Positions 1 to 57,149 of a DNA stretch of 57,149 bases are shown here, in pieces. The stretch is taken from positions 1-57,149 of IMG/VR virus record IMGVR_UViG_3300044830_000034. One strand, given 5' to 3'. Under the pieces are notes generated by a model. It saw only the letters and a program-made list of their open reading frames with translations. It was not told the DNA's origin and did not search any database. This DNA comes from a virus. Positions within the stretch are counted from its first letter, which is position 1. Every line of letters begins with the position of its first letter. Both the position numbers and the translations under genes were made by a program.

Positions 1-6
1 CCGGCC

Positions 7-294
7 ATGGTCGCGCTGGAGCAGATCCGCCGCGGCCTCGGCCACCTGCCCGCCGCCGTATTCAGCATCAGCCCGGCCTACCCCGACCAACTCGACATCT
101 CCCTGCACAGCGACCTCGGCGACTTCGAGGCATGGCGCGGCGCCCTGGGCATCCCGTCCGCCACGGTCACCTACGGCACGCAGACCGGCGCGTGCCTGCT
201 CCGGGCCATTGCCCAGTGGGGCGGCGCGACCGTCGAGTTGGCTGGGTACGGGCCTCTGCCCAAGCCGGACGCGGACGGGGCTGATCAGCAGTGA
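7..294 (+). CDS. Hypothetical protein, possibly 5'-truncated
   Basis: A 95-aa protein of unknown function. It is the first gene of a tightly packed rightward run whose next member starts at 291 with a 4-bp GTGA overlap, so the stop is secure. The ATG lies only six bases from the window edge and the frame is open upstream, so the true start may be outside the window. Composition is soluble and G/C-ending codons dominate. I see no motif. The translational coupling is the main evidence that it is real. Confidence 0.6.
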   Translation: MVALEQIRRGLGHLPAAVFSISPAYPDQLDISLHSDLGDFEAWRGALGIPSATVTYGTQTGACLLRAIAQWGGATVELAGYGPLPKPDADGADQQ

Positions 295-629
295 CCGCCC
301 AGACGACCGCCCCCGCCGCCGCGTTTGTCCCGGCGTGGTTCTGCCCGAACGCGGACCTGACCTTGATGTGGGGTCAGCTTCACGGGGTCGTGTACGGGTG
401 GCAGCTCCGCTACCGGGGCCGGCTGATCGGCACGCTGGTGGGCTTCCCGGTCGGCGCTCCGCCGAACGGGGAGCGCGAGGCCCTCGCTTGGGCGGACACG
501 GTGGCCGGGCTGCAGCAGTGGATCGCCCGCCCCGCCCGCAGTGGCGCCAACCACACCCACGCCAACTCCGGCATCACCTGCCCGCCACCGATCTACGTGC
601 CCGACGAGACCGAGGAGAACCCGTCGTGA
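291..629 (+). CDS. Hypothetical protein
   Basis: A 112-aa protein starting at a GTG that overlaps the upstream stop by 4 bp and ending in a GTGA overlap with the next gene. The N-terminal half is rich in aromatic residues, including WFCP and WQLRYRGR. The C-terminal third is proline and asparagine rich. No family is recognised. Both junctions are coupled, so it most likely belongs to the small-gene operon leading to the transfer genes. Confidence 0.65.
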   Translation: MTAQTTAPAAAFVPAWFCPNADLTLMWGQLHGVVYGWQLRYRGRLIGTLVGFPVGAPPNGEREALAWADTVAGLQQWIARPARSGANHTHANSGITCPPPIYVPDETEENPS

Positions 630-814
630 GCAGCCGCCAGTACGTCGTAGAGGCCACCACCCCCGAAGGCTGCGTCGAGTTCGGCGCCGAAGCCACCAAG
701 GGCGCCCAGTTCGCTGGCGTCGTCCAGCAGATGGTCCAGGACCACGCCGCCGAGACCGGATGCACCGAACGAGACATCACCGTCACCAGCGCCTGGTGGA
801 CGCCCAGCGAGTAA
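626..814 (+). CDS. Small hypothetical protein
   Basis: A 62-aa acidic protein read from a GTG start overlapping the upstream stop (GTGA). Upstream codons of this frame are shadow reading of the previous gene, so this start is preferred over earlier ones. No motif or membrane segment is visible. The protein ends before a 76-bp gap that carries the next gene's ribosome-binding site. Function unknown. Confidence 0.6.
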   Translation: MSSRQYVVEATTPEGCVEFGAEATKGAQFAGVVQQMVQDHAAETGCTERDITVTSAWWTPSE

Positions 815-890
815 GCCGCCGGGCCGGCCAGCACCCCTCCGCAGGCCGGCCCGGCACCGACCGCACGATCCGATCACGAGAGGAGTCACC

Positions 891-1265
891 GTGCGCCTGT
901 TCAGCCGAAAGATCGACCAGGTGTCCACCGAAGAGCAGCGCTACCAGGCGGCAGCCTCCGAACAGGCTGCCGAGGGTGACCGGAAGGCCCGGTACGACGC
1001 CGTCAACCAGGCCGCATCCGAGCACTACCGGCGGCAGCGAGAGGCCCGGGAGAAGAAGAACGGCCGGATCAAGAAGGTGGGCGAGATCAAGCGAGTTGGT
1101 CGCGGCAAGTACGTCACGACCGGCTGGGAGATCGACGTTCCCGACGGAAGCGGCCGAGGACGCGTGGCAGAAGAAGGCGTTCACCACAGTGGCCAGCTGG
1201 GCGGCTTCACCCCCGCTGAGCTGTGCGCCATCGCCCACGGACCCCGCTGCCGCAAGTGCTGCTGA
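891..1265 (+). CDS. Hypothetical basic protein
   Basis: A 124-aa protein with a GTG start preceded by a good GAGAGGAG Shine-Dalgarno. The first 70 residues are highly charged and probably helical (EEQRYQAAASEQAAEGDRK). A Lys/Arg cluster, KKNGRIKKVGEIKRVGRGK, could bind nucleic acid. The tail ends in a Cys pair-like CRKCC. No family recognised. The C-terminal ~40 residues overlap another open frame, so the last part of the call is less certain. Confidence 0.55.
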   Translation: MRLFSRKIDQVSTEEQRYQAAASEQAAEGDRKARYDAVNQAASEHYRRQREAREKKNGRIKKVGEIKRVGRGKYVTTGWEIDVPDGSGRGRVAEEGVHHSGQLGGFTPAELCAIAHGPRCRKCC

Positions 1266-1363
1266 CCACCACCACCTGACGGCTGACCTGACCATCTAGC
1301 CCCCGCGCTGGGTGGTGAGGAGAACCGCCAGACACCCCACCCGCCGCAACCCGAAGGAGCACC

Positions 1364-1732
1364 GTGAACCCGCTCAGCCTGATCGCCCCCGCGACCGTGG
1401 CGCGTCGCAATGCCCAGAAGGAGGCCGCCACCTTCGCCGCCACCGTCCGCTCCGGCTACACGTACTACTCCGTGGTCGACCTCAACGCGAAGTACCCCGG
1501 GGCGCCCCGCCGGGCCCTCATGGAGTGGACGTTCAGCAAGCCGGGCCGGTGGATCGGCCAGGAGTCCCGCTGCGACCACATGACCGCCGCCGGTGCGTGG
1601 CTCGGCTACGGCCCGCTCCACGCGACGCGCCCCGGCGGCCTGACGACGTTCCAGGAACTGCGCAGGCGGCCCGGCGTCTTCGGCCCCGACCCGGCCGAGG
1701 TCATCAGCCACGCCACCCCGGCGGGTGTCTGA
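1364..1732 (+). CDS. Hypothetical protein
   Basis: A 122-aa protein with a GTG start preceded by GAAGGAGCACC, a strong ribosome-binding site. It is cationic, with several Trp/Tyr residues (TFSKPGRWIG, GYGPLHATRPGG). No recognised domain. It is followed after one base by the next ATG, so the two are probably co-translated. Such short basic proteins are common between regulator and transfer genes of Streptomyces mobile elements, but this one cannot be assigned. Confidence 0.6.
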   Translation: MNPLSLIAPATVARRNAQKEAATFAATVRSGYTYYSVVDLNAKYPGAPRRALMEWTFSKPGRWIGQESRCDHMTAAGAWLGYGPLHATRPGGLTTFQELRRRPGVFGPDPAEVISHATPAGV

Positions 1733-1733
1733 C

Positions 1734-2033
1734 ATGGGCTGGTCCTATGGCGGTCCCACGCGGTCCGCGCTCCAGATGGAGCAGCTCGGCCAGCAGATGG
1801 CGCACGTCCTGCCCGCCCGCCAATGGCGCACCGTCCGGACCCTGTTCGACGCGGTGGAGCACGGCGACGGCCCGTTCACCTTCGATGCCGTCATGGCGCA
1901 CCGGTACGCCGAGGTGTTCCGGGCTGCCGCCGCGCACTCGAAGATGCCTGCCGACTGGGGACGGTTCGCTCTCGACGTGGCCGACCATGCGTCGGCCGCG
2001 ATCCGCTCCGGCGGCCTCTGGCGGTGGTCCTGA
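1734..2033 (+). CDS. Hypothetical protein of a Streptomyces accessory family
   Basis: A 99-aa protein starting at ATG one base after the upstream stop; its own stop overlaps the next ATG. It opens with MGWSYGG and ends in a Trp-rich SGGLWRWS tail. A middle segment (AHVLPARQWRTVRTLFDAV) resembles a short family I remember from Streptomyces chromosomes and mobile elements, annotated only as a domain of unknown function. No catalytic residues can be named. Confidence 0.6.
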   Translation: MGWSYGGPTRSALQMEQLGQQMAHVLPARQWRTVRTLFDAVEHGDGPFTFDAVMAHRYAEVFRAAAAHSKMPADWGRFALDVADHASAAIRSGGLWRWS

Positions 2034-2605
2034 TGTCCGTCGACGTGACCGCGTTCGAGGAGCTGCTGGCCGAGCTGGACTCGGGCGTCGGCGACGAGGC
2101 GGAGGCATGGCTGCACGACCCGACCCGCACCGCGCACCGGTTGGTCACCGTGCCCACCGCAGAGCTGGTGCGGCTGGCGGGTGCCGATCAGCCCGCCCCG
2201 GCTCCGGCCGGCCCGCGGCTTCCCGGCGGGTTGTGGCGGGTGCTGCCGGATCGGCTGCTGTCCCTGCACCCCGCCCGTCGGGGCGAGGGCCTGCAGCGGG
2301 CGCGGATCACCACCACGGAGCACCTGGAGCTGACCGCGCTGGTCCTGGAGCGGTGGGGGTGGGCCAAGTCCGGCCGCCGCATCCGCACTGCGACCGGTGG
2401 CCGCTGCATCCTCGGCGCCCAGCGGGCCGTGCACGCCCTCGGCTACGGCACGGAGCACACCGCCGTCGAGGCGGGGCGGCAGATCCAGGGCGCCCTCGCC
2501 GACCGGGGGATCACGATGCCGTACCCCCGGTGGAACGAGATGCCGGGCGTCACCGGTCCGATGGCGCTCGGGCTGGTCCGCGCCGCAGCGAAGGGGAGTG
2601 CCTGA
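2033..2605 (+). CDS. Hypothetical protein
   Basis: A 190-aa protein coupled on both sides by ATG/TGA overlaps. Residues 1-60 are acidic and helical. The middle is proline and arginine rich. The region around 110-170 (ALVLERWGWAKSGRRIRT, then CILGAQRAVHALGYG) looks like a compact helical domain found in small Streptomyces phage and plasmid proteins. No enzyme motif is visible. Its position just before a membrane protein and the SpdB/TraB-like pair suggests a transfer-operon accessory role, which is inference only. Confidence 0.6.
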   Translation: MSVDVTAFEELLAELDSGVGDEAEAWLHDPTRTAHRLVTVPTAELVRLAGADQPAPAPAGPRLPGGLWRVLPDRLLSLHPARRGEGLQRARITTTEHLELTALVLERWGWAKSGRRIRTATGGRCILGAQRAVHALGYGTEHTAVEAGRQIQGALADRGITMPYPRWNEMPGVTGPMALGLVRAAAKGSA

Positions 2606-2880
2606 TGCCCCGCGTGCTGGTGGTCCGAGCGCCGACCCCGTGGCGGCGAGTGGCGTTGGCGGCCCTCGCGGTCGTCGCGCACCTGCTGCTCGGGGTGCTG
2701 GTGCTGGCCCTCCGCACTGTTCGGGTGATCGTCACCGCCGCCACCGACACCGCTGTCCACGCCGAGCAGCAGCTCGCCGCCCGCACCGGCCGACCGGCCC
2801 TGTCGCAGACCGGCATCGGCGTCCTCGCCGCCGCGTTCGTCCAGGAATTCCTCACCACCTACCGCCAGCCCACCCGATAG
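2605..2880 (+). CDS. Small single-span membrane protein
   Basis: A 91-aa protein starting with an ATG overlapping the upstream stop. Residues about 17-36 form one strong transmembrane segment (VALAALAVVAHLLLGVLVLA). A basic N-terminus precedes it, so the C-terminal ~50 residues probably face outward or lie along the membrane. Small membrane proteins of this kind accompany tra genes in Streptomyces conjugative elements as spread (Spd) proteins. That context fits, but the sequence alone proves only that it is a membrane protein. Confidence 0.65.
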   Translation: MPRVLVVRAPTPWRRVALAALAVVAHLLLGVLVLALRTVRVIVTAATDTAVHAEQQLAARTGRPALSQTGIGVLAAAFVQEFLTTYRQPTR

Positions 2881-2899
2881 CCCCGAAGGAGACATCACC

Positions 2900-4276
2900 G
2901 TGAACGGCCCGACCCTGAACGGCACCAAGCGGCCCCCCGTGCCGACATGGCAGCCGTTCACGCCCATCCACCTCGGCGTCTTCGCCGAACCCGAGACCGC
3001 ACCGGAGCCGGCGCCCGTCGCCGAGCCGGCCATCGACCTGGTGAAGGCCGCCGAGGCTGCCGCGATCCGAGCCCGCACGGAGGCAGAGACCGAGGCCCGG
3101 CGGATCACTGCCGAGGCCGAGGCCAAGGCTATTGAGGTCAAGGCCGAAGTCGATGCTGAGCAGAAGCGCATCGCCAACGATCGCGCCGTGATGCGCCTGG
3201 AGAAGGAGCGCGCCGACCACGAACTCCGGCTCGCCGAGACCAAGCGCAAGCAGGAAGAGGTCGAGCGTCAGCGGGCTGCGGCCAACGCCGCGCGACAGGC
3301 CGAGCAGCAGGCTGAAGCCGACCGGGCCAAGGAGATCGCGACGGCCGACGACAAGTGGCGCAAGTACGCGATCCGCTTCGCCGTCGTCTGCGGGATCGTC
3401 GCCCTGCCTGTCCAGGTCAGCGCGTTCTGGAACCCGAAGGCGCCGTGGCTGGCCGCAGCGCCGGTCATGCTCGAAGCCGGGGCGTGGGTCGTGCAGCGTG
3501 GCGCTGCCGCTGCCGTCGCGAATCGTCGTCCGCTCTGGCACTACAGGGCCATCGCCTGGACGCTCGCCTGCGTCGCCGCTGCCGTCAATCTGTTCCACGG
3601 CCTCTCCCACTTCGATGCGGCGACCGCCTACGCCACCGCCTTCGCCAGCCTCGCCGGCCCGGGTGTGTGGGACCTCCACGAGCACGGCCGGATCCGGAAG
3701 CGCGACGGGGCCCTGACTCGCCGGGAGCAGAAGGCGAAGGAGCGGGCAGAGAAGGGCGTTGCCGCCGAGAGGGCCACCCGCGAGGCCGCCGCGCGAGCCG
3801 AGAAGGACGCCGCCGAGAAGGCGGCCTTCGCCGCCTTCGAACAGCTCGCGAAGGACCGCGAGAAGTTGTACCCGAAGGTGTGGGAGCACGCCGTGAAGCT
3901 GGCCGCCGGACTTGGCGAGACGACTGTCACGGAGTCCGTTTGGAGGCGGGCCCACAAGGACGTCGAGGGCACCGACCCGGGCGACTCGGCTGAGGCTCAG
4001 CAGCTCCGGAATGCGGCTGCGCGGAAGATGCTCGACGCCCGCGCCGACGCCCCCGACAAGACGGTCTGGAAGGCGCCAGAAACGACCACAAACGCACAGG
4101 TCCTTCCACGAGTCCCCTCCGGTGGGCGCAGGGGTTCTGTGACGGGCCCGCCGGTGCGCGGAGTGCGCCGCCCGGGGGACACCGCACCGTTCGTTGACGC
4201 GGCCCGGAAGCAGGCCGCCATCACCGCCAAGAACGCCAGCCACGCCGACATCACCGGCCGCCGAGAGGACTCCTGA
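2900..4276 (+). CDS. SpdB-like (DUF2637-type) spread/transfer membrane protein
   Basis: A 458-aa protein with an AAGGAGA ribosome-binding site and GTG start. Residues about 47-150 are an alanine/glutamate-rich coiled coil. Residues 155-256 hold about four membrane segments, including one ending in QVSAFWNP, the arrangement I associate with the DUF2637/SpdB family. A second charged coiled coil follows (260-320), then a helical C-terminal domain. Spd proteins act with TraB in intramycelial plasmid spread in Streptomyces. The gene ends 3 bp before the TraB-like gene, so the two are presumably co-transcribed. Presence beside a full phage structural module is unusual. Confidence 0.7.
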   Translation: MNGPTLNGTKRPPVPTWQPFTPIHLGVFAEPETAPEPAPVAEPAIDLVKAAEAAAIRARTEAETEARRITAEAEAKAIEVKAEVDAEQKRIANDRAVMRLEKERADHELRLAETKRKQEEVERQRAAANAARQAEQQAEADRAKEIATADDKWRKYAIRFAVVCGIVALPVQVSAFWNPKAPWLAAAPVMLEAGAWVVQRGAAAAVANRRPLWHYRAIAWTLACVAAAVNLFHGLSHFDAATAYATAFASLAGPGVWDLHEHGRIRKRDGALTRREQKAKERAEKGVAAERATREAAARAEKDAAEKAAFAAFEQLAKDREKLYPKVWEHAVKLAAGLGETTVTESVWRRAHKDVEGTDPGDSAEAQQLRNAAARKMLDARADAPDKTVWKAPETTTNAQVLPRVPSGGRRGSVTGPPVRGVRRPGDTAPFVDAARKQAAITAKNASHADITGRREDS

Positions 4277-4279
4277 ACC

Positions 4280-6358
4280 ATGGCCATCGACAGTTCCTCC
4301 CGCACGGCCGCCGACCTCGACGTGCCGGAGTTCCTCCGCCCAGATTACGTCCCCACCAAGCCCGCGGCGCCGGCCGTGACCGCCACCCGTCCGGCGCCGC
4401 GCACCACCCAGTCCGCAGCGCTGGTCGTCGCCAAGGCGACCGGTCGCGGCCTCGGCCACACCGCCCGCGCGGCGGGCACCGGCGGCGGCTGGCTCGGGCG
4501 CGGTCTGCACGGTACGACCCGCGCGGGCTGGCGGTACGTGCGGGCCGCGGACCGGGTCGAGTCCGTCCAGCCGTCCAGCCACGAGAGCTGGGACAAGATC
4601 CGCGAGGAGCGGCACCGCCGATGGATCGCCGCTGCGGGTACTGCCGGTGGCGGGGTCGTCTTGACCGTTGCCGCATCCCTCGGTCTCGTACTCGGCGTCG
4701 GCGTGCCCGCAGGGGAAGCGTTCCTGCTGGCGCCTGCTGCTGAGACCACGATTGCCGGGGCGATCGTCACCGAGTACGGGCGGCGCATCGCCAACCGGCG
4801 GGAACTCGGAGCCGCCCCGGCCGCGCCCGCGATCTCCGGGGGAGCACCCGCCCTCGATGCGTCCGGCGCCCCGCTGTCTCCTGCCGACGACGTGCTCCTC
4901 AAGGCCCTCGCGGACATCAAGGTCCCCGACGGCTTCCGGATCGTTGCCAGCAATCCGGGCCGCGACGGCACCAGCGTCACCATCGTGGACCTGCCCGCCA
5001 ATTTCACCGTGACGTCGCTGAAGGCCAAGGCCGAGGAACTGGCCGGGGCGCTCGGCCGGGACGTGACGATGGTCGACATCACCAAGGCGGCGCACGCCAA
5101 CCAGGCTGCGATCTGGCTGTCCGCCGTCGACCCGTTCGAAGCCGCGCGCCCGTCGCCGCTCATGGACCTTCGGCTCGCCGTTGACGCCTTCCTCGACGGC
5201 GTGCCGGTCGCATGGGGGAAGCGCGGCAACCCGGTCTTGCTGCCGATCAACAACTCCAGCTTCGTTGTCGGAGGCGGAACTCGGTCGGGCAAGGGCGTTG
5301 GAGCCGCCAACCTCGTCACGGGTGCCGCGTTCGATCCGCGCATTAACCTGCGGATCGTCGCCGGGAAGAACAACGGCGAGTGGGACCCGGCCGCCAAAGC
5401 CGGCGTCGCGGCCACGTACTTCAAGCCCGACCCGCACCGCCTGAACGCGCTCCTCAAAGCCCTGTGGGAGGACAAGGACCGGCGGGAGAGGATTCTCGGC
5501 AAGGCGGGCAAGAGCAAGATGACCGCAGCCACGATCATGGAACTCGGCGGCATTGAGCTCCTGGTCATCGATGAGGTCGCCACGTACACGCGGCCCGGCA
5601 ACGTGCTGCGCGACGAGAACCTGAAGCTCCTGACGGATCTGTCGGCTGTCGCCGCCGCGGCCGGCATCCTGATGGTGCTGATCACCCAGTATCCGGAAGT
5701 TGCTGTCATCCCCCAGGCCCTGGCGATGAACTGCACCACCCGGTGGGCGATGCGTGTTGAGAACGCGACCCAGTCGAACGCGATCCTCGGCGAGGGGTCC
5801 TCCGGGGCCGGTCGGGACGCTTCGAAGTTCGACCCGCCGCGGCCCGGACTGGGCTGGCTGATCAACCCCTTCGCGGGAGTCACCGACCTTGCTCGGTCGT
5901 TCGACCTGGACGAGGACGACCGCGGCGAGGTGTCCGAACTGATGGCCCGCGCCGCGAAGATCCGCAGCGCGGCCGGGCGGCTGACCGGGCAGTGGGACGA
6001 CCCGATCGAGCGGGCCCTCGCGGAGGCGACCGGCATGTCCTCTGCGGCCGGCGGCCCGGACCACAACGGTGTGCCAGCGCGGCTGCTGCACCTGCTCGAC
6101 CCGCAGCAGGCCGCCGCGTTCGACGCGCTCACCGACTGCGTGCAGGTCATGGACGACCTCGGCCGAGACGCGCAGGTGGACGAGATGGCGGCCAAGCTGG
6201 CGATGCCTGCCGAGCGACTGAGCGAGCTGCTTCGGGCGGCTGGCGCGGGGCCCACCGGGAAGATCTGGGTCACCGACGCGGACGGCAAGCGGAACCGCGT
6301 CAACGGCTATCAGCGCGATCACCTGCGAGCCCTGCTCGCTCAGGCCAAATCCGCCTAA
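4280..6358 (+). CDS. traB: TraB-like FtsK/SpoIIIE DNA translocase
   Basis: A 692-aa protein. Residues 115-163 form two membrane segments. A P-loop-like VGGGTRSGKG sits near 330-339 and a Walker B ELLVIDEVA near 427. A helical, winged-helix-like C-terminus follows (about 610-690). This is the layout of TraB, the hexameric ATPase that moves double-stranded DNA between Streptomyces hyphae. Oddly, the residue after the P-loop lysine is Gly rather than Ser/Thr, which could lower nucleotide affinity unless it is normal for this subfamily. The clt-like repeats directly downstream support a conjugation role. A phage packaging or chromosome-partition FtsK is the alternative. Confidence 0.8.
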   Translation: MAIDSSSRTAADLDVPEFLRPDYVPTKPAAPAVTATRPAPRTTQSAALVVAKATGRGLGHTARAAGTGGGWLGRGLHGTTRAGWRYVRAADRVESVQPSSHESWDKIREERHRRWIAAAGTAGGGVVLTVAASLGLVLGVGVPAGEAFLLAPAAETTIAGAIVTEYGRRIANRRELGAAPAAPAISGGAPALDASGAPLSPADDVLLKALADIKVPDGFRIVASNPGRDGTSVTIVDLPANFTVTSLKAKAEELAGALGRDVTMVDITKAAHANQAAIWLSAVDPFEAARPSPLMDLRLAVDAFLDGVPVAWGKRGNPVLLPINNSSFVVGGGTRSGKGVGAANLVTGAAFDPRINLRIVAGKNNGEWDPAAKAGVAATYFKPDPHRLNALLKALWEDKDRRERILGKAGKSKMTAATIMELGGIELLVIDEVATYTRPGNVLRDENLKLLTDLSAVAAAAGILMVLITQYPEVAVIPQALAMNCTTRWAMRVENATQSNAILGEGSSGAGRDASKFDPPRPGLGWLINPFAGVTDLARSFDLDEDDRGEVSELMARAAKIRSAAGRLTGQWDDPIERALAEATGMSSAAGGPDHNGVPARLLHLLDPQQAAAFDALTDCVQVMDDLGRDAQVDEMAAKLAMPAERLSELLRAAGAGPTGKIWVTDADGKRNRVNGYQRDHLRALLAQAKSA

Positions 6359-6597
6359 AACACCCCGGACGGTGGGGCGGACAGGCTTGCATCGTCGCAG
6401 GTCAGCACCCGGACACCTGCCCGGACAGCGGGTGGACGGCACCCGGACGCGTCCGCCCCCTGTCCGGGGTCTGTCCGCCGCCCATACCACCGCAAAGCGG
6501 AACGCTGTCCGCCTCACATACCGGGATCAAAGCCGCACCCCACGGACCAGGCCAAGGCCGACCCCGGACCGGCCCAACAAGATCGAAAGGAATCCCC
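6359..6597. repeat. clt/TRS-like repeat region downstream of traB
   Basis: A 239-bp gene-free stretch with repeated CCCGGAC cores. GCACCCGGAC occurs exactly at 6405-6414 and 6439-6448. Variants are CACCCCGGAC (6361-6370), TGCCCGGACA (6418-6427) and GACCCCGGAC (6560-6569), and an inverted TGTCCGGGG lies at 6461-6469. Streptomyces TraB proteins recognise short direct repeats at the clt locus; the pSVH1 8-mer is GACCCGGA as I recall it. The shared ACCCGGA core and the position behind a TraB-like gene make this a candidate transfer locus. The match is suggestive only in GC-rich DNA. Confidence 0.5.
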
Positions 6598-6795
6598 ATG
6601 GCATCCCGAACCGTCACCGACTCCGCTATGACCGACCAGCAGTGGGAAGCGCAGAACAGCCCCATGCACCCGGCCGCAGCGAAGGTGCGCGGCCTGTGCT
6701 GGCAGTGCGCCGGCCAGCAAGTCCTCTACACCGCGTTCGGCGGCGTGCACCTCATCGTCGACTGCGGCGAGTGCAACGGCACCGGGAGGGCGTGA
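6598..6795 (+). CDS. Small zinc-ribbon protein
   Basis: A 65-aa protein with GAAAGGAA upstream of the ATG. It contains two Cys pairs, CWQC near residues 34-37 and CGEC near 56-59, separated by a hydrophobic strand. This is a typical mini zinc ribbon, resembling the second half of DnaJ-type CxxCxGxG segments (CGECNGTGRA). Function unknown; such ribbons usually mediate protein or nucleic-acid binding. It lies alone between the clt-like region and another small Cys-rich gene. Confidence 0.7.
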   Translation: MASRTVTDSAMTDQQWEAQNSPMHPAAAKVRGLCWQCAGQQVLYTAFGGVHLIVDCGECNGTGRA

Positions 6796-6955
6796 CTACG
6801 ACCCCCGCGGACCTGCCGGGCCCGTTCGGATGGCGCCGCAGCCGGCGCAGGTGACCCGTCCCACGGGCCGAACGCACAGCGCAGTGCACTCCCCAACCCC
6901 CGATCCGGGGACGGTAGAAGCACGGCAAGACACCAGCCAGCTAAAGGAGACCAAC

Positions 6956-7144
6956 ATGCCCCAGCACACCCTGAGCACGGGTGCCCGCGTCAGCTCCGCC
7001 CCGTCCTGCTGCAACCGCGGGATGGTCATGCGCCTCGCCGAGGGGAACGGCCACGAGTACGAGTGCGGATCGTGCGGATGCGGCATCTTCGTGGCGAACT
7101 ACACCGCCACGAAGATCCTCGACTGCAGCAAGCATTCCAGGTAA
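6956..7144 (+). CDS. Small Cys-rich zinc-binding protein
   Basis: A 62-aa protein with an AAAGGAG ribosome-binding site 8 bases before the ATG. A CCNRG segment and a CGSCGCG segment supply probable zinc ligands. No homologous family is named. It is followed by a GC-rich hairpin at 7150-7181 without a T tract. Part of a run of four small Cys/His-containing proteins between 6.6 and 9.2 kb. Confidence 0.65.
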   Translation: MPQHTLSTGARVSSAPSCCNRGMVMRLAEGNGHEYECGSCGCGIFVANYTATKILDCSKHSR

Positions 7145-7149
7145 CACCC

Positions 7150-7181
7150 CGGGCCCCTGCCGTCACCGCGGTGGGGGCCCG
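7150..7181 (+). terminator. GC hairpin after small Cys-rich gene
   Basis: CGGGCCCC (7150-7157) pairs perfectly with GGGGCCCG (7174-7181) around a 16-base loop, 5 bases after a stop codon. No T tract follows, so it may slow or punctuate transcription rather than end it. Confidence 0.4.
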
Positions 7182-7211
7182 CGCACGTCCGGGGGAGGGG
7201 ATGATGGGGGC

Positions 7212-7547
7212 ATGACCCTTCGCTGGACACTCAAGCGGATCGCGCACCGAACCGGCTTCCTCGCCTCGCCGTCTCTCGCGTTCCAGGACGTGCCGTTCGG
7301 CCTGAAGCGCCGGAACCTGGCTGGTGAAGTACTGCGCGACATCGACCAGCGCCACCGGGCGCGGCTGGACACCATCCGCGTGCGGCCCCAGCCTGAACAC
7401 GGCCCCGACGCCTACGACTACTGGTGCCCCCACTGCGACCGGTGGCTGCCCGCCGACATGACCTACGGCACCGACGAGCGGGAAGCGCGGGAAAGCGGCC
7501 TCGACCACATGGCCGAGGAGCACGCGGGCGTGCCGGCGTCCAGGTAA
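7212..7547 (+). CDS. Zinc-finger-like hypothetical protein
   Basis: A 111-aa protein. The first 60 residues are basic and helical. The C-terminal part has CPHC followed by an H(x)nH pair (residues about 72-106: WCPHCDRWLPADM then DHMAEEH), a C2H2-like zinc site. The ATG is preceded by GGGGAGGGGATG. Such single-finger proteins are frequent unknowns in actinophages. DNA binding is possible but not shown. Confidence 0.65.
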   Translation: MTLRWTLKRIAHRTGFLASPSLAFQDVPFGLKRRNLAGEVLRDIDQRHRARLDTIRVRPQPEHGPDAYDYWCPHCDRWLPADMTYGTDEREARESGLDHMAEEHAGVPASR

Positions 7548-7588
7548 CCCGCGCGGCGTTGTCGGGCGGCGGGGGGACACTGGGGGGC

Positions 7589-7936
7589 ATGGACGAGCAT
7601 GACGTTGACGTGATCCTGGACGACTACATCGAGCGGCATCCGTGGTCCCGCGCGGCGCTGATGGGCGACCAGTTGTTTCAGGTGCAGATGGACTTGCTGC
7701 GCCGCATGCTGATGCTCCTCGGACCGGCCCTGCGCCGGGAGCGACTGGACCCGCCCGCGGCCCGCCGGGTCATCGACACCGTGGTGTACGGCGCACCCGA
7801 CCCCGGGGGCGCCCTGGAGCGGATGGTCGAGCACGAGGCGCGGGTCTGGATGCTGGAGCGGGCACCGGTAACTCTCGTTGTCGACGGGGAGATGGCTGAG
7901 CAGTTCGCCAACCTCCTCGGCGGGGAGCGGCCGTGA
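7589..7936 (+). CDS. Hypothetical helical protein
   Basis: A 115-aa acidic, alpha-helical protein with a methionine-rich hydrophobic stretch (LLRRMLMLLGPAL). A GGGGGG tract before the ATG serves as the likely Shine-Dalgarno. Its stop overlaps the next GTG by 4 bp. No motif recognised, no Cys clusters, no membrane segment strong enough to call. Confidence 0.55.
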   Translation: MDEHDVDVILDDYIERHPWSRAALMGDQLFQVQMDLLRRMLMLLGPALRRERLDPPAARRVIDTVVYGAPDPGGALERMVEHEARVWMLERAPVTLVVDGEMAEQFANLLGGERP

Positions 7937-8367
7937 CCGACGACCCGCTGGCCTACCTGCACGCGGCGCACGCTGCGGCGGAGGCTCTCGCGGCGAGTGG
8001 CGAGAGCTGGACCGCCTTCGAGGAGAGCGCACATGGCACGCGTCGAGTCGACGTAGACCATTCCTTCGAGCGTGTCGTCGCCGCAACTCGGGCCTGGCGC
8101 GGGGGACATATCGCCCTCCACGACCCGCACGCCGTCCTCGGCCGGATCAAGGCCGAGCGGGCGCTGATCGCCGACCTTCTCTCCGAGCGGCACCACGTCG
8201 CCAACGATCCCTGGTACACCTGCCAAGCAGCCACCGAGGAACGCGATGGCGGCGAGTACGGCAACGAGAAGTACCGCGGCTGGCCCTGCGACTGCGGGCG
8301 GGACGCGCGGGTTGAACGGCGGCTGCGGATCATGGCCGAAGGTTGGGGCTGGACGGAGTCGACCTGA
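7933..8367 (+). CDS. DUF6221-like protein
   Basis: A 144-aa protein starting at a GTG inside the upstream stop (GTGA). It contains the HDPHAVLGRIKAERALI segment characteristic of the Streptomyces DUF6221 family (a phrase close to HDPARVLAEVAAKRAIV in other members), a C-x-C pair and a Trp-rich end. Function unknown in all members I know of. A shorter paralogue lies at 9372-9689, so the family is duplicated within 1.5 kb. Confidence 0.65.
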   Translation: MTDDPLAYLHAAHAAAEALAASGESWTAFEESAHGTRRVDVDHSFERVVAATRAWRGGHIALHDPHAVLGRIKAERALIADLLSERHHVANDPWYTCQAATEERDGGEYGNEKYRGWPCDCGRDARVERRLRIMAEGWGWTEST

Positions 8368-8437
8368 CCCCTCCCGGCACTGTCGGGTGACGGGCGCATG
8401 ATTGGGGCAGCCTGATCCTGCGCACACGGGAGCCCAT

Positions 8438-9172
8438 ATGTACGACCCCGCCACCGTCATGGACGACTACGCATGGCCGCGCTGCACCTCGTGCAAGCGG
8501 GAACTCTGGGAGACCGAGGTCGGCCGACTGGTGTGCCGGCCGTGCGAGGACAAGGCCGCGCTGCGGCTCCGGGAGCTGGGCCCGATGTTCGTGCGGCTGG
8601 ACTCGACGGGCGCGCTGACGAAGTCCGGCGGCCGGGCGGGTGCGGCCACCTCCGGATCGCGGGTTCCTCCGCTGCCGGTCAGTCTCGCCGTGCTGGACCT
8701 CGCCGCCGCCGGGGGAGTGGTCACCCGGTTGCAGGCGATCGAGGACTCGTGGCGGCAGGCGCTGGGCTGGACCATCGCACCCCGCACTGACGGCCTGCGC
8801 CTGTTCGCCTCGTGGCGCACGGATTCGGCGCGCGAAGTACCAGACCGTCTCAGGTTCCTCGGCAACAACCTGCTGTGGGCCTGCGGCTCATACGCGGAGG
8901 TCGCGCAGGACTTGGAGGAGATCCGCCGGTTGCACTCGGAGGCGACAGCGGCTCTGTCTGCCGAGCGGCGCCCCGGCCGGGTGAAGATCGGTCACTGCCC
9001 GGCCCGGTACGACGACGGCACACGCTGCGCCCAGCCCCTCACCGCAACCGCCGCGAACAGCCGCATCCACTGCGCGGGTTGTGGGGCGCGCTGGGACGAC
9101 ATGGATGCCTGGCGGGAACTGCGACGGGCGCAGGAAGCGATGCATGCCGAGCTGGCGGGAGTCGCGGCGTGA
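8438..9172 (+). CDS. Two-zinc-ribbon hypothetical protein
   Basis: A 244-aa protein. The N-terminus has CTSC and CRPC pairs (residues about 15-35). The C-terminus has a second set: C-P-A-R-Y..GTRC, then HCAGC. A helical domain lies between. The terminal ribbon resembles those of small Streptomyces proteins that read DNA or tRNA, but no catalytic site is visible. Its stop overlaps the next GTG. I considered a Rep-like role because no replication gene is otherwise visible, but nothing supports it. Confidence 0.65.
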   Translation: MYDPATVMDDYAWPRCTSCKRELWETEVGRLVCRPCEDKAALRLRELGPMFVRLDSTGALTKSGGRAGAATSGSRVPPLPVSLAVLDLAAAGGVVTRLQAIEDSWRQALGWTIAPRTDGLRLFASWRTDSAREVPDRLRFLGNNLLWACGSYAEVAQDLEEIRRLHSEATAALSAERRPGRVKIGHCPARYDDGTRCAQPLTATAANSRIHCAGCGARWDDMDAWRELRRAQEAMHAELAGVAA

Positions 9173-9375
9173 GCGCCCAATCCCGCGCCCTGAACGACCT
9201 CGCCGACCACTTCGAATGGCTCCGCGACGGCGACAGCACGCTCTCACGAGCAGGGCGCAACGCCATCCCGCTGTACAACGCATGGCAAGCATTCGACCTC
9301 GCCCACGACGTGATCCGCCGCACCGCCAGCGAGCGGACCTGGCGAGCCCGCATCGGCAGGAGGCTCGGACGATGA
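9169..9375 (+). CDS. Small hypothetical protein
   Basis: A 68-aa basic protein translationally coupled to both neighbours (GTGA and ATGA overlaps). It has a helical core with several aromatic residues and an Arg-rich C-terminus (RTWRARIGRRLGR). No family recognised. Confidence 0.55.
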   Translation: MSAQSRALNDLADHFEWLRDGDSTLSRAGRNAIPLYNAWQAFDLAHDVIRRTASERTWRARIGRRLGR

Positions 9376-9689
9376 CCGACCTCGCCGACTTCCTCCGCGC
9401 CCGGTACGCCGAGCGGCGTGAGCAGGTCCAGGGCCACGACAGCAACTACAACGACGCCGACGGCTGCTGGGGACTCCACGAAGACCCGGCCGACGTCCTC
9501 GCCGACCTGGACACCAAGCGGCGGATCGTGGACGCCTACGCCGAGGTCGCCGAGTTCTACCAGCCCGACCCCGGCGAACGGTACGAGATCGCCGATGGCC
9601 ATGCCGCCGCCCTGCACGATGTCGTCTGCCTGTTCGCCAGCGTGTACGCCAATCACCCCGACTACCGGCAGGAATGGCGGCCCTCTTGA
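9372..9689 (+). CDS. DUF6221-like protein
   Basis: A 105-aa acidic protein with the family hallmarks: DPADVLADLDTKRRIVDAY in the middle and the ending ASVYANHPDYRQEWRPS. It starts at an ATG overlapping the upstream stop. It is a paralogue of the product of 7933-8367. It closes the left rightward operon, followed by a promoter and terminator pair. Confidence 0.75.
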   Translation: MTDLADFLRARYAERREQVQGHDSNYNDADGCWGLHEDPADVLADLDTKRRIVDAYAEVAEFYQPDPGERYEIADGHAAALHDVVCLFASVYANHPDYRQEWRPS

Positions 9690-9708
9690 CACGCCGCCGC
9701 AGAGGTGG

Positions 9709-9738
9709 TTGACCTTCTGACCTGCGCGAGCATATTGT
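9709..9738 (+). promoter_or_regulatory. Sigma-70-type promoter facing a terminator
   Basis: TTGACC (9709-9714) and TATTGT (9733-9738) are separated by 18 bp, a good housekeeping promoter for an actinobacterium. Transcription would begin near 9745 and meet the terminator at 9763-9793 within about 50 bases. Confidence 0.6.
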
Positions 9739-9762
9739 GTGATCGTCTGGAACTTACTGTCG

Positions 9763-9793
9763 AAAGGGGCCACCTCTCAGGTGGCCCCTTTTT
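9763..9793 (+). terminator. Rho-independent terminator
   Basis: A perfect GGGGCCACCT / AGGTGGCCCC stem with a 3-base loop, extended by AAA/TTT and followed by a T tract (TTTTT at 9789-9793). This is the clearest intrinsic terminator in the window. It separates the left gene block from the tail-spike/head block. Confidence 0.85.
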
Positions 9794-9805
9794 GCATGCT
9801 CGGGG

Positions 9806-10066
9806 GTGATCCAACTGCCCGAGCAGCATCTCGTAGACGAGGATCTCGCCGCCTACTTCATCGGCCGACCGAAGTCCACGATCCGCCGATGGGCCGCCGA
9901 AGGCCGCATCGCCCGGCACGAGGACCACAGCGACAGGCGCAACGGCGTCCGCTACGACCTGTGGGAACTCCCCGCCGCCACCCGCGACCCGGACACCAAG
10001 ACTCTGATCGCGCCGGGTGAAGCACCCCCGGTCAAGGCCGCAGCCGACCTCCTCGCCGCCGCATAG
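9806..10066 (+). CDS. Small MerR/Xis-like helix-turn-helix protein
   Basis: An 86-aa protein with a GTG start 12 bases after the terminator. Residues about 10-45 (DEDLAAYFIGRPKSTIRRWAAEGRIARH) match the helix-turn-helix of MerR/excisionase-type DNA-binding domains: an entry helix, then an SxxTIRRW recognition helix and a short wing. The C-terminus is alanine rich. It could act as a late-gene activator, a packaging-site binder or an excisionase. It sits far from the integrase, so excisionase is less favoured. The Shine-Dalgarno is weak (GGGGG directly before the start). Confidence 0.7.
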   Translation: MIQLPEQHLVDEDLAAYFIGRPKSTIRRWAAEGRIARHEDHSDRRNGVRYDLWELPAATRDPDTKTLIAPGEAPPVKAAADLLAAA

Positions 10067-10109
10067 CAGCACCGCAACCGCCACCACCATCACCGCCAGG
10101 AGCTACCCC

Positions 10110-10472
10110 TTGCCTTCCGTTCCCCCGACCATGCGCGTTTTCGTCGTCAACACCGGTGAAGTCCCCACCCTCCACGCCCGCCGTATCGAAGCCGCCTACT
10201 ACGGCATCGAGGACGGCTTCATGACGTTCAAGGACGGCGACCACAAGGCGGTCTTCAGCGTCCGGCCCGACCACCTCGTGTCGATCGAGCGCGCCCACGG
10301 GGCAGAGCCGGTCATGGACGCGTTCGCGCAGGCGCTCCAGCAGGCGGACGCGCAGGGCTCCGCCACCGTCGGCTTCCGCAACGGGACCACCGACGAGACC
10401 AGCGGGCAGACCATCGAGACCGGCTACGACATCACCGTCGAGCGGTTCGGCGGAGTGCGTTCAGCCGCGTAA
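10110..10472 (+). CDS. Hypothetical protein
   Basis: A 120-aa protein. A TTG start at 10110 is chosen because CCAGGAG lies 8 bases upstream; the ATG at 10131 is an alternative. The sequence is beta-rich in the first half (RVFVVNTGEVPTLHARRIEA) with a helical middle. No family recognised. A 178-bp gap after it contains no gene I can support. Confidence 0.6.
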   Translation: MPSVPPTMRVFVVNTGEVPTLHARRIEAAYYGIEDGFMTFKDGDHKAVFSVRPDHLVSIERAHGAEPVMDAFAQALQQADAQGSATVGFRNGTTDETSGQTIETGYDITVERFGGVRSAA

Positions 10473-10650
10473 CCCCCACACTGCCCCGTCGGTTCGCCGA
10501 TATAGGGGCCGCAGGTGGTGCCCTGAGGGCCGATCCTGCCCCGCGCGGCCCGTTCTGACGGCCGGGTCGCGCGGCACTCACTCGTCGTCAATCGAGCGCC
10601 TGTGGCGGGCCGCTCCCGCCCGCGAGGAAACACCACGAGGGAGGCAGGCC

Positions 10651-10950
10651 ATGGCCAACTACACCGGCAGCCGCATCGTTTCCGCCGCCCTCGTAGCGGC
10701 CACCGCTGACACCGTCACCCTTGACGCCGACTACACCGCCGTCGAAATCCTCAACCGCAGCGGCAGCGCGGAGATCTTCGCCACCGTCGACGGCGGGCCC
10801 GCTCCCACCGTCGGCGGCACCAACTGCGACGTGCTGCCTGCCGCGATCGGCTCGCTCACCATCGACGCATCGGCCTACGGCGTCCCCACCGTCGTAAAGC
10901 TCATCAGCTCCGGCACCCCGACCTACACGGTCAAGGGGCTCCTGCGGTGA
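10651..10950 (+). CDS. Small beta-rich phage protein upstream of tail-spike
   Basis: A 99-aa protein with GAGGGAGG before the ATG. The sequence is almost entirely short beta strands (TVTLDADYTAVEILNRSG, TYTVKGLLR) and resembles in style the 109-aa product of 25468-25797. It overlaps the tail-spike gene start by 4 bp, so it is probably a structural partner or base of the spike. Function not established. Confidence 0.6.
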   Translation: MANYTGSRIVSAALVAATADTVTLDADYTAVEILNRSGSAEIFATVDGGPAPTVGGTNCDVLPAAIGSLTIDASAYGVPTVVKLISSGTPTYTVKGLLR

Positions 10951-12626
10951 CCCACAGCCGGCAGGTCTTCGCCCCGCCGGGGCACGCCGACGCGTGGCAG
11001 TTCAACATCGAGGACTACGGCGCCGTCAGCGATGCCAAGGTCGTCGGCGACGGGGCGGTCGTCGGCGGGGTGCCCGCGGTCACCTGCGCCACCAGTACCC
11101 CGTTCTCCGGCAGCCTCGTCGGCAAGCCCGTCCTGATCAAGGGAGCGGGTTCCAACGGCGTCACATCGTTCCGCACGACGTTCTCCGCCTACAACAGCCC
11201 GTCGAGCATGGCGCTGACGGACACCCCGCCGGTCAGCATCACCGGCGCGATCGTCGCCTTCGGCACGAACAGCTACACCGCGATCCGGCTGGCGACGGCC
11301 GCAGCCGAGGCGTACCTCAACGGCACCGGCACCGGCGTGGCCTCCACGCCGCACACCTTCGCCCGGGTCTACACGCCGCCGCGGCCGTACATCGTGGACG
11401 GGCCGCTCGACGTCTCCAAGAGCGGCAACGGGCAGGTCCCGTTCGGCGTCTACCCGACCACCGACGTCAAGAAGGTCATCGAATTCAGCGGCGAGACGAA
11501 CGGCGCCGCCGCGGTCCGCCACTGGGAGCAACTGCTGCCGCAGGTCGCCGGGTCGTGCTGGATCTCCTTCGGGTTCTACGCCTCGACGAGCGCGCAGATC
11601 ACCGACCTGAACGCAAACGGGAACCCCGGCATCATCAGCGGACCGAACGAGGGCACCAGCAACGGCCTCGCCTACGGAGCGGGCGGCCGGTACAGCAACG
11701 TCATGGCGATCATCCGGAACATGGCGCTGCTCAACGCGCACACCGCGTTCGGCATCACCTACGGCATGGCGAACCTCTTCGGCTGCGCCAACGCCCTCGT
11801 CGAGAACGTCGGCGGCGGCACGCTGGGCACCGTGGCATCCCCGAGCGCGGACTACACCAGCCCCGGCGTCTTCGGTACGGGCCTGTCGATCGGACTGCTG
11901 CTGCCGGCCAACGGCAACAACGATCACAACGTGGTCCGCAACCTCAGCATCGGCGGCGGCTACACCTACGGCCTGTTCCTCACCGAGCACGGCCTCGTGG
12001 ACAGGGTGATGGTCCTGTACTGCTGGGCGGGTCTCTGTCCGGTCGGCACTTACGCGGGGTCCTTCGGCGCAACGCACGCGATGAAGGTGCTGCAGGCCAG
12101 CATCGAAGCGTGCGGCCGAGAGTTGTACTTCATCGGCGCCGGCTCCAACGGCGTGACGATCTTCGACTGCGACCAGCTCCAGACGGAGTCAGGGACGCCG
12201 ACGATTGATGGCAACTCGACCGCGGCACTGGCGGCCGTTGTCGGGCGGACCAAGCTGACCGGGCTGTTCACCCCGTCGGGTGTGACCATCGCTCAGCCGT
12301 CGGGGATCGAGCTGGTCAACGGGCAGGTTCCGCGGGCCATCACCATCCAGACCGCGAACTATGCGGCCGGACCGCTGGACCGCACCATCCTGATGGACAC
12401 CACCGCGGGGAACCTGACGCTGTCCCTGCCGGATGCCGACTTCAGCGCGGTCGAGTACATCGCCAAGAACGTCGGTGCGAACACGCTGACGGTCGCGGCG
12501 CTCACGAGCCCGCAGCAGAAGATCGTCGACACGGCGAGCGTCAACAGCATCGCCTTGGCGGCTGGCGCATCAGCCCGGTTGCAGGCGAAGTACAACGGGA
12601 CGGCGTGGAGTTGGTACCGGCTCTGA
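10947..12626 (+). CDS. Beta-helix (pectate-lyase-like) tail-spike protein
   Basis: A 559-aa protein with a GTG start overlapping the upstream stop. The N-terminus has FNIEDYGAVSD, the signature opening of the pectate-lyase-3/right-handed beta-helix fold used by phage tail-spikes and depolymerases. The centre is repetitive beta structure with GGxxxG and NxxxxNV turns. The C-terminus (from about 460) looks like a separate beta-sandwich trimerisation or binding domain. It probably recognises or cleaves a cell-surface polymer. It lies about 22 kb from the other fibre genes, next to the packaging genes, which is an uncommon place. Confidence 0.7.
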   Translation: MTHSRQVFAPPGHADAWQFNIEDYGAVSDAKVVGDGAVVGGVPAVTCATSTPFSGSLVGKPVLIKGAGSNGVTSFRTTFSAYNSPSSMALTDTPPVSITGAIVAFGTNSYTAIRLATAAAEAYLNGTGTGVASTPHTFARVYTPPRPYIVDGPLDVSKSGNGQVPFGVYPTTDVKKVIEFSGETNGAAAVRHWEQLLPQVAGSCWISFGFYASTSAQITDLNANGNPGIISGPNEGTSNGLAYGAGGRYSNVMAIIRNMALLNAHTAFGITYGMANLFGCANALVENVGGGTLGTVASPSADYTSPGVFGTGLSIGLLLPANGNNDHNVVRNLSIGGGYTYGLFLTEHGLVDRVMVLYCWAGLCPVGTYAGSFGATHAMKVLQASIEACGRELYFIGAGSNGVTIFDCDQLQTESGTPTIDGNSTAALAAVVGRTKLTGLFTPSGVTIAQPSGIELVNGQVPRAITIQTANYAAGPLDRTILMDTTAGNLTLSLPDADFSAVEYIAKNVGANTLTVAALTSPQQKIVDTASVNSIALAAGASARLQAKYNGTAWSWYRL

Positions 12627-12629
12627 GCG

Positions 12630-13064
12630 TCAGCCCAGGGTCACGGTGAACCCGCCTGCTCTCGCTGTGGCCTCCGACACGGTGACCGCCTTCCGGTCAG
12701 CAACCCGCACCCGATACGGGCCGGCTCCGGCCGGTACGCCCGGCACCCGGACCGGGAACCGGCACGGCACCGCATAGCCGGCGGGCGCTTTCCCCGGCCC
12801 GAGCGATCCGGTCGCCACCTGCATCCCGTCCTTGCCGAACACCAGGACCGGCGCGCCCTCGGCCACCTTGCCGAAGCCCAGCCCGGACCAGCCCGTGCAG
12901 CTGACTCCGTCCGACGCGTCCGTCGCCCCGGTGGCCAACGTCGCCGAGCCGGACAGGGTGAAGGATCCGGGCTTCGGCTTGGCCGGCGCCGTCGGCGAGG
13001 ACGAGCAGCCCGCCAGCAGCACGAGCAGGGCAACGGGCAGTAGCAATTTCCGCAGATCAGACAT
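12630..13064 (-). CDS. Small secreted lipoprotein (possible superinfection exclusion)
   Basis: A 144-aa protein with a type II signal peptide: MSDLRK, a hydrophobic core, and the lipobox LLAGC with Cys20. The mature part is Ser/Pro rich, then beta-rich (GFGKVAEGAPVLVFGKDG). The ATG at 13064 places the signal correctly; the open frame runs further upstream. It is the only leftward gene in the left 44 kb, convergent with the tail-spike gene and divergent from the HNH gene. Isolated inverted lipoprotein genes in temperate phages are often expressed in the lysogen and block superinfection. That role is inference. Confidence 0.7.
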   Translation of the reverse strand: MSDLRKLLLPVALLVLLAGCSSSPTAPAKPKPGSFTLSGSATLATGATDASDGVSCTGWSGLGFGKVAEGAPVLVFGKDGMQVATGSLGPGKAPAGYAVPCRFPVRVPGVPAGAGPYRVRVADRKAVTVSEATARAGGFTVTLG

Positions 13065-13147
13065 GCGCGCGAGCATCCCAGCCCAGCCCGACGCCCGTGC
13101 CGTATCCACCAGATCGTGATCCGACGGCGCTGATCGGAGTCGCGAAG

Positions 13148-13507
13148 ATGCCCGGACGTACAGGCTGGCGGGTGTGCAGCAAGCCGGGTTGCCCCGAGTT
13201 CACGGACAAGGGTGGCAAGTGTGACGGCTGCCGGTCCGAGGCTGAGCAGCGTCGGGGTAGCGCACGGCAGCGCGGCTACGGCCGCGAGCACGAGCAGCGC
13301 TTCCGGCCCGGCGTGCTCGCCCGCGACCCGGTGTGCGTCCTCTGTGGCGAAGCGCCCAGCGTGCACGCCGACCACTGGCCGCTCGACCGGCGCCAGCTCG
13401 TACACCAGGGCCTCGACGCCGACGACCCACGGCACGGACGCGGGCTGTGCGGGCCGTGCCACGGCAAGGAGACGGCCGCCGCCCAGCCCGGAGGGTGGAA
13501 TGCATGA
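13148..13507 (+). CDS. HNH endonuclease
   Basis: A 119-aa protein with N-terminal CSKPGC and CDGC zinc-binding pairs, then the HNH core: CVLC near residue 76, VHADHWP (first His and Asp), and a final GLCGPCHGKET with the metal-binding His. The ATG at 13148 has GGAG about ten bases upstream; an in-frame GTG at 13097 lacks a ribosome-binding site. HNH proteins next to terminase genes are needed for cos cleavage in HK97-like phages, so a packaging role is likely although TerS is 3.2 kb away. Confidence 0.85.
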   Translation: MPGRTGWRVCSKPGCPEFTDKGGKCDGCRSEAEQRRGSARQRGYGREHEQRFRPGVLARDPVCVLCGEAPSVHADHWPLDRRQLVHQGLDADDPRHGRGLCGPCHGKETAAAQPGGWNA

Positions 13508-13698
13508 CTCGCAACGGCTGGTGGGCGGAGCACGAACCCGATCCCGAGACCAATCCCTTTGCGCCTCGGGCGCCGTGGGTGGCGACACTCCAGACCGACG
13601 TCGGATGCAACACCCTCGGCGGCGTCGCCTTCTACAGCGAAGCCGACTGCCTCACCTTCATACGCGAATGCGTGGTCGGCATGCCCTGCATCGACTGA
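13504..13698 (+). CDS. Small hypothetical protein
   Basis: A 64-aa protein whose ATG overlaps the HNH stop (ATGA). It has Trp-rich N-terminal sequence (NGWWAEHEPDPE) and four cysteines in the second half (CNTL, CLTF, ECVV, CID). No family recognised. Co-translation with the HNH nuclease suggests association. Confidence 0.55.
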   Translation: MTRNGWWAEHEPDPETNPFAPRAPWVATLQTDVGCNTLGGVAFYSEADCLTFIRECVVGMPCID

Positions 13699-13759
13699 GC
13701 CAGGCGGATGGAACCGCCGCGACTGACCCCCCAACGCCTGCGGCCAGCTACCGCAGGAA

Positions 13760-13793
13760 GGAAGCCCCGGTCGCCCCGAGAGCCGGGGCTTCC
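13760..13793 (+). terminator. Strong hairpin without T tract
   Basis: GGAAGCCCCGG (13760-13770) pairs with CCGGGGCTTCC (13783-13793), an 11-bp perfect stem with a 12-base loop. It lies between two coding regions just upstream of the next ribosome-binding site. It may be a processing or pausing signal; without a T run it is not a classical terminator. Confidence 0.45.
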
Positions 13794-13812
13794 GCATCTC
13801 TCGGGAGACATC

Positions 13813-14583
13813 ATGGAAACCCAGTCCGATCAGGACCGCAATGATCACTACGTCCCCGATCGACTCTTCCTCGAAGGGCGCCCCGGCTACGTCGAGATCA
13901 CCCCGCCGCGCGACGGCGTCTACCGGCATGGCCGCGAGACCATCGGCGCCCCCGACGAGCTGAACCGCGACGCGCACTGGCGCTGGGCAGACGTGTCCGG
14001 CGACGGCTCGCACTGGTCCCTCTTCGAAGGCCACCACGTCCAGGTCGACATCGAGCTGCACACCAGCAACCGGCGCGAGGTCAACGACTGGAAGGGCCGC
14101 GACGAGATCCGCGCCGAGGGGACGTGGACGCTCGCCCTCAACCGGCAGCAGGTCTGGGAAGGGTTCATCCGCTCCAATCCGCTGGATCGGCTCATGGAGA
14201 TCCGGCGCGTTGCGCAGCAACTCCTCGAACACGACGCGATCGACTGGCGCTCCGGTGTCCCCCTGGCCGAGCAGTTCCTCGGGCGGCGCGTCTACTACCG
14301 CGACACCCCGGCGGTGGTCTCCAGCGTGAGTTGCCTGGACCAGGGGTGCGTGATGCTTACCCCGGTCGGAGCGGCTCAGTTCCCGATCCCCGCGTGGGGA
14401 TTGGACAAGGACGACTACTACAACGACGAGCCCGAGGCAAAGGTTGACCTGCTCTACCCGCACGTCTGGTGGTGGCGAGACAGGCCCGCAGGCGACGAGG
14501 AGGACCTCCGACCCAAGTACGACGCCGAGGCGCAGGCCAAGGAAGTCCCCGTGCCCGCCGACTCCGACGTGGCGGTGGACTGA
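13813..14583 (+). CDS. Hypothetical protein
   Basis: A 256-aa acidic protein. The ATG at 13813 is preceded by GGGAGA, whereas the upstream in-frame GTG/ATG codons lie within the hairpin. The protein is rich in Trp, Asp and Tyr (YPHVWWWRDRP near the end), with a probable beta-rich N-terminal domain. No motif is recognised. It begins a string of five coupled genes that runs toward the terminase. Confidence 0.6.
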   Translation: METQSDQDRNDHYVPDRLFLEGRPGYVEITPPRDGVYRHGRETIGAPDELNRDAHWRWADVSGDGSHWSLFEGHHVQVDIELHTSNRREVNDWKGRDEIRAEGTWTLALNRQQVWEGFIRSNPLDRLMEIRRVAQQLLEHDAIDWRSGVPLAEQFLGRRVYYRDTPAVVSSVSCLDQGCVMLTPVGAAQFPIPAWGLDKDDYYNDEPEAKVDLLYPHVWWWRDRPAGDEEDLRPKYDAEAQAKEVPVPADSDVAVD

Positions 14584-14584
14584 C

Positions 14585-14986
14585 ATGGCTGACGCGCTGA
14601 AGAGCCATCCCTGCCTTGACGCCCGAGTGGACAGGCACCCCCACGACGCCCACGACTGGGTGGAGCTGTTCAACGGGCCGGTGCACTGCCCCGGGTATGG
14701 CGAGCCGGACGAAGGCGTCAAGGAACCCGCGCCGCCGCAGACTCCCGAGGAGAAGGTCCACGACCTGGAGCATGTCATCCAGCGCGTCCGGGAAGCCGTC
14801 GGCACGGACCAGCCTGTGACCCCGACGGGGGAGCGCATCACCGCACTTGAGACCACCTTGCGGGAGGTCCTCGCGCAGTTCGTCCACGACACGCATCCCG
14901 GCCGCTCCTGCAAGCAGACAGGCCACGTCAACGTCGAGACCGTCCGACGGTGGCATGCGGTGCTCAACGAAGCGGTGACCGGCTGA
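14585..14986 (+). CDS. Hypothetical protein
   Basis: A 133-aa protein beginning one base after the previous stop and ending in an ATGA-type overlap with the next gene. The central part (EKVHDLEHVIQRVREAV) is a likely coiled coil and several His residues are scattered. Unknown function. The C-terminal half resembles helical Streptomyces phage proteins without annotation. Confidence 0.55.
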   Translation: MADALKSHPCLDARVDRHPHDAHDWVELFNGPVHCPGYGEPDEGVKEPAPPQTPEEKVHDLEHVIQRVREAVGTDQPVTPTGERITALETTLREVLAQFVHDTHPGRSCKQTGHVNVETVRRWHAVLNEAVTG

Positions 14987-15660
14987 TGGCCCGCATCCAG
15001 ATCCTCGAACTGCCCGCGACCGGCCGGGGCGACAGCGTGGAGACTCCGTTCGCCCTCGTCATCGACCAAGCCGACGACAGCATCCGCGCGGCGTTCGACC
15101 GGAACGCCGACGTCGAGACGCGGTCACTGCCCGACGGGACGATGTACAGCCTCCAGAGGCCCCTTGCCGAGCAGCTCGGAGCCCGCACCGTCCTGGTCTT
15201 CGATGGCGCCATCGAGATCCCCGCCAGCGGAGTCGATCTCCCGGACGCCGTGCTGGTAGGCGGCGGCAACGATGCGCTCACCGAGATGGCCCGCAGCCGC
15301 GACGAATGGATGGAACGCTCCATCCGGTTCGAAGGGCGCGTTGCACAGATCCGCGAGCAGCGCGAGCAGCACAAGACGGCCATCACGGACGCGCTCGGCA
15401 TAGACCGGATCCGCGACTGGGACGACGTCCTCAACGCCGCCCGGGGCATCCGCCGTGAACGTCAGGCGCAGCGAGACATCATCCAGGCCGCGTACCGCCT
15501 CCATTGCCCCGACAGCTACCAGGGCCAGGAGATCTGCACCCACTGCTCCGCCATTGACGATACGGGTACCAGATACGTGCTGTACCCCTGCGCCACCATC
15601 AAGCTCACCGCCCCGCCCGAACCGGAGACACGGCCCGAGACGCCGGAGCCGACCCCATGA
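14986..15660 (+). CDS. Hypothetical protein with C-terminal Cys pair
   Basis: A 224-aa protein whose ATG overlaps the upstream stop. Residues 1-90 look like a compact beta/alpha domain of about the size of small Streptomyces accessory domains. Residues 95-165 are a long helix (RDEWMERSIRFEGRVAQI). The final part has CPDSY and CTHC, a possible zinc site, then a Pro/Glu tail. No enzyme motif is visible. Coupled to the next gene by 4 bp. Confidence 0.6.
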   Translation: MARIQILELPATGRGDSVETPFALVIDQADDSIRAAFDRNADVETRSLPDGTMYSLQRPLAEQLGARTVLVFDGAIEIPASGVDLPDAVLVGGGNDALTEMARSRDEWMERSIRFEGRVAQIREQREQHKTAITDALGIDRIRDWDDVLNAARGIRRERQAQRDIIQAAYRLHCPDSYQGQEICTHCSAIDDTGTRYVLYPCATIKLTAPPEPETRPETPEPTP

Positions 15661-16040
15661 GCAGCACCTACAACGCGATCTGCCTCAGCCATGACCCGGG
15701 CATCGTCATCGGCCACGACTTCACCTACGAGGAAGCCAACAGCCTCAGCAGCCGCGACCGGCTGACCGGCCACGAGACCTGCGACATCGCCATCGGCCGC
15801 TACTCGTACCCGCTGATCGAAGTGGCCTGCCTCGGCATACAGCTCCCCGGCCCGACCGGCTGCAAGGGTTACCACAGCAGCGTCAAGTGGATCGACCGGG
15901 ACTGGCTACGGCTGCTCGCCACCGCCGGACCCGACGCCCACCCGGAGGCAATGCGCGCGCTGTCCGCACACGGATGCTGGCCGCTCGAACGCGTGCACCG
16001 ACTGCGTGTCGAACTCGGCAGCGGAAGCGAGGGCCAGTGA
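15657..16040 (+). CDS. Hypothetical protein
   Basis: A 127-aa protein coupled on both sides. It contains a DPGIVIGHDFTYEEAN segment and CLGIQLPGPTGCKGYH. Arg and Trp residues cluster at the C-terminus. No recognised domain. It belongs to the run of accessory genes between the HNH nuclease and TerS. Confidence 0.55.
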   Translation: MSSTYNAICLSHDPGIVIGHDFTYEEANSLSSRDRLTGHETCDIAIGRYSYPLIEVACLGIQLPGPTGCKGYHSSVKWIDRDWLRLLATAGPDAHPEAMRALSAHGCWPLERVHRLRVELGSGSEGQ

Positions 16041-16285
16041 GCAATCCCGCCGAGCAGCCCATCGGTGACGTCATCGACGGACTCGGCATCACCGCTTCCG
16101 TCACCGAAGGCGAGCTCGTGGCCGGCGCCATCGTCCTACTCAAGGTGCTGCAAGCCGATGGGCAAGTCCGCCTCAGCATGTGCCACAGCGACGGACTCGG
16201 ATGGATCGAGAGGGCGGGCATGCTGCACGTCGCCGAGGCGGTCGAGACCGGCGACGCACGAGGCAGCCGAACCGACAGCGGCTGA
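16037..16285 (+). CDS. Small hypothetical protein
   Basis: An 82-aa acidic protein with a GTG start inside the upstream stop. The sequence alternates hydrophobic and charged residues in an alpha/beta pattern (GELVAGAIVLLKVLQADG). No motif. Such short acidic proteins upstream of terminase genes are common unknowns in actinophages. Confidence 0.55.
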   Translation: MSNPAEQPIGDVIDGLGITASVTEGELVAGAIVLLKVLQADGQVRLSMCHSDGLGWIERAGMLHVAEAVETGDARGSRTDSG

Positions 16286-16348
16286 CATGCGCTCGCACAC
16301 CGACGCACCCCATCACCACCCCACCGTCTCCAACGCGAAGGCGACTCT

Positions 16349-16564
16349 GTGCTCGTCACGGTCATCAACGGCGACCGCCGGGTGGACATCAAGATCAAGG
16401 GTCATGGCCGCAAGGCGCTAGCGCGGGCCGAGGAGACTGCGGCCCGGCTCATGGCAGCCGGACCTGAAGCCGAACCACCCATGCCGGTCCCGGCGTTCGG
16501 ATACTCGGTCGGCGCCGACCACGATCAGTCGTACCAATACCCCGGCGACCACCACGCTGAGTGA
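16349..16564 (+). CDS. Small hypothetical protein
   Basis: A 71-aa protein with a GTG start and GAAGG about 8 bases upstream. The first 25 residues (VLVTVINGDRRVDIKIKGHG) look like two beta strands, followed by a helix and an acidic tail. Unknown function. It is the last gene before the AT-richer regulatory gap preceding TerS. Confidence 0.5.
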   Translation: MLVTVINGDRRVDIKIKGHGRKALARAEETAARLMAAGPEAEPPMPVPAFGYSVGADHDQSYQYPGDHHAE

Positions 16565-16660
16565 TGGGTACCCGGGGGGTGGGGGTCAAAGATGATCTCT
16601 CCGGGACCTACGGGGAGGCACCTCGAAATCTGTACGGGTCTCCAAAGTCTTTTGATCTTG

Positions 16661-16680
16661 ATCTAGTAACTCTGAGTAAC
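16661..16680. promoter_or_regulatory. Operator-like GTAAC repeat upstream of terminase
   Basis: ATCTAGTAACT (16661-16671) is followed by a second GTAAC (16676-16680), a 10-bp direct repeat, i.e. one helical turn. The same 11-mer with a second GTAAC lies at 53621-53641, upstream of the DinD-like gene. The surrounding 16640-16680 stretch is the most AT-rich of this region and could carry the late promoter. Confidence 0.5.
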
Positions 16681-16689
16681 CATCGACGT

Positions 16690-16723
16690 GCCGCAACGGC
16701 CGTCGGATCGATGCCGCAACGGC
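16690..16723. repeat. Duplicated GCCGCAACGGC palindrome before TerS
   Basis: The 11-bp palindrome GCCG-CAA-CGGC occurs at 16690-16700 and again at 16713-16723, 23 bp apart (about two helical turns). It lies 19 bp before the TerS start. It is a candidate binding site for TerS, the HNH protein or a regulator, and could mark the packaging site. Confidence 0.5.
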
Positions 16724-16741
16724 ACGACAGAGGTGAATTCC

Positions 16742-17194
16742 ATGCCTGGAAACGGCCCCCTGCCCAAGGACTCGTCACAACGGCGACGGCGCAATGCCGA
16801 CGCGGTCACGACGACGGTCCTTCCGGCCACTGGCCCCGACGGACCGACTCCCGAACTCCCTGGCGGTCACGACTACGACAGCCGCACGCTGGCCTGGTAT
16901 GAGACCTGGCGCAGCAGCCCGCAGGCCGCAGAGTTCCTCGCCACGGACTGGCAGCGGCTGCATATGCTCGCCGAACTGGTCCAGTTGTACTGGGAAGAGC
17001 CGAAGAAGGATCTGCTCTCCGAGATCCGCCTGAACGAGGCCGCCATCGGTGGCACCGCAGCGGACCGCATCCGACTTCGCTGGAGTGTGGCCGATCCGGA
17101 CGAGGGTCAGACTCGTCACCAGACGAGGGCCCGCGGTTCGTCGTCGCGGCGTGACCGGGTGTTGAAGGTCGTTGATGGCCCGGCGGATAGCTGA
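16742..17194 (+). CDS. terS: Small terminase subunit
   Basis: A 150-aa protein with AGAGGTG before the ATG. The N-terminus is basic and disordered (SSQRRRRNAD). Residues 40-110 form an all-helical core (TLAWYETWRSSPQAAEF, then DWQRLHMLAELVQLYW) typical of actinophage/P27-like small terminases. The C-terminal end is again basic. TerS binds the packaging site and recruits TerL. The gene overlaps TerL by 20 bp, as is usual for this pair. Confidence 0.75.
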   Translation: MPGNGPLPKDSSQRRRRNADAVTTTVLPATGPDGPTPELPGGHDYDSRTLAWYETWRSSPQAAEFLATDWQRLHMLAELVQLYWEEPKKDLLSEIRLNEAAIGGTAADRIRLRWSVADPDEGQTRHQTRARGSSSRRDRVLKVVDGPADS

Positions 17195-18794
17195 CTCGGA
17201 CCGGTTCGTCTCGCTCGGCTTCGAGGCGATCGACTGGATCGAGCACTACCTGTGCCATGGCCCCGGCGACGTGCAGGGCGAGCCGGTCGTCATTGACGAC
17301 GAGATGGCCGCGTTCATCGTCAAGGCGTACCAGCTCGACGCGGTGACGGGTCGACGAAAGATCAACCGGGCGTTCCTGTCCCGTCCGAAGGGACGGGCGA
17401 AGAGCGAGCTGGCCGGCGCGTTGGTGTGTTTTGAGGCATTGGGGCCGTGCCGGTTCGACGGCTGGGATGCCAGCGGCGATCCGGTGGGGCGCGAGCAGAT
17501 ATACCCGTTCATCCGCTGCCTGGCGACGGAGGAGAACCAGTCCGGCAACACCTACGACAACGTCACAGCGATGCTGGAGCACCTCGTTGAGAACTTCGGC
17601 GATGAGTTTCCCGGGATCGACTTGGGGCGTTCGGCGCAGACGTCGAGCCGGATCTACATCGAGGGCGGCGGGGAGATCGTCCCCTCAACGTCGTCGGCTC
17701 TGGCGAAAGACGGCGGCAAGGAGACGTTCGCGGTCTTCGACGAGACGCACCTGTACGTGCTGCCCGAGTTGCGGGCGATGCACAAGACGATGCGCCGCAA
17801 CCTGGTGAAGCGCCGGGCGGCGGAGCCATGGTCGCTGGAGACGTCGACGATGTATGCGGTCGGCGAGAACTCCGTCGCGGAGGCCACGCACGAGTACCAC
17901 AAGGCTGTTCAGTCCGGCCGGGTACGTGACGGCGGCTTGCTGTTCGACCACCGCGAGGCCCCGCATGTCGAGGATCTGCACGACGACGACCAGCTGCTGC
18001 CCGCGCTGGAGTTCGTGTACGGCGACGCCGCGGGCTGGATGGACCTGGAGCGGATCGCCAGCGACATGCGGGAGCCGGACACCGATCCGGCGGATGCGCG
18101 CCGGTATTTCCTGAATCAGCCGGGTACGGCGTCGGCGAAGGCGTTCGACCCGGCCCGGTGGCGGGAGCTGGCCGACTCCACGTTCGTCATTCCGGCGAAG
18201 GAGCCGATCGCGATCGGCTTTGACGGATCGAAGTGGAGCGACTCGACGGGCTTCGTTGCAACCCATATCGAGACGGGCCACCAATGGGTCCTCGAATGCT
18301 GGGAGTCCCCGGCGAACAAGCAGGACGCCGACGCCTGGGAAGTGCCTGAGGCCGAGGTCAACGCAGTCCTGGACGAGGCCATGAACACCTGGCACGTGGT
18401 GCGCGTCTACGCGGACCCGGCCTACTACGAGGAGACGATCGCGGGATGGGCCGGTAAGTATGGCCCGAAGATCGTCACCGAGTGGTGGACTCACCGGCGC
18501 CGGCAGATGGCCTTCGCACTTCGGGCGTACAGGACGGCGATGACGGGCGGAGAGCTGTCGCATGACGGCAGCGACGCCTTCGCCCGACACATCGCCAACG
18601 CCGTGAAACGCAACGCCGGCGTGAAGGACGACGACGGCAAGCCGATGTGGACGATCCAGAAGGACCGCCATGACTCGCCCCGAAAGATCGACCTCGCTAT
18701 GGCCGGCTGCCTCTCCTGGGAGGCGCGGCGTGACGCGATCAAGGCAGGCGGCAACGAGCCGCCGCCGCCCCGTAGAACGACTGTGATGCGCTGA
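17175..18794 (+). CDS. terL: Large terminase subunit
   Basis: A 539-aa packaging ATPase/nuclease. The ATPase half has a Walker A-like SRPKGRAKSE at about residues 69-78 and Walker B AVFDETHLYV near 187-196. The RNase H-like nuclease half has GFDGSKWSDSTG (about 349-360) and VYADPAYYEE (about 410-419), which supply the metal-binding acidic residues. Length and order match phage T4-type/Terminase_6 proteins. TTG 17172 and ATG 17175 are both possible starts; ATG is preferred. It drives DNA into the prohead and cuts it. Confidence 0.92.
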   Translation: MARRIADSDRFVSLGFEAIDWIEHYLCHGPGDVQGEPVVIDDEMAAFIVKAYQLDAVTGRRKINRAFLSRPKGRAKSELAGALVCFEALGPCRFDGWDASGDPVGREQIYPFIRCLATEENQSGNTYDNVTAMLEHLVENFGDEFPGIDLGRSAQTSSRIYIEGGGEIVPSTSSALAKDGGKETFAVFDETHLYVLPELRAMHKTMRRNLVKRRAAEPWSLETSTMYAVGENSVAEATHEYHKAVQSGRVRDGGLLFDHREAPHVEDLHDDDQLLPALEFVYGDAAGWMDLERIASDMREPDTDPADARRYFLNQPGTASAKAFDPARWRELADSTFVIPAKEPIAIGFDGSKWSDSTGFVATHIETGHQWVLECWESPANKQDADAWEVPEAEVNAVLDEAMNTWHVVRVYADPAYYEETIAGWAGKYGPKIVTEWWTHRRRQMAFALRAYRTAMTGGELSHDGSDAFARHIANAVKRNAGVKDDDGKPMWTIQKDRHDSPRKIDLAMAGCLSWEARRDAIKAGGNEPPPPRRTTVMR

Positions 18795-18812
18795 CGGATG
18801 CGGGGGTGCTCT

Positions 18813-20198
18813 GTGGCCCTCGATCTCACCCCGGAGGCGTGGCTGAAGCGGCTGATCCACTGTCACGACAAGGATCTGCCGGACCTGCGGCTGATGGACT
18901 CGTACTACGAGGGCACGCAGCCCTTGTCGTATCTGGCGCCGGAGATCCAGTCGGAGCTGAACGACCGGATGCGGCAGCTGGTGATCAACTGGCCTCAGCT
19001 GATCGTGGACGCGCTGGATGAGCGGCTGGACGTCGAGGGTTTCCGGTACGCGGACAGCGAGGGCACCGAGACCGATCTGTGGGACATCTGGCAGGCGAAT
19101 GACCTGGATGAGGGCTCCCAGCAGGCCCACGTCGACGCCTTGGCGCTGCGCCGCTCCTACGTCATCGTGGGCGCGAACGATGGCGATGAGTCGATGCCGA
19201 TCGTGACCGCCGAGAGTGCCCTGGAAGTCTTCGCCGAGCGGGACCCGCGGACCCGCCAGGTGATGGCGGGCATCAAGCGCTGGGACGAGCCCGCGGCTAC
19301 CGGTTCGGCGCCGACGAAGATGGCGACGCTGTACCTGCCGGACATGCGATGCACCTTCGAGCAGGTCAAGGGCGCGTGGTCCGAGGTCGACCGGGACGAG
19401 CACGGCGTCGGCCAGGTGCTGGTGGTGCCGCTGGCGAACCGGCCCCGGCTGCGGCATGCCGAGGGGACGTCGGAGCTTCGCGCGGTGATTCCGGTCAGTG
19501 ATGCGGCGTGCAAGATCGCCTCAGACATGATGGTGTCCGCCGAATACCACGCCATGCCGCGCCGCTGGGCGACGGGCCTGTCGCGGGATGACTTCGCGGA
19601 TGAGAACGGGCAGCCGCTGAGTGCCATGTCGTCGCTGGCGGGGCGCTTGTGGGCGAATGAGAGCGAGACGGTGAAGTTCGGGCAGTTCCCCGAGGCCCAG
19701 CTCTCCAACTTCCACGAGACGATCAACGTGTTGGCCCGGCTGGTTGCAGCCCTGACGGGCCTGCCACCCGCGTTCCTCGGCCTGGCGACCGACCAGCCGC
19801 CGTCTGCGGATGCGATCCGCGCTGGCGAGGCACGTCTGGTGAAGCGCGCGGAACGCCGTCAGCGCGCGTTCGGTGAGGCATGGGAACGCGTCATGCGGTT
19901 GACGATGCTCGTGCGCGACGGAGACCTGGACCCGCGGACCCGGAAGCTGGAGACCATCTGGCGTGACCCGTCGACTCCGACCTACGCGCAGAAGGCCGAC
20001 GCGGTGACGAAGCTGCACTCGGCCGGCCTGCTGCCGGATGAGGCGGCATGGGAAGAGCTCGGCTACTCGGCGGTGAAGATCGCCCGGCTGAAGAAGATGC
20101 AGGACGAATCGCTGACTCGCATGACGGCGATGGATCTGCACCAGCTGAGCACGGCACCGCCGGAGCCTGTCCCGCCTGCCGCAGTTCCTGCCGCCTGA
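18813..20198 (+). CDS. Portal protein
   Basis: A 461-aa protein. The GTG at 18813 has GGGGGT at 6-base spacing; an ATG at 18798 would add five residues but has no ribosome-binding site. The sequence shows the SPP1/gp6-like portal pattern: acidic N-terminus with DSYYEGTQPL, a long central domain, and ALTGLPPAFLG followed by a helical QRAFGEAWERVMRL stem. Portal rings form the DNA entry vertex. Position between TerL and the MuF-like gene is canonical. Confidence 0.9.
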   Translation: MALDLTPEAWLKRLIHCHDKDLPDLRLMDSYYEGTQPLSYLAPEIQSELNDRMRQLVINWPQLIVDALDERLDVEGFRYADSEGTETDLWDIWQANDLDEGSQQAHVDALALRRSYVIVGANDGDESMPIVTAESALEVFAERDPRTRQVMAGIKRWDEPAATGSAPTKMATLYLPDMRCTFEQVKGAWSEVDRDEHGVGQVLVVPLANRPRLRHAEGTSELRAVIPVSDAACKIASDMMVSAEYHAMPRRWATGLSRDDFADENGQPLSAMSSLAGRLWANESETVKFGQFPEAQLSNFHETINVLARLVAALTGLPPAFLGLATDQPPSADAIRAGEARLVKRAERRQRAFGEAWERVMRLTMLVRDGDLDPRTRKLETIWRDPSTPTYAQKADAVTKLHSAGLLPDEAAWEELGYSAVKIARLKKMQDESLTRMTAMDLHQLSTAPPEPVPPAAVPAA

Positions 20199-20199
20199 C

Positions 20200-21231
20200 G
20201 TGGCCGTCCAGGCGCAGGAGGCCATCGTCGGCGCCTACGGCGTGGCCCAGCGGCGGGCGGAGTTGCAGACGTCGATCACGATCGCCCGGCTGTGGAAGCA
20301 GCTGGCGGCCTCGGACCTGTCGGGTTCGTGGATGAGCGGCGTGGGTCCGGCGGTCGTGCGGGCGGTGTCCGCCGGGCAGTTGCTGGCGGCCTCGACGGGG
20401 CAGTCCTACGTGGAGGCGATGGTCGCAGCCGACGGCCTGCGCTCGGACTACGAGGCGGGCGCCTCCAGTGTGGCCGCGCGGGCCTTTTCGGGGGTCGCGG
20501 CGGATGGGCGCCCGCTGGATTCGCTGCTGTATCTGCCGGTGATCCGCACGAAGACTCTGGTCAAGGGCGGCCTGACGCTTCAGGAGGCCATGCTCGGCGG
20601 TCTGGTGGACATGCAGCGGATGGTGGCCTCCGAGGTGGCCGACGCTGGCCGGGGTTCGGCGAGTGTGGCGATGGCGGCGAACCGCACGGTCACCGGGTTC
20701 GTGCGGGTGGTCCGGGCGGGCGCCTGCGCGCGGTGCGTGATCCTCGCGGGCCGCTGGTACCGGTACAACGCCGACTTTCAGAGGCATAAGCGCTGCCAGT
20801 GCTACGGAGAGCCCGCCACCGAAGCGCGTCCGGGCCGGCACACCAACCCGATGGGGTTTTTCAACGGCCTCTCGCGCTCCGAGCAGGACCGGCGGTTCAC
20901 GGCCGCAGGTGCGCAGGCGGTCCGGGACGGCGCGAGCATCTTCTCCGTCGTCAACGCCCGCCGCGGTATCACGACGCTGGACGCCTACGGCCGCCGGGTC
21001 GTGGCGACGCTGGAAGGCGTCACGCGGCGCGGCGACTTCTACCAGACGATCCGCCGCGAGGAAGAGCAGCGGCTCGGCATCCGGTACGCCCGCGGCGCGG
21101 CAGACCTGGAACAGGGTTTGCCGACGTTCCGCCTCAAGACTCCCCGCCTCATGCCAGAGGAGATCTACAAGCTGGCCGAGAGCCGGGATGAGCTGATCCG
21201 CCTACTCAGGCGCTTCGGCTACCTGCACTGA
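20200..21231 (+). CDS. MuF-like / VG15-type minor capsid protein
   Basis: A 343-aa protein starting one base after the portal stop at a GTG. The first 160 residues are helical. The centre has CARCVILAGRWYR followed by HKRCQC, a Cys/His cluster typical of the minor head protein family that follows portal genes in actinophages. The C-terminal region (YARGAADLEQG) is charged. These proteins enter the prohead with the portal and may be ejected with DNA. The exact role is not certain. Confidence 0.75.
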   Translation: MAVQAQEAIVGAYGVAQRRAELQTSITIARLWKQLAASDLSGSWMSGVGPAVVRAVSAGQLLAASTGQSYVEAMVAADGLRSDYEAGASSVAARAFSGVAADGRPLDSLLYLPVIRTKTLVKGGLTLQEAMLGGLVDMQRMVASEVADAGRGSASVAMAANRTVTGFVRVVRAGACARCVILAGRWYRYNADFQRHKRCQCYGEPATEARPGRHTNPMGFFNGLSRSEQDRRFTAAGAQAVRDGASIFSVVNARRGITTLDAYGRRVVATLEGVTRRGDFYQTIRREEEQRLGIRYARGAADLEQGLPTFRLKTPRLMPEEIYKLAESRDELIRLLRRFGYLH

Positions 21232-21280
21232 CCGCGCGCAACGCGCGGTTCACCCCTATCCCGCAACGGGAGATTCACGC

Positions 21281-22039
21281 ATGTCCATCACCAAGAAGCG
21301 CTGGCGCAAGGCGACCGCCGCAGCGGCATGGTTCAGCCTGAACCGGCACGACGACCCCATCGACCCGGCTGCCGATCCGGAGCCGATCGAAGACCCCACC
21401 GACCCGGCCGATCCGGCAGACCCCGCGGATCCTCCCGAGCCGGATGACGACCCGGATCCCGATCAGCTCGGCGAGGCCGGCAAGAAGGCCCTCGACCGCA
21501 TGAAGGCCGAGCGTGCCGCTGCGAAGAAGGAAGCCGCAGCGGCGAAGAAGACGGCAGCCGAGGAGCGTCGGAAGTCCGCCGACCTGGCCCGCAAGGTGGC
21601 CGAGTTCGAGGACAAGGACAAGACGGAGCTCGACCGGGCGACGGCTCAGGCCAAGCGGTCTGCCGAGCAGGCCGCGAAGGCCGTAGCCCGCGCGGTCTCG
21701 GCTGAGGTCAAGGCCGGCGCGCAGGGCAAGTTCGCCGATCCGACGGATGCGACGGACGCGCTCATGCGCGACCCGGCGAAGTACGTGGACGCCGACGGCG
21801 ACATCGACACCGACGCGATCGAGGCCGACCTGGCGGACCTGCTGGAGCGCAAGCCCCACTGGGCCAAGCCCGAGCCGGCCGCACCCGCCGCAGAACCCGA
21901 CCCGAAGAAGCCCAAGCCGAAGCCCGACCCGGGCCAGGGCAGCCGGGGCGCCCCCGCGCCGGCCGACTTCCGTACCGCCTCGAAGGACGAACTCGCGGCT
22001 GAGCTCGCGAAGTTCAACTACCGGCAGCGCGCGCAGTGA
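21281..22039 (+). CDS. Scaffolding protein
   Basis: A 252-aa, highly charged protein with GGGAGA before the ATG. Residues 25-60 are an Asp/Pro repeat (DPADPADPADPPEPDDDPD). Residues 65-150 are an Ala/Lys/Glu coiled coil. The C-terminus carries a KPKPKPDPG linker and a short basic helix. This profile and the place before the major capsid gene identify a head scaffold. The overlap with the mini-protease gene suggests that it is that protease's substrate. Confidence 0.85.
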   Translation: MSITKKRWRKATAAAAWFSLNRHDDPIDPAADPEPIEDPTDPADPADPADPPEPDDDPDPDQLGEAGKKALDRMKAERAAAKKEAAAAKKTAAEERRKSADLARKVAEFEDKDKTELDRATAQAKRSAEQAAKAVARAVSAEVKAGAQGKFADPTDATDALMRDPAKYVDADGDIDTDAIEADLADLLERKPHWAKPEPAAPAAEPDPKKPKPKPDPGQGSRGAPAPADFRTASKDELAAELAKFNYRQRAQ

Positions 22040-22227
22040 TCGAAGTCCGTGCCCGATTGGGCGACGGACGCACCTTTCTTGAGGTGGTCGGTCACGAGGA
22101 GCACGCCGCCGGGGGTCTCGCCTGCGCTGCCGTGTCGGCCATTACCCAAACCGCGCTGCTGGGCCTGGAGCAGGTCGCGCAGCAATACCCGGACCTCGTG
22201 TCCGTAGAGATCACCACTGAGGAGTGA
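22036..22227 (+). CDS. Mini Prp-type cysteine protease (probable head maturation protease)
   Basis: A 63-aa protein whose GTG overlaps the scaffold stop (GTGA). It carries the core motif of the Prp/YsxB ribosomal-protein L27 protease family: GH with His20, then LACAAVSAITQT with Cys30 as probable nucleophile. Bacterial Prp proteins are about 105 aa; this one lacks most of the C-terminal half, and the His-Cys spacing is 10 rather than 12. Host Prp is known to process staphylococcal phage capsid and scaffold proteins. Placement between scaffold and major capsid strongly suggests a phage-owned version. Confidence 0.65.
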   Translation: MIEVRARLGDGRTFLEVVGHEEHAAGGLACAAVSAITQTALLGLEQVAQQYPDLVSVEITTEE

Positions 22228-22228
22228 G

Positions 22229-23569
22229 ATGACCCCCACCATGACCGCGGCGACCCCGCGGCTGATCCTGAGCCAGCGCCTCGCGCGGCCGTGGTTCCGC
22301 CTGGACCGGCACGACGTGCGCAGCCAGGTCCCGGCCACGATCCGGGCGATGTTGCAGAACGGCATCCTGGACCGCGTCTTCCGGGACGCACTGGTGCCCG
22401 AGTTCCTGTTCCCGATGATCGCGGACGCGGAGCCGTGGCAGGGCGGCCTGGGTGACACCAAGACGTTCACCCGTAAGGGCCTGCTCACTCCGGTCCCCAC
22501 CGCGATCACCGGCTCGGACCCGTCCCCGACGACCTACTCCATCGAGCAGTGGTCCGTGACGATGGACCAGTTCGGCAACTCGATGGACACGAACATGCTG
22601 ATGAGCGCCATGGCGCTCGCCAACAAGTTCCTGGCGGACGCCGAGACTCTCGGCATCAACGCCGGGCAGACCATCAACCAGCTCGCCCGCAACAAGCTGT
22701 TCGCGGCCTACGCGGGCGGCCGGAGCTGGTGCACCACGGCGGGGTCCTCGGACACGAGTCTCATCGTGCAGTCGACGAACGGCTTCGAGAAGGTTCTCGT
22801 CAACGGGGTCCCCACGCCCGTCTCCGGCGCGAACCCGCTGACCGTCGTCATCGCGGGCGTAGCGAACACCGTCGTGGGTGTGGCTGCGGGCACGCCCGGC
22901 ACGCTGACTCTGGGCACCGCCCGCGTGGACGTGGCGGGCGACTACATCGTGGCCGCAAACGCTCCGACCACGATCCGCGCGACCGGCAACAGCGCCTTCG
23001 ACCTGTCCAGCAGCAACGTCGCGACCTTCGCGAACTTCCGCAGCGGCGTCGCCCGTCTGCGCAAGATGAACGTCCCGACGATCGGCGGCTACTACGTCGC
23101 CCACATCGACGCGGACACCGAGGCCGAGCTGTTCAGCGACGCCGACTTCAAGCAGGCCCTGCAGGGCCGCGTGGACTCCCCGATCTTCCGGGACCTGTCC
23201 ATCGGCCGCTTCGGCGGCCTCGACTGGGTGCGCAACATCGAGGCCCCGGTCATCACCAACGGCGGATCCGCCGGCACGCTGACCGTCCACCGGCCGGTCA
23301 TCCTCGGGGCGAACGCCCTGATGTCGGCGCCGTTCGACAGCACCAACAGCCTCCTCGGCGGCACGGGTGTCGAGGACGTCCCGGAGGTCCGCACCATCAT
23401 GGCCGCACCGGGTGTCGACGTCACCGTCATCGTCCGGCCGCCTCAGGACCGCCTGCAGCAGGTGCTCGCCACCACGTGGAGCTGGGTCGGCGACTACGGG
23501 GTTCCCTCCGACGCGGGTTCGGGCGACGCGGCGCTGTACAAGCGCGCGGTCGTCATCGAGCACGCCTGA
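22229..23569 (+). CDS. Major capsid protein
   Basis: A 446-aa protein with GGAGTGAG before the ATG. The N-terminal arm is followed by FLFPMIADAEPWQGGLGDTK, and the central region has an Ala/Gly/Thr-rich insertion (about 195-265) that looks like an added beta domain. The end is a hydrophobic beta-rich ALYKRAVVIEHA. This matches HK97-fold capsid proteins of the N4 gp56-like group. Position after scaffold and protease is diagnostic. Processing of the N-terminus by the neighbouring protease is possible. Confidence 0.88.
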   Translation: MTPTMTAATPRLILSQRLARPWFRLDRHDVRSQVPATIRAMLQNGILDRVFRDALVPEFLFPMIADAEPWQGGLGDTKTFTRKGLLTPVPTAITGSDPSPTTYSIEQWSVTMDQFGNSMDTNMLMSAMALANKFLADAETLGINAGQTINQLARNKLFAAYAGGRSWCTTAGSSDTSLIVQSTNGFEKVLVNGVPTPVSGANPLTVVIAGVANTVVGVAAGTPGTLTLGTARVDVAGDYIVAANAPTTIRATGNSAFDLSSSNVATFANFRSGVARLRKMNVPTIGGYYVAHIDADTEAELFSDADFKQALQGRVDSPIFRDLSIGRFGGLDWVRNIEAPVITNGGSAGTLTVHRPVILGANALMSAPFDSTNSLLGGTGVEDVPEVRTIMAAPGVDVTVIVRPPQDRLQQVLATTWSWVGDYGVPSDAGSGDAALYKRAVVIEHA

Positions 23570-23635
23570 CAACTCCCGTCGGCGCGGGCCTACCTGTCCG
23601 TCCGCGCCGGCGGGCCCTGAAGGAGGAGATACGGC

Positions 23636-23995
23636 ATGCGCGTGCGCGTGTTGCAGGAAACCAAGGCGTACTGGGAGTACGCCGTCCGCGAGTTCAAGAA
23701 GGGCGAGGAGCTGCTGGGCGATCTGGCCCGGCACCTCGCCGCGAACACGCCGGAGGGCACCGTCGAGGTCATCGAGGCCGATCCGGTACCCGAGGTCGAA
23801 CCGGTCGAACCCCCGCCGCCCCCAGATGACCCGGGACCCGGCGGTGACGTGCCGCCGGTCGACGGCACCATCGACGACCTCATGACGTGGGTGAACGGCG
23901 ACACCGCCCGGGCCAAGGCGGCGCTGGCGGCAGAGCAGGCGAAGGACAAGCCGAGGTCCACCGTCGTCAAGCGGCTGGCGGCCCTGGCCGAGTAA
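23636..23995 (+). CDS. Head protein with C-terminal helix-extension-helix
   Basis: A 119-aa protein preceded by GAAGGAGGAG. Residues 1-40 form a charged helical start (AYWEYAVREFKKGEELL). A Pro-rich linker (PPPPPDDPGPGG) follows. The final 40 residues (GTIDDLMTWVNGDTARAKAA) resemble the helix-extension-helix modules that actinophages place after the capsid gene. It may be a head decoration or head-tail joining protein. Confidence 0.65.
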   Translation: MRVRVLQETKAYWEYAVREFKKGEELLGDLARHLAANTPEGTVEVIEADPVPEVEPVEPPPPPDDPGPGGDVPPVDGTIDDLMTWVNGDTARAKAALAAEQAKDKPRSTVVKRLAALAE

Positions 23996-24005
23996 GGGGG
24001 TCGCC

Positions 24006-24635
24006 ATGTCCCCGACCCCTCTGGCGACCCAGGCAGATCTTGAGGCGTCGCTTCAGCGGACGCTGGATACGACGCAGGCGGCGATGGCTCTGCGGCGGGC
24101 ATCGGCCCGGGTGCGGAAGTACTGCCGCCAGCAGTTCACCCTCGTGGTGGACGACGCGGTCGTCCTGCCGGGTAACGGCCGGGTGTTGCGGCTGCCGCAA
24201 CGCCCCGTCGTGGTGGACGACACGCACCTGCTGACGGTCACAGAACTGTTCGGCATCACCAACGTCGAGTACGTGGCGATCGAGGGTCGCGACTTCACCC
24301 GGATCGGCTCCGAGTTGACGCGTGGCGAGGCGTGGTGGGCGCCGACGCGGCTGATGGGCTGGCCGTGGATGCGCCCGCAGGGCATCTGGTCCCAGCGGGT
24401 CCGCGTCATCTACTCCCACGGCTACACCGAGGTCCCGGACGATGTCGTGGACATCGTGCTGGATCTGGCGTCGATGAACATGACCAACCCGCAGGGCCTG
24501 CGCAGCGAGACGATCGACGATTACTCGCGGACGTTCGCCTCCGAGACCATCGGCGGCGCGCAGCTGTCCGCCGAGCACAAGGAAGCGCTCCGCCAGTACC
24601 GGGGCGCGTCCTTCAATGCGACTCCGGCGACGTGA
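24006..24635 (+). CDS. Head-tail adaptor
   Basis: A 209-aa protein with the pattern of the connector (gp6/gp15-like) family: LATQADLEASLQR, a helix ending in RKYCRQQF, a central beta region, and YSHGYTEVPDDVVDIVLDLA. These residues are characteristic of head-to-tail adaptor rings that bind under the portal. It overlaps the next gene by one base (TGATG). Confidence 0.8.
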   Translation: MSPTPLATQADLEASLQRTLDTTQAAMALRRASARVRKYCRQQFTLVVDDAVVLPGNGRVLRLPQRPVVVDDTHLLTVTELFGITNVEYVAIEGRDFTRIGSELTRGEAWWAPTRLMGWPWMRPQGIWSQRVRVIYSHGYTEVPDDVVDIVLDLASMNMTNPQGLRSETIDDYSRTFASETIGGAQLSAEHKEALRQYRGASFNATPAT

Positions 24636-25042
24636 TGACAGCCATCGATCCGCAGCCGCTCATCGCGGCGGGCCGGCTGGCGCACCAGCAGCTGATGGTG
24701 GACGCGTGCACGATCACCCGGCCCGGGAATCCGACGCTTAACCGGACCACCAGCGCACTGACCCCGGGGTCGGCCACCTCTTTGTACTCCGGGCCGTGCC
24801 GGGTGAAGCCGCAGCGGGTTCCGCGCAATGAGCATGCCGGTGAGCGGTTGGAGATTGTCGCCCGCTACGAACTGGCGCTGCCCTTCGCCGCGGTCCCGGC
24901 CAGTGAGCTACGGGTCGGCGACACGGTGACTATCACCGCCTCCGGTGATCCACGTCTGGTCGGTCAGGTCATGGCCGTGATGGCGATCGACTTCGGCAGC
25001 ACGGCGACCGCCTGGCGGATCACGATCGAGGACATCACCTGA
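24635..25042 (+). CDS. Head-tail stopper-like protein
   Basis: A 135-aa protein, ATG overlapping the upstream stop. It has CTITRPGNPTLNRTTSAL, RYELALPFAAVPASELRVGD and a beta-rich end, the profile of actinophage head closure proteins (DUF6093-like). It would plug the portal channel after packaging. Assignment rests on family resemblance and its exact place in the connector set. Confidence 0.7.
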   Translation: MTAIDPQPLIAAGRLAHQQLMVDACTITRPGNPTLNRTTSALTPGSATSLYSGPCRVKPQRVPRNEHAGERLEIVARYELALPFAAVPASELRVGDTVTITASGDPRLVGQVMAVMAIDFGSTATAWRITIEDIT

Positions 25043-25055
25043 CGGGGGGTGCCGG

Positions 25056-25454
25056 GTGGCCGCGCCCAATGCGCTGGACCATGTGGACGCGGTGACCGCG
25101 GCCCACGCAGCCGCCAGCTTGACGGTTTTTCTCGGTGGATCGCCGCCGAGCACCGCACCCCCGTACTGCGTGCTCTATCCAGAGCCCGGCATGCCCGTGC
25201 GGGCCTCGCTCGCTGATGACCGGGTCGACTACATGACCACGGTGCAGATCACCAGCGTCGGAGAGACGGCCGAGCAGGCCCTCAACTACGCCGACCGTTC
25301 GGCTGCGGCCATGTCACCCGCGCTGCAGGTCGCAGGCCGTACCGCGTGGCGGCCCGAGCACCTGGACGGGCAGCCGGTCCAGCGCGACGACGACGTCACC
25401 CCACCTGTTTTCTACGCCGTCGCCCGCTACCGGCTGCGGTCCACCCCGAGCTGA
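25056..25454 (+). CDS. Tail terminator-like protein
   Basis: A 132-aa protein with GGGGGG before a GTG start. It has an alpha/beta layout with the segment YMTTVQITSVGETAEQALNYAD, common to tail terminator or tail completion proteins, which cap the tube and join it to the head. It lies directly before the tail genes, as expected. No catalytic residues are expected. Confidence 0.65.
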   Translation: MAAPNALDHVDAVTAAHAAASLTVFLGGSPPSTAPPYCVLYPEPGMPVRASLADDRVDYMTTVQITSVGETAEQALNYADRSAAAMSPALQVAGRTAWRPEHLDGQPVQRDDDVTPPVFYAVARYRLRSTPS

Positions 25455-25467
25455 GGAGATTCACCCC

Positions 25468-25797
25468 ATGGCAACCCTGACGACTCAGGTCGTCGCCCTG
25501 GCCGGCCTGGCGCCGACCTATGGGGCGGCGGCGGGCAGCACGAAGGTCGTGTGCGGCGAGCGGACGTTCCTGCACGTCAAGAACGCGGCAGGCTCCAGCA
25601 TGACCGTCACCCTGTCGTCCACGGCGAAGGTCCGCGGCCAGGCCGCGGCGGACGTGATCGTCACAGTCCCGGCCACGACCGGCGACATGATGATCGGCCC
25701 CGTCACCAGCGATCTGTTCGCGGGCGCCACGGACGGCCTGGCCGTTGTCGCCTACTCCGCGACGACCAGCGTGACCGTCGCGGCCCTGCGCATCTGA
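25468..25797 (+). CDS. Small beta-rich structural protein
   Basis: A 109-aa protein with GAGGAG 11 bases before the ATG. It is composed of alternating Thr/Val strands (TFLHVKNAAGSSMTVTLSS, SVTVAALRI), consistent with a small Ig-like or decoration domain. A terminator follows it directly. Possible roles are tail-tube decoration or head decoration. Not assignable further. Confidence 0.6.
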   Translation: MATLTTQVVALAGLAPTYGAAAGSTKVVCGERTFLHVKNAAGSSMTVTLSSTAKVRGQAAADVIVTVPATTGDMMIGPVTSDLFAGATDGLAVVAYSATTSVTVAALRI

Positions 25798-25819
25798 CCG
25801 TCGCCCTCTGACCCTGCCC

Positions 25820-25842
25820 GCCCCGCCTCGCCGGGGCTTTTT
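25820..25842 (+). terminator. Intrinsic terminator inside the tail operon
   Basis: GCCCCG (25820-25825) pairs with CGGGGC (25832-25837) around a CCTCGC loop, followed by TTTTT (25838-25842). It lies between the small beta-rich gene and the tail tube gene, so it may set the ratio of head to tail transcripts or need antitermination. Confidence 0.75.
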
Positions 25843-25862
25843 CTATGCCCCGAGGAGGGCTG

Positions 25863-26342
25863 ATGTCTGACCTGATCACCGATGGCAACACGAAGGTCGT
25901 GTGGGTGCCGTCCATCGCGAACATCGCCGCGCCGACCACTTCCGAACTGAACGGCGGCAACGACTGGACAACCCGGCTCACTCCGGACGGCCTCAAGACG
26001 GACCCGACGACTGCGGACGTGGCGACGAGTTCGCTGGGCTCGACGTTCGACACGAACGTCCCCGGCCGCCGTTCCTACGTATGCGAGATCACGTTCAAGC
26101 GCGGCAGCACGCCGACGGAGGACCAGCCGTACACCACCCTCGTCTACGGGACGACCGGCTACCTCGTAATTCGCCGGGGCACGGCTTTCGCCACCGCGTT
26201 CGCAACGGGCGACAAGGTCGAGGTGTATCCGGTGGCTGCGGGCGAGCCGCAGAACATCGCGCCGGCGGCCAACGAGGTGCTGAAGGTCATGTCCTCGCTG
26301 AAGGTGACTTCGGACCCGGCGACTCGGGCCATCGTCGCCTGA
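25863..26342 (+). CDS. Major tail tube protein
   Basis: A 159-aa protein with GAGGAGG before the ATG at 25863. It opens with DLITDGNTKVVWVPSIANIAAPTTSEL, the typical start of actinophage tail tube subunits, and is otherwise beta-rich (TFKRGSTPTED, TGYLVIRRG). It forms the hollow tail tube around the tape measure. The very strong ribosome-binding site fits high expression. Confidence 0.85.
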   Translation: MSDLITDGNTKVVWVPSIANIAAPTTSELNGGNDWTTRLTPDGLKTDPTTADVATSSLGSTFDTNVPGRRSYVCEITFKRGSTPTEDQPYTTLVYGTTGYLVIRRGTAFATAFATGDKVEVYPVAAGEPQNIAPAANEVLKVMSSLKVTSDPATRAIVA

Positions 26343-26821
26343 TGCCCGATATCGCCGATATCCTCGCCAGGGCCGTCCCCCGCGAGCGGACTGTTGCGGT
26401 GTGTCTCGCGGGGGACCTGGCGGGGGAGGCGGACCGGCTTCAAGGCGAGTTGGAGTCGTTCGCCGACGGCTGGCAGGCGGCGTCGATGGGTGATGTCGAC
26501 CCGCGGGCGGCGATCGTCCAGCGAATCCAGGCCGTGCGCGAGGAGATGCGCGCCAGGTCGGTCGAGTTCCAGTTCCGGGCGCTCGGCCATATCGCCTACA
26601 GCGGCCTGATCGCGGCGCACCCTGCGGTGGTCGAATCCGCCGAGCCGTATGACCCGGCGAGTTTCCTGCCTGCCTTGCTGGCGTCCTGCTGTATCGACCC
26701 GGTGATGACGGCGCAGCAGGCCGTGCAGCTGCTGGACATGCTGAACGACGGCCAGGCGAGGGAGTTGTTCGCGGCGGCCCTCGCGGTCAACGAGGAGCCG
26801 AGTCCGCTCCCTTTCTCGTAG
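26342..26821 (+). CDS. Tail assembly chaperone (G-type)
   Basis: A 159-aa helical protein whose ATG overlaps the tail tube stop. It shares with the product of 27576-28172 the pattern HPxV...DPxxFxPxLL...IDP...LxDGQ, so the two are paralogues. The 0-frame protein ends PLPFS-stop. Just before the stop lies the slip site CCCTTTC (26809-26815), which would give a longer G-T fusion. In phage lambda and relatives, G and GT bind the tape measure during tail assembly. Confidence 0.85.
   Translation: MPDIADILARAVPRERTVAVCLAGDLAGEADRLQGELESFADGWQAASMGDVDPRAAIVQRIQAVREEMRARSVEFQFRALGHIAYSGLIAAHPAVVESAEPYDPASFLPALLASCCIDPVMTAQQAVQLLDMLNDGQARELFAAALAVNEEPSPLPFS
26809..26815 (+). promoter_or_regulatory. 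Programmed -1 frameshift site
   Basis: C CCT TTC in the reading frame of the G gene fits the X XXY YYZ slippery rule exactly. After a -1 slip, reading continues CTC GTA GAG and stays open to 27171, in frame with the Zn-ribbon extension. It lies four bases before the 0-frame TAG. Confidence 0.85.
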
Positions 26822-27171
26822 AGCGGCTGCGGGACGGCCGCCTTCCGTTCCGCCGCGAGGTGGAGACCGCCCGCGCCTGGAGTGTCCCGCGGTCCATTTT
26901 CCTGGGCCGGGTGGTCGGCGCCGGCGAGCCGCTGTGGCTGCCGGAGGACCGCTGGTGGGCGCTGGCGCTCGCCGAGGTGGAGGCGGGCACCTGCCGGGAC
27001 TGCGGTCATGCGCTGGCCGAGACGACCAGTGCGGGCAGCGAGGACGCCTACGACGCGGAAGTCACCAAGTGCCATGGGTGCGTGGGAGCGGCGAAACGTG
27101 TCGCTGCGTTCATGGCCGACGGCGGCAAATCCGAGGGACTGCAAGTCCGTGTGACGAGGAGGCGGCCGTGA
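26815..27171 (+). CDS. T extension of tail assembly chaperone (frameshift product)
   Basis: About 118 codons reached by -1 frameshift from the G gene; the fused GT protein would be about 276 aa. The extension has a Trp-rich EDRWWALALAEVEAG and a zinc ribbon, CRDC ... CHGC, which is common in T extensions of actinophages. A GTG at 26860 could start it independently, but no ribosome-binding site is seen. It ends in a 4-bp overlap with the next gene. Confidence 0.8.
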   Translation, partial: LVERLRDGRLPFRREVETARAWSVPRSIFLGRVVGAGEPLWLPEDRWWALALAEVEAGTCRDCGHALAETTSAGSEDAYDAEVTKCHGCVGAAKRVAAFMADGGKSEGLQVRVTRRRP

Positions 27172-27542
27172 CGGTACAGGTGACGGGACTGGACACGCTG
27201 GTGGGGGACTTCACCACCTCACCGGAGCGCCTGGCGGTCAATCTCCGCAAGGCCGTGCAGGTGACTTGCGGGAAGGTCAAGGCCGACGCGCGCCAGCGGA
27301 TCTCCGGCCGCAAGTACCTGCCCCGCTACCCGTACTCGATCACCTACGACACCAGGGTCCTTCCCGATGGCATCGAGGGCGAGGTGGGCCCGGACAAGGC
27401 TCTCCCGCAGGGCCCGCTGGGCAACATCGTCGAGTACGGGACCAGCAAGAACGCGCCGATCCCGCATCTCGGCCCGGCGCTGGATGCCAACGCCGACGAC
27501 CTGGTGGCCGGAGTCGAGATCGCCATCCGGCAGGCGCTGTGA
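27168..27542 (+). CDS. HK97 gp10-like tail/connector protein
   Basis: A 124-aa protein with an AGGAGG ribosome-binding site and GTG start. It has an N-terminal LRKAVQVTCGKVKADARQRI helix and a central YLPRYPYSITYDT segment, then GNIVEYGTSKNAPIPHLGPAL. These are hallmarks of the HK97 gp10-like family, which helps terminate or connect the tail. Here it lies between two chaperone-like genes instead of before the tail tube, a rearranged position. Confidence 0.75.
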   Translation: MTVQVTGLDTLVGDFTTSPERLAVNLRKAVQVTCGKVKADARQRISGRKYLPRYPYSITYDTRVLPDGIEGEVGPDKALPQGPLGNIVEYGTSKNAPIPHLGPALDANADDLVAGVEIAIRQAL

Positions 27543-27575
27543 CAGACCACTGAACCGACAGGACAGGGATCCACC

Positions 27576-28172
27576 ATGGCCACCACCCGCACACCCGCAC
27601 GGGCCCGCAAGCAGCAGTCACCGCTGACGTTCGCCGACCTCGTGTCCCGGATCCGGCGCCCGCAGCGGATCACGGAGCTGATCCTCGACGCGGAGGCCGC
27701 CGCGCAGGTCGATGCGCTTACCGCGCTCCTGGACCGGGCCCGCGCCCGTGACGAGGCCCTCGGCGGCGAGCCGATCGCGCCGGAGGTGGCCAGGCAGCTG
27801 CAGGAGGCCGAGGTCCGCGCGGACGCCTCGCGCGTGCAGATCACCATGGAGGCGATCCCGCACACCGAGTACAAGAACCTCCTGGCCAAGCACCCGCCGA
27901 CCGCTGAGCAGCTCGCCGAGTTCGGCAGGGCGGGCAGCGATGTCGAGCGGTGGCCGTTCGATCCGGACGCGTTCGCCCCCGTGCTGGTGCGCGCGCAGAT
28001 GATCGACCCCGAACCGCCGCCGGTGGAGGAGTTCGCCGCGTTCTGGAACGCGCTGAGCGACGGTCAGTTGCGAAACCTGTGGCTCACCGCGATCGGCGTG
28101 CAGATGCAGGTCACCACCCTCGCACCCCGCTCCGAGACCGCTGCGGATCTCCTCCGCACCGCCGGCGCCTGA
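27576..28172 (+). CDS. Second tail assembly chaperone-like protein
   Basis: A 198-aa protein. Its last 120 residues match the G chaperone pattern (YKNLLAKHPPT, FAPVLVRAQMIDP, ALSDGQLRNLWLTAI). The first 80 residues add a basic N-terminus and a coiled coil. No slip site is obvious at its end. It is directly upstream of the tape measure gene, where the lambda G/GT gene normally sits. Probably works with the G/GT pair in tail assembly. Confidence 0.65.
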   Translation: MATTRTPARARKQQSPLTFADLVSRIRRPQRITELILDAEAAAQVDALTALLDRARARDEALGGEPIAPEVARQLQEAEVRADASRVQITMEAIPHTEYKNLLAKHPPTAEQLAEFGRAGSDVERWPFDPDAFAPVLVRAQMIDPEPPPVEEFAAFWNALSDGQLRNLWLTAIGVQMQVTTLAPRSETAADLLRTAGA

Positions 28173-28204
28173 TCGCGCACTCCAGCCGAACAACTGAATA
28201 GGGG

Positions 28205-31200
28205 GTGAGCCCCGTGGCCGACCGTACTGTGCGCGTGCGGGTGCTCGCCGAGATGCCGGGCTACGGCCTCCTCATGCGCGGCGGGGCCGCAGACACTGCG
28301 CTGCTGGGTGAGGCCGCGGTCGCGGCGGGGCGCGGCGTGCGGACCCTCGGGGTGGACGCGACGGCTGCGCGCGCCGGCCTGACCGGGTTGGCGACGGGTG
28401 CCCGTGGCAGCGCCGCGGCGGTGAGTGAGGCGGATGCTGCCGCGCTGGCGGCAGGCCGCGGTCTCCGCGGGGTTCGGGGCGAGACCACGGCAGCTACCGG
28501 TGTGTTCGGCCGCATGGGCGCGAGTGCGCGGTCGGGCCTGGGCTCGGTCCGCTCGGGTGCGGAGTCGGCTCTCACGTCGATGCGGCACCTGGGGACACTG
28601 CTGGCGGGCGGCGCGCTCATCTACGGCCTGCACGACATCGTGCACCTGGGCAACGAGTACACCGACAGCATGAATAAGTTCCTGGAGGTCACACGGGCCT
28701 CCGGTGGACAGATGCAGGCCGCCGGCCGGGAAGCCCAGGCTCTCGGCGCCGACATGAAACTCCCCTCCGCGAACGCCGCCGAAGCGGCCAACGCAATGGT
28801 GGACCTCGCCAAGGCCGGACTTGGCGCAGAGGACGCAATCAAGGCGGCGCGGGGCACGATTCAGCTCGCTGCCGCAGCCCGCACAGATGTCGCAACCGCC
28901 GCCCAGATTGAGGGCGACATTATGGATCAATTCGCCCTGAAGTCCACGGAGGCGGCGCACGTCGCCGACATTCTGGCGAACACGTCCAACAGCGCATCCG
29001 GGCAGCTCATGGACATCTACTACGCAATGAAGTACGTCGGGCCGATCGCCCACACCATGGGCGTGAGCATCAAGGACACCGCGACCGCGGTCGGCCTGCT
29101 GGGCAAGTCCGGCATCATCGGTGAGACCGCGGGTACGGCGCTGCGGTCGGCGATGGTGAATATGGCCAAGCCGACGAAAATGGTCAAGGAGGGCCTGGCC
29201 GCCCTCGGCATCCAGGCATTCGACGCGTCGGGCAACTTCAAGGGTCTGGGCTACGTCATCACCCAGCTGGGCAATGCCCAGAAGACCATGACGGCGCAGC
29301 AGTTCACGATGAATGCGGCCATGGCATTCGGCAAGCCCGCCCTTTCCGGAATGACGGCGCTCGCACACCAGGGCGGCGTGGCCTTCCAGCAGTACGGTCT
29401 CCAGGTCGGCCGGGCCGGCGGCGCAGCGGCGCTCGCTGCGGCGGAATCCAAGGGGCTCGGCGGCGCGATGCGCGGCCTCGGCAAGCAGATCACGAGCACA
29501 TTCCTGCAGGTGTACCTCGGCATCTCGCCCGTTCTGGAGAAGATCACCCGCGGCATGACGTCGTCGGTGTCATCGGCGATCCCGTACATCAAGCGGGGCA
29601 TCCGGACGGCCACCGACCTGTGGGACATCTACGGGCCGGCCGTCGAGAAGAAGCTCGGCTCGACGGCGGACGGCGTCCGCAAGTCGGCGTCCGGCATGCT
29701 GGACCCGCTGAAGGCCAGTCTGGTCTCCGTCGCCGTCACCTCGGTCCCGCTGGCCATCACCTCCGTCGGCGCGCTCGACAAGACGTTCCACAACGCCACC
29801 GACGCCGTGGCCCCGCTGGCGGGCGGGCTTCACGACATGTTCGCGTCCGTATCCGGGGGCGCCGGCGCCGTGGGGGTCCTGGCAGGCCGCCTGCAGGTAG
29901 GCGTGGGAGCGCTCGGTACCGCTACAGGCGTGCTGCGGCCCCTAGCCGAACTGGTGGGCGGCCTCGCTCATGCCTTCGCCGGGCTCCCCGGCCCGATCCA
30001 GCTGTCGGTCATCGCCATGCTGGCGATGCGCCCGTTCCGCCCGCAGATCCAGGCCATGCAGGCATCCGTCGTCGGTTTCGGCCGGGCCGGGGTGCAGTCG
30101 TTCAACGGCCTCCGCGGATCCATGCAGATGCAGACCGTCCTTGCACAGCAGGCGGGAGTGTCGCTGGGGCGGTACGGCGCGGGTCTGGCGGCGATAGAGG
30201 CACGCTCCCCGGTCGTGGCCGCCATGGGCAACTCCTTCCGCACCACGTCGACTTCCATCCAGGAGGCCGGCGGGCGCCTGTCCACGTTCCGGGGCACGGT
30301 CGCCGGAGTGGCCACCGCCCTGGGTACGGGTGCGAAGGCCGGGCTGATGAGTTCGATGAAGGGGCTGTACTCCTTCCTCGGCGGGCCGTGGGGTGTCGCC
30401 ATCGGCGCGGCGATGATCGGCCTGGACCTGTTGGCCAAGCACCAGCAGCAGGCCGCCGCTGCCGCGGCGGCGCACCAGGCCCGGATCTCGTCCCTGGCAG
30501 CGGCGTTGCAGCAGTCCAATGGCGCCATCAACCAGAACGTCCGGGCCGCGACCGTTCAGACGCTCGCCGACGCGACGCTGAAGGACGGCAAGACGAAGCT
30601 GCTCGACGTCATGGGCAAGGCCGGGGTCAACGCGACGCAGCTCACCAACGCTTACCTGGACCAGAACGGCGGCGTGGACAAGCTGCGGCAGAGCTTGCAG
30701 TCGTATTCGGACTCGCTGACGTTCACCGGCAAGGCGGGCGACGGTACGTACCGCTCGACGCTGCAGCAGAAGATCGCGTACAGGGCTGCCGCTGATGCCC
30801 TGGGGTCTTTCACCGGAGAAACCCCTGCCGCGATTGCCCGTTCCAAGGATCTGGCGGCGGCCCTGAAGAGCGGCAGTGGTGCGGCCACGGACGCGACCAA
30901 CCCGACAGGACGCCTTCAGGCGGCCATCGCCACCCTGGGCCAGTCCGAATCCGATTCCGCCACCAAGGCGTCAGCGCTTCATACGGCCCTGCAACTGCTG
31001 TCGGGCGGGGAACTCGACGTCGAGGCGGCTGTCGCACAGCAGAACCAGGCGCTGCTGGACCTGAACAGCACGTGGAAAAACGGCGTAGACCACTCCCAGG
31101 GCTACGCGGGCGCCCTGCTCCAGGTGGACGGCAGCCTCAACACCACGTCGCAGAACGGCCAGACCCTCTGGACGAAACTGCAGGCCCTCAACGAGCAGAC

Positions 31201-33544
31201 GGCGGCAGCGGCTCAGGCGTCCTACGACTACGCGCGGACGACCATGGGCACGGTGCCGGCGCTGCAACAGTCCGAGCAGTACATGCAGAAGGCGTGGGAC
31301 ACCGCGGTCAAGACCGGCGAGCAGTTCGGGTGGAACGCGAAGCAAGCTCAGAACCTGGCCGCCCAGATGGGGTTCATCCCGTCGTCGCTGGCGATCACGA
31401 TGTCCACGCCGGGACTGTCCGACACTGAGAAGCAGCTGCTCTACGTGCAGGGTCTTGCGGGCCATCTGTCCGCAGGCCAGACCGTCAAGGTGTCGGCACT
31501 GACGGCGGACGCGGTCAAGCAGCTCACCGCCGTCGGAATCAAGATCCAGTCCCTGCCGGGCGGGCGGCAGATGGTCATCACTGCCCCCACGGACAAGGCC
31601 GCCGCCGGGCTCGACAAGCTGCTCGCCTACCAGTTCCCCGACATGACCATCAAAGTCAGCGCCGTCACGCAGACGGCGATCAACGATCTGGAGTCGGTGA
31701 AGAAGCGACTGGCCGGCGTGCCCGGCGGTCATTCCATCAAGGTGACCGCCCCGTCCGGCCAGGCGATGCAGGCGCTGAAGGACGTCGGCTACAAGGTCCT
31801 GACGCTCCCGAACGGCAAGGTCAGCATCAGCGTGCCCGTCGGCGGCGTCGCAGCGCGGATCGCCGCGTTGCAGCAGCAGATCAAGGATCTCCAGGGGACC
31901 ACGGTCACCATTACCACCAACCTGGTGACCGTCGGCCGGAACGTCGGCGGCGGACGGCTCGGGCCGGGCGGCGGCCTCGCCGACGGGGGACTGGTCGGCC
32001 GCGCGGCCGACGGCCTGTACCTGCCCGGGTACCAGCCGCGCGTGGACAGTGTCCACGTCATGCTGGGTCTGGGTGAGGGCGTTCTCGTTCCCGAGACGGT
32101 CCGCAAGCTCGGCCTCATGTCCGGGCTCGGGCCGGCCGGAACCATCAAGGCACTCAACGCCTGGGGCCGGTACGGCTCGGCGATGCGGTTCTCCGACGGC
32201 GGCATGGTCGGCGGCGGGGTGCAGCACTTCGCGTCCGGCGGCATCACCTACACCCCCACGGTGTCTCCGGTGCTGGGCAGCCCGACCGATGCGAAGAACC
32301 GGCTCGACACGCTGACGAGTCAGCTCACGGCGGCATGGAAAACCCTCGGCTCGGCGCTGGACGCGGCCCGGTCCAAGACGCAGTCCCTGCACGACGCCGA
32401 AGACAGCCTCAACCGGATCCGCAGCCAGAAGCACACCGTGAACCAACTCCTCGCCGCGGAGAAGGCGCTCCGCAACGCGCGGCAGGCGTCGGCGAAGGCC
32501 GACAATGCTGTCGCGGGCGCGCGCTTCGGCGTCAACAGCCTGGACCGGCAGCTCGGCCTCAGGAACGGCTCGCGGGCGCCGGGCGGGTTCGACCTGACCG
32601 GGTACCAGAAGATCCTCGGACAGTCGCTCGCCTCCACCGAGGCGTGGCGCGTATCCCTGGGAAAGGTGGCCCACCGGGGAGGCGAGGAGGTCCGGAGCAT
32701 CCTGGAGGGCATGGGCCAGGACGGCTACGCCCTCACCCAGGCCCTGGCCAAGGCGTCAGACCGGCAGTTCGCCGACATCGTCGCCAAGCTCAAGGCGACT
32801 GCGGGCATTGCCAGCGCCTCGCTGGCCGACTTCCAGAGCCAGGTCACCACCACCACGAAGGCGAGCGCCCAGTTCGCCGCCGACCTGCAGACGCTCGCCC
32901 GCCAGGGGTACGGAAGCCTCGCCCAGACCCTCGCAGCCCAGAATGACCCCGCAGCCCAGGCGCTCGCCCACCAGGCGGTCAGCAATCCCCGGGCCGCCGC
33001 TGGGGCGAACGCCGCAGCCTGGAACGACAGCAAGGTTCTCGCCGGTCAGGATCTGACCGACGCACTGACGCTGCTGGCCACACTGCGCGGACGGCCGGGC
33101 CGGGGGTTCGCGGACCTGATCGGCGCGGGGCTCACCGTGGCCACCATCAGGGCGCTCGTGCCGAGAATGCTGGCGCAGATCAACGCACTGCCCGCAGCAA
33201 ACCGGGCGACGTTCATGGCTCAGCTCAAGGGTCAGTCCGGGTCGGTTCCGATGGCCGAGGGCGGCATCCTCACGCGGCCCACCGCAGTCCTGGCCGGAGA
33301 GGCGGGCGTCCCTGAGGCGTACATACCGATCAACGCGTCCATCCGGTCGCTCGGGCTGCTCGCCCGCACCGCCGCTGCCATGGGCTACCAGATCGTGCCC
33401 GCCGGACGGTGGGCACGCGGGGCCGGAGGTGGAGGCGGCACAACGCACGTCGACCGGTCGCAGACCGTGCACCTGCACGGAACCCACCAGAGCCTCGGCG
33501 AGCAGCGCGCGGACCTTCTCCGCCACATGGCCGTCCTCGGCTGA
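28205..33544 (+). CDS. Tail tape measure protein
   Basis: A 1779-aa protein, the largest in the window. Starts at GTG 28205 or GTG 28214 (the latter better spaced from AGGGGGTGA). Residues 1-120 are Ala/Gly rich; 150-520 hold the conserved tape-measure domain (AMVDLAKAGLGAEDAIKAA, GLLGKSGIIGETAGTALRSA). Several hydrophobic segments lie between about 580 and 750. Three tandem beta-alpha repeats occur at about 1093-1205. The end has GGILTRPTAVLAGEAGVPEA, a familiar tail-tip motif. At about 1.5 angstrom per residue it predicts a tail near 270 nm. Confidence 0.93.
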   Translation: MSPVADRTVRVRVLAEMPGYGLLMRGGAADTALLGEAAVAAGRGVRTLGVDATAARAGLTGLATGARGSAAAVSEADAAALAAGRGLRGVRGETTAATGVFGRMGASARSGLGSVRSGAESALTSMRHLGTLLAGGALIYGLHDIVHLGNEYTDSMNKFLEVTRASGGQMQAAGREAQALGADMKLPSANAAEAANAMVDLAKAGLGAEDAIKAARGTIQLAAAARTDVATAAQIEGDIMDQFALKSTEAAHVADILANTSNSASGQLMDIYYAMKYVGPIAHTMGVSIKDTATAVGLLGKSGIIGETAGTALRSAMVNMAKPTKMVKEGLAALGIQAFDASGNFKGLGYVITQLGNAQKTMTAQQFTMNAAMAFGKPALSGMTALAHQGGVAFQQYGLQVGRAGGAAALAAAESKGLGGAMRGLGKQITSTFLQVYLGISPVLEKITRGMTSSVSSAIPYIKRGIRTATDLWDIYGPAVEKKLGSTADGVRKSASGMLDPLKASLVSVAVTSVPLAITSVGALDKTFHNATDAVAPLAGGLHDMFASVSGGAGAVGVLAGRLQVGVGALGTATGVLRPLAELVGGLAHAFAGLPGPIQLSVIAMLAMRPFRPQIQAMQASVVGFGRAGVQSFNGLRGSMQMQTVLAQQAGVSLGRYGAGLAAIEARSPVVAAMGNSFRTTSTSIQEAGGRLSTFRGTVAGVATALGTGAKAGLMSSMKGLYSFLGGPWGVAIGAAMIGLDLLAKHQQQAAAAAAAHQARISSLAAALQQSNGAINQNVRAATVQTLADATLKDGKTKLLDVMGKAGVNATQLTNAYLDQNGGVDKLRQSLQSYSDSLTFTGKAGDGTYRSTLQQKIAYRAAADALGSFTGETPAAIARSKDLAAALKSGSGAATDATNPTGRLQAAIATLGQSESDSATKASALHTALQLLSGGELDVEAAVAQQNQALLDLNSTWKNGVDHSQGYAGALLQVDGSLNTTSQNGQTLWTKLQALNEQTAAAAQASYDYARTTMGTVPALQQSEQYMQKAWDTAVKTGEQFGWNAKQAQNLAAQMGFIPSSLAITMSTPGLSDTEKQLLYVQGLAGHLSAGQTVKVSALTADAVKQLTAVGIKIQSLPGGRQMVITAPTDKAAAGLDKLLAYQFPDMTIKVSAVTQTAINDLESVKKRLAGVPGGHSIKVTAPSGQAMQALKDVGYKVLTLPNGKVSISVPVGGVAARIAALQQQIKDLQGTTVTITTNLVTVGRNVGGGRLGPGGGLADGGLVGRAADGLYLPGYQPRVDSVHVMLGLGEGVLVPETVRKLGLMSGLGPAGTIKALNAWGRYGSAMRFSDGGMVGGGVQHFASGGITYTPTVSPVLGSPTDAKNRLDTLTSQLTAAWKTLGSALDAARSKTQSLHDAEDSLNRIRSQKHTVNQLLAAEKALRNARQASAKADNAVAGARFGVNSLDRQLGLRNGSRAPGGFDLTGYQKILGQSLASTEAWRVSLGKVAHRGGEEVRSILEGMGQDGYALTQALAKASDRQFADIVAKLKATAGIASASLADFQSQVTTTTKASAQFAADLQTLARQGYGSLAQTLAAQNDPAAQALAHQAVSNPRAAAGANAAAWNDSKVLAGQDLTDALTLLATLRGRPGRGFADLIGAGLTVATIRALVPRMLAQINALPAANRATFMAQLKGQSGSVPMAEGGILTRPTAVLAGEAGVPEAYIPINASIRSLGLLARTAAAMGYQIVPAGRWARGAGGGGGTTHVDRSQTVHLHGTHQSLGEQRADLLRHMAVLG

Positions 33545-33561
33545 CGCAGGGAGGTGGCCGG

Positions 33562-34422
33562 GTGGATCCGGGTACATTGCTGGGCGGCCGACGCGTCGAC
33601 CTCGGCAGCATTCAGTTCGGGCTGGCCGACTCCAACGGCGTCGCATGGCGGATCGGCACCGACGGCCTTCAGGGCTGGGACTCCGCTGAGATCCGCTCAA
33701 CGGTGACCCAGCGGCAGTCCGCGCACGGTGCGTGGATGGGGAAGACGTATCTCAGCGAGCGGCCGATCACGCTCGCGGGCACCATTGTCGCGCCCACCGC
33801 CAGCCTCCTGGATGGCGCGGTTGAGCAGCTGCTCGCGGTGGTCCCGCTGGACGACTTCACCACCCTGACGGTGTACGAGTCGACGCCCAAACAGGCAGCG
33901 GTCCGGCGGTCCGGCAAGCCGATCGTCAAGCACGAGACCGACACCGTCGCCACCTGGTCCCTTCTGGTGACGGCCCCGGACCCGCGCCGGTACGGGGTGG
34001 ATCTGCGCACGGCCAGCACCGGCCTGCCCTCCACGACGGGCGGCCTGGTGCTGCCCGCAGCGCCGCCGTGGGCCCTGTCCGCGGTCACCGTGTCCGGGTT
34101 CATCTCCGCGACGAACGAGGGCAGTATCGCGACTTTCCCGGTCATCACCATCGCTGGGCCGGTGCAGCAGCCCACGGTGACGGTCCGGCAGGCCGACGGC
34201 ACGATCACCGCCCTGGCGTATTCGGGCGATCTCGCCAGCGGTGATGTTCTGACGCTGGACTGCGCCAATCACACCGCGAGCGTCGGCGGATCGTCCCGGC
34301 GCCGGTACCTCTCCGGAGACTGGCCCGTGATCCCCCCGGGCGGGGCCGAGATCCTTTTCGGCTCGGCTGTCTACAGCGCAACCGCATCGCTGGCCGCCAC
34401 GTGGCGATCAGCCTGGACATAG
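33562..34422 (+). CDS. Distal tail protein (Dit-like)
   Basis: A 286-aa protein with GGGAGGTGG before the GTG start at 33562; the upstream part of the frame overlaps the tape measure and is not used. The first 150 residues have the Dit N-terminal pattern (ERPITLAGTIVAPT, ALLAVVP-like strands, ATWSLLVTAPDPRRYG). The C-terminal half is a beta-sandwich. Dit forms the hub at the tail tip. Confidence 0.8.
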   Translation: MDPGTLLGGRRVDLGSIQFGLADSNGVAWRIGTDGLQGWDSAEIRSTVTQRQSAHGAWMGKTYLSERPITLAGTIVAPTASLLDGAVEQLLAVVPLDDFTTLTVYESTPKQAAVRRSGKPIVKHETDTVATWSLLVTAPDPRRYGVDLRTASTGLPSTTGGLVLPAAPPWALSAVTVSGFISATNEGSIATFPVITIAGPVQQPTVTVRQADGTITALAYSGDLASGDVLTLDCANHTASVGGSSRRRYLSGDWPVIPPGGAEILFGSAVYSATASLAATWRSAWT

Positions 34423-34431
34423 GAGGCCGTC

Positions 34432-35469
34432 ATGGCATTCAGCGACGACCCCACATGGATTGACAGCCTGTCCCTGTCCGGCGCGGAGATGCGCCGGGCT
34501 GAGGCCATGCATTTTGCGGCCAACGGATCGGCGGCCGGCTCCAATGCCGGTGTACGGCCCGGAGACCCGGGCCTGCTGGTCAGCCTCGCCGGCATGGCGG
34601 GGACTGTTGCGGCCGGTGTCGCCGCGGTGCCGTTCGCCGGCCAGGGCGTTTACCGGGCGTTCAACGCCAGCACGGCAAGCTTCACAGTCAGCACTGCCCA
34701 TGCGTCGCTACAGCGCCTCGACCTTGTGTACCTGCGGATCTGGGACAATGCGGTCGACGCGGCCGGGTTGTTCAAGGCTGACATCGTCTACCTCGCGGGT
34801 ACCGCCGGGTCGGGCACGCTGCCCACTCCCTCGGGCACCGTGGTCTTCATCCCGCTGGCGCAGATCACTGTCCCGGCCGGGAGCACCACCCCCAGCACGA
34901 CGGACCTGCGCCCTATCTCGGTCGGTCCGGGCGGGATCGCCCCGGTGGCGTCCGCCGCCCTGGCCACGGCCGGGCTGTACGTCGGGCACGCCCGGTACAA
35001 CCTCGTCCGCGGCATGATCGAGACGTGGACCGGGTCCGCCTGGGTCGCGCAGGGCGACTGGGTCACCTACACCCCGACGTGGACGGCAGCCACGACCAAC
35101 CCGGTCAAGAACTCCGCGACGCTGACCGGGCGCTACTGCCTGGTCGGTAAGCAGTGCACCGTGAAGATCGAGTTGGCCACAGCGTCGGACACCGCGTTCG
35201 GCTCCGGGGCGTACTCGTGGGCGATCCCTTTTACCAGCAGCGGCACCGGCACCGGCACAGCGGTCGGCGCCGGTCACGGCATCAACAGCAGCGGACGCTG
35301 GGACCTTCAGGGGCTGATCACCTCGTCGCAGACCGTCCTCAACGCTTTCGGCCCGTCGGCATCCGGTGACTGCCGCCTGTCTCAGTTGGGCAGCGCGCAG
35401 GGCATGGGCGGCGTGGCGTGGGCGACCGTGCAGACCATGCGCATCGAGATCACCTACGAGATCGCCTGA
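34432..35469 (+). CDS. Minor tail / baseplate protein
   Basis: A 345-aa protein preceded by AGGAGG. The N-terminal SLSGAEMRRAEAMHF is typical of actinophage minor tail proteins. The region 100-180 (LDLVYLRIWDNAVDAAG, VVFIPLAQITVPAG) is a common fibre-base fold. The C-terminal 130 residues (TYTPTWTAATTNPV) resemble a receptor-binding jelly-roll. Likely part of the tail tip that contacts the host. Confidence 0.75.
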   Translation: MAFSDDPTWIDSLSLSGAEMRRAEAMHFAANGSAAGSNAGVRPGDPGLLVSLAGMAGTVAAGVAAVPFAGQGVYRAFNASTASFTVSTAHASLQRLDLVYLRIWDNAVDAAGLFKADIVYLAGTAGSGTLPTPSGTVVFIPLAQITVPAGSTTPSTTDLRPISVGPGGIAPVASAALATAGLYVGHARYNLVRGMIETWTGSAWVAQGDWVTYTPTWTAATTNPVKNSATLTGRYCLVGKQCTVKIELATASDTAFGSGAYSWAIPFTSSGTGTGTAVGAGHGINSSGRWDLQGLITSSQTVLNAFGPSASGDCRLSQLGSAQGMGGVAWATVQTMRIEITYEIA

Positions 35470-35470
35470 C

Positions 35471-36559
35471 GTGGCGCCAGTAGAACTGGACTACTACGCG
35501 TGCGACCTGGCGACCGGCGTCGTCGTCGAGGAACTGCTGTCGCTCACCCCCTCGTCCGGCCTGAGCCGGACTCTCGGATCGTCGGTAACCGCGAACGCCG
35601 ATCTGGCGCTGGCCGGGGCGCCCCCGGACTGGGTGTATGCCACCCAGCCCGGCCGGAGCATGGTCGTGGCAGTCGACCGGCTCACACAGCAGCCCATCTG
35701 GGCAGGGCTCGTCCTGACCCGCCAGCGCGGATCGGACCCGACGGCCCAGCTCGGCCTCGTCACGCCCGAGGCCTATCTCGACCGGCGTTACACCGGCACC
35801 TACGACGCGAGTGGCGGCGCCGACCGGGTCGCCATCATGACCGGCGTCAGCTCGGCGCTGCTCGTGGACGCCCCGCCCTTCATCATCGACGCGCCCGCCA
35901 TCGGCATCACCGGCGTCCACTCCGTCCAGGACGGCGACGACCGCACGGTGCTGTCAGTCCTCCAGGAGTTGCAGCAGATGGACGGCTGGCCCGAATGGAC
36001 CGTCGACGCGCAGTGGGCGGACGCTCAGCACAGCGCCGTGCAGCTCATCCTGCGCATCCGGCAGCAGATCGGCGTGGTCCGGCCCGACCCCGAGGCCGCG
36101 TTCGACCTGCCCGGGTGCATCACCACCTACAGCCAACTGGAGTCCTACGAGGCCGGGAAGGGCGCGACCGATGTGCTGGCCTGGGGTGAAGGCGAGGGTC
36201 CGGGCCGGCTGCACTCCGATGCCTACACCGCCGACGACCTGATCGCAGCCGGCTGGCCCCGCTGGGTCTACCGGTATACCCCGGCGAGCAACACCAGCAG
36301 CCCAATCGCGCTCAACGCCTCCGCCGCGCTGACGATCGCGCAGATGCGGCTCGGATCCAGTGTGTGGACGGTCGGGGCCGCCGCCAACGCGGCCCCCCGG
36401 CTCGGCGCCGACTGGGCACTCGGCGACTCGATCCGTGTCCAGATCGCCAGCAGCGACGGACACCCGGACGGGGCCGAAGTCGTCGCCCGCGCCTACGGCT
36501 GGACCCTCGACCCCGCCGGCAACGTGGTCACTCCGATCCTGGTGGAGGGCGGCGCCTGA
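35471..36559 (+). CDS. Minor tail protein
   Basis: A 362-aa protein with a GTG start one base after the previous stop. It begins ELDYYACDLATGVVVEELL and contains QPIWAGLVLTRQRGSDPTAQLG, signatures of the actinophage family of tail proteins that follow Dit. The C-terminal end (GDSIRVQIASSDGHPDGAEVV) has the OB-like element of tail-associated hub proteins. No peptidase motif is seen. Confidence 0.78.
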   Translation: MAPVELDYYACDLATGVVVEELLSLTPSSGLSRTLGSSVTANADLALAGAPPDWVYATQPGRSMVVAVDRLTQQPIWAGLVLTRQRGSDPTAQLGLVTPEAYLDRRYTGTYDASGGADRVAIMTGVSSALLVDAPPFIIDAPAIGITGVHSVQDGDDRTVLSVLQELQQMDGWPEWTVDAQWADAQHSAVQLILRIRQQIGVVRPDPEAAFDLPGCITTYSQLESYEAGKGATDVLAWGEGEGPGRLHSDAYTADDLIAAGWPRWVYRYTPASNTSSPIALNASAALTIAQMRLGSSVWTVGAAANAAPRLGADWALGDSIRVQIASSDGHPDGAEVVARAYGWTLDPAGNVVTPILVEGGA

Positions 36560-36999
36560 TGCCTCTGCCAGCCGAGCGCATGCCCACCGAACTCCGCTCG
36601 TTCGTCGCCCGGATCAGTCGCCTGGAGCGGGACCTGAAAGAACTGCGCGCCGCCCGCCGGTCCGCAGTCACGAACCCCTGGCAGGCCCTGACCCTGACCA
36701 ATGGGTGGGCGCCGGCAGGCGGCACGTGGGCGGCGCCCCAGGTGCGTCAGCAACCGGACGGCACCGTGCAACTGCTCGGCTCAATCGCCCCGGGCACCCT
36801 GACCGCAGGCACCGCCGTAGCTCAACTCCCGGCCGGCTACTGGCCGCAGGACGACCTGGAGTGGCACGCCGGTGGCGGCTCGTCCACGGCCTCCGCCGAC
36901 CTGTACGTCATCGCCGCAACCGGCGCGGTCACCATCCAGAACGTGAGCGGCACCGTCACCCGCATCTCGCTGAGCGGCCTCATCTTCCCGGCCCTGTAG
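36559..36999 (+). CDS. Tail fibre or baseplate accessory protein
   Basis: A 146-aa protein starting inside the upstream stop (TGATG). A short N-terminal coiled coil (FVARISRLERDLKELRAARR) is followed by a beta domain. This arrangement, a trimeric coiled coil plus a jelly-roll head, is typical of small actinophage fibre tips that follow the minor tail gene. Confidence 0.7.
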   Translation: MPLPAERMPTELRSFVARISRLERDLKELRAARRSAVTNPWQALTLTNGWAPAGGTWAAPQVRQQPDGTVQLLGSIAPGTLTAGTAVAQLPAGYWPQDDLEWHAGGGSSTASADLYVIAATGAVTIQNVSGTVTRISLSGLIFPAL

Positions 37000-37041
37000 G
37001 CGCCTTCGTGCCCCGAACCCCCTGGAAGGGGTCCCTTCCGC

Positions 37042-38214
37042 ATGCCCAAACTCCGCGCCCTGGCGCTCGCTTCCGCCTGCCTGCTCGCCGCCCTAGCTGC
37101 GCTGGGGGCCGCTCCTGCCGCTGCCGCACGCGCCACCGCCTGCACCACGACGCTGTGGACGTCCGGCGCGGGCGGTTACAACACCTACCGCATTCCCGCG
37201 ATCGTGAACGACGGCGGCACGCTGGTGGCGTTCGCCGAGGGCCGCCGCAACTCGTCCGCCGACAACGGCGACATCGAGGTGGTCGAGCGGCGCTCGACCG
37301 ACGGCGGCTGCACGTGGACGCCGCAGCAGGTCGCCGCGGATGCGTGGACGGATACCATCGGCAACGAGGTGCCGCTCGTTACCGCCGACGGCACGCTGGT
37401 GCTCGTCACCGACTGGCAGCGCGGCACCGTCACCCAGTCGCAGATCCAGGCCGGCACGGTCAGTGCCGCCGACGGCCGCCGCATTTTCGTCCAGACCTCC
37501 GCCGACCAGGGCGCCACGTGGACCGCCCGCCGCGAGATCACCGGCTCGGTGAAGCGCGCCGCCTGGCTCTGGTATGCAACCGGTCCGGGCCACGGGGTGA
37601 CGATTCAGCACGGCGTGGCTCTCGGTCGCCTGGTGGTCAGCGCCGACCACACCGAATTGGGCAGCCTGCGCGGCGCGCACACGCTGATCAGCGATGACGA
37701 CGGGGCGACGTGGCGGATCGGCGCGGTGGACGATCATGCCGACGGGGTCATCACCCCCGACGAGACCACGGCCGCCGAGCGTCTGGACGGGGCCATGTAC
37801 TTCTCCAGCCGCAACCAGAGCGGCAGCGACCCGGCCCACCGGGCCTACACCTTCAGCCTGTCCAGTGGCAGCACGTTCAGCGCACCGTTCCGGCCGGCTC
37901 CGGCGCTCGTCACCCCGATCGTGGAGGGCTCGCTGCTCCAGGACCCCGGGTATCCGGCGGGCGTCACCTGCGCCCCGCTGCTGTACTCCGGCCCGGAAGA
38001 CCCCAGCGTCCGCCAGCACCTGACGCTGCGCCGCTCCGACGACGGCGGGGTGAGCTGGCGCGACATCGCCGAGATCACCGGCCCGACCGTGCCCGCCGCG
38101 TACTCGGACATGGTCAAGGTCGACCGGAGCCAACTCGGTGTGCTCTACGAGACCGGCAGCCGCGGCCCCTACGAGCGGATCGACTGGACCGCGCTCACCC
38201 TCGGCTGCCCGTAA
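37042..38214 (+). CDS. Secreted exo-sialidase-like protein (GH33, BNR repeats)
   Basis: A 390-aa protein with a signal peptide (basic MPKLR, hydrophobic core, AAAARA near residue 30). It has the sialidase YRIPAIV (Arg50), a downstream FAEGRR, and four Asp-boxes: STDGGCTW (85-92), SADQGATW, SDDDGATW and SDDGGVSW. A TYR-type end (AYSDMV, then GVLYETG) supplies the usual Tyr/Glu. This is the six-bladed propeller of bacterial neuraminidases. The signal peptide implies export through Sec, not virion assembly. It could be lysogenic cargo or act on a wall glycan. Unusual between tail and lysis genes. Confidence 0.82.
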   Translation: MPKLRALALASACLLAALAALGAAPAAAARATACTTTLWTSGAGGYNTYRIPAIVNDGGTLVAFAEGRRNSSADNGDIEVVERRSTDGGCTWTPQQVAADAWTDTIGNEVPLVTADGTLVLVTDWQRGTVTQSQIQAGTVSAADGRRIFVQTSADQGATWTARREITGSVKRAAWLWYATGPGHGVTIQHGVALGRLVVSADHTELGSLRGAHTLISDDDGATWRIGAVDDHADGVITPDETTAAERLDGAMYFSSRNQSGSDPAHRAYTFSLSSGSTFSAPFRPAPALVTPIVEGSLLQDPGYPAGVTCAPLLYSGPEDPSVRQHLTLRRSDDGGVSWRDIAEITGPTVPAAYSDMVKVDRSQLGVLYETGSRGPYERIDWTALTLGCP

Positions 38215-38231
38215 CCCGCCCCCCACCCTTC

Positions 38232-38253
38232 GCCCCGACCTCCCGGCCGGGGC
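38232..38253 (+). terminator. GC hairpin between sialidase and protease genes
   Basis: GCCCCG (38232-38237) pairs with CGGGGC (38248-38253) with a 10-base loop. No T tract, so termination is uncertain. Confidence 0.4.
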
Positions 38254-38276
38254 TTCGTCATGCCCGGGAGGGCCGC

Positions 38277-38975
38277 ATGCCCAACTTCCGCCGCTACACC
38301 GAGTCGCCTGATGCTCCGTACCGGCTCGGCCGCCACCAGGTCCACGACGCGCTGGTGCCCGAGTTGGAGGCCGTGGTCGATCTTCTGGAGCCGATCCACG
38401 ACGTCGACCACGCCGAGCACCAGCCCGCGTGGGACCAGGGGCGCATCGGCGACTGCACCATGAACGCCGCCTACGGCACGATCGTCTGCGACCCCTTCGG
38501 CCGGCCGGGCGTGACGTACACCGAGGACGACATCGTTCACGGCTACACGCTGGAGACCCAGCTCGACGACACGCAGATACCGGGCCAGTACCCGCCGGAC
38601 GACACCGGCTCGACCGGCGCGTGGTCGATGCGCGTCCTGGAGAATCTCGGCCTCATCAAGACGTGGCGGCACTGCCGGACCCTGCACGCCGCGCTCCGCC
38701 TGCTCAACCGGGGCCCCATCAGCGCCGGCATCCCGTGGTACCCGAGCATGTTCACCCCGGACGCCGACCACGTGATCCATGTCGACGACTCCGTGGAGCC
38801 GTCCGGCGGGCACCAGGTCTGCATCGTCGCCAACGACACCAAGCGGCGCCGCGTGCGTATCCGCAACAGCTGGGGGCCTGGCTGGGGCGACCAGGGGCAT
38901 GCGTGGCTCTCCTGGAGCGACCTCGACAAGCTGCTCAAGGCGGGCGGCGACGTGGTCCAGCCGGTGATGGCGTGA
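38277..38975 (+). CDS. Papain-like (C1) cysteine protease
   Basis: A 232-aa protein with GGGAGG before the ATG. It shows the papain order: Gln54 in WDQGRIGDC with Cys60 as nucleophile, His179 in SGGHQVCI, and Asn197 in RNSWGPGWG. There is no signal peptide or pro-domain. Phage-encoded C1 proteases next to a lysozyme may act as endopeptidases on wall peptides or process virion proteins. It overlaps the lysozyme start by 4 bp, so the two are expressed together. Confidence 0.85.
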   Translation: MPNFRRYTESPDAPYRLGRHQVHDALVPELEAVVDLLEPIHDVDHAEHQPAWDQGRIGDCTMNAAYGTIVCDPFGRPGVTYTEDDIVHGYTLETQLDDTQIPGQYPPDDTGSTGAWSMRVLENLGLIKTWRHCRTLHAALRLLNRGPISAGIPWYPSMFTPDADHVIHVDDSVEPSGGHQVCIVANDTKRRRVRIRNSWGPGWGDQGHAWLSWSDLDKLLKAGGDVVQPVMA

Positions 38976-39898
38976 CCGGCGCCTACGGTCAGGACTGGGC
39001 GTCGTACCAGCCCGCCACCCCTGCGACGACTGGCCTGGCTTTCGTCTTCGTGAAGGCCACCGAAGGCACCGGATACGCGAATCCCCTGCATGCCGCGCAG
39101 GTCTCCCACGTCCGTGCGGACGGCCTTGTCGTCGGCCACTACCACTACCCGCACATGGCGGCCGACGCTCCGGCCGAGGCGGACCGCTTCCTCGCCGTCG
39201 CCAAACCGCAGCCCGGGGACGTCCTGATCCTCGACTGGGAGGGCTACGACCCGGCCAACAAGGGCGTGCCCTTCAGTCGGCAGGTCGCCTACAAGGCCGC
39301 GTTCCTCGCCCGGCTCGCCGCAGTGGCGCCGCTCCACCAGCACCTCACCTACTGCAACACCGACTACCTGGGCCGCGACCCCGACGGCCCATACGGCGAC
39401 GCCCTGTGGATCGCCACCTCGGGACGCCCCGCCGGGCAGCCGGGCATCAGCCACAACTGGCTGATCCACCAGTACTCGACCGCAGGCGGCATCGACCACG
39501 ACTACTGCCCGCTCAGCCCGGCCCAGCTCAACGCCTGGTCGCACGCCAAGGAGAACACCGTGCCCGACCTGACCCCGCAGATCGCCGACGACACCAAGAC
39601 CCTGCGCGGTGACCTGACCAAGGTCACCTCGCTCACCGAGAAGGACGCGGCGGGCCACCCGGCGGTCCACCCGGCGTCGTACTACCTCGCGCACACCCAC
39701 TACGACGCGGTCCTGCTCAACACCAAGATCGACGGCCTGACCTCGCAGGTCGCCGCCCTGGCCAAGAACCAGGGCGCTCCCACCCTGACGGACGCCCAGG
39801 TCTCCGCCATCGCCGCGCAGGTCGCCGCCAGCCCGGTCCTCGCCGCGGCGGTCGCCGAGCAGGTCGCCGTGAAGATCGCCGCCCGGCTCGCCCAGTGA
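38972..39898 (+). CDS. GH25 lysozyme (endolysin)
   Basis: A 308-aa protein, GTG start in the protease stop. Residues 1-190 are a GH25 muramidase domain: GQDWASYQ with Asp8, VKATEG, GHYHY, and LILDWEG with Asp88 and Glu90, the catalytic pair. The C-terminal 90 residues are a helical region rich in Val/Ala with heptad character (TKIDGLTSQVAALAK), probably a wall-binding or oligomerisation module. No signal peptide, so it needs the downstream holin-like proteins. Confidence 0.9.
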   Translation: MTGAYGQDWASYQPATPATTGLAFVFVKATEGTGYANPLHAAQVSHVRADGLVVGHYHYPHMAADAPAEADRFLAVAKPQPGDVLILDWEGYDPANKGVPFSRQVAYKAAFLARLAAVAPLHQHLTYCNTDYLGRDPDGPYGDALWIATSGRPAGQPGISHNWLIHQYSTAGGIDHDYCPLSPAQLNAWSHAKENTVPDLTPQIADDTKTLRGDLTKVTSLTEKDAAGHPAVHPASYYLAHTHYDAVLLNTKIDGLTSQVAALAKNQGAPTLTDAQVSAIAAQVAASPVLAAAVAEQVAVKIAARLAQ

Positions 39899-40449
39899 CC
39901 GCGATCGACTACGATTTCGAGTTCCTGGAGGACGGGCGGACCATCGACCCGATCTCCATCGGCATGGTCTGCGACGACGGGCGCGAGTACTACGCCGTCA
40001 ACCGGGACATGCCCGTCCGCCGTATCCGCAAGCACCAGTGGCTCATGGGCAACGTCGTCCCGCACCTGCCCCAGCCGCATGGGGACTGGCGCTTGCATAT
40101 GCCGAAACGGTGGCTGTTCAACTACCGGGACCCGGCCGTCAAGCCACGCAAGCAGATCGCCGCCGAAGTGGCCGCCTTCATCCAGGCCACGCCTGAGCCC
40201 GAGCTCTGGGCGAACTACGGGGCCTACGACCATGTCGCCCTGGCTCAACTCTGGGGCCCGATGATCGCGCTGCCCGCCGGGGTGCCGATGTTCACCAAGG
40301 ACATTCAGCAGGAGCGCGACCGTCTCGGCCTCGCCTGGGACGAACTGCCCAAGCAGGCGGGCACCGAACACAACGCGCTCGCCGACGCACGGCACAACCA
40401 GACCATCCGCCGCTGGCTCGCCCAGCACGCAAGCGGGGTGGTCGCGTGA
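39895..40449 (+). CDS. DEDD-family 3'-5' exoribonuclease (Rv2179c-like)
   Basis: A 184-aa protein with GTG start inside the lysozyme stop. It opens IDYDFEFLEDG (Asp7-x-Glu9), has WANYGAYDHVALAQLWG in the middle and ends with EHNALADARHN, providing the His and last Asp of a DEDDh site. This matches the mycobacterial Rv2179c-type exoribonuclease family of the RNase T/H fold. It trims RNA 3' ends in relatives. It lies in the lysis block only 2.5 kb from the Y-RNA locus, so a role in Y-RNA or tRNA end processing can be proposed. Confidence 0.8.
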   Translation: MTAIDYDFEFLEDGRTIDPISIGMVCDDGREYYAVNRDMPVRRIRKHQWLMGNVVPHLPQPHGDWRLHMPKRWLFNYRDPAVKPRKQIAAEVAAFIQATPEPELWANYGAYDHVALAQLWGPMIALPAGVPMFTKDIQQERDRLGLAWDELPKQAGTEHNALADARHNQTIRRWLAQHASGVVA

Positions 40450-40787
40450 TCCTCAACCTCACCCCGCACCCGATTCGGGTCTACGAGCCGGATCGAGAGG
40501 ACGGCTCTGACGATCTCGACATGGGCTTGCGCTACGTCTTCGACCCCGAGCCGGCGCCCGCCCGCCTGGCCCCGATCGAACTCGGCGGCGGAATCACTTT
40601 CGAGATGGTCGAGTTCGGCCACGCCCAGGGCCTCCCGCCCAAACGCGACGGCCACCAGTACATCGTCGCCCTCGTCGTCGCCCTCGCGCTCGCCGACCGC
40701 CGCAGCGACCTCCTCGTCCCGTACCGCGAAGTGCGCAACAGCACCGGCACGGTCATCGGCTGCCGCTCGCTCGCACAGCCCGTCTGA
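40446..40787 (+). CDS. Conserved phage protein of unknown function
   Basis: A 113-aa protein coupled to the exoribonuclease gene. It begins ILNLTPHPIRVY, an opening shared by a widespread phage family that is usually annotated hypothetical. It is soluble, acidic in the first half and ends with RNSTGTVIGCRS. No catalytic residues can be named. Confidence 0.7.
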   Translation: MILNLTPHPIRVYEPDREDGSDDLDMGLRYVFDPEPAPARLAPIELGGGITFEMVEFGHAQGLPPKRDGHQYIVALVVALALADRRSDLLVPYREVRNSTGTVIGCRSLAQPV

Positions 40788-40816
40788 CACCCCACCCAGC
40801 AGAAACGGTCCTTCCC

Positions 40817-41203
40817 ATGAAGTCCTTCAAGATTTTCGGCTACGAGCCGGTCGTGCTCCTGAACGCCCTGTCGGCCGTGCTCGGCCTGATCGTCAGCCTC
40901 GGGCTCACGAGCCTGACGGCCAACGAGTCGGCGGCGATCGTCGGCGCGGTCACCGCGATCCTGGGCGCCATCGCCGCGTGGATGACCCGCCCGATCGCCC
41001 CGCAGGCGTTCACCGCGCTCGCCGCGGCCGGTGCGACCCTGCTCGCGGCCTACGGGCTGGACGTCACACAGGCGCAGGTCGGCGCCGTCAACTTCGCCGT
41101 GCTCGCCGTCCTGACCCTGCTCACCCGCGGCCAGGTGTCCCCGACCGCGACCGCGCCGAAGGTCGTGGCGGCGCCGGCCGACCCGACCGTGCCCCGCCTC
41201 TGA
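40817..41203 (+). CDS. Holin-like membrane protein
   Basis: A 128-aa protein with two or three membrane segments: VVLLNALSAVLGLIVSLGL (residues about 13-31), SAAIVGAVTAILGAIAAW (about 37-54), and a weaker one near 66-80. Length and location after the endolysin fit an actinophage holin. The C-terminus is soluble and cationic. Confidence 0.78.
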   Translation: MKSFKIFGYEPVVLLNALSAVLGLIVSLGLTSLTANESAAIVGAVTAILGAIAAWMTRPIAPQAFTALAAAGATLLAAYGLDVTQAQVGAVNFAVLAVLTLLTRGQVSPTATAPKVVAAPADPTVPRL

Positions 41204-41218
41204 TCCTGGGGGGATCCC

Positions 41219-41533
41219 GTGGCCGACGACCCGACTCTGGGCGAACTCGCACGACGTCTGGAAGACCGGGTCGGCGACATTCGCGAGGACATCAAGCAAC
41301 TCGGCGGACTCATCGACAAGCGGGTGAGCGGAGAGCGGTACCTGCTGGAACAGCAGGCCCGCGATGAGGGCCACCGGCTGGTCGTGGAACGCATCAAGGG
41401 GCTGGAGGATGCGGCGCGCGAGAAGGAGAAGGAGCGCGCCGCAGACCGCCGCCTGATCCTGACGGCCCTCGTGGTGCCGGTCCTCCTGGTCCTGCTGACG
41501 GCATATCTGGCGGCGAAAGGGGCGGGTGCGTGA
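41219..41533 (+). CDS. Second holin/antiholin-like protein
   Basis: A 104-aa protein with GGGGGA before the GTG. A charged coiled coil (residues about 15-75: RLEDRVGDIREDIKQLGG) is followed by one C-terminal membrane segment (LILTALVVPVLLVLLTAYLAA). This tail-anchored profile is frequent for the second membrane gene in actinophage lysis cassettes. It overlaps the collagen-like gene by 4 bp. Confidence 0.72.
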   Translation: MADDPTLGELARRLEDRVGDIREDIKQLGGLIDKRVSGERYLLEQQARDEGHRLVVERIKGLEDAAREKEKERAADRRLILTALVVPVLLVLLTAYLAAKGAGA

Positions 41534-42279
41534 CCTCTCCAGAACACGGCAAGACGGCTCCCGCCGAGGAACCGCGCGGGCGGCGCCGCGGGGATGCGAT
41601 GTTCGCCGTCGGTGTGATCGGCGGCATCGGCGCCCTCGCCTGGATCGTCATCACCATCCAGGGCCTGTCGCACGACCTGCAGACCGCCAACGCGGCGCGG
41701 GACCAGTTGGCCCAGCAGGTACAGCAGTTGGGCGGGAAGCCCGTCGCGGGGCCGCCGGGTTCGCGCGGCGAGCCGGGCCCGGCAGTGGTCGGCCCGTCCG
41801 GCGCCCCGGGCTCTCCCGGGGTGGCGGGCAGTCCCGGAGTACCCGGCAGGACGGGAGCCTCGGCCTCGCCGGTACCCGGACCATCGGGGCCCGCAGGATC
41901 TCCGGGCGCCAACTCAACGATTCCCGGCCCGGCCGGTTCACCCGGCGCGGTCGGAGCGCAGGGCGTCCCCGGGGTGGCGGGCGCGGACGGCAAGGACGGC
42001 TCGCCCGGCAAGGACGGGACGAACGGGGCCGCGGGCACGAACGGCCGCGACGGCACGAACGGCGCACCCCCCGCCGGCTGGACGTACACCGACGCCGCCG
42101 GCCAGTCCTACACCTGCTCGCCCGTCGCCGCCTTCGACCCGACCTCGCCTCGCTACACGTGCGCTGCCGACACCGCCCCGCCCCCGACCCCGTCGCCGAG
42201 CGCGGGGGCTGCGGCGCGGAGCGGCGCCGTGGGCGTCGGCATGCTCGCCGCATCCGCCATGTACCGGCGACTGCCGTGA
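41530..42279 (+). CDS. Membrane-anchored collagen-like protein
   Basis: A 249-aa protein, GTG start overlapping the upstream stop. Residues about 25-43 form one membrane segment. A short coiled coil follows (HDLQTANAARDQLAQQVQ). Residues about 75-180 are Gly-X-Y repeats (GPPGSRGEPGP, GKDGSPGKDGTNG) predicted to form a triple helix. A small domain with two Cys and a Pro/Ser tail ends it. Collagen repeats occur in phage tail fibres, but here the anchor and lysis location suggest a surface-exposed or spanin-like role. Confidence 0.75.
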   Translation: MTSPEHGKTAPAEEPRGRRRGDAMFAVGVIGGIGALAWIVITIQGLSHDLQTANAARDQLAQQVQQLGGKPVAGPPGSRGEPGPAVVGPSGAPGSPGVAGSPGVPGRTGASASPVPGPSGPAGSPGANSTIPGPAGSPGAVGAQGVPGVAGADGKDGSPGKDGTNGAAGTNGRDGTNGAPPAGWTYTDAAGQSYTCSPVAAFDPTSPRYTCAADTAPPPTPSPSAGAAARSGAVGVGMLAASAMYRRLP

Positions 42280-42306
42280 GGCGCTAACCCCGACCGCCCC
42301 AGACCC

Positions 42307-42346
42307 GAGCCGCCCCCACCTGCCTCCGGGCGGGTGGGGGCGGCTC
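42307..42346 (+). terminator. Terminator-like hairpin at end of late operon
   Basis: GAGCCGCCCCCACC (42307-42320) pairs perfectly with GGTGGGGGCGGCTC (42333-42346), a 14-bp stem with a 12-base loop. A short GTTGTG follows rather than a T run. It separates the structural/lysis operon from the Y-RNA locus. Confidence 0.65.
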
Positions 42347-42408
42347 GTTGTGTCGTGGGTCTCCCGGCGCGGAAATGGCGGGGAGTTGTCGGCGGGCAGG
42401 TCTACAGT

Positions 42409-42490
42409 GGGCCATGCCGCGAAGCGCAGTCCGGGGTTACTTCCCTTGCGATGGATTCTGTACCTCGGACGCTTGGTACTCGCAGCACCC
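42409..42490 (+). ncRNA. Compact Y-RNA-like element (unit 0, no tRNA-like arms)
   Basis: The block GCGAAGCGCAG (42419-42429), 8 bases, then TACTTC (42438-42443), and the downstream TTGGTACTCGC (42473-42483) are the same boxes as in the two Y RNAs that follow. GCGA pairs with TCGC, and GTCCG/CGGAC (42429-42433/42466-42470) continues with GGT/ACC into a closed helix. Where the other units have D and T arms, this one has only a 19-base loop. The outer stem is weak, so it may be a degenerate or specialised unit. The ends are approximate. Confidence 0.55.
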
Positions 42491-42500
42491 TTCGGGGAGA

Positions 42501-42672
42501 CAACTGGATACGGGTGGCTGGCGAAGCGCAGCGTGGGCCTACTTCGACTGCGGATCGAGTGGTTGCAGGTTCGAGTCCTGCTCGGCCGTGCGTGAGCGCG
42601 GCCGGTAGCTCAATTGGAAGAGCGCTTTGTAGCTCATGCGTCTGGTACTCGCCAGCCTCCCGTGTCCAGTTG
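42501..42672 (+). ncRNA. yrlA: YrlA-type Y RNA 1
   Basis: The ends pair over 14 bp (CAACTGGATACGGG 42501-42514 with CCCGTGTCCAGTTG 42659-42672), one T-T mismatch, then 9 bp (GGCTGGCGA/TCGCCAGCC). An internal loop carries the TGGTACTCGC and GCGAAGCGC boxes, the likely Ro-binding site. The distal module is a circularly permuted tRNA. First comes a T arm with loop TTCGAGT (42570-42576). Next is a 9-bp acceptor-like stem closed by a GTGA tetraloop (42592-42595). Last is a D arm GCTC-loop-GAGC (42608-42623). This is the architecture described for bacterial YrlA RNAs. No RNA gene other than a Y RNA fits. Confidence 0.88.
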
Positions 42673-42697
42673 CTTCCCCGATCCGGTCGCCTCGCGG

Positions 42698-50040: not shown

Positions 50041-50113
50041 CGGGTCCCCCTGGCGGTGCGGGTGCCCGCCCCGGGCTGGGGCGGGCGGGGTGGGTCAGAG
50101 CCGGTATTCGTCG

Positions 50114-50308
50114 TCACTCGGGTCGGATCGACACCACCACGAACTGCGCGTTGCCCACGTGCGCCATAAGCGCGCCGACCGCGCCCTGAGCGTCGTGCGC
50201 CTGCACTCGCAGAAAGCTGGCCCGGGTGTCCTGGTACCGGCGGTACGTGATACCGAACGCGGGGCGGGTGTCCTGGACGTCCGTTACGTGGCCGATTCGT
50301 GCGTTCAT
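50114..50308 (-). CDS. Small hypothetical protein, first gene of leftward operon
   Basis: A 64-aa protein preceded by GGGGAGAC. It has a beta-rich start (ARIGHVTDVQDTRPAFGITY) and a hydrophobic end. It faces away from the regulator at 50423, so their 114-bp gap is a divergent control region. Function unknown. Confidence 0.62.
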   Translation of the reverse strand: MNARIGHVTDVQDTRPAFGITYRRYQDTRASFLRVQAHDAQGAVGALMAHVGNAQFVVVSIRPE

Positions 50309-50342
50309 GTCCGTCTCCCCTGCTCACCGCTTCCTTGTGAGA

Positions 50343-50416
50343 ACTATGTTGGCCTACCAAGTAGACGTATGTCAACAGAGTTTGCCTATCCCGTGTGCCA
50401 ACTCGCATGTCATACT
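50343..50416. promoter_or_regulatory. Divergent promoter/operator region
   Basis: Leftward: TTGACA (minus strand 50375-50370) with candidate -10 CAACAT or CATAGT at 50351-50343. Between them lies the palindrome CTAC-CAA-GTAG (50354-50364), inside TTGGCCTACC (50349-50358), which recurs as TTGGTCTACC at 45638. Rightward: CATACT (50411-50416) six bases before the ATG at 50423, suggesting a leaderless transcript. Looks like a lysis/lysogeny-type switch. Confidence 0.55.
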
Positions 50417-50422
50417 CGGGCC

Positions 50423-50647
50423 ATGGACGAACCCGCCACCGACGAAGAGAAGATCGCCGAGATGGCCAAGCGCACCGAGCGCATCGCCGACGACAGGGCG
50501 TGGATCTACAAGACGATCCCCGAGGTCTTCCCCGAGAAGCACGGCAGATCAGCCGTGCGGGGGCGCCTCACCGCCGTCGTCAAGGCAACCGGCTTCACCC
50601 GCGAATACGTCGCCCGCATCCGCGACGGGAAAGGCCCGAAGTTGTGA
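50423..50647 (+). CDS. Small helix-turn-helix-like regulator
   Basis: A 74-aa helical protein. The C-terminal half (LTAVVKATGFTREYVARIRDG) has the shape of a helix-turn-helix with a GFTREYVARIR recognition helix, as in small phage Cro or plasmid Kor proteins. The N-terminus is a charged helix. The likely leaderless start and the divergent operator suggest that it controls both directions. It overlaps the next GTG by 4 bp. Confidence 0.65.
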   Translation: MDEPATDEEKIAEMAKRTERIADDRAWIYKTIPEVFPEKHGRSAVRGRLTAVVKATGFTREYVARIRDGKGPKL

Positions 50648-50886
50648 CCGCCACCCGCAGCACCGTCCAGGACTGGCTGGAGACACTGGAGAAGGCCGCC
50701 AATGAGCACGGGGACGATCCGGAGTACCGGGCCTGGGTGTTCCGTGGCGTGCTGACCGCCGCGTGGCAGGACGGTCACGCGCGCGGGTACGACGACTGCC
50801 GCGACGACCACGACCGCGCCCGAGCCGCCGCACGACGCGCAGCCCGAGAAAACGCCACCACCCCGCCCGCACCCGAGGAGAGCTGA
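50644..50886 (+). CDS. Small hypothetical protein
   Basis: An 80-aa protein coupled to the regulator. It has a helical core (TVQDWLETLEKAANEHG, GVLTAAWQDGHARGYDDC) and a highly charged Arg/Asp C-terminus. No family recognised. Confidence 0.6.
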   Translation: MTATRSTVQDWLETLEKAANEHGDDPEYRAWVFRGVLTAAWQDGHARGYDDCRDDHDRARAAARRAARENATTPPAPEES

Positions 50887-50889
50887 GCC

Positions 50890-51816
50890 ATGAGCCGCGT
50901 CTACTTCCATAGCCCTTCGGGAGAAGCCCAACTCCGAGGATCCGAACGCGCCTGGCTCAGCGGCCTCGTCACTGACCTCGCCAACGGTCTTCTCGACGTC
51001 CGCGGCCTGAACCGCGCCGAGCGGCTCCGCGAACTCATCCACCCTGACCACCACATGGCGCACCACTCCGCGAAGCCCGAGGAGTTCCTGCGGTGGGCGT
51101 CCAGCTACGAGACGTCGTTCTCGGTCGGCTGGAGCGACCGCACACCCCTCATCCAATACGCGGGCAAGCCCATCGACTCCTTCATGCTGGCCCTGAACAC
51201 CGCACTCACGGTTGGCAACGACGCCATCAAACTCGCAGCCCGCCTCCACGGATCCTGCGAGATCCACGCCTGGGTCGACGGCCCCAACCGGGCCTGGCTC
51301 GCTGACATCATGCAGGCCGGGCTCGACGCTTCGATCTACCGGCGCGGCTTCTGGTTCAAGGACGGGCCCGGCGAAGGCGCTGCGCGGAAGTGGTCGGACC
51401 AGGGGTGGGGCGACGTCATCACGCTGCTGCGCTCCCGGAATGACGAGCCGGTCGTCACCTCGTACTCAGTCTGCGACAGCTTCCCCGACTCAAGCATCGG
51501 CGACTGGATGCCGCCGTGGCCCGAGGGCGTCCCAAGGGACTGGCGCGAGTTGACCGAGGACCAGCAGAGCGCACGCTCCGACCGCTCCGATGCCTGGTAC
51601 GACCTGGATGACACGGAGCAGTGGCGCATCTCCATGGAGGGGCTGCGCACCAGCGAAGAGGGACTGGAGATGAAGCCTGGCAACTGGGATCAATTCCGGT
51701 TCGGCCACAGCCTCTCCGTGCTGGACCTGTTCGCAGCCGACTCGGACGAGCGACTTCGGGCCGCCCTCGGCTTGGAGGCCACCCCCGCCCCGTCCGACCC
51801 GGGGAGCGGCGGGTGA
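50890..51816 (+). CDS. Hypothetical protein
   Basis: A 308-aa protein, ATG three bases after the previous stop with GAGGAGAG upstream. It opens SRVYFHSPSGEAQLRGSERAW, an opening I associate with unannotated Streptomyces proteins. The body is alpha/beta with many Trp residues (GRGFWFKDG-like, WMPPWPEG). No catalytic motif is clear. It ends in a GTGA overlap with the next gene, so the two act together or are at least co-expressed. Confidence 0.6.
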   Translation: MSRVYFHSPSGEAQLRGSERAWLSGLVTDLANGLLDVRGLNRAERLRELIHPDHHMAHHSAKPEEFLRWASSYETSFSVGWSDRTPLIQYAGKPIDSFMLALNTALTVGNDAIKLAARLHGSCEIHAWVDGPNRAWLADIMQAGLDASIYRRGFWFKDGPGEGAARKWSDQGWGDVITLLRSRNDEPVVTSYSVCDSFPDSSIGDWMPPWPEGVPRDWRELTEDQQSARSDRSDAWYDLDDTEQWRISMEGLRTSEEGLEMKPGNWDQFRFGHSLSVLDLFAADSDERLRAALGLEATPAPSDPGSGG

Positions 51817-52439
51817 GCGCCTACCCGTGGCTGTCCCGCGAGGAGTGGGCGGCGAAGGCCGAGTACTCGGTGCGGACGTTCTGCACGCCGGATGAGCGGC
51901 TGGAGCAGGCGTTCCCCGGCGCGCACTGGCCGACGCTCGCCGAGGACACGGAGATGGAGGAGTTGGCCACGTCCGCCGCGAAGACCGTCCGTCCGCTGCT
52001 GACCGCCGAGATCCAGCGGCTCAAGGGCCTACTGCCGGACCGGCCGCCGAAGAGCCGAGCCCGCGCCGACTGGTTCTGCGGCCTGGAGGGCAAGCCCTGG
52101 AAGGACGCCTGCAACCTCGCTGGCGTTGAAGGCATCCGTGCCTCGCTGGCCCGAGCGGTCCGTGATGAGCACTGGGGGACGATCACGTGGGAGCTGGGGC
52201 GGTTGTATGACAACTACCCGGACATCACGCTGCCCCCCGATGTCGTCGCGGCCGTGGACCGACTGCGCGCCATCGGACTGGCCGTCAACGCCCGTCGCAC
52301 CAAAGAAGCCGATCGGCTGGTCGAGGAAGCGGTCGCCGCCGAGGTTGCCAAGCGGGCCACCGACGAAGGCTGGGCGAAGGAGTTGGGGCGCCGGGCCCGC
52401 ATCGACGACGGTCCGCTGGTCGCCATCCACCCCGCCTGA
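51813..52439 (+). CDS. Hypothetical protein
   Basis: A 208-aa protein with GTG start in the upstream stop. It is mainly helical: SREEWAAKAEYSVRTFC, an EMEELATSAAKTVRPLL stretch, and a C-terminal charged coiled coil (EADRLVEEAVAAEVAKR). Several DUF-type Streptomyces plasmid proteins have this outline, but I cannot name a family. It ends the rightward block before the leftward DUF6233-like gene. Confidence 0.6.
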   Translation: MSAYPWLSREEWAAKAEYSVRTFCTPDERLEQAFPGAHWPTLAEDTEMEELATSAAKTVRPLLTAEIQRLKGLLPDRPPKSRARADWFCGLEGKPWKDACNLAGVEGIRASLARAVRDEHWGTITWELGRLYDNYPDITLPPDVVAAVDRLRAIGLAVNARRTKEADRLVEEAVAAEVAKRATDEGWAKELGRRARIDDGPLVAIHPA

Positions 52440-52580
52440 CCCCGCCTACGCCCTTCGGCGTATTCCGCCGCATCCCCGGCGCCCGGACCCCCACCCGGTG
52501 CCAGGGTTGCCCCGAGTCCCCCCCGCGGCCCCGCCCCGCCCCGCCCCGCTGCGCCCCCGTCGCGGCGGGGCGCGGGTGCG

Positions 52581-52979
52581 TCACGGCTCCGGCCGGCACA
52601 CGGTGCACCCCGGGACGCCCTGGGCGATGGCGGCGCGGGCCTCGGCCAGGGTGACGGTACGGCCGCCGCGGACCAGCCAGCAGCGGGCCGCGTCGTGCAC
52701 CTCGTGGGGTCCGCCGTGCGCGCGGCCGACGGGGGCGATGACCCATGCGGGCTCCGGCGGTTCGGCCGGCTCGCGGGGCACCGCGCTGTAGTCCTCGCCC
52801 TGCACCGGGGTCACGGCCGCCGCGGGGACGGTCAGGGCCACCTCGGCGCGCCACGTCCCGTCCGCCGCCTGGCGCCAGCGGAGGAGGCGGGCCTCGACCG
52901 TCGCGCCACCGGGGAGGGTGAGCTGCACGCGGGGAGGGGGAGGGGGATCGGACACGCGTTCGATCGTAGCGGCGCCCAT
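52581..52979 (-). CDS. DUF6233-like protein
   Basis: A 132-aa protein from ATG 52979. It has a PPPPPRVQLTLPGGATVEARLL start, ALTVPAAAVTPVQGEDYSAVP in the middle and CWLVRGGRTVTLAEARAAI near the end, the pattern of the Streptomyces DUF6233 family, including the conserved GxDY-S-x-V-P. A final CTVC may bind metal. Function unknown. The ATG lies 27 bp from the left end of the insertion element at 53006. Confidence 0.75.
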   Translation of the reverse strand: MGAATIERVSDPPPPPRVQLTLPGGATVEARLLRWRQAADGTWRAEVALTVPAAAVTPVQGEDYSAVPREPAEPPEPAWVIAPVGRAHGGPHEVHDAARCWLVRGGRTVTLAEARAAIAQGVPGCTVCRPEP

Positions 52980-53005
52980 GTGATCGGCCGGGGTCGGAGA
53001 CTGAT

Positions 53006-53542
53006 TGTCCGGTGTCACTGGACCTTGACCGTTCGCCACTGAACTTTGACGACCGGCAGTTTCCTGACACTGAAGTTTGACCGGGTGGGACTCGGCGGCT
53101 TGGAGGGACAGGGGCGCGCCATGAAGGCGGTAGACGATGACGAGGCCGCCGGGGCCCTGACGTACCTCGCCGTGATTCAGATTCGCACTATGGCCCGGCG
53201 CCGGCAGCCCTTCTACGAGTGGATGGGCGAGGACTACGTCGTCTGCATCGGATGGCTTGCCGACCTCGTGCACAACCTGGCAGATCCTCGTGCGCGAACG
53301 AAACCGTGGAGGCTCCGCCGGAAGCGGCCGCACTGCATGGAATACACCTGGGCAGTCGCAGGAGAGGCCGGCCGGAAGTGGATCCTCGACAGCCTGGAGA
53401 AGGAAGGACTCGTGTGGGAGCCGCCGTCAGACACGAGCCTCACAGGCAAGCGCGACCACCACGCGTGAGAGCACGTCGTGCCCCCAAGCGGAGCGCGGTC
53501 AAACTTCAGTGGCAAACGGTCAGGGTTCAGTGGCACGGGACA
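53006..53542 (+). mobile_element. Non-autonomous IS21-like insertion element (537 bp)
   Basis: Both ends start TGTCC and carry related 16-bp repeats. Left: CACTGGACCTTGACCG (53016-53031), CACTGAACTTTGAC (53037-53050), CACTGAAGTTTGACCG (53068-53083). Right, inverted: CGGTCAAACTTCAGTG (53496-53511), CGGTCAGGGTTCAGTG (53517-53532). The element is bounded 5'-TG...CA-3' and flanked by the direct repeat CTGAT (53001-53005 and 53543-53547). Multiple terminal repeats and TG/CA ends are IS21 features. No istA/istB genes lie inside, only a 115-aa ORF, so it must be mobilised in trans. Confidence 0.82.
53121..53468 (+). CDS. Cargo protein of the insertion element, unknown function
   Basis: A 115-aa protein from ATG 53121 with GGAGGGACAGGGG upstream. 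It has an acidic start (DDDEAAGALTYLAVIQIRT), a central WMGEDYVVCIGWLADLVHNL and a basic AKPWR-like stretch (RARTKPWRLRRKRPHC). It ends with GRKWILDSLEKEGLVWEPP, resembling a winged-helix tail. It is not a transposase. It is entirely inside the terminal repeats, so it travels with them. Role unknown; a passenger regulator is possible. Confidence 0.65.
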   Translation: MKAVDDDEAAGALTYLAVIQIRTMARRRQPFYEWMGEDYVVCIGWLADLVHNLADPRARTKPWRLRRKRPHCMEYTWAVAGEAGRKWILDSLEKEGLVWEPPSDTSLTGKRDHHA

Positions 53543-53620
53543 CTGATCGCTTGTGCGCAATTCTGTTCGAAATATGCAACGCAGTGTGACAGCTGGCCCG
53601 ACGGTGGTCTGCGATCGATC

Positions 53621-53641
53621 ATCTAGTAACTGACGGGTAAC
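53621..53641. promoter_or_regulatory. Operator-like GTAAC repeat upstream of DinD-like gene
   Basis: ATCTAGTAACT (53621-53631) is identical to 16661-16671 and is followed by a second GTAAC at 53637-53641. Further downstream CTAACC and GGTTAG half sites (53708-53713 and 53733-53738) flank a possible promoter. The 363-bp gap 53469-53831 otherwise holds no gene. Confidence 0.5.
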
Positions 53642-53831
53642 GTCGCAGGTAGAGGCATAGACCAGTCAGCAGTCAAACGGGGCAACGGTCCTGACGGATC
53701 ATCAATGCTAACCGTGTCCGATACGGGGAGTAAGGTTAGGGGCGTCGGAAGTCTGTGCGATCCGACGACAGACATGAGTGTGCCCCCGCGCGGTACCCGC
53801 CGCCGGGGGCAATGGATCCAAGGAGTTCCCC

Positions 53832-54668
53832 TTGACTCAGTTCCACCTTAGCGTTCCCGACCCGGGCGTCAACGGCCGGGGCGCAAGCCCCTTCGACCGG
53901 ATCCGCCGGACGGACGCCTACGGCCGCGAATACTGGAACAGCCGCGAGATGCAGCCCCTCATGGGCTACCCGCGCTGGCAGCACTTCGAGCCGGTCATCG
54001 ACCGCGCCAAGGCGGCGGCCCACAACGTGAACGATCGAGCGGCGGTTTTCACGGTCATCCGTGAAAACCCCTCTCGCCAGGGCGGACGCCCCCGCGAGGA
54101 CGTCCAACTCAGCCGGGCAGCCGCGTACTACGTTGCGATGAACGGCGACCCGACAAAGCCCGAGGTAGCAGCAGCCCAGGCCTACTTCGTGCGCATGACC
54201 CGCGCCGCCGAACTCCACGCGCTCGAAGACGGTGAGATCCGGCGGACCGCGCTTGCCCGCGCCCGCGAAATGGTCGACTACCGCACGTTCCGCGACATGA
54301 TGTCGGAGAACGCCACCGACTACGAGCCGAGCAGCAAGGCCACGGGCCTGCACTTCGCCATCATGCAGAACAAGCTGTACCTGCACCTCACCGGCATGAC
54401 CGCCGAACAGATCAAGGGCTCACGACCCCTGGCCGTCTGGCCCGGCTGCGAGGAAGGCAAGCCCGAGCCCTCGGCGAAGAACGCGGCGCGGAAGGTCGCG
54501 AAGAACTACCTGACGGCCGGCGAGCTGAGCAAGCTCGACCGCCTCGTCGGCCGGCTGTGTCTCCGGGCCGAGGACATCACTGACGATGGGCTGCGCTTGT
54601 CGATGGCCCAGTGGGATTACGTGGTGGACATCGAACTGGCGGTACTGCGGCGCCCCCTCGCCGCCTGA
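53832..54668 (+). CDS. DinD/BRO-N-like protein (possible antirepressor)
   Basis: A 278-aa protein. A TTG start with AAGGAG six bases upstream is chosen over the earlier in-frame start at 53778. Residues 30-125 match DinD (DNA-damage-inducible protein D): GREYWNSREMQPLMGYPRW, then VQLSRAAAYYVAMNGDPTKP and an acidic helical continuation. This is a BRO-N type domain. Phage BRO/DinD-like proteins often act as antirepressors or regulators induced in lysis. The C-terminal half (KATGLHFAIMQNKLYLHLTG) fits the same family. The upstream region has several operator-like repeats. Confidence 0.78.
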   Translation: MTQFHLSVPDPGVNGRGASPFDRIRRTDAYGREYWNSREMQPLMGYPRWQHFEPVIDRAKAAAHNVNDRAAVFTVIRENPSRQGGRPREDVQLSRAAAYYVAMNGDPTKPEVAAAQAYFVRMTRAAELHALEDGEIRRTALARAREMVDYRTFRDMMSENATDYEPSSKATGLHFAIMQNKLYLHLTGMTAEQIKGSRPLAVWPGCEEGKPEPSAKNAARKVAKNYLTAGELSKLDRLVGRLCLRAEDITDDGLRLSMAQWDYVVDIELAVLRRPLAA

Positions 54669-54674
54669 CCGGTA

Positions 54675-54709
54675 CGACGTCGCCCCCGCTCCGGCGGGGG
54701 CTTCGTCGT
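54675..54709 (+). terminator. Long hairpin after DinD-like gene
   Basis: ACGACG/CGTCGT flank GCCCCCG/CGGGGGC (54682-54688 and 54695-54701) with a CTCCGG loop, 6 bases after the stop. No T tract follows. Probably a terminator for the convergent genes on both sides. Confidence 0.55.
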
Positions 54710-54719
54710 GCCCGGGGGC

Positions 54720-54974
54720 TCACTCCTCGCCCGCCGCGTCCTGCAACCGCTGCTGCCCCGCGTAGGGCTCGAACTCGGTGCCCTTCCGCGCCCGGTGCAG
54801 TTCCACCGCCGCCTGCCGCTCTTCCTCCCGGGCCCGTCGCAGCTCGGCCACGTCCTCCGCCGGCCACTCGGCCACCGGGCCCGGCCGGGCGGACGCGGCG
54901 GCCACCGCGGCGTGGGCCTGGGTGAAGCGTTGCTGGGCGGCGATCAGGTGCTCGGGGATCTCGGAGTCGGTCAC
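54720..54974 (-). CDS. Small helical Streptomyces-type protein
   Basis: An 84-aa protein from GTG 54974. It reads TDSEIPEHLIAAQQRFTQA, then EWPAEDVAELRRAREEERQ and ends RLQDAAGEE; it is almost all helix. A -10 TATCCT (minus strand 54987-54982) sits 7 bases before the GTG, so the transcript is probably leaderless. This is a common unannotated protein in Streptomyces genomes and elements. Confidence 0.68.
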   Translation of the reverse strand: MTDSEIPEHLIAAQQRFTQAHAAVAAASARPGPVAEWPAEDVAELRRAREEERQAAVELHRARKGTEFEPYAGQQRLQDAAGEE

Positions 54975-55538
54975 GCCCGGGAGGATACCGGGGCAGCGCC
55001 CCGTACCCTGGCCGCATCCCATCCCGGCCGTGCTGGCCCGTCCCCGCTGGTTGAGCAGCGGGGACACCAGGGGCGCTACCCTGGCCCTGCGGCATCCGGG
55101 TGAGAGACCCGGCGCGCGTGACTCGCTCCGCGTGAGAGGTGGCCCGTCCAGGGGACGGAAGACCCCTGTGCCGCGCTACCCTGGCCACCGACGCGTCCAT
55201 GGGCGCGCAGCATCGCCCGGGAGGATGCGCCAAAGATCCCGAGGCCGCGAGCCCTGCCGCAACGGGGCAGCATCGGTCTGTGCTGCGCGACCAGTCCGCC
55301 CGGCGTGCGGTGGCCCTGGCCTCCGAGTGCACCTCGCCGGGCGTTGCAGTCGCTGCGGCGGCCGTGCGCCCTCGCCCCCGTCAGCCGCTGGTTGCGACGG
55401 GGGCGTTGCGGGATCCCGGCTGGTGAAAACCGTGGTCGCTTTCGCGCTGCTGCGGAAGTGATGCGAGCGGGAAGCATGACGTGCGTTACGCACGTCATGC
55501 CATGTGACCAGGCTTTTTCCTGATAACAGGAAATACTC
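54975..55538. other. Long intergenic region with repeats, no supported gene
   Basis: 564 bp with open frames on both strands, but low third-position G/C, no good ribosome-binding site and shadow-like composition. TACCCTGGCC occurs three times (55004-55013, 55077-55086, 55177-55186); GCGCTACCCTGGCC is exactly repeated 100 bp apart (55073 and 55173). A small hairpin CCGGGT/ACCCGG follows the second. The palindrome at 55474-55500 lies near the right end. A control, att or origin region is possible. I see no gene. Confidence 0.5.
55474..55500. repeat. Perfect 13-bp inverted repeat
   Basis: GCATGACGTGCGT, one T, then ACGCACGTCATGC: a perfect 27-bp palindrome. Twenty bases later TTTCCTG-ATAA-CAGGAAA forms a second small inverted repeat. 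No gene overlaps it. Candidates are an operator, a recombination core or a replication-related site. Confidence 0.7.
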
Positions 55539-55763
55539 CTACGCCGCCCGCAGGGCTGCCCATTCGACCTCGAGGAACGCCAGACCTCGAGCGGCGTCGA
55601 CCTCGAGGACCCGCCCCGGCCCGGACAGCCCGCTCTCCGACTCGAGCACCACGACGTCCATGCCCACCTCGAGCGGACCGTCCGCATCCTCGAGGCCGAC
55701 GCGCGTCTGGTTCCCGCGAACGCGCACGTTCGGGTCGATCTCGACACTCGTCACCAGGATCAC
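55539..55763 (-). CDS. Small beta-rich hypothetical protein
   Basis: A 74-aa protein of short beta strands (VRVRGNQTRVGLEDADG, GPGRVLEVDAARGLAFLEVEW), resembling an OB- or SH3-like barrel. Its Leu-Glu pairs are all written CTCGAG, so seven CTCGAG hexamers fall within about 210 bp here. The start is an ATG in front of an AT-free leader. Function unknown. Confidence 0.65.
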   Translation of the reverse strand: MILVTSVEIDPNVRVRGNQTRVGLEDADGPLEVGMDVVVLESESGLSGPGRVLEVDAARGLAFLEVEWAALRAA

Positions 55764-55772
55764 TGCTCGAGA

Positions 55773-55955
55773 CTACGCCGCGAGCTCTAGCCACTCCGCA
55801 TACAGCCCCGCGAGCCGCACCTGATCCGCGTCCGCCAGCGGAGCCCGTTCCACCAGAGCGTGGATCTCCCGGTTGACCACATCGAGCGACCGGGCCACCG
55901 CAGCCTCACGCGGACGCGGGCGCGCGGCAGCACAGGGGCAGGTCGGAGCGGGCAT
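55773..55955 (-). CDS. Small hypothetical protein
   Basis: A 60-aa protein with a Pro/Arg N-terminus (CPCAAARPRPREAAVARS) and a helical C-terminus (LADADQVRLAGLYAEWLEL). It precedes the beta-rich gene by nine bases and is probably co-transcribed. No family recognised. Confidence 0.58.
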   Translation of the reverse strand: MPAPTCPCAAARPRPREAAVARSLDVVNREIHALVERAPLADADQVRLAGLYAEWLELAA

Positions 55956-56017
55956 GATCCAAGCTTAGGCGGCGGGTGTGACAGGGCGGTACCGCGCAGG
56001 CCGGACGGCATATACCA

Positions 56018-56287
56018 CTAATCGGCGGGCGGCTCCGGGGGAGCGGCGACGAACGTGCCCTTGCCCTGCACCGTGTACACCAGGCCCCGCTCCCGTAGCT
56101 CCCGCACAGCGCGCCGCGCCGTCAGCCGGGCCACCCCGTACTCCTCCGCCAGCCTGGCCTCCGCCGGGATCGGCCGGTCCACGACCAGCGTGCCCGCCGC
56201 GATCTGCGCCGCCACGATGTCGGCGAGCTGCTGGTACACCGGCCGGCCCGACTCGTGGTCAATGAGGTCACGCGGATCGTCACTCAC
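56018..56287 (-). CDS. GntR-family regulator, DNA-binding domain only (KorSA-like)
   Basis: An 89-aa protein, GTG start. It has the GntR winged helix: PVYQQLADIVAAQIAAGTLVV, IPAEARLAEEYGVARLTARRAVRELRERG, and VYTVQGKGTFVA. The usual C-terminal effector domain (UTRA/FCD) is absent, so it probably responds to no ligand or is a shortened version. GntR proteins of the KorSA/TraR type repress transfer genes in Streptomyces elements such as pSAM2. Its -10 TACGTT lies 6 bases before the GTG (leaderless). It faces away from the rightward genes at 56448. Confidence 0.82.
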   Translation of the reverse strand: MSDDPRDLIDHESGRPVYQQLADIVAAQIAAGTLVVDRPIPAEARLAEEYGVARLTARRAVRELRERGLVYTVQGKGTFVAAPPEPPAD

Positions 56288-56343
56288 ACGATCAACGTAG
56301 ACACCCGCTGACCTGCACGCTTCTCCAGATCCCTCCGCACTCC

Positions 56344-56371
56344 TCTACAGAGGTCTACATCGGGGTATACC
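56344..56371 (+). promoter_or_regulatory. GntR-type operator and promoter
   Basis: Two TCTACA boxes 10 bp apart (56344-56349 and 56354-56359) precede the palindrome GGTATACC (56364-56371), whose TATACC could be a -10. A related GTCTAC box lies in reverse before the GntR start (56297-56302). These would let the GntR protein control itself and the rightward genes. Confidence 0.5.
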
Positions 56372-56447
56372 GTAGGAGCACGAAAAATCCCCGCAGCCGC
56401 TTGCGACGGCCCGGGGGATGGACGACCCGAGTGAGGAGCAGGTCGAC

Positions 56448-56663
56448 ATGCAAGAGAATACCGGCGACGCGGCCACCGCAGTGAGTCCCCCGCCACGGCA
56501 ATTCGCCTCGCTGGAGTCGACCGCGGTGCCGGACACCGTCACCCGCGAGGACGGCAGCGTGCAGACCGGCACGATCCTCGTCGTCCACGCCCCCGGCGCC
56601 CCAGTGCCCGCCCAGATGCGGCACACCTGCGGCCCCACGTGCGGTCGGCGGCGCACCCCGTGA
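56448..56663 (+). CDS. Hypothetical acidic protein
   Basis: A 71-aa protein with GAGGAG nine bases before the ATG at 56448; an upstream ATG at 56418 lacks one. It is largely unstructured in the N-terminal half with a short beta-rich end (GTILVVHAPGAPVPAQM) and C-G-P-T-C. It begins the rightward block controlled from the GntR operator and overlaps the next gene (GTGA). Confidence 0.6.
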   Translation: MQENTGDAATAVSPPPRQFASLESTAVPDTVTREDGSVQTGTILVVHAPGAPVPAQMRHTCGPTCGRRRTP

Positions 56664-56845
56664 CCCGCTGGTGCTGCATCCACCACGGCCCCGTCCAGGA
56701 CGAGGATGCGCAGATCGTCGGCGCCGTCGAAACCGGCTCCGGGCCCGGCATGCCCACCTACGCCTGTATCGGCTGCATCCGCGCCCACGGGATCGTGCCG
56801 CTGACCGCAGCCCGGCGGGACGTCCCGCACGGGGAGCCCGTATGA
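56660..56845 (+). CDS. Small zinc-binding protein
   Basis: A 61-aa protein from GTG 56660 within the upstream stop. It has WCCIHHGP near the start and CIGC followed by an RAHG helix, giving a Cys/His site. It overlaps the next ATG by 4 bp. Unknown function. Confidence 0.6.
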   Translation: MTRWCCIHHGPVQDEDAQIVGAVETGSGPGMPTYACIGCIRAHGIVPLTAARRDVPHGEPV

Positions 56846-57015
56846 CGCCCCGGCGGTGCGACCGCTGCGACCGGACCGTCACGGACTGGACCGCGCGCCC
56901 CGTCGAGGACGACCACGGCCCCCTTGAGGTCACCTGGTGCGCGGACCCCGCCGCCTGCAACCAGGCGCGCGCAGAGGCCGCGAACAGCCGCACACGGCGC
57001 GCACTGCCCGCATAG
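56842..57015 (+). CDS. Small zinc-ribbon protein
   Basis: A 57-aa protein starting with MTPRRCDRCDRTV, with a second Cys pair WCADPAACN. A compact single ribbon. It is the last gene in the window; 134 bp without a gene follow to the edge. The style matches the small proteins at the left end, supporting a joined-end arrangement. Confidence 0.6.
   Translation: MTPRRCDRCDRTVTDWTARPVEDDHGPLEVTWCADPAACNQARAEAANSRTRRALPA

Positions 57016-57149: not shown

Follow-up and report, generated by a model that had tools for sequence, protein, structure and literature searches.

A single-gene cassette with Tn7-like ends in an actinobacterial phage, a probable non-autonomous transposon mobilised in trans

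Background

Actinobacterial Tn7-like transposons, which encode a TnsA protein of NCBIfam family NF033179 together with TnsB, TnsC (TniB) and TniQ, have a counterpart in the Actinobacteria-dominated TnsB clade described by Benler et al. 2021 (PMC8649781), a clade described there as experimentally uncharacterised. The existence of trans-mobilised, transposase-less relatives of such elements is already known in principle from the tni-defective members of the Tn5053 family (Tn6606, In0/In2 and the class 1 integrons), which are moved by tni functions acting in trans and are flanked by 5-bp repeats (PMC7765201). Mobile insertion cassettes (MICs) and MITEs are also short, transposase-less, equipped with one gene or none, and moved in trans, and the known examples descend from IS elements that have one transposase; in a 2024 review of MITEs in prokaryotes (PMC10969869), Tn7 appears only in connection with its target site. 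A search of the openly accessible literature found no account of non-autonomous Tn7-like single-gene cassettes in Streptomyces, or of DUF6233 genes as a target.

The element described here, a 537-base cassette in a phage genome, resembles the tni-defective Tn5053 elements in having TnsB/TniA-type ends around its cargo, 5-bp duplications and, across its family, preferred targets. While the tni-defective elements are kilobases long, have the 25-bp IR of Tn402 and target res sites beside resolvase genes, the actinobacterial cassettes carry one small gene and are found at DUF6233 and other intergenic sites, and their presumed helper, unlike that of the Tn5053 family, includes TnsA; movement in trans, known for the former, is proposed here for the cassette. 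Its brevity, single gene and lack of a transposase recall the MICs and MITEs, but its ends point to a multi-protein helper and not to a single-transposase IS element.

The phage element and its surroundings

The window, as the whole analysed stretch of DNA is called here, is a complete IMG/VR virus record of 57,149 bp; its source is a temperate actinobacterial phage, and family matches in PHROGs include a large terminase, an FtsK-like protein and an integrase. The cassette occupies positions 53006-53542, between a DUF6233-family gene on its left, which reads away from it, and on its right an antirepressor-like gene whose product has a C-terminal domain of the RhuM family. The principal features are as follows.

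52581-52980, minus strand: DUF6233-family gene (Pfam PF19746, E 3e-9), its 5' end toward the cassette
53001-53005: target-site duplication CTGAT, left copy, directly outside the left arm
53006-53050, plus strand: left terminal inverted repeat (TGTCC...), with two TnsB-like sites spaced by 21 bp, a layout as in TnsABC elements
53065-53083, plus strand: third of the inner repeats in the left end, preceded by the spacer GACCGGCAGTTTCCTG
53121-53468, plus strand: cargo gene of 115 aa with an ATG start, assigned to no known family, with a homologue in Actinacidiphila guanduensis
53498-53542, minus strand: right terminal inverted repeat, with two repeats spaced by 21 bp (units 53496-53514 and 53517-53535)
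53543-53547: target-site duplication CTGAT, right copy, directly outside the right arm

An earlier note on this DNA had described ends that match over about 40 bp and carry extra inward repeats, a flanking CTGAT direct repeat, a single 115-aa ORF with no transposase, and an insertion beside a DUF6233-like gene, and each of these observations held up, the ORF content by both ORF reading and homologue search. The two 45-nt arms are complementary at 39 of 45 positions (87%). Subrepeats of the form CACTGAA-nn-TTGAC(C) start at 53016, 53037 and, after a longer spacer, 53068 in the left end, and 19-bp units start at 53496 and 53517 in the right end, giving three units on the left and two on the right with a basic spacing of 21 bp. 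Repeated putative TnsB-binding sites at both ends, together with a 5-bp target duplication, are the arrangement expected of a Tn7-like element. A profile built on such ends scores both window ends above 70, as compared with -10 for the best of 50 shuffles of a 12-kb sequence. The element is present once in the record, and no homologue of TnsA, TnsB, TnsC or TniQ was found in it or anywhere else in the window.

The cargo ORF is, judged by sequence comparison, a real gene under purifying selection, because its product is 84% identical to the homologue from Actinacidiphila guanduensis, with a dN/dS of about 0.25. That second copy of the cargo (locus L009) lies in a different place and has decayed ends. 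The protein matched no family in Pfam, NCBIfam, PHROGs or PADLOC, no homologue was found on plasmids, and its AlphaFold2 model is all-helical with a pLDDT of 60.6.

In phage and plasmid collections, relatives of the window resemble it only in the antirepressor and a few other genes. The same phage genome encodes a TROVE/Ro60-like RNA-binding protein (phrog_850, 42914-44533) and an RNA-ligase-like ORF (phrog_548, 47492-48454), and a secreted sialidase/BNR-repeat-like ORF, recognised by eye in translation, lies at 37042-38214 amid tail and lysis genes.

Sister elements in Streptomycetaceae

A search with the end pattern, allowing up to 3 mismatches, found it in 30 of 297 Streptomycetaceae genomes, as compared with 0 of 297 for a control in which the pattern was read backwards; among 394 Actinomycetes genomes it occurred in two, both of them Streptomycetaceae already counted. 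Profile scoring of the fetched regions then delimited 21 paired elements of 0.5-2.2 kb. Exact 5-bp duplications flank 14 of these, representing at least 13 independent cases (L064 and L071 are probably one and the same insertion), with tandem or nested cases (L050, L160) left out of the count or noted. The duplicated sequences vary: ATCCC, CCTGG, GTTGC, CCCGG, CGGGA, GTGGC, GCTGA, CCACC, GTCGG, CCACA, CCGGT, CCAGG and CTGAT. The cargo also varies, and includes a NUDIX hydrolase (L054), a GNAT acetyltransferase (L055; the 219-aa ORF of L085 is homologous to it), a DUF4352 lipoprotein (L062) and unknown proteins, while the ends that enclose a Ser/Thr kinase (L081) and an FAD oxidoreductase (L082) have no matching duplication. 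None of the ORFs between paired sister ends was recognised as istA, istB or a tns gene; L071 contains a nested IS630-like transposase ORF.

Several loci are composite in structure. An end inside L050 (4321-6075), at 4832, has the same flank, which suggests two tandem cassettes at one site. At L160 (G139:C13, about 9310-15487), the right end of a cassette holding a 132-aa ORF is interrupted by a Tn7-like element of another kind, which has ends TGTCCCGTCTCA... and has duplicated GATTG. In G086 and G133, identical ends occur near both chromosome ends, probably because the chromosomes are linear and each terminal inverted repeat has its own copy.

The prediction that related copies would exist elsewhere, at other sites and with other 5-bp duplications, was thus confirmed by the sister elements, which together with the cargo copy at L009 also dispose of the concern that there might be no other copies anywhere. 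As for empty sites, these were recovered for sister elements (see below), but the search of phage and plasmid collections for an unoccupied version of the window's own site (GGGGTCGGAGACTGATCGCTTGTGC) returned none.

Autonomous elements with the same ends

Most loci with a PF09299 TnsB-type gene in the 30 end-bearing genomes represent different Tn7-like subfamilies, whose ends are also different, and were set aside as candidate helpers; L157 and L160 have separate cassettes nearby, and among these loci only L155 carries the motif. L155 is a 4.7-kb element with cassette-like ends that encodes TnsA-like, TnsB-like, TniB/TnsC-like and TniQ-like proteins. Its TnsB, used as a query, led to complete operons on Streptomyces plasmids, and the end profile was found to bound these operons, with the left end about 100 bp 5' of tnsA and the other end beyond the operon. 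The bounded elements are listed below by locus.

L166: 8136-13828
L169: 8148-14652, 5-bp duplication CTGGG
L171: 8149-13599, on the S. anulatus plasmid NZ_CP109512
L172: 8150-13336
L173: 8148-14190, 5-bp duplication GCCGG
L174: 1-5420
L175: 8151-13960, 5-bp duplication CCCGA

No matching duplications were seen at L155, L166, L171 or L172. The third repeat of the window's left end, with its spacer GACCGGCAGTTTCCTG, recurs at the tnsA-side end of L166, L171, L172 and L173; the right end of L166 matches the window's left end at 39 of 45 positions, and that of L167 matches the window's right end at 40 of 45, so that these ends are as close to those of the cassette as the latter are to each other. 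The ends of the window element are therefore held in common with an operon for a TnsB DDE transposase (with rve and Mu-transpos_C domains), a TnsC AAA ATPase (TniB/AAA), TnsA and TniQ. The TnsA of L166 and L171 belongs to NF033179 (TnsA_like_Actin), and TniQ is recognised weakly by Pfam in some operons, or not at all. A PF09299 TnsB-type gene was undetected in half of the 30 end-bearing genomes, so the helper appears to be currently missing in places.

Target sites

Site C is a homologous site at which cassette L004 and autonomous L166 occupy the same position, one that is empty at the L081 and L002 loci. This coincidence bears upon the reading that survives best beside the preferred one, namely that the cassettes were left by internal deletion of autonomous Tn7-like elements and are dead, with leftover genes, and immobile today. 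Decayed ends or lost duplications at L009, L056 and L077 fit such a history, as does the absence of helpers from half of the genomes. Perfect 5-bp duplications and near-identical ends, the carriage of a cassette by a phage, purifying selection on a cargo gene, and the occupation by cassettes of the same sites as autonomous elements all speak against it, and suggest instead movement as cassettes; the remnant explanation is regarded as unlikely.

Site A accounts for eight elements (L050, L051, L054, L055, L057, L058, L085 and L210), each upstream of a DUF6233 gene or of what is left of one. They end near a GAATCGAAC box, at a distance of 34-38 bp in the five for which a script measured it, and the far flank is also alike where both flanks are available (GTTCCACGG..GTGACCTGCGGTAGTGATGTCCGTGGAACGC). 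No resolvase was recognised by eye beside the site. The site is unoccupied and contiguous at L199, L202 and L203, and each of these genomes also holds an occupied copy. Given some 36 DUF6233 genes across roughly 270 Mb, the chance of landing within 100 bp upstream of one is ~1e-5 per element, a rough figure that ignores shared ancestry. That ancestry might in principle be the whole explanation, with one ancient insertion, or homologous recombination, in place of targeting, and the common GNAT cargo and orientation of L055 and L085 would agree with it. The other elements, however, differ in cargo (NUDIX, APH-like, unknown), their insertion points differ by a few bases, their duplications differ, and empty and occupied copies occur within one genome; a single origin is accordingly improbable for the site. 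By comparison of these loci, the cassette family has Tn7-like targeting of specific sites.

The window's own DUF6233 gene has two possible starts (ATG at 52980 or GTG at 52955), and the cassette is inserted 26-51 bp upstream of them. A GATCGAAC box is found 40 bp from the cassette end, followed by GTG-Ser-Asp as in the site A genes. The DUF6233 context and this box are all that the window site has in common with site A; the remainder is dissimilar, so its membership in the family's DUF6233 targeting is suggestive only.

Other loci were also noted. Intergenic flanks rich in GTTGCA and TGTCGCGC repeats surround L005, L062, L064, L065, L071, L075 and L083, and possibly represent a further shared target site. 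A 5-kb element at the DUF6233 site (L218 in G133, 1473-6504) carries an APH-like phosphotransferase and two IS110-like ORFs, recognised by eye.

IS21 as a candidate helper

The ends of IS21 elements begin with TGT and contain multiple inner repeats, and on this likeness the cassette had been related to IS21, with a search for a full IS21 element bearing the same ends proposed as a check. Matches to the C-terminal domain of IstA (PF22483) number 53, spread over 22 of the 30 end-bearing genomes; nevertheless, none of the 30 best IstA loci has a cassette-type end within 1.5 kb (the top score, -11.6, is within the shuffle range), no full element with such ends was found among them, and it is the TnsABC operons that carry the ends, so that a mobile insertion cassette of IS21, served by IstA/IstB, is highly improbable and IS21 was rejected as the helper.

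Discussion

Because TnsABC operons bear the same ends and IS21 loci do not, the window element is very probably a non-autonomous actinobacterial Tn7-like transposon, in which a cargo cassette lies between TnsB-type ends and is moved in trans; it would be a derivative and not a full member of that group, since neither the element nor the window encodes TnsABC or TniQ. With the actinobacterial Tn7-like transposons it shares its end layout, 5-bp duplications and, through L004 and L166, a target site in the family, and it differs from them in its length of 537 bp, its one cargo gene and its want of any transposition gene. The earlier note's broader claim, of a helper-dependent mobile cassette without a transposase, thereby gains support from the sister elements and their duplications, with movement in trans as the probable route.

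In the mechanism envisaged, TnsA, TnsB, TnsC and TniQ would come from an autonomous element located elsewhere in the cell, and these proteins would bind the cassette ends, with their arrays of repeats resembling TnsB-binding sites. The cassette would then be excised or, alternatively, copied; TnsC and TniQ would choose the target, with TniQ presumably directing the choice of site, and joining to the target would leave the 5-bp duplications. Preference would go to a small number of conserved intergenic sites, among them the one immediately upstream of DUF6233 genes.

A wider proposal, for which the balance is even, is that Streptomycetaceae host an integron-like shuffling of genes, in which single-gene cassettes with Tn7-type ends are moved in trans by TnsABC-TniQ into a few shared sites (notably upstream of DUF6233 genes), and ride phages and linear plasmids between hosts. 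Through such cassettes, individual genes would be able to spread in Streptomyces and among its phages with no transposase of their own. For a clade of Tn7-like transposases that is still uncharacterised, they also supply minimal ends in ready form and candidates for attachment sites. With the helper operons and sites listed above, both trans-mobilisation and targeting by TniQ can be tested directly in laboratory Streptomyces, where tools for site-specific insertion would be useful.
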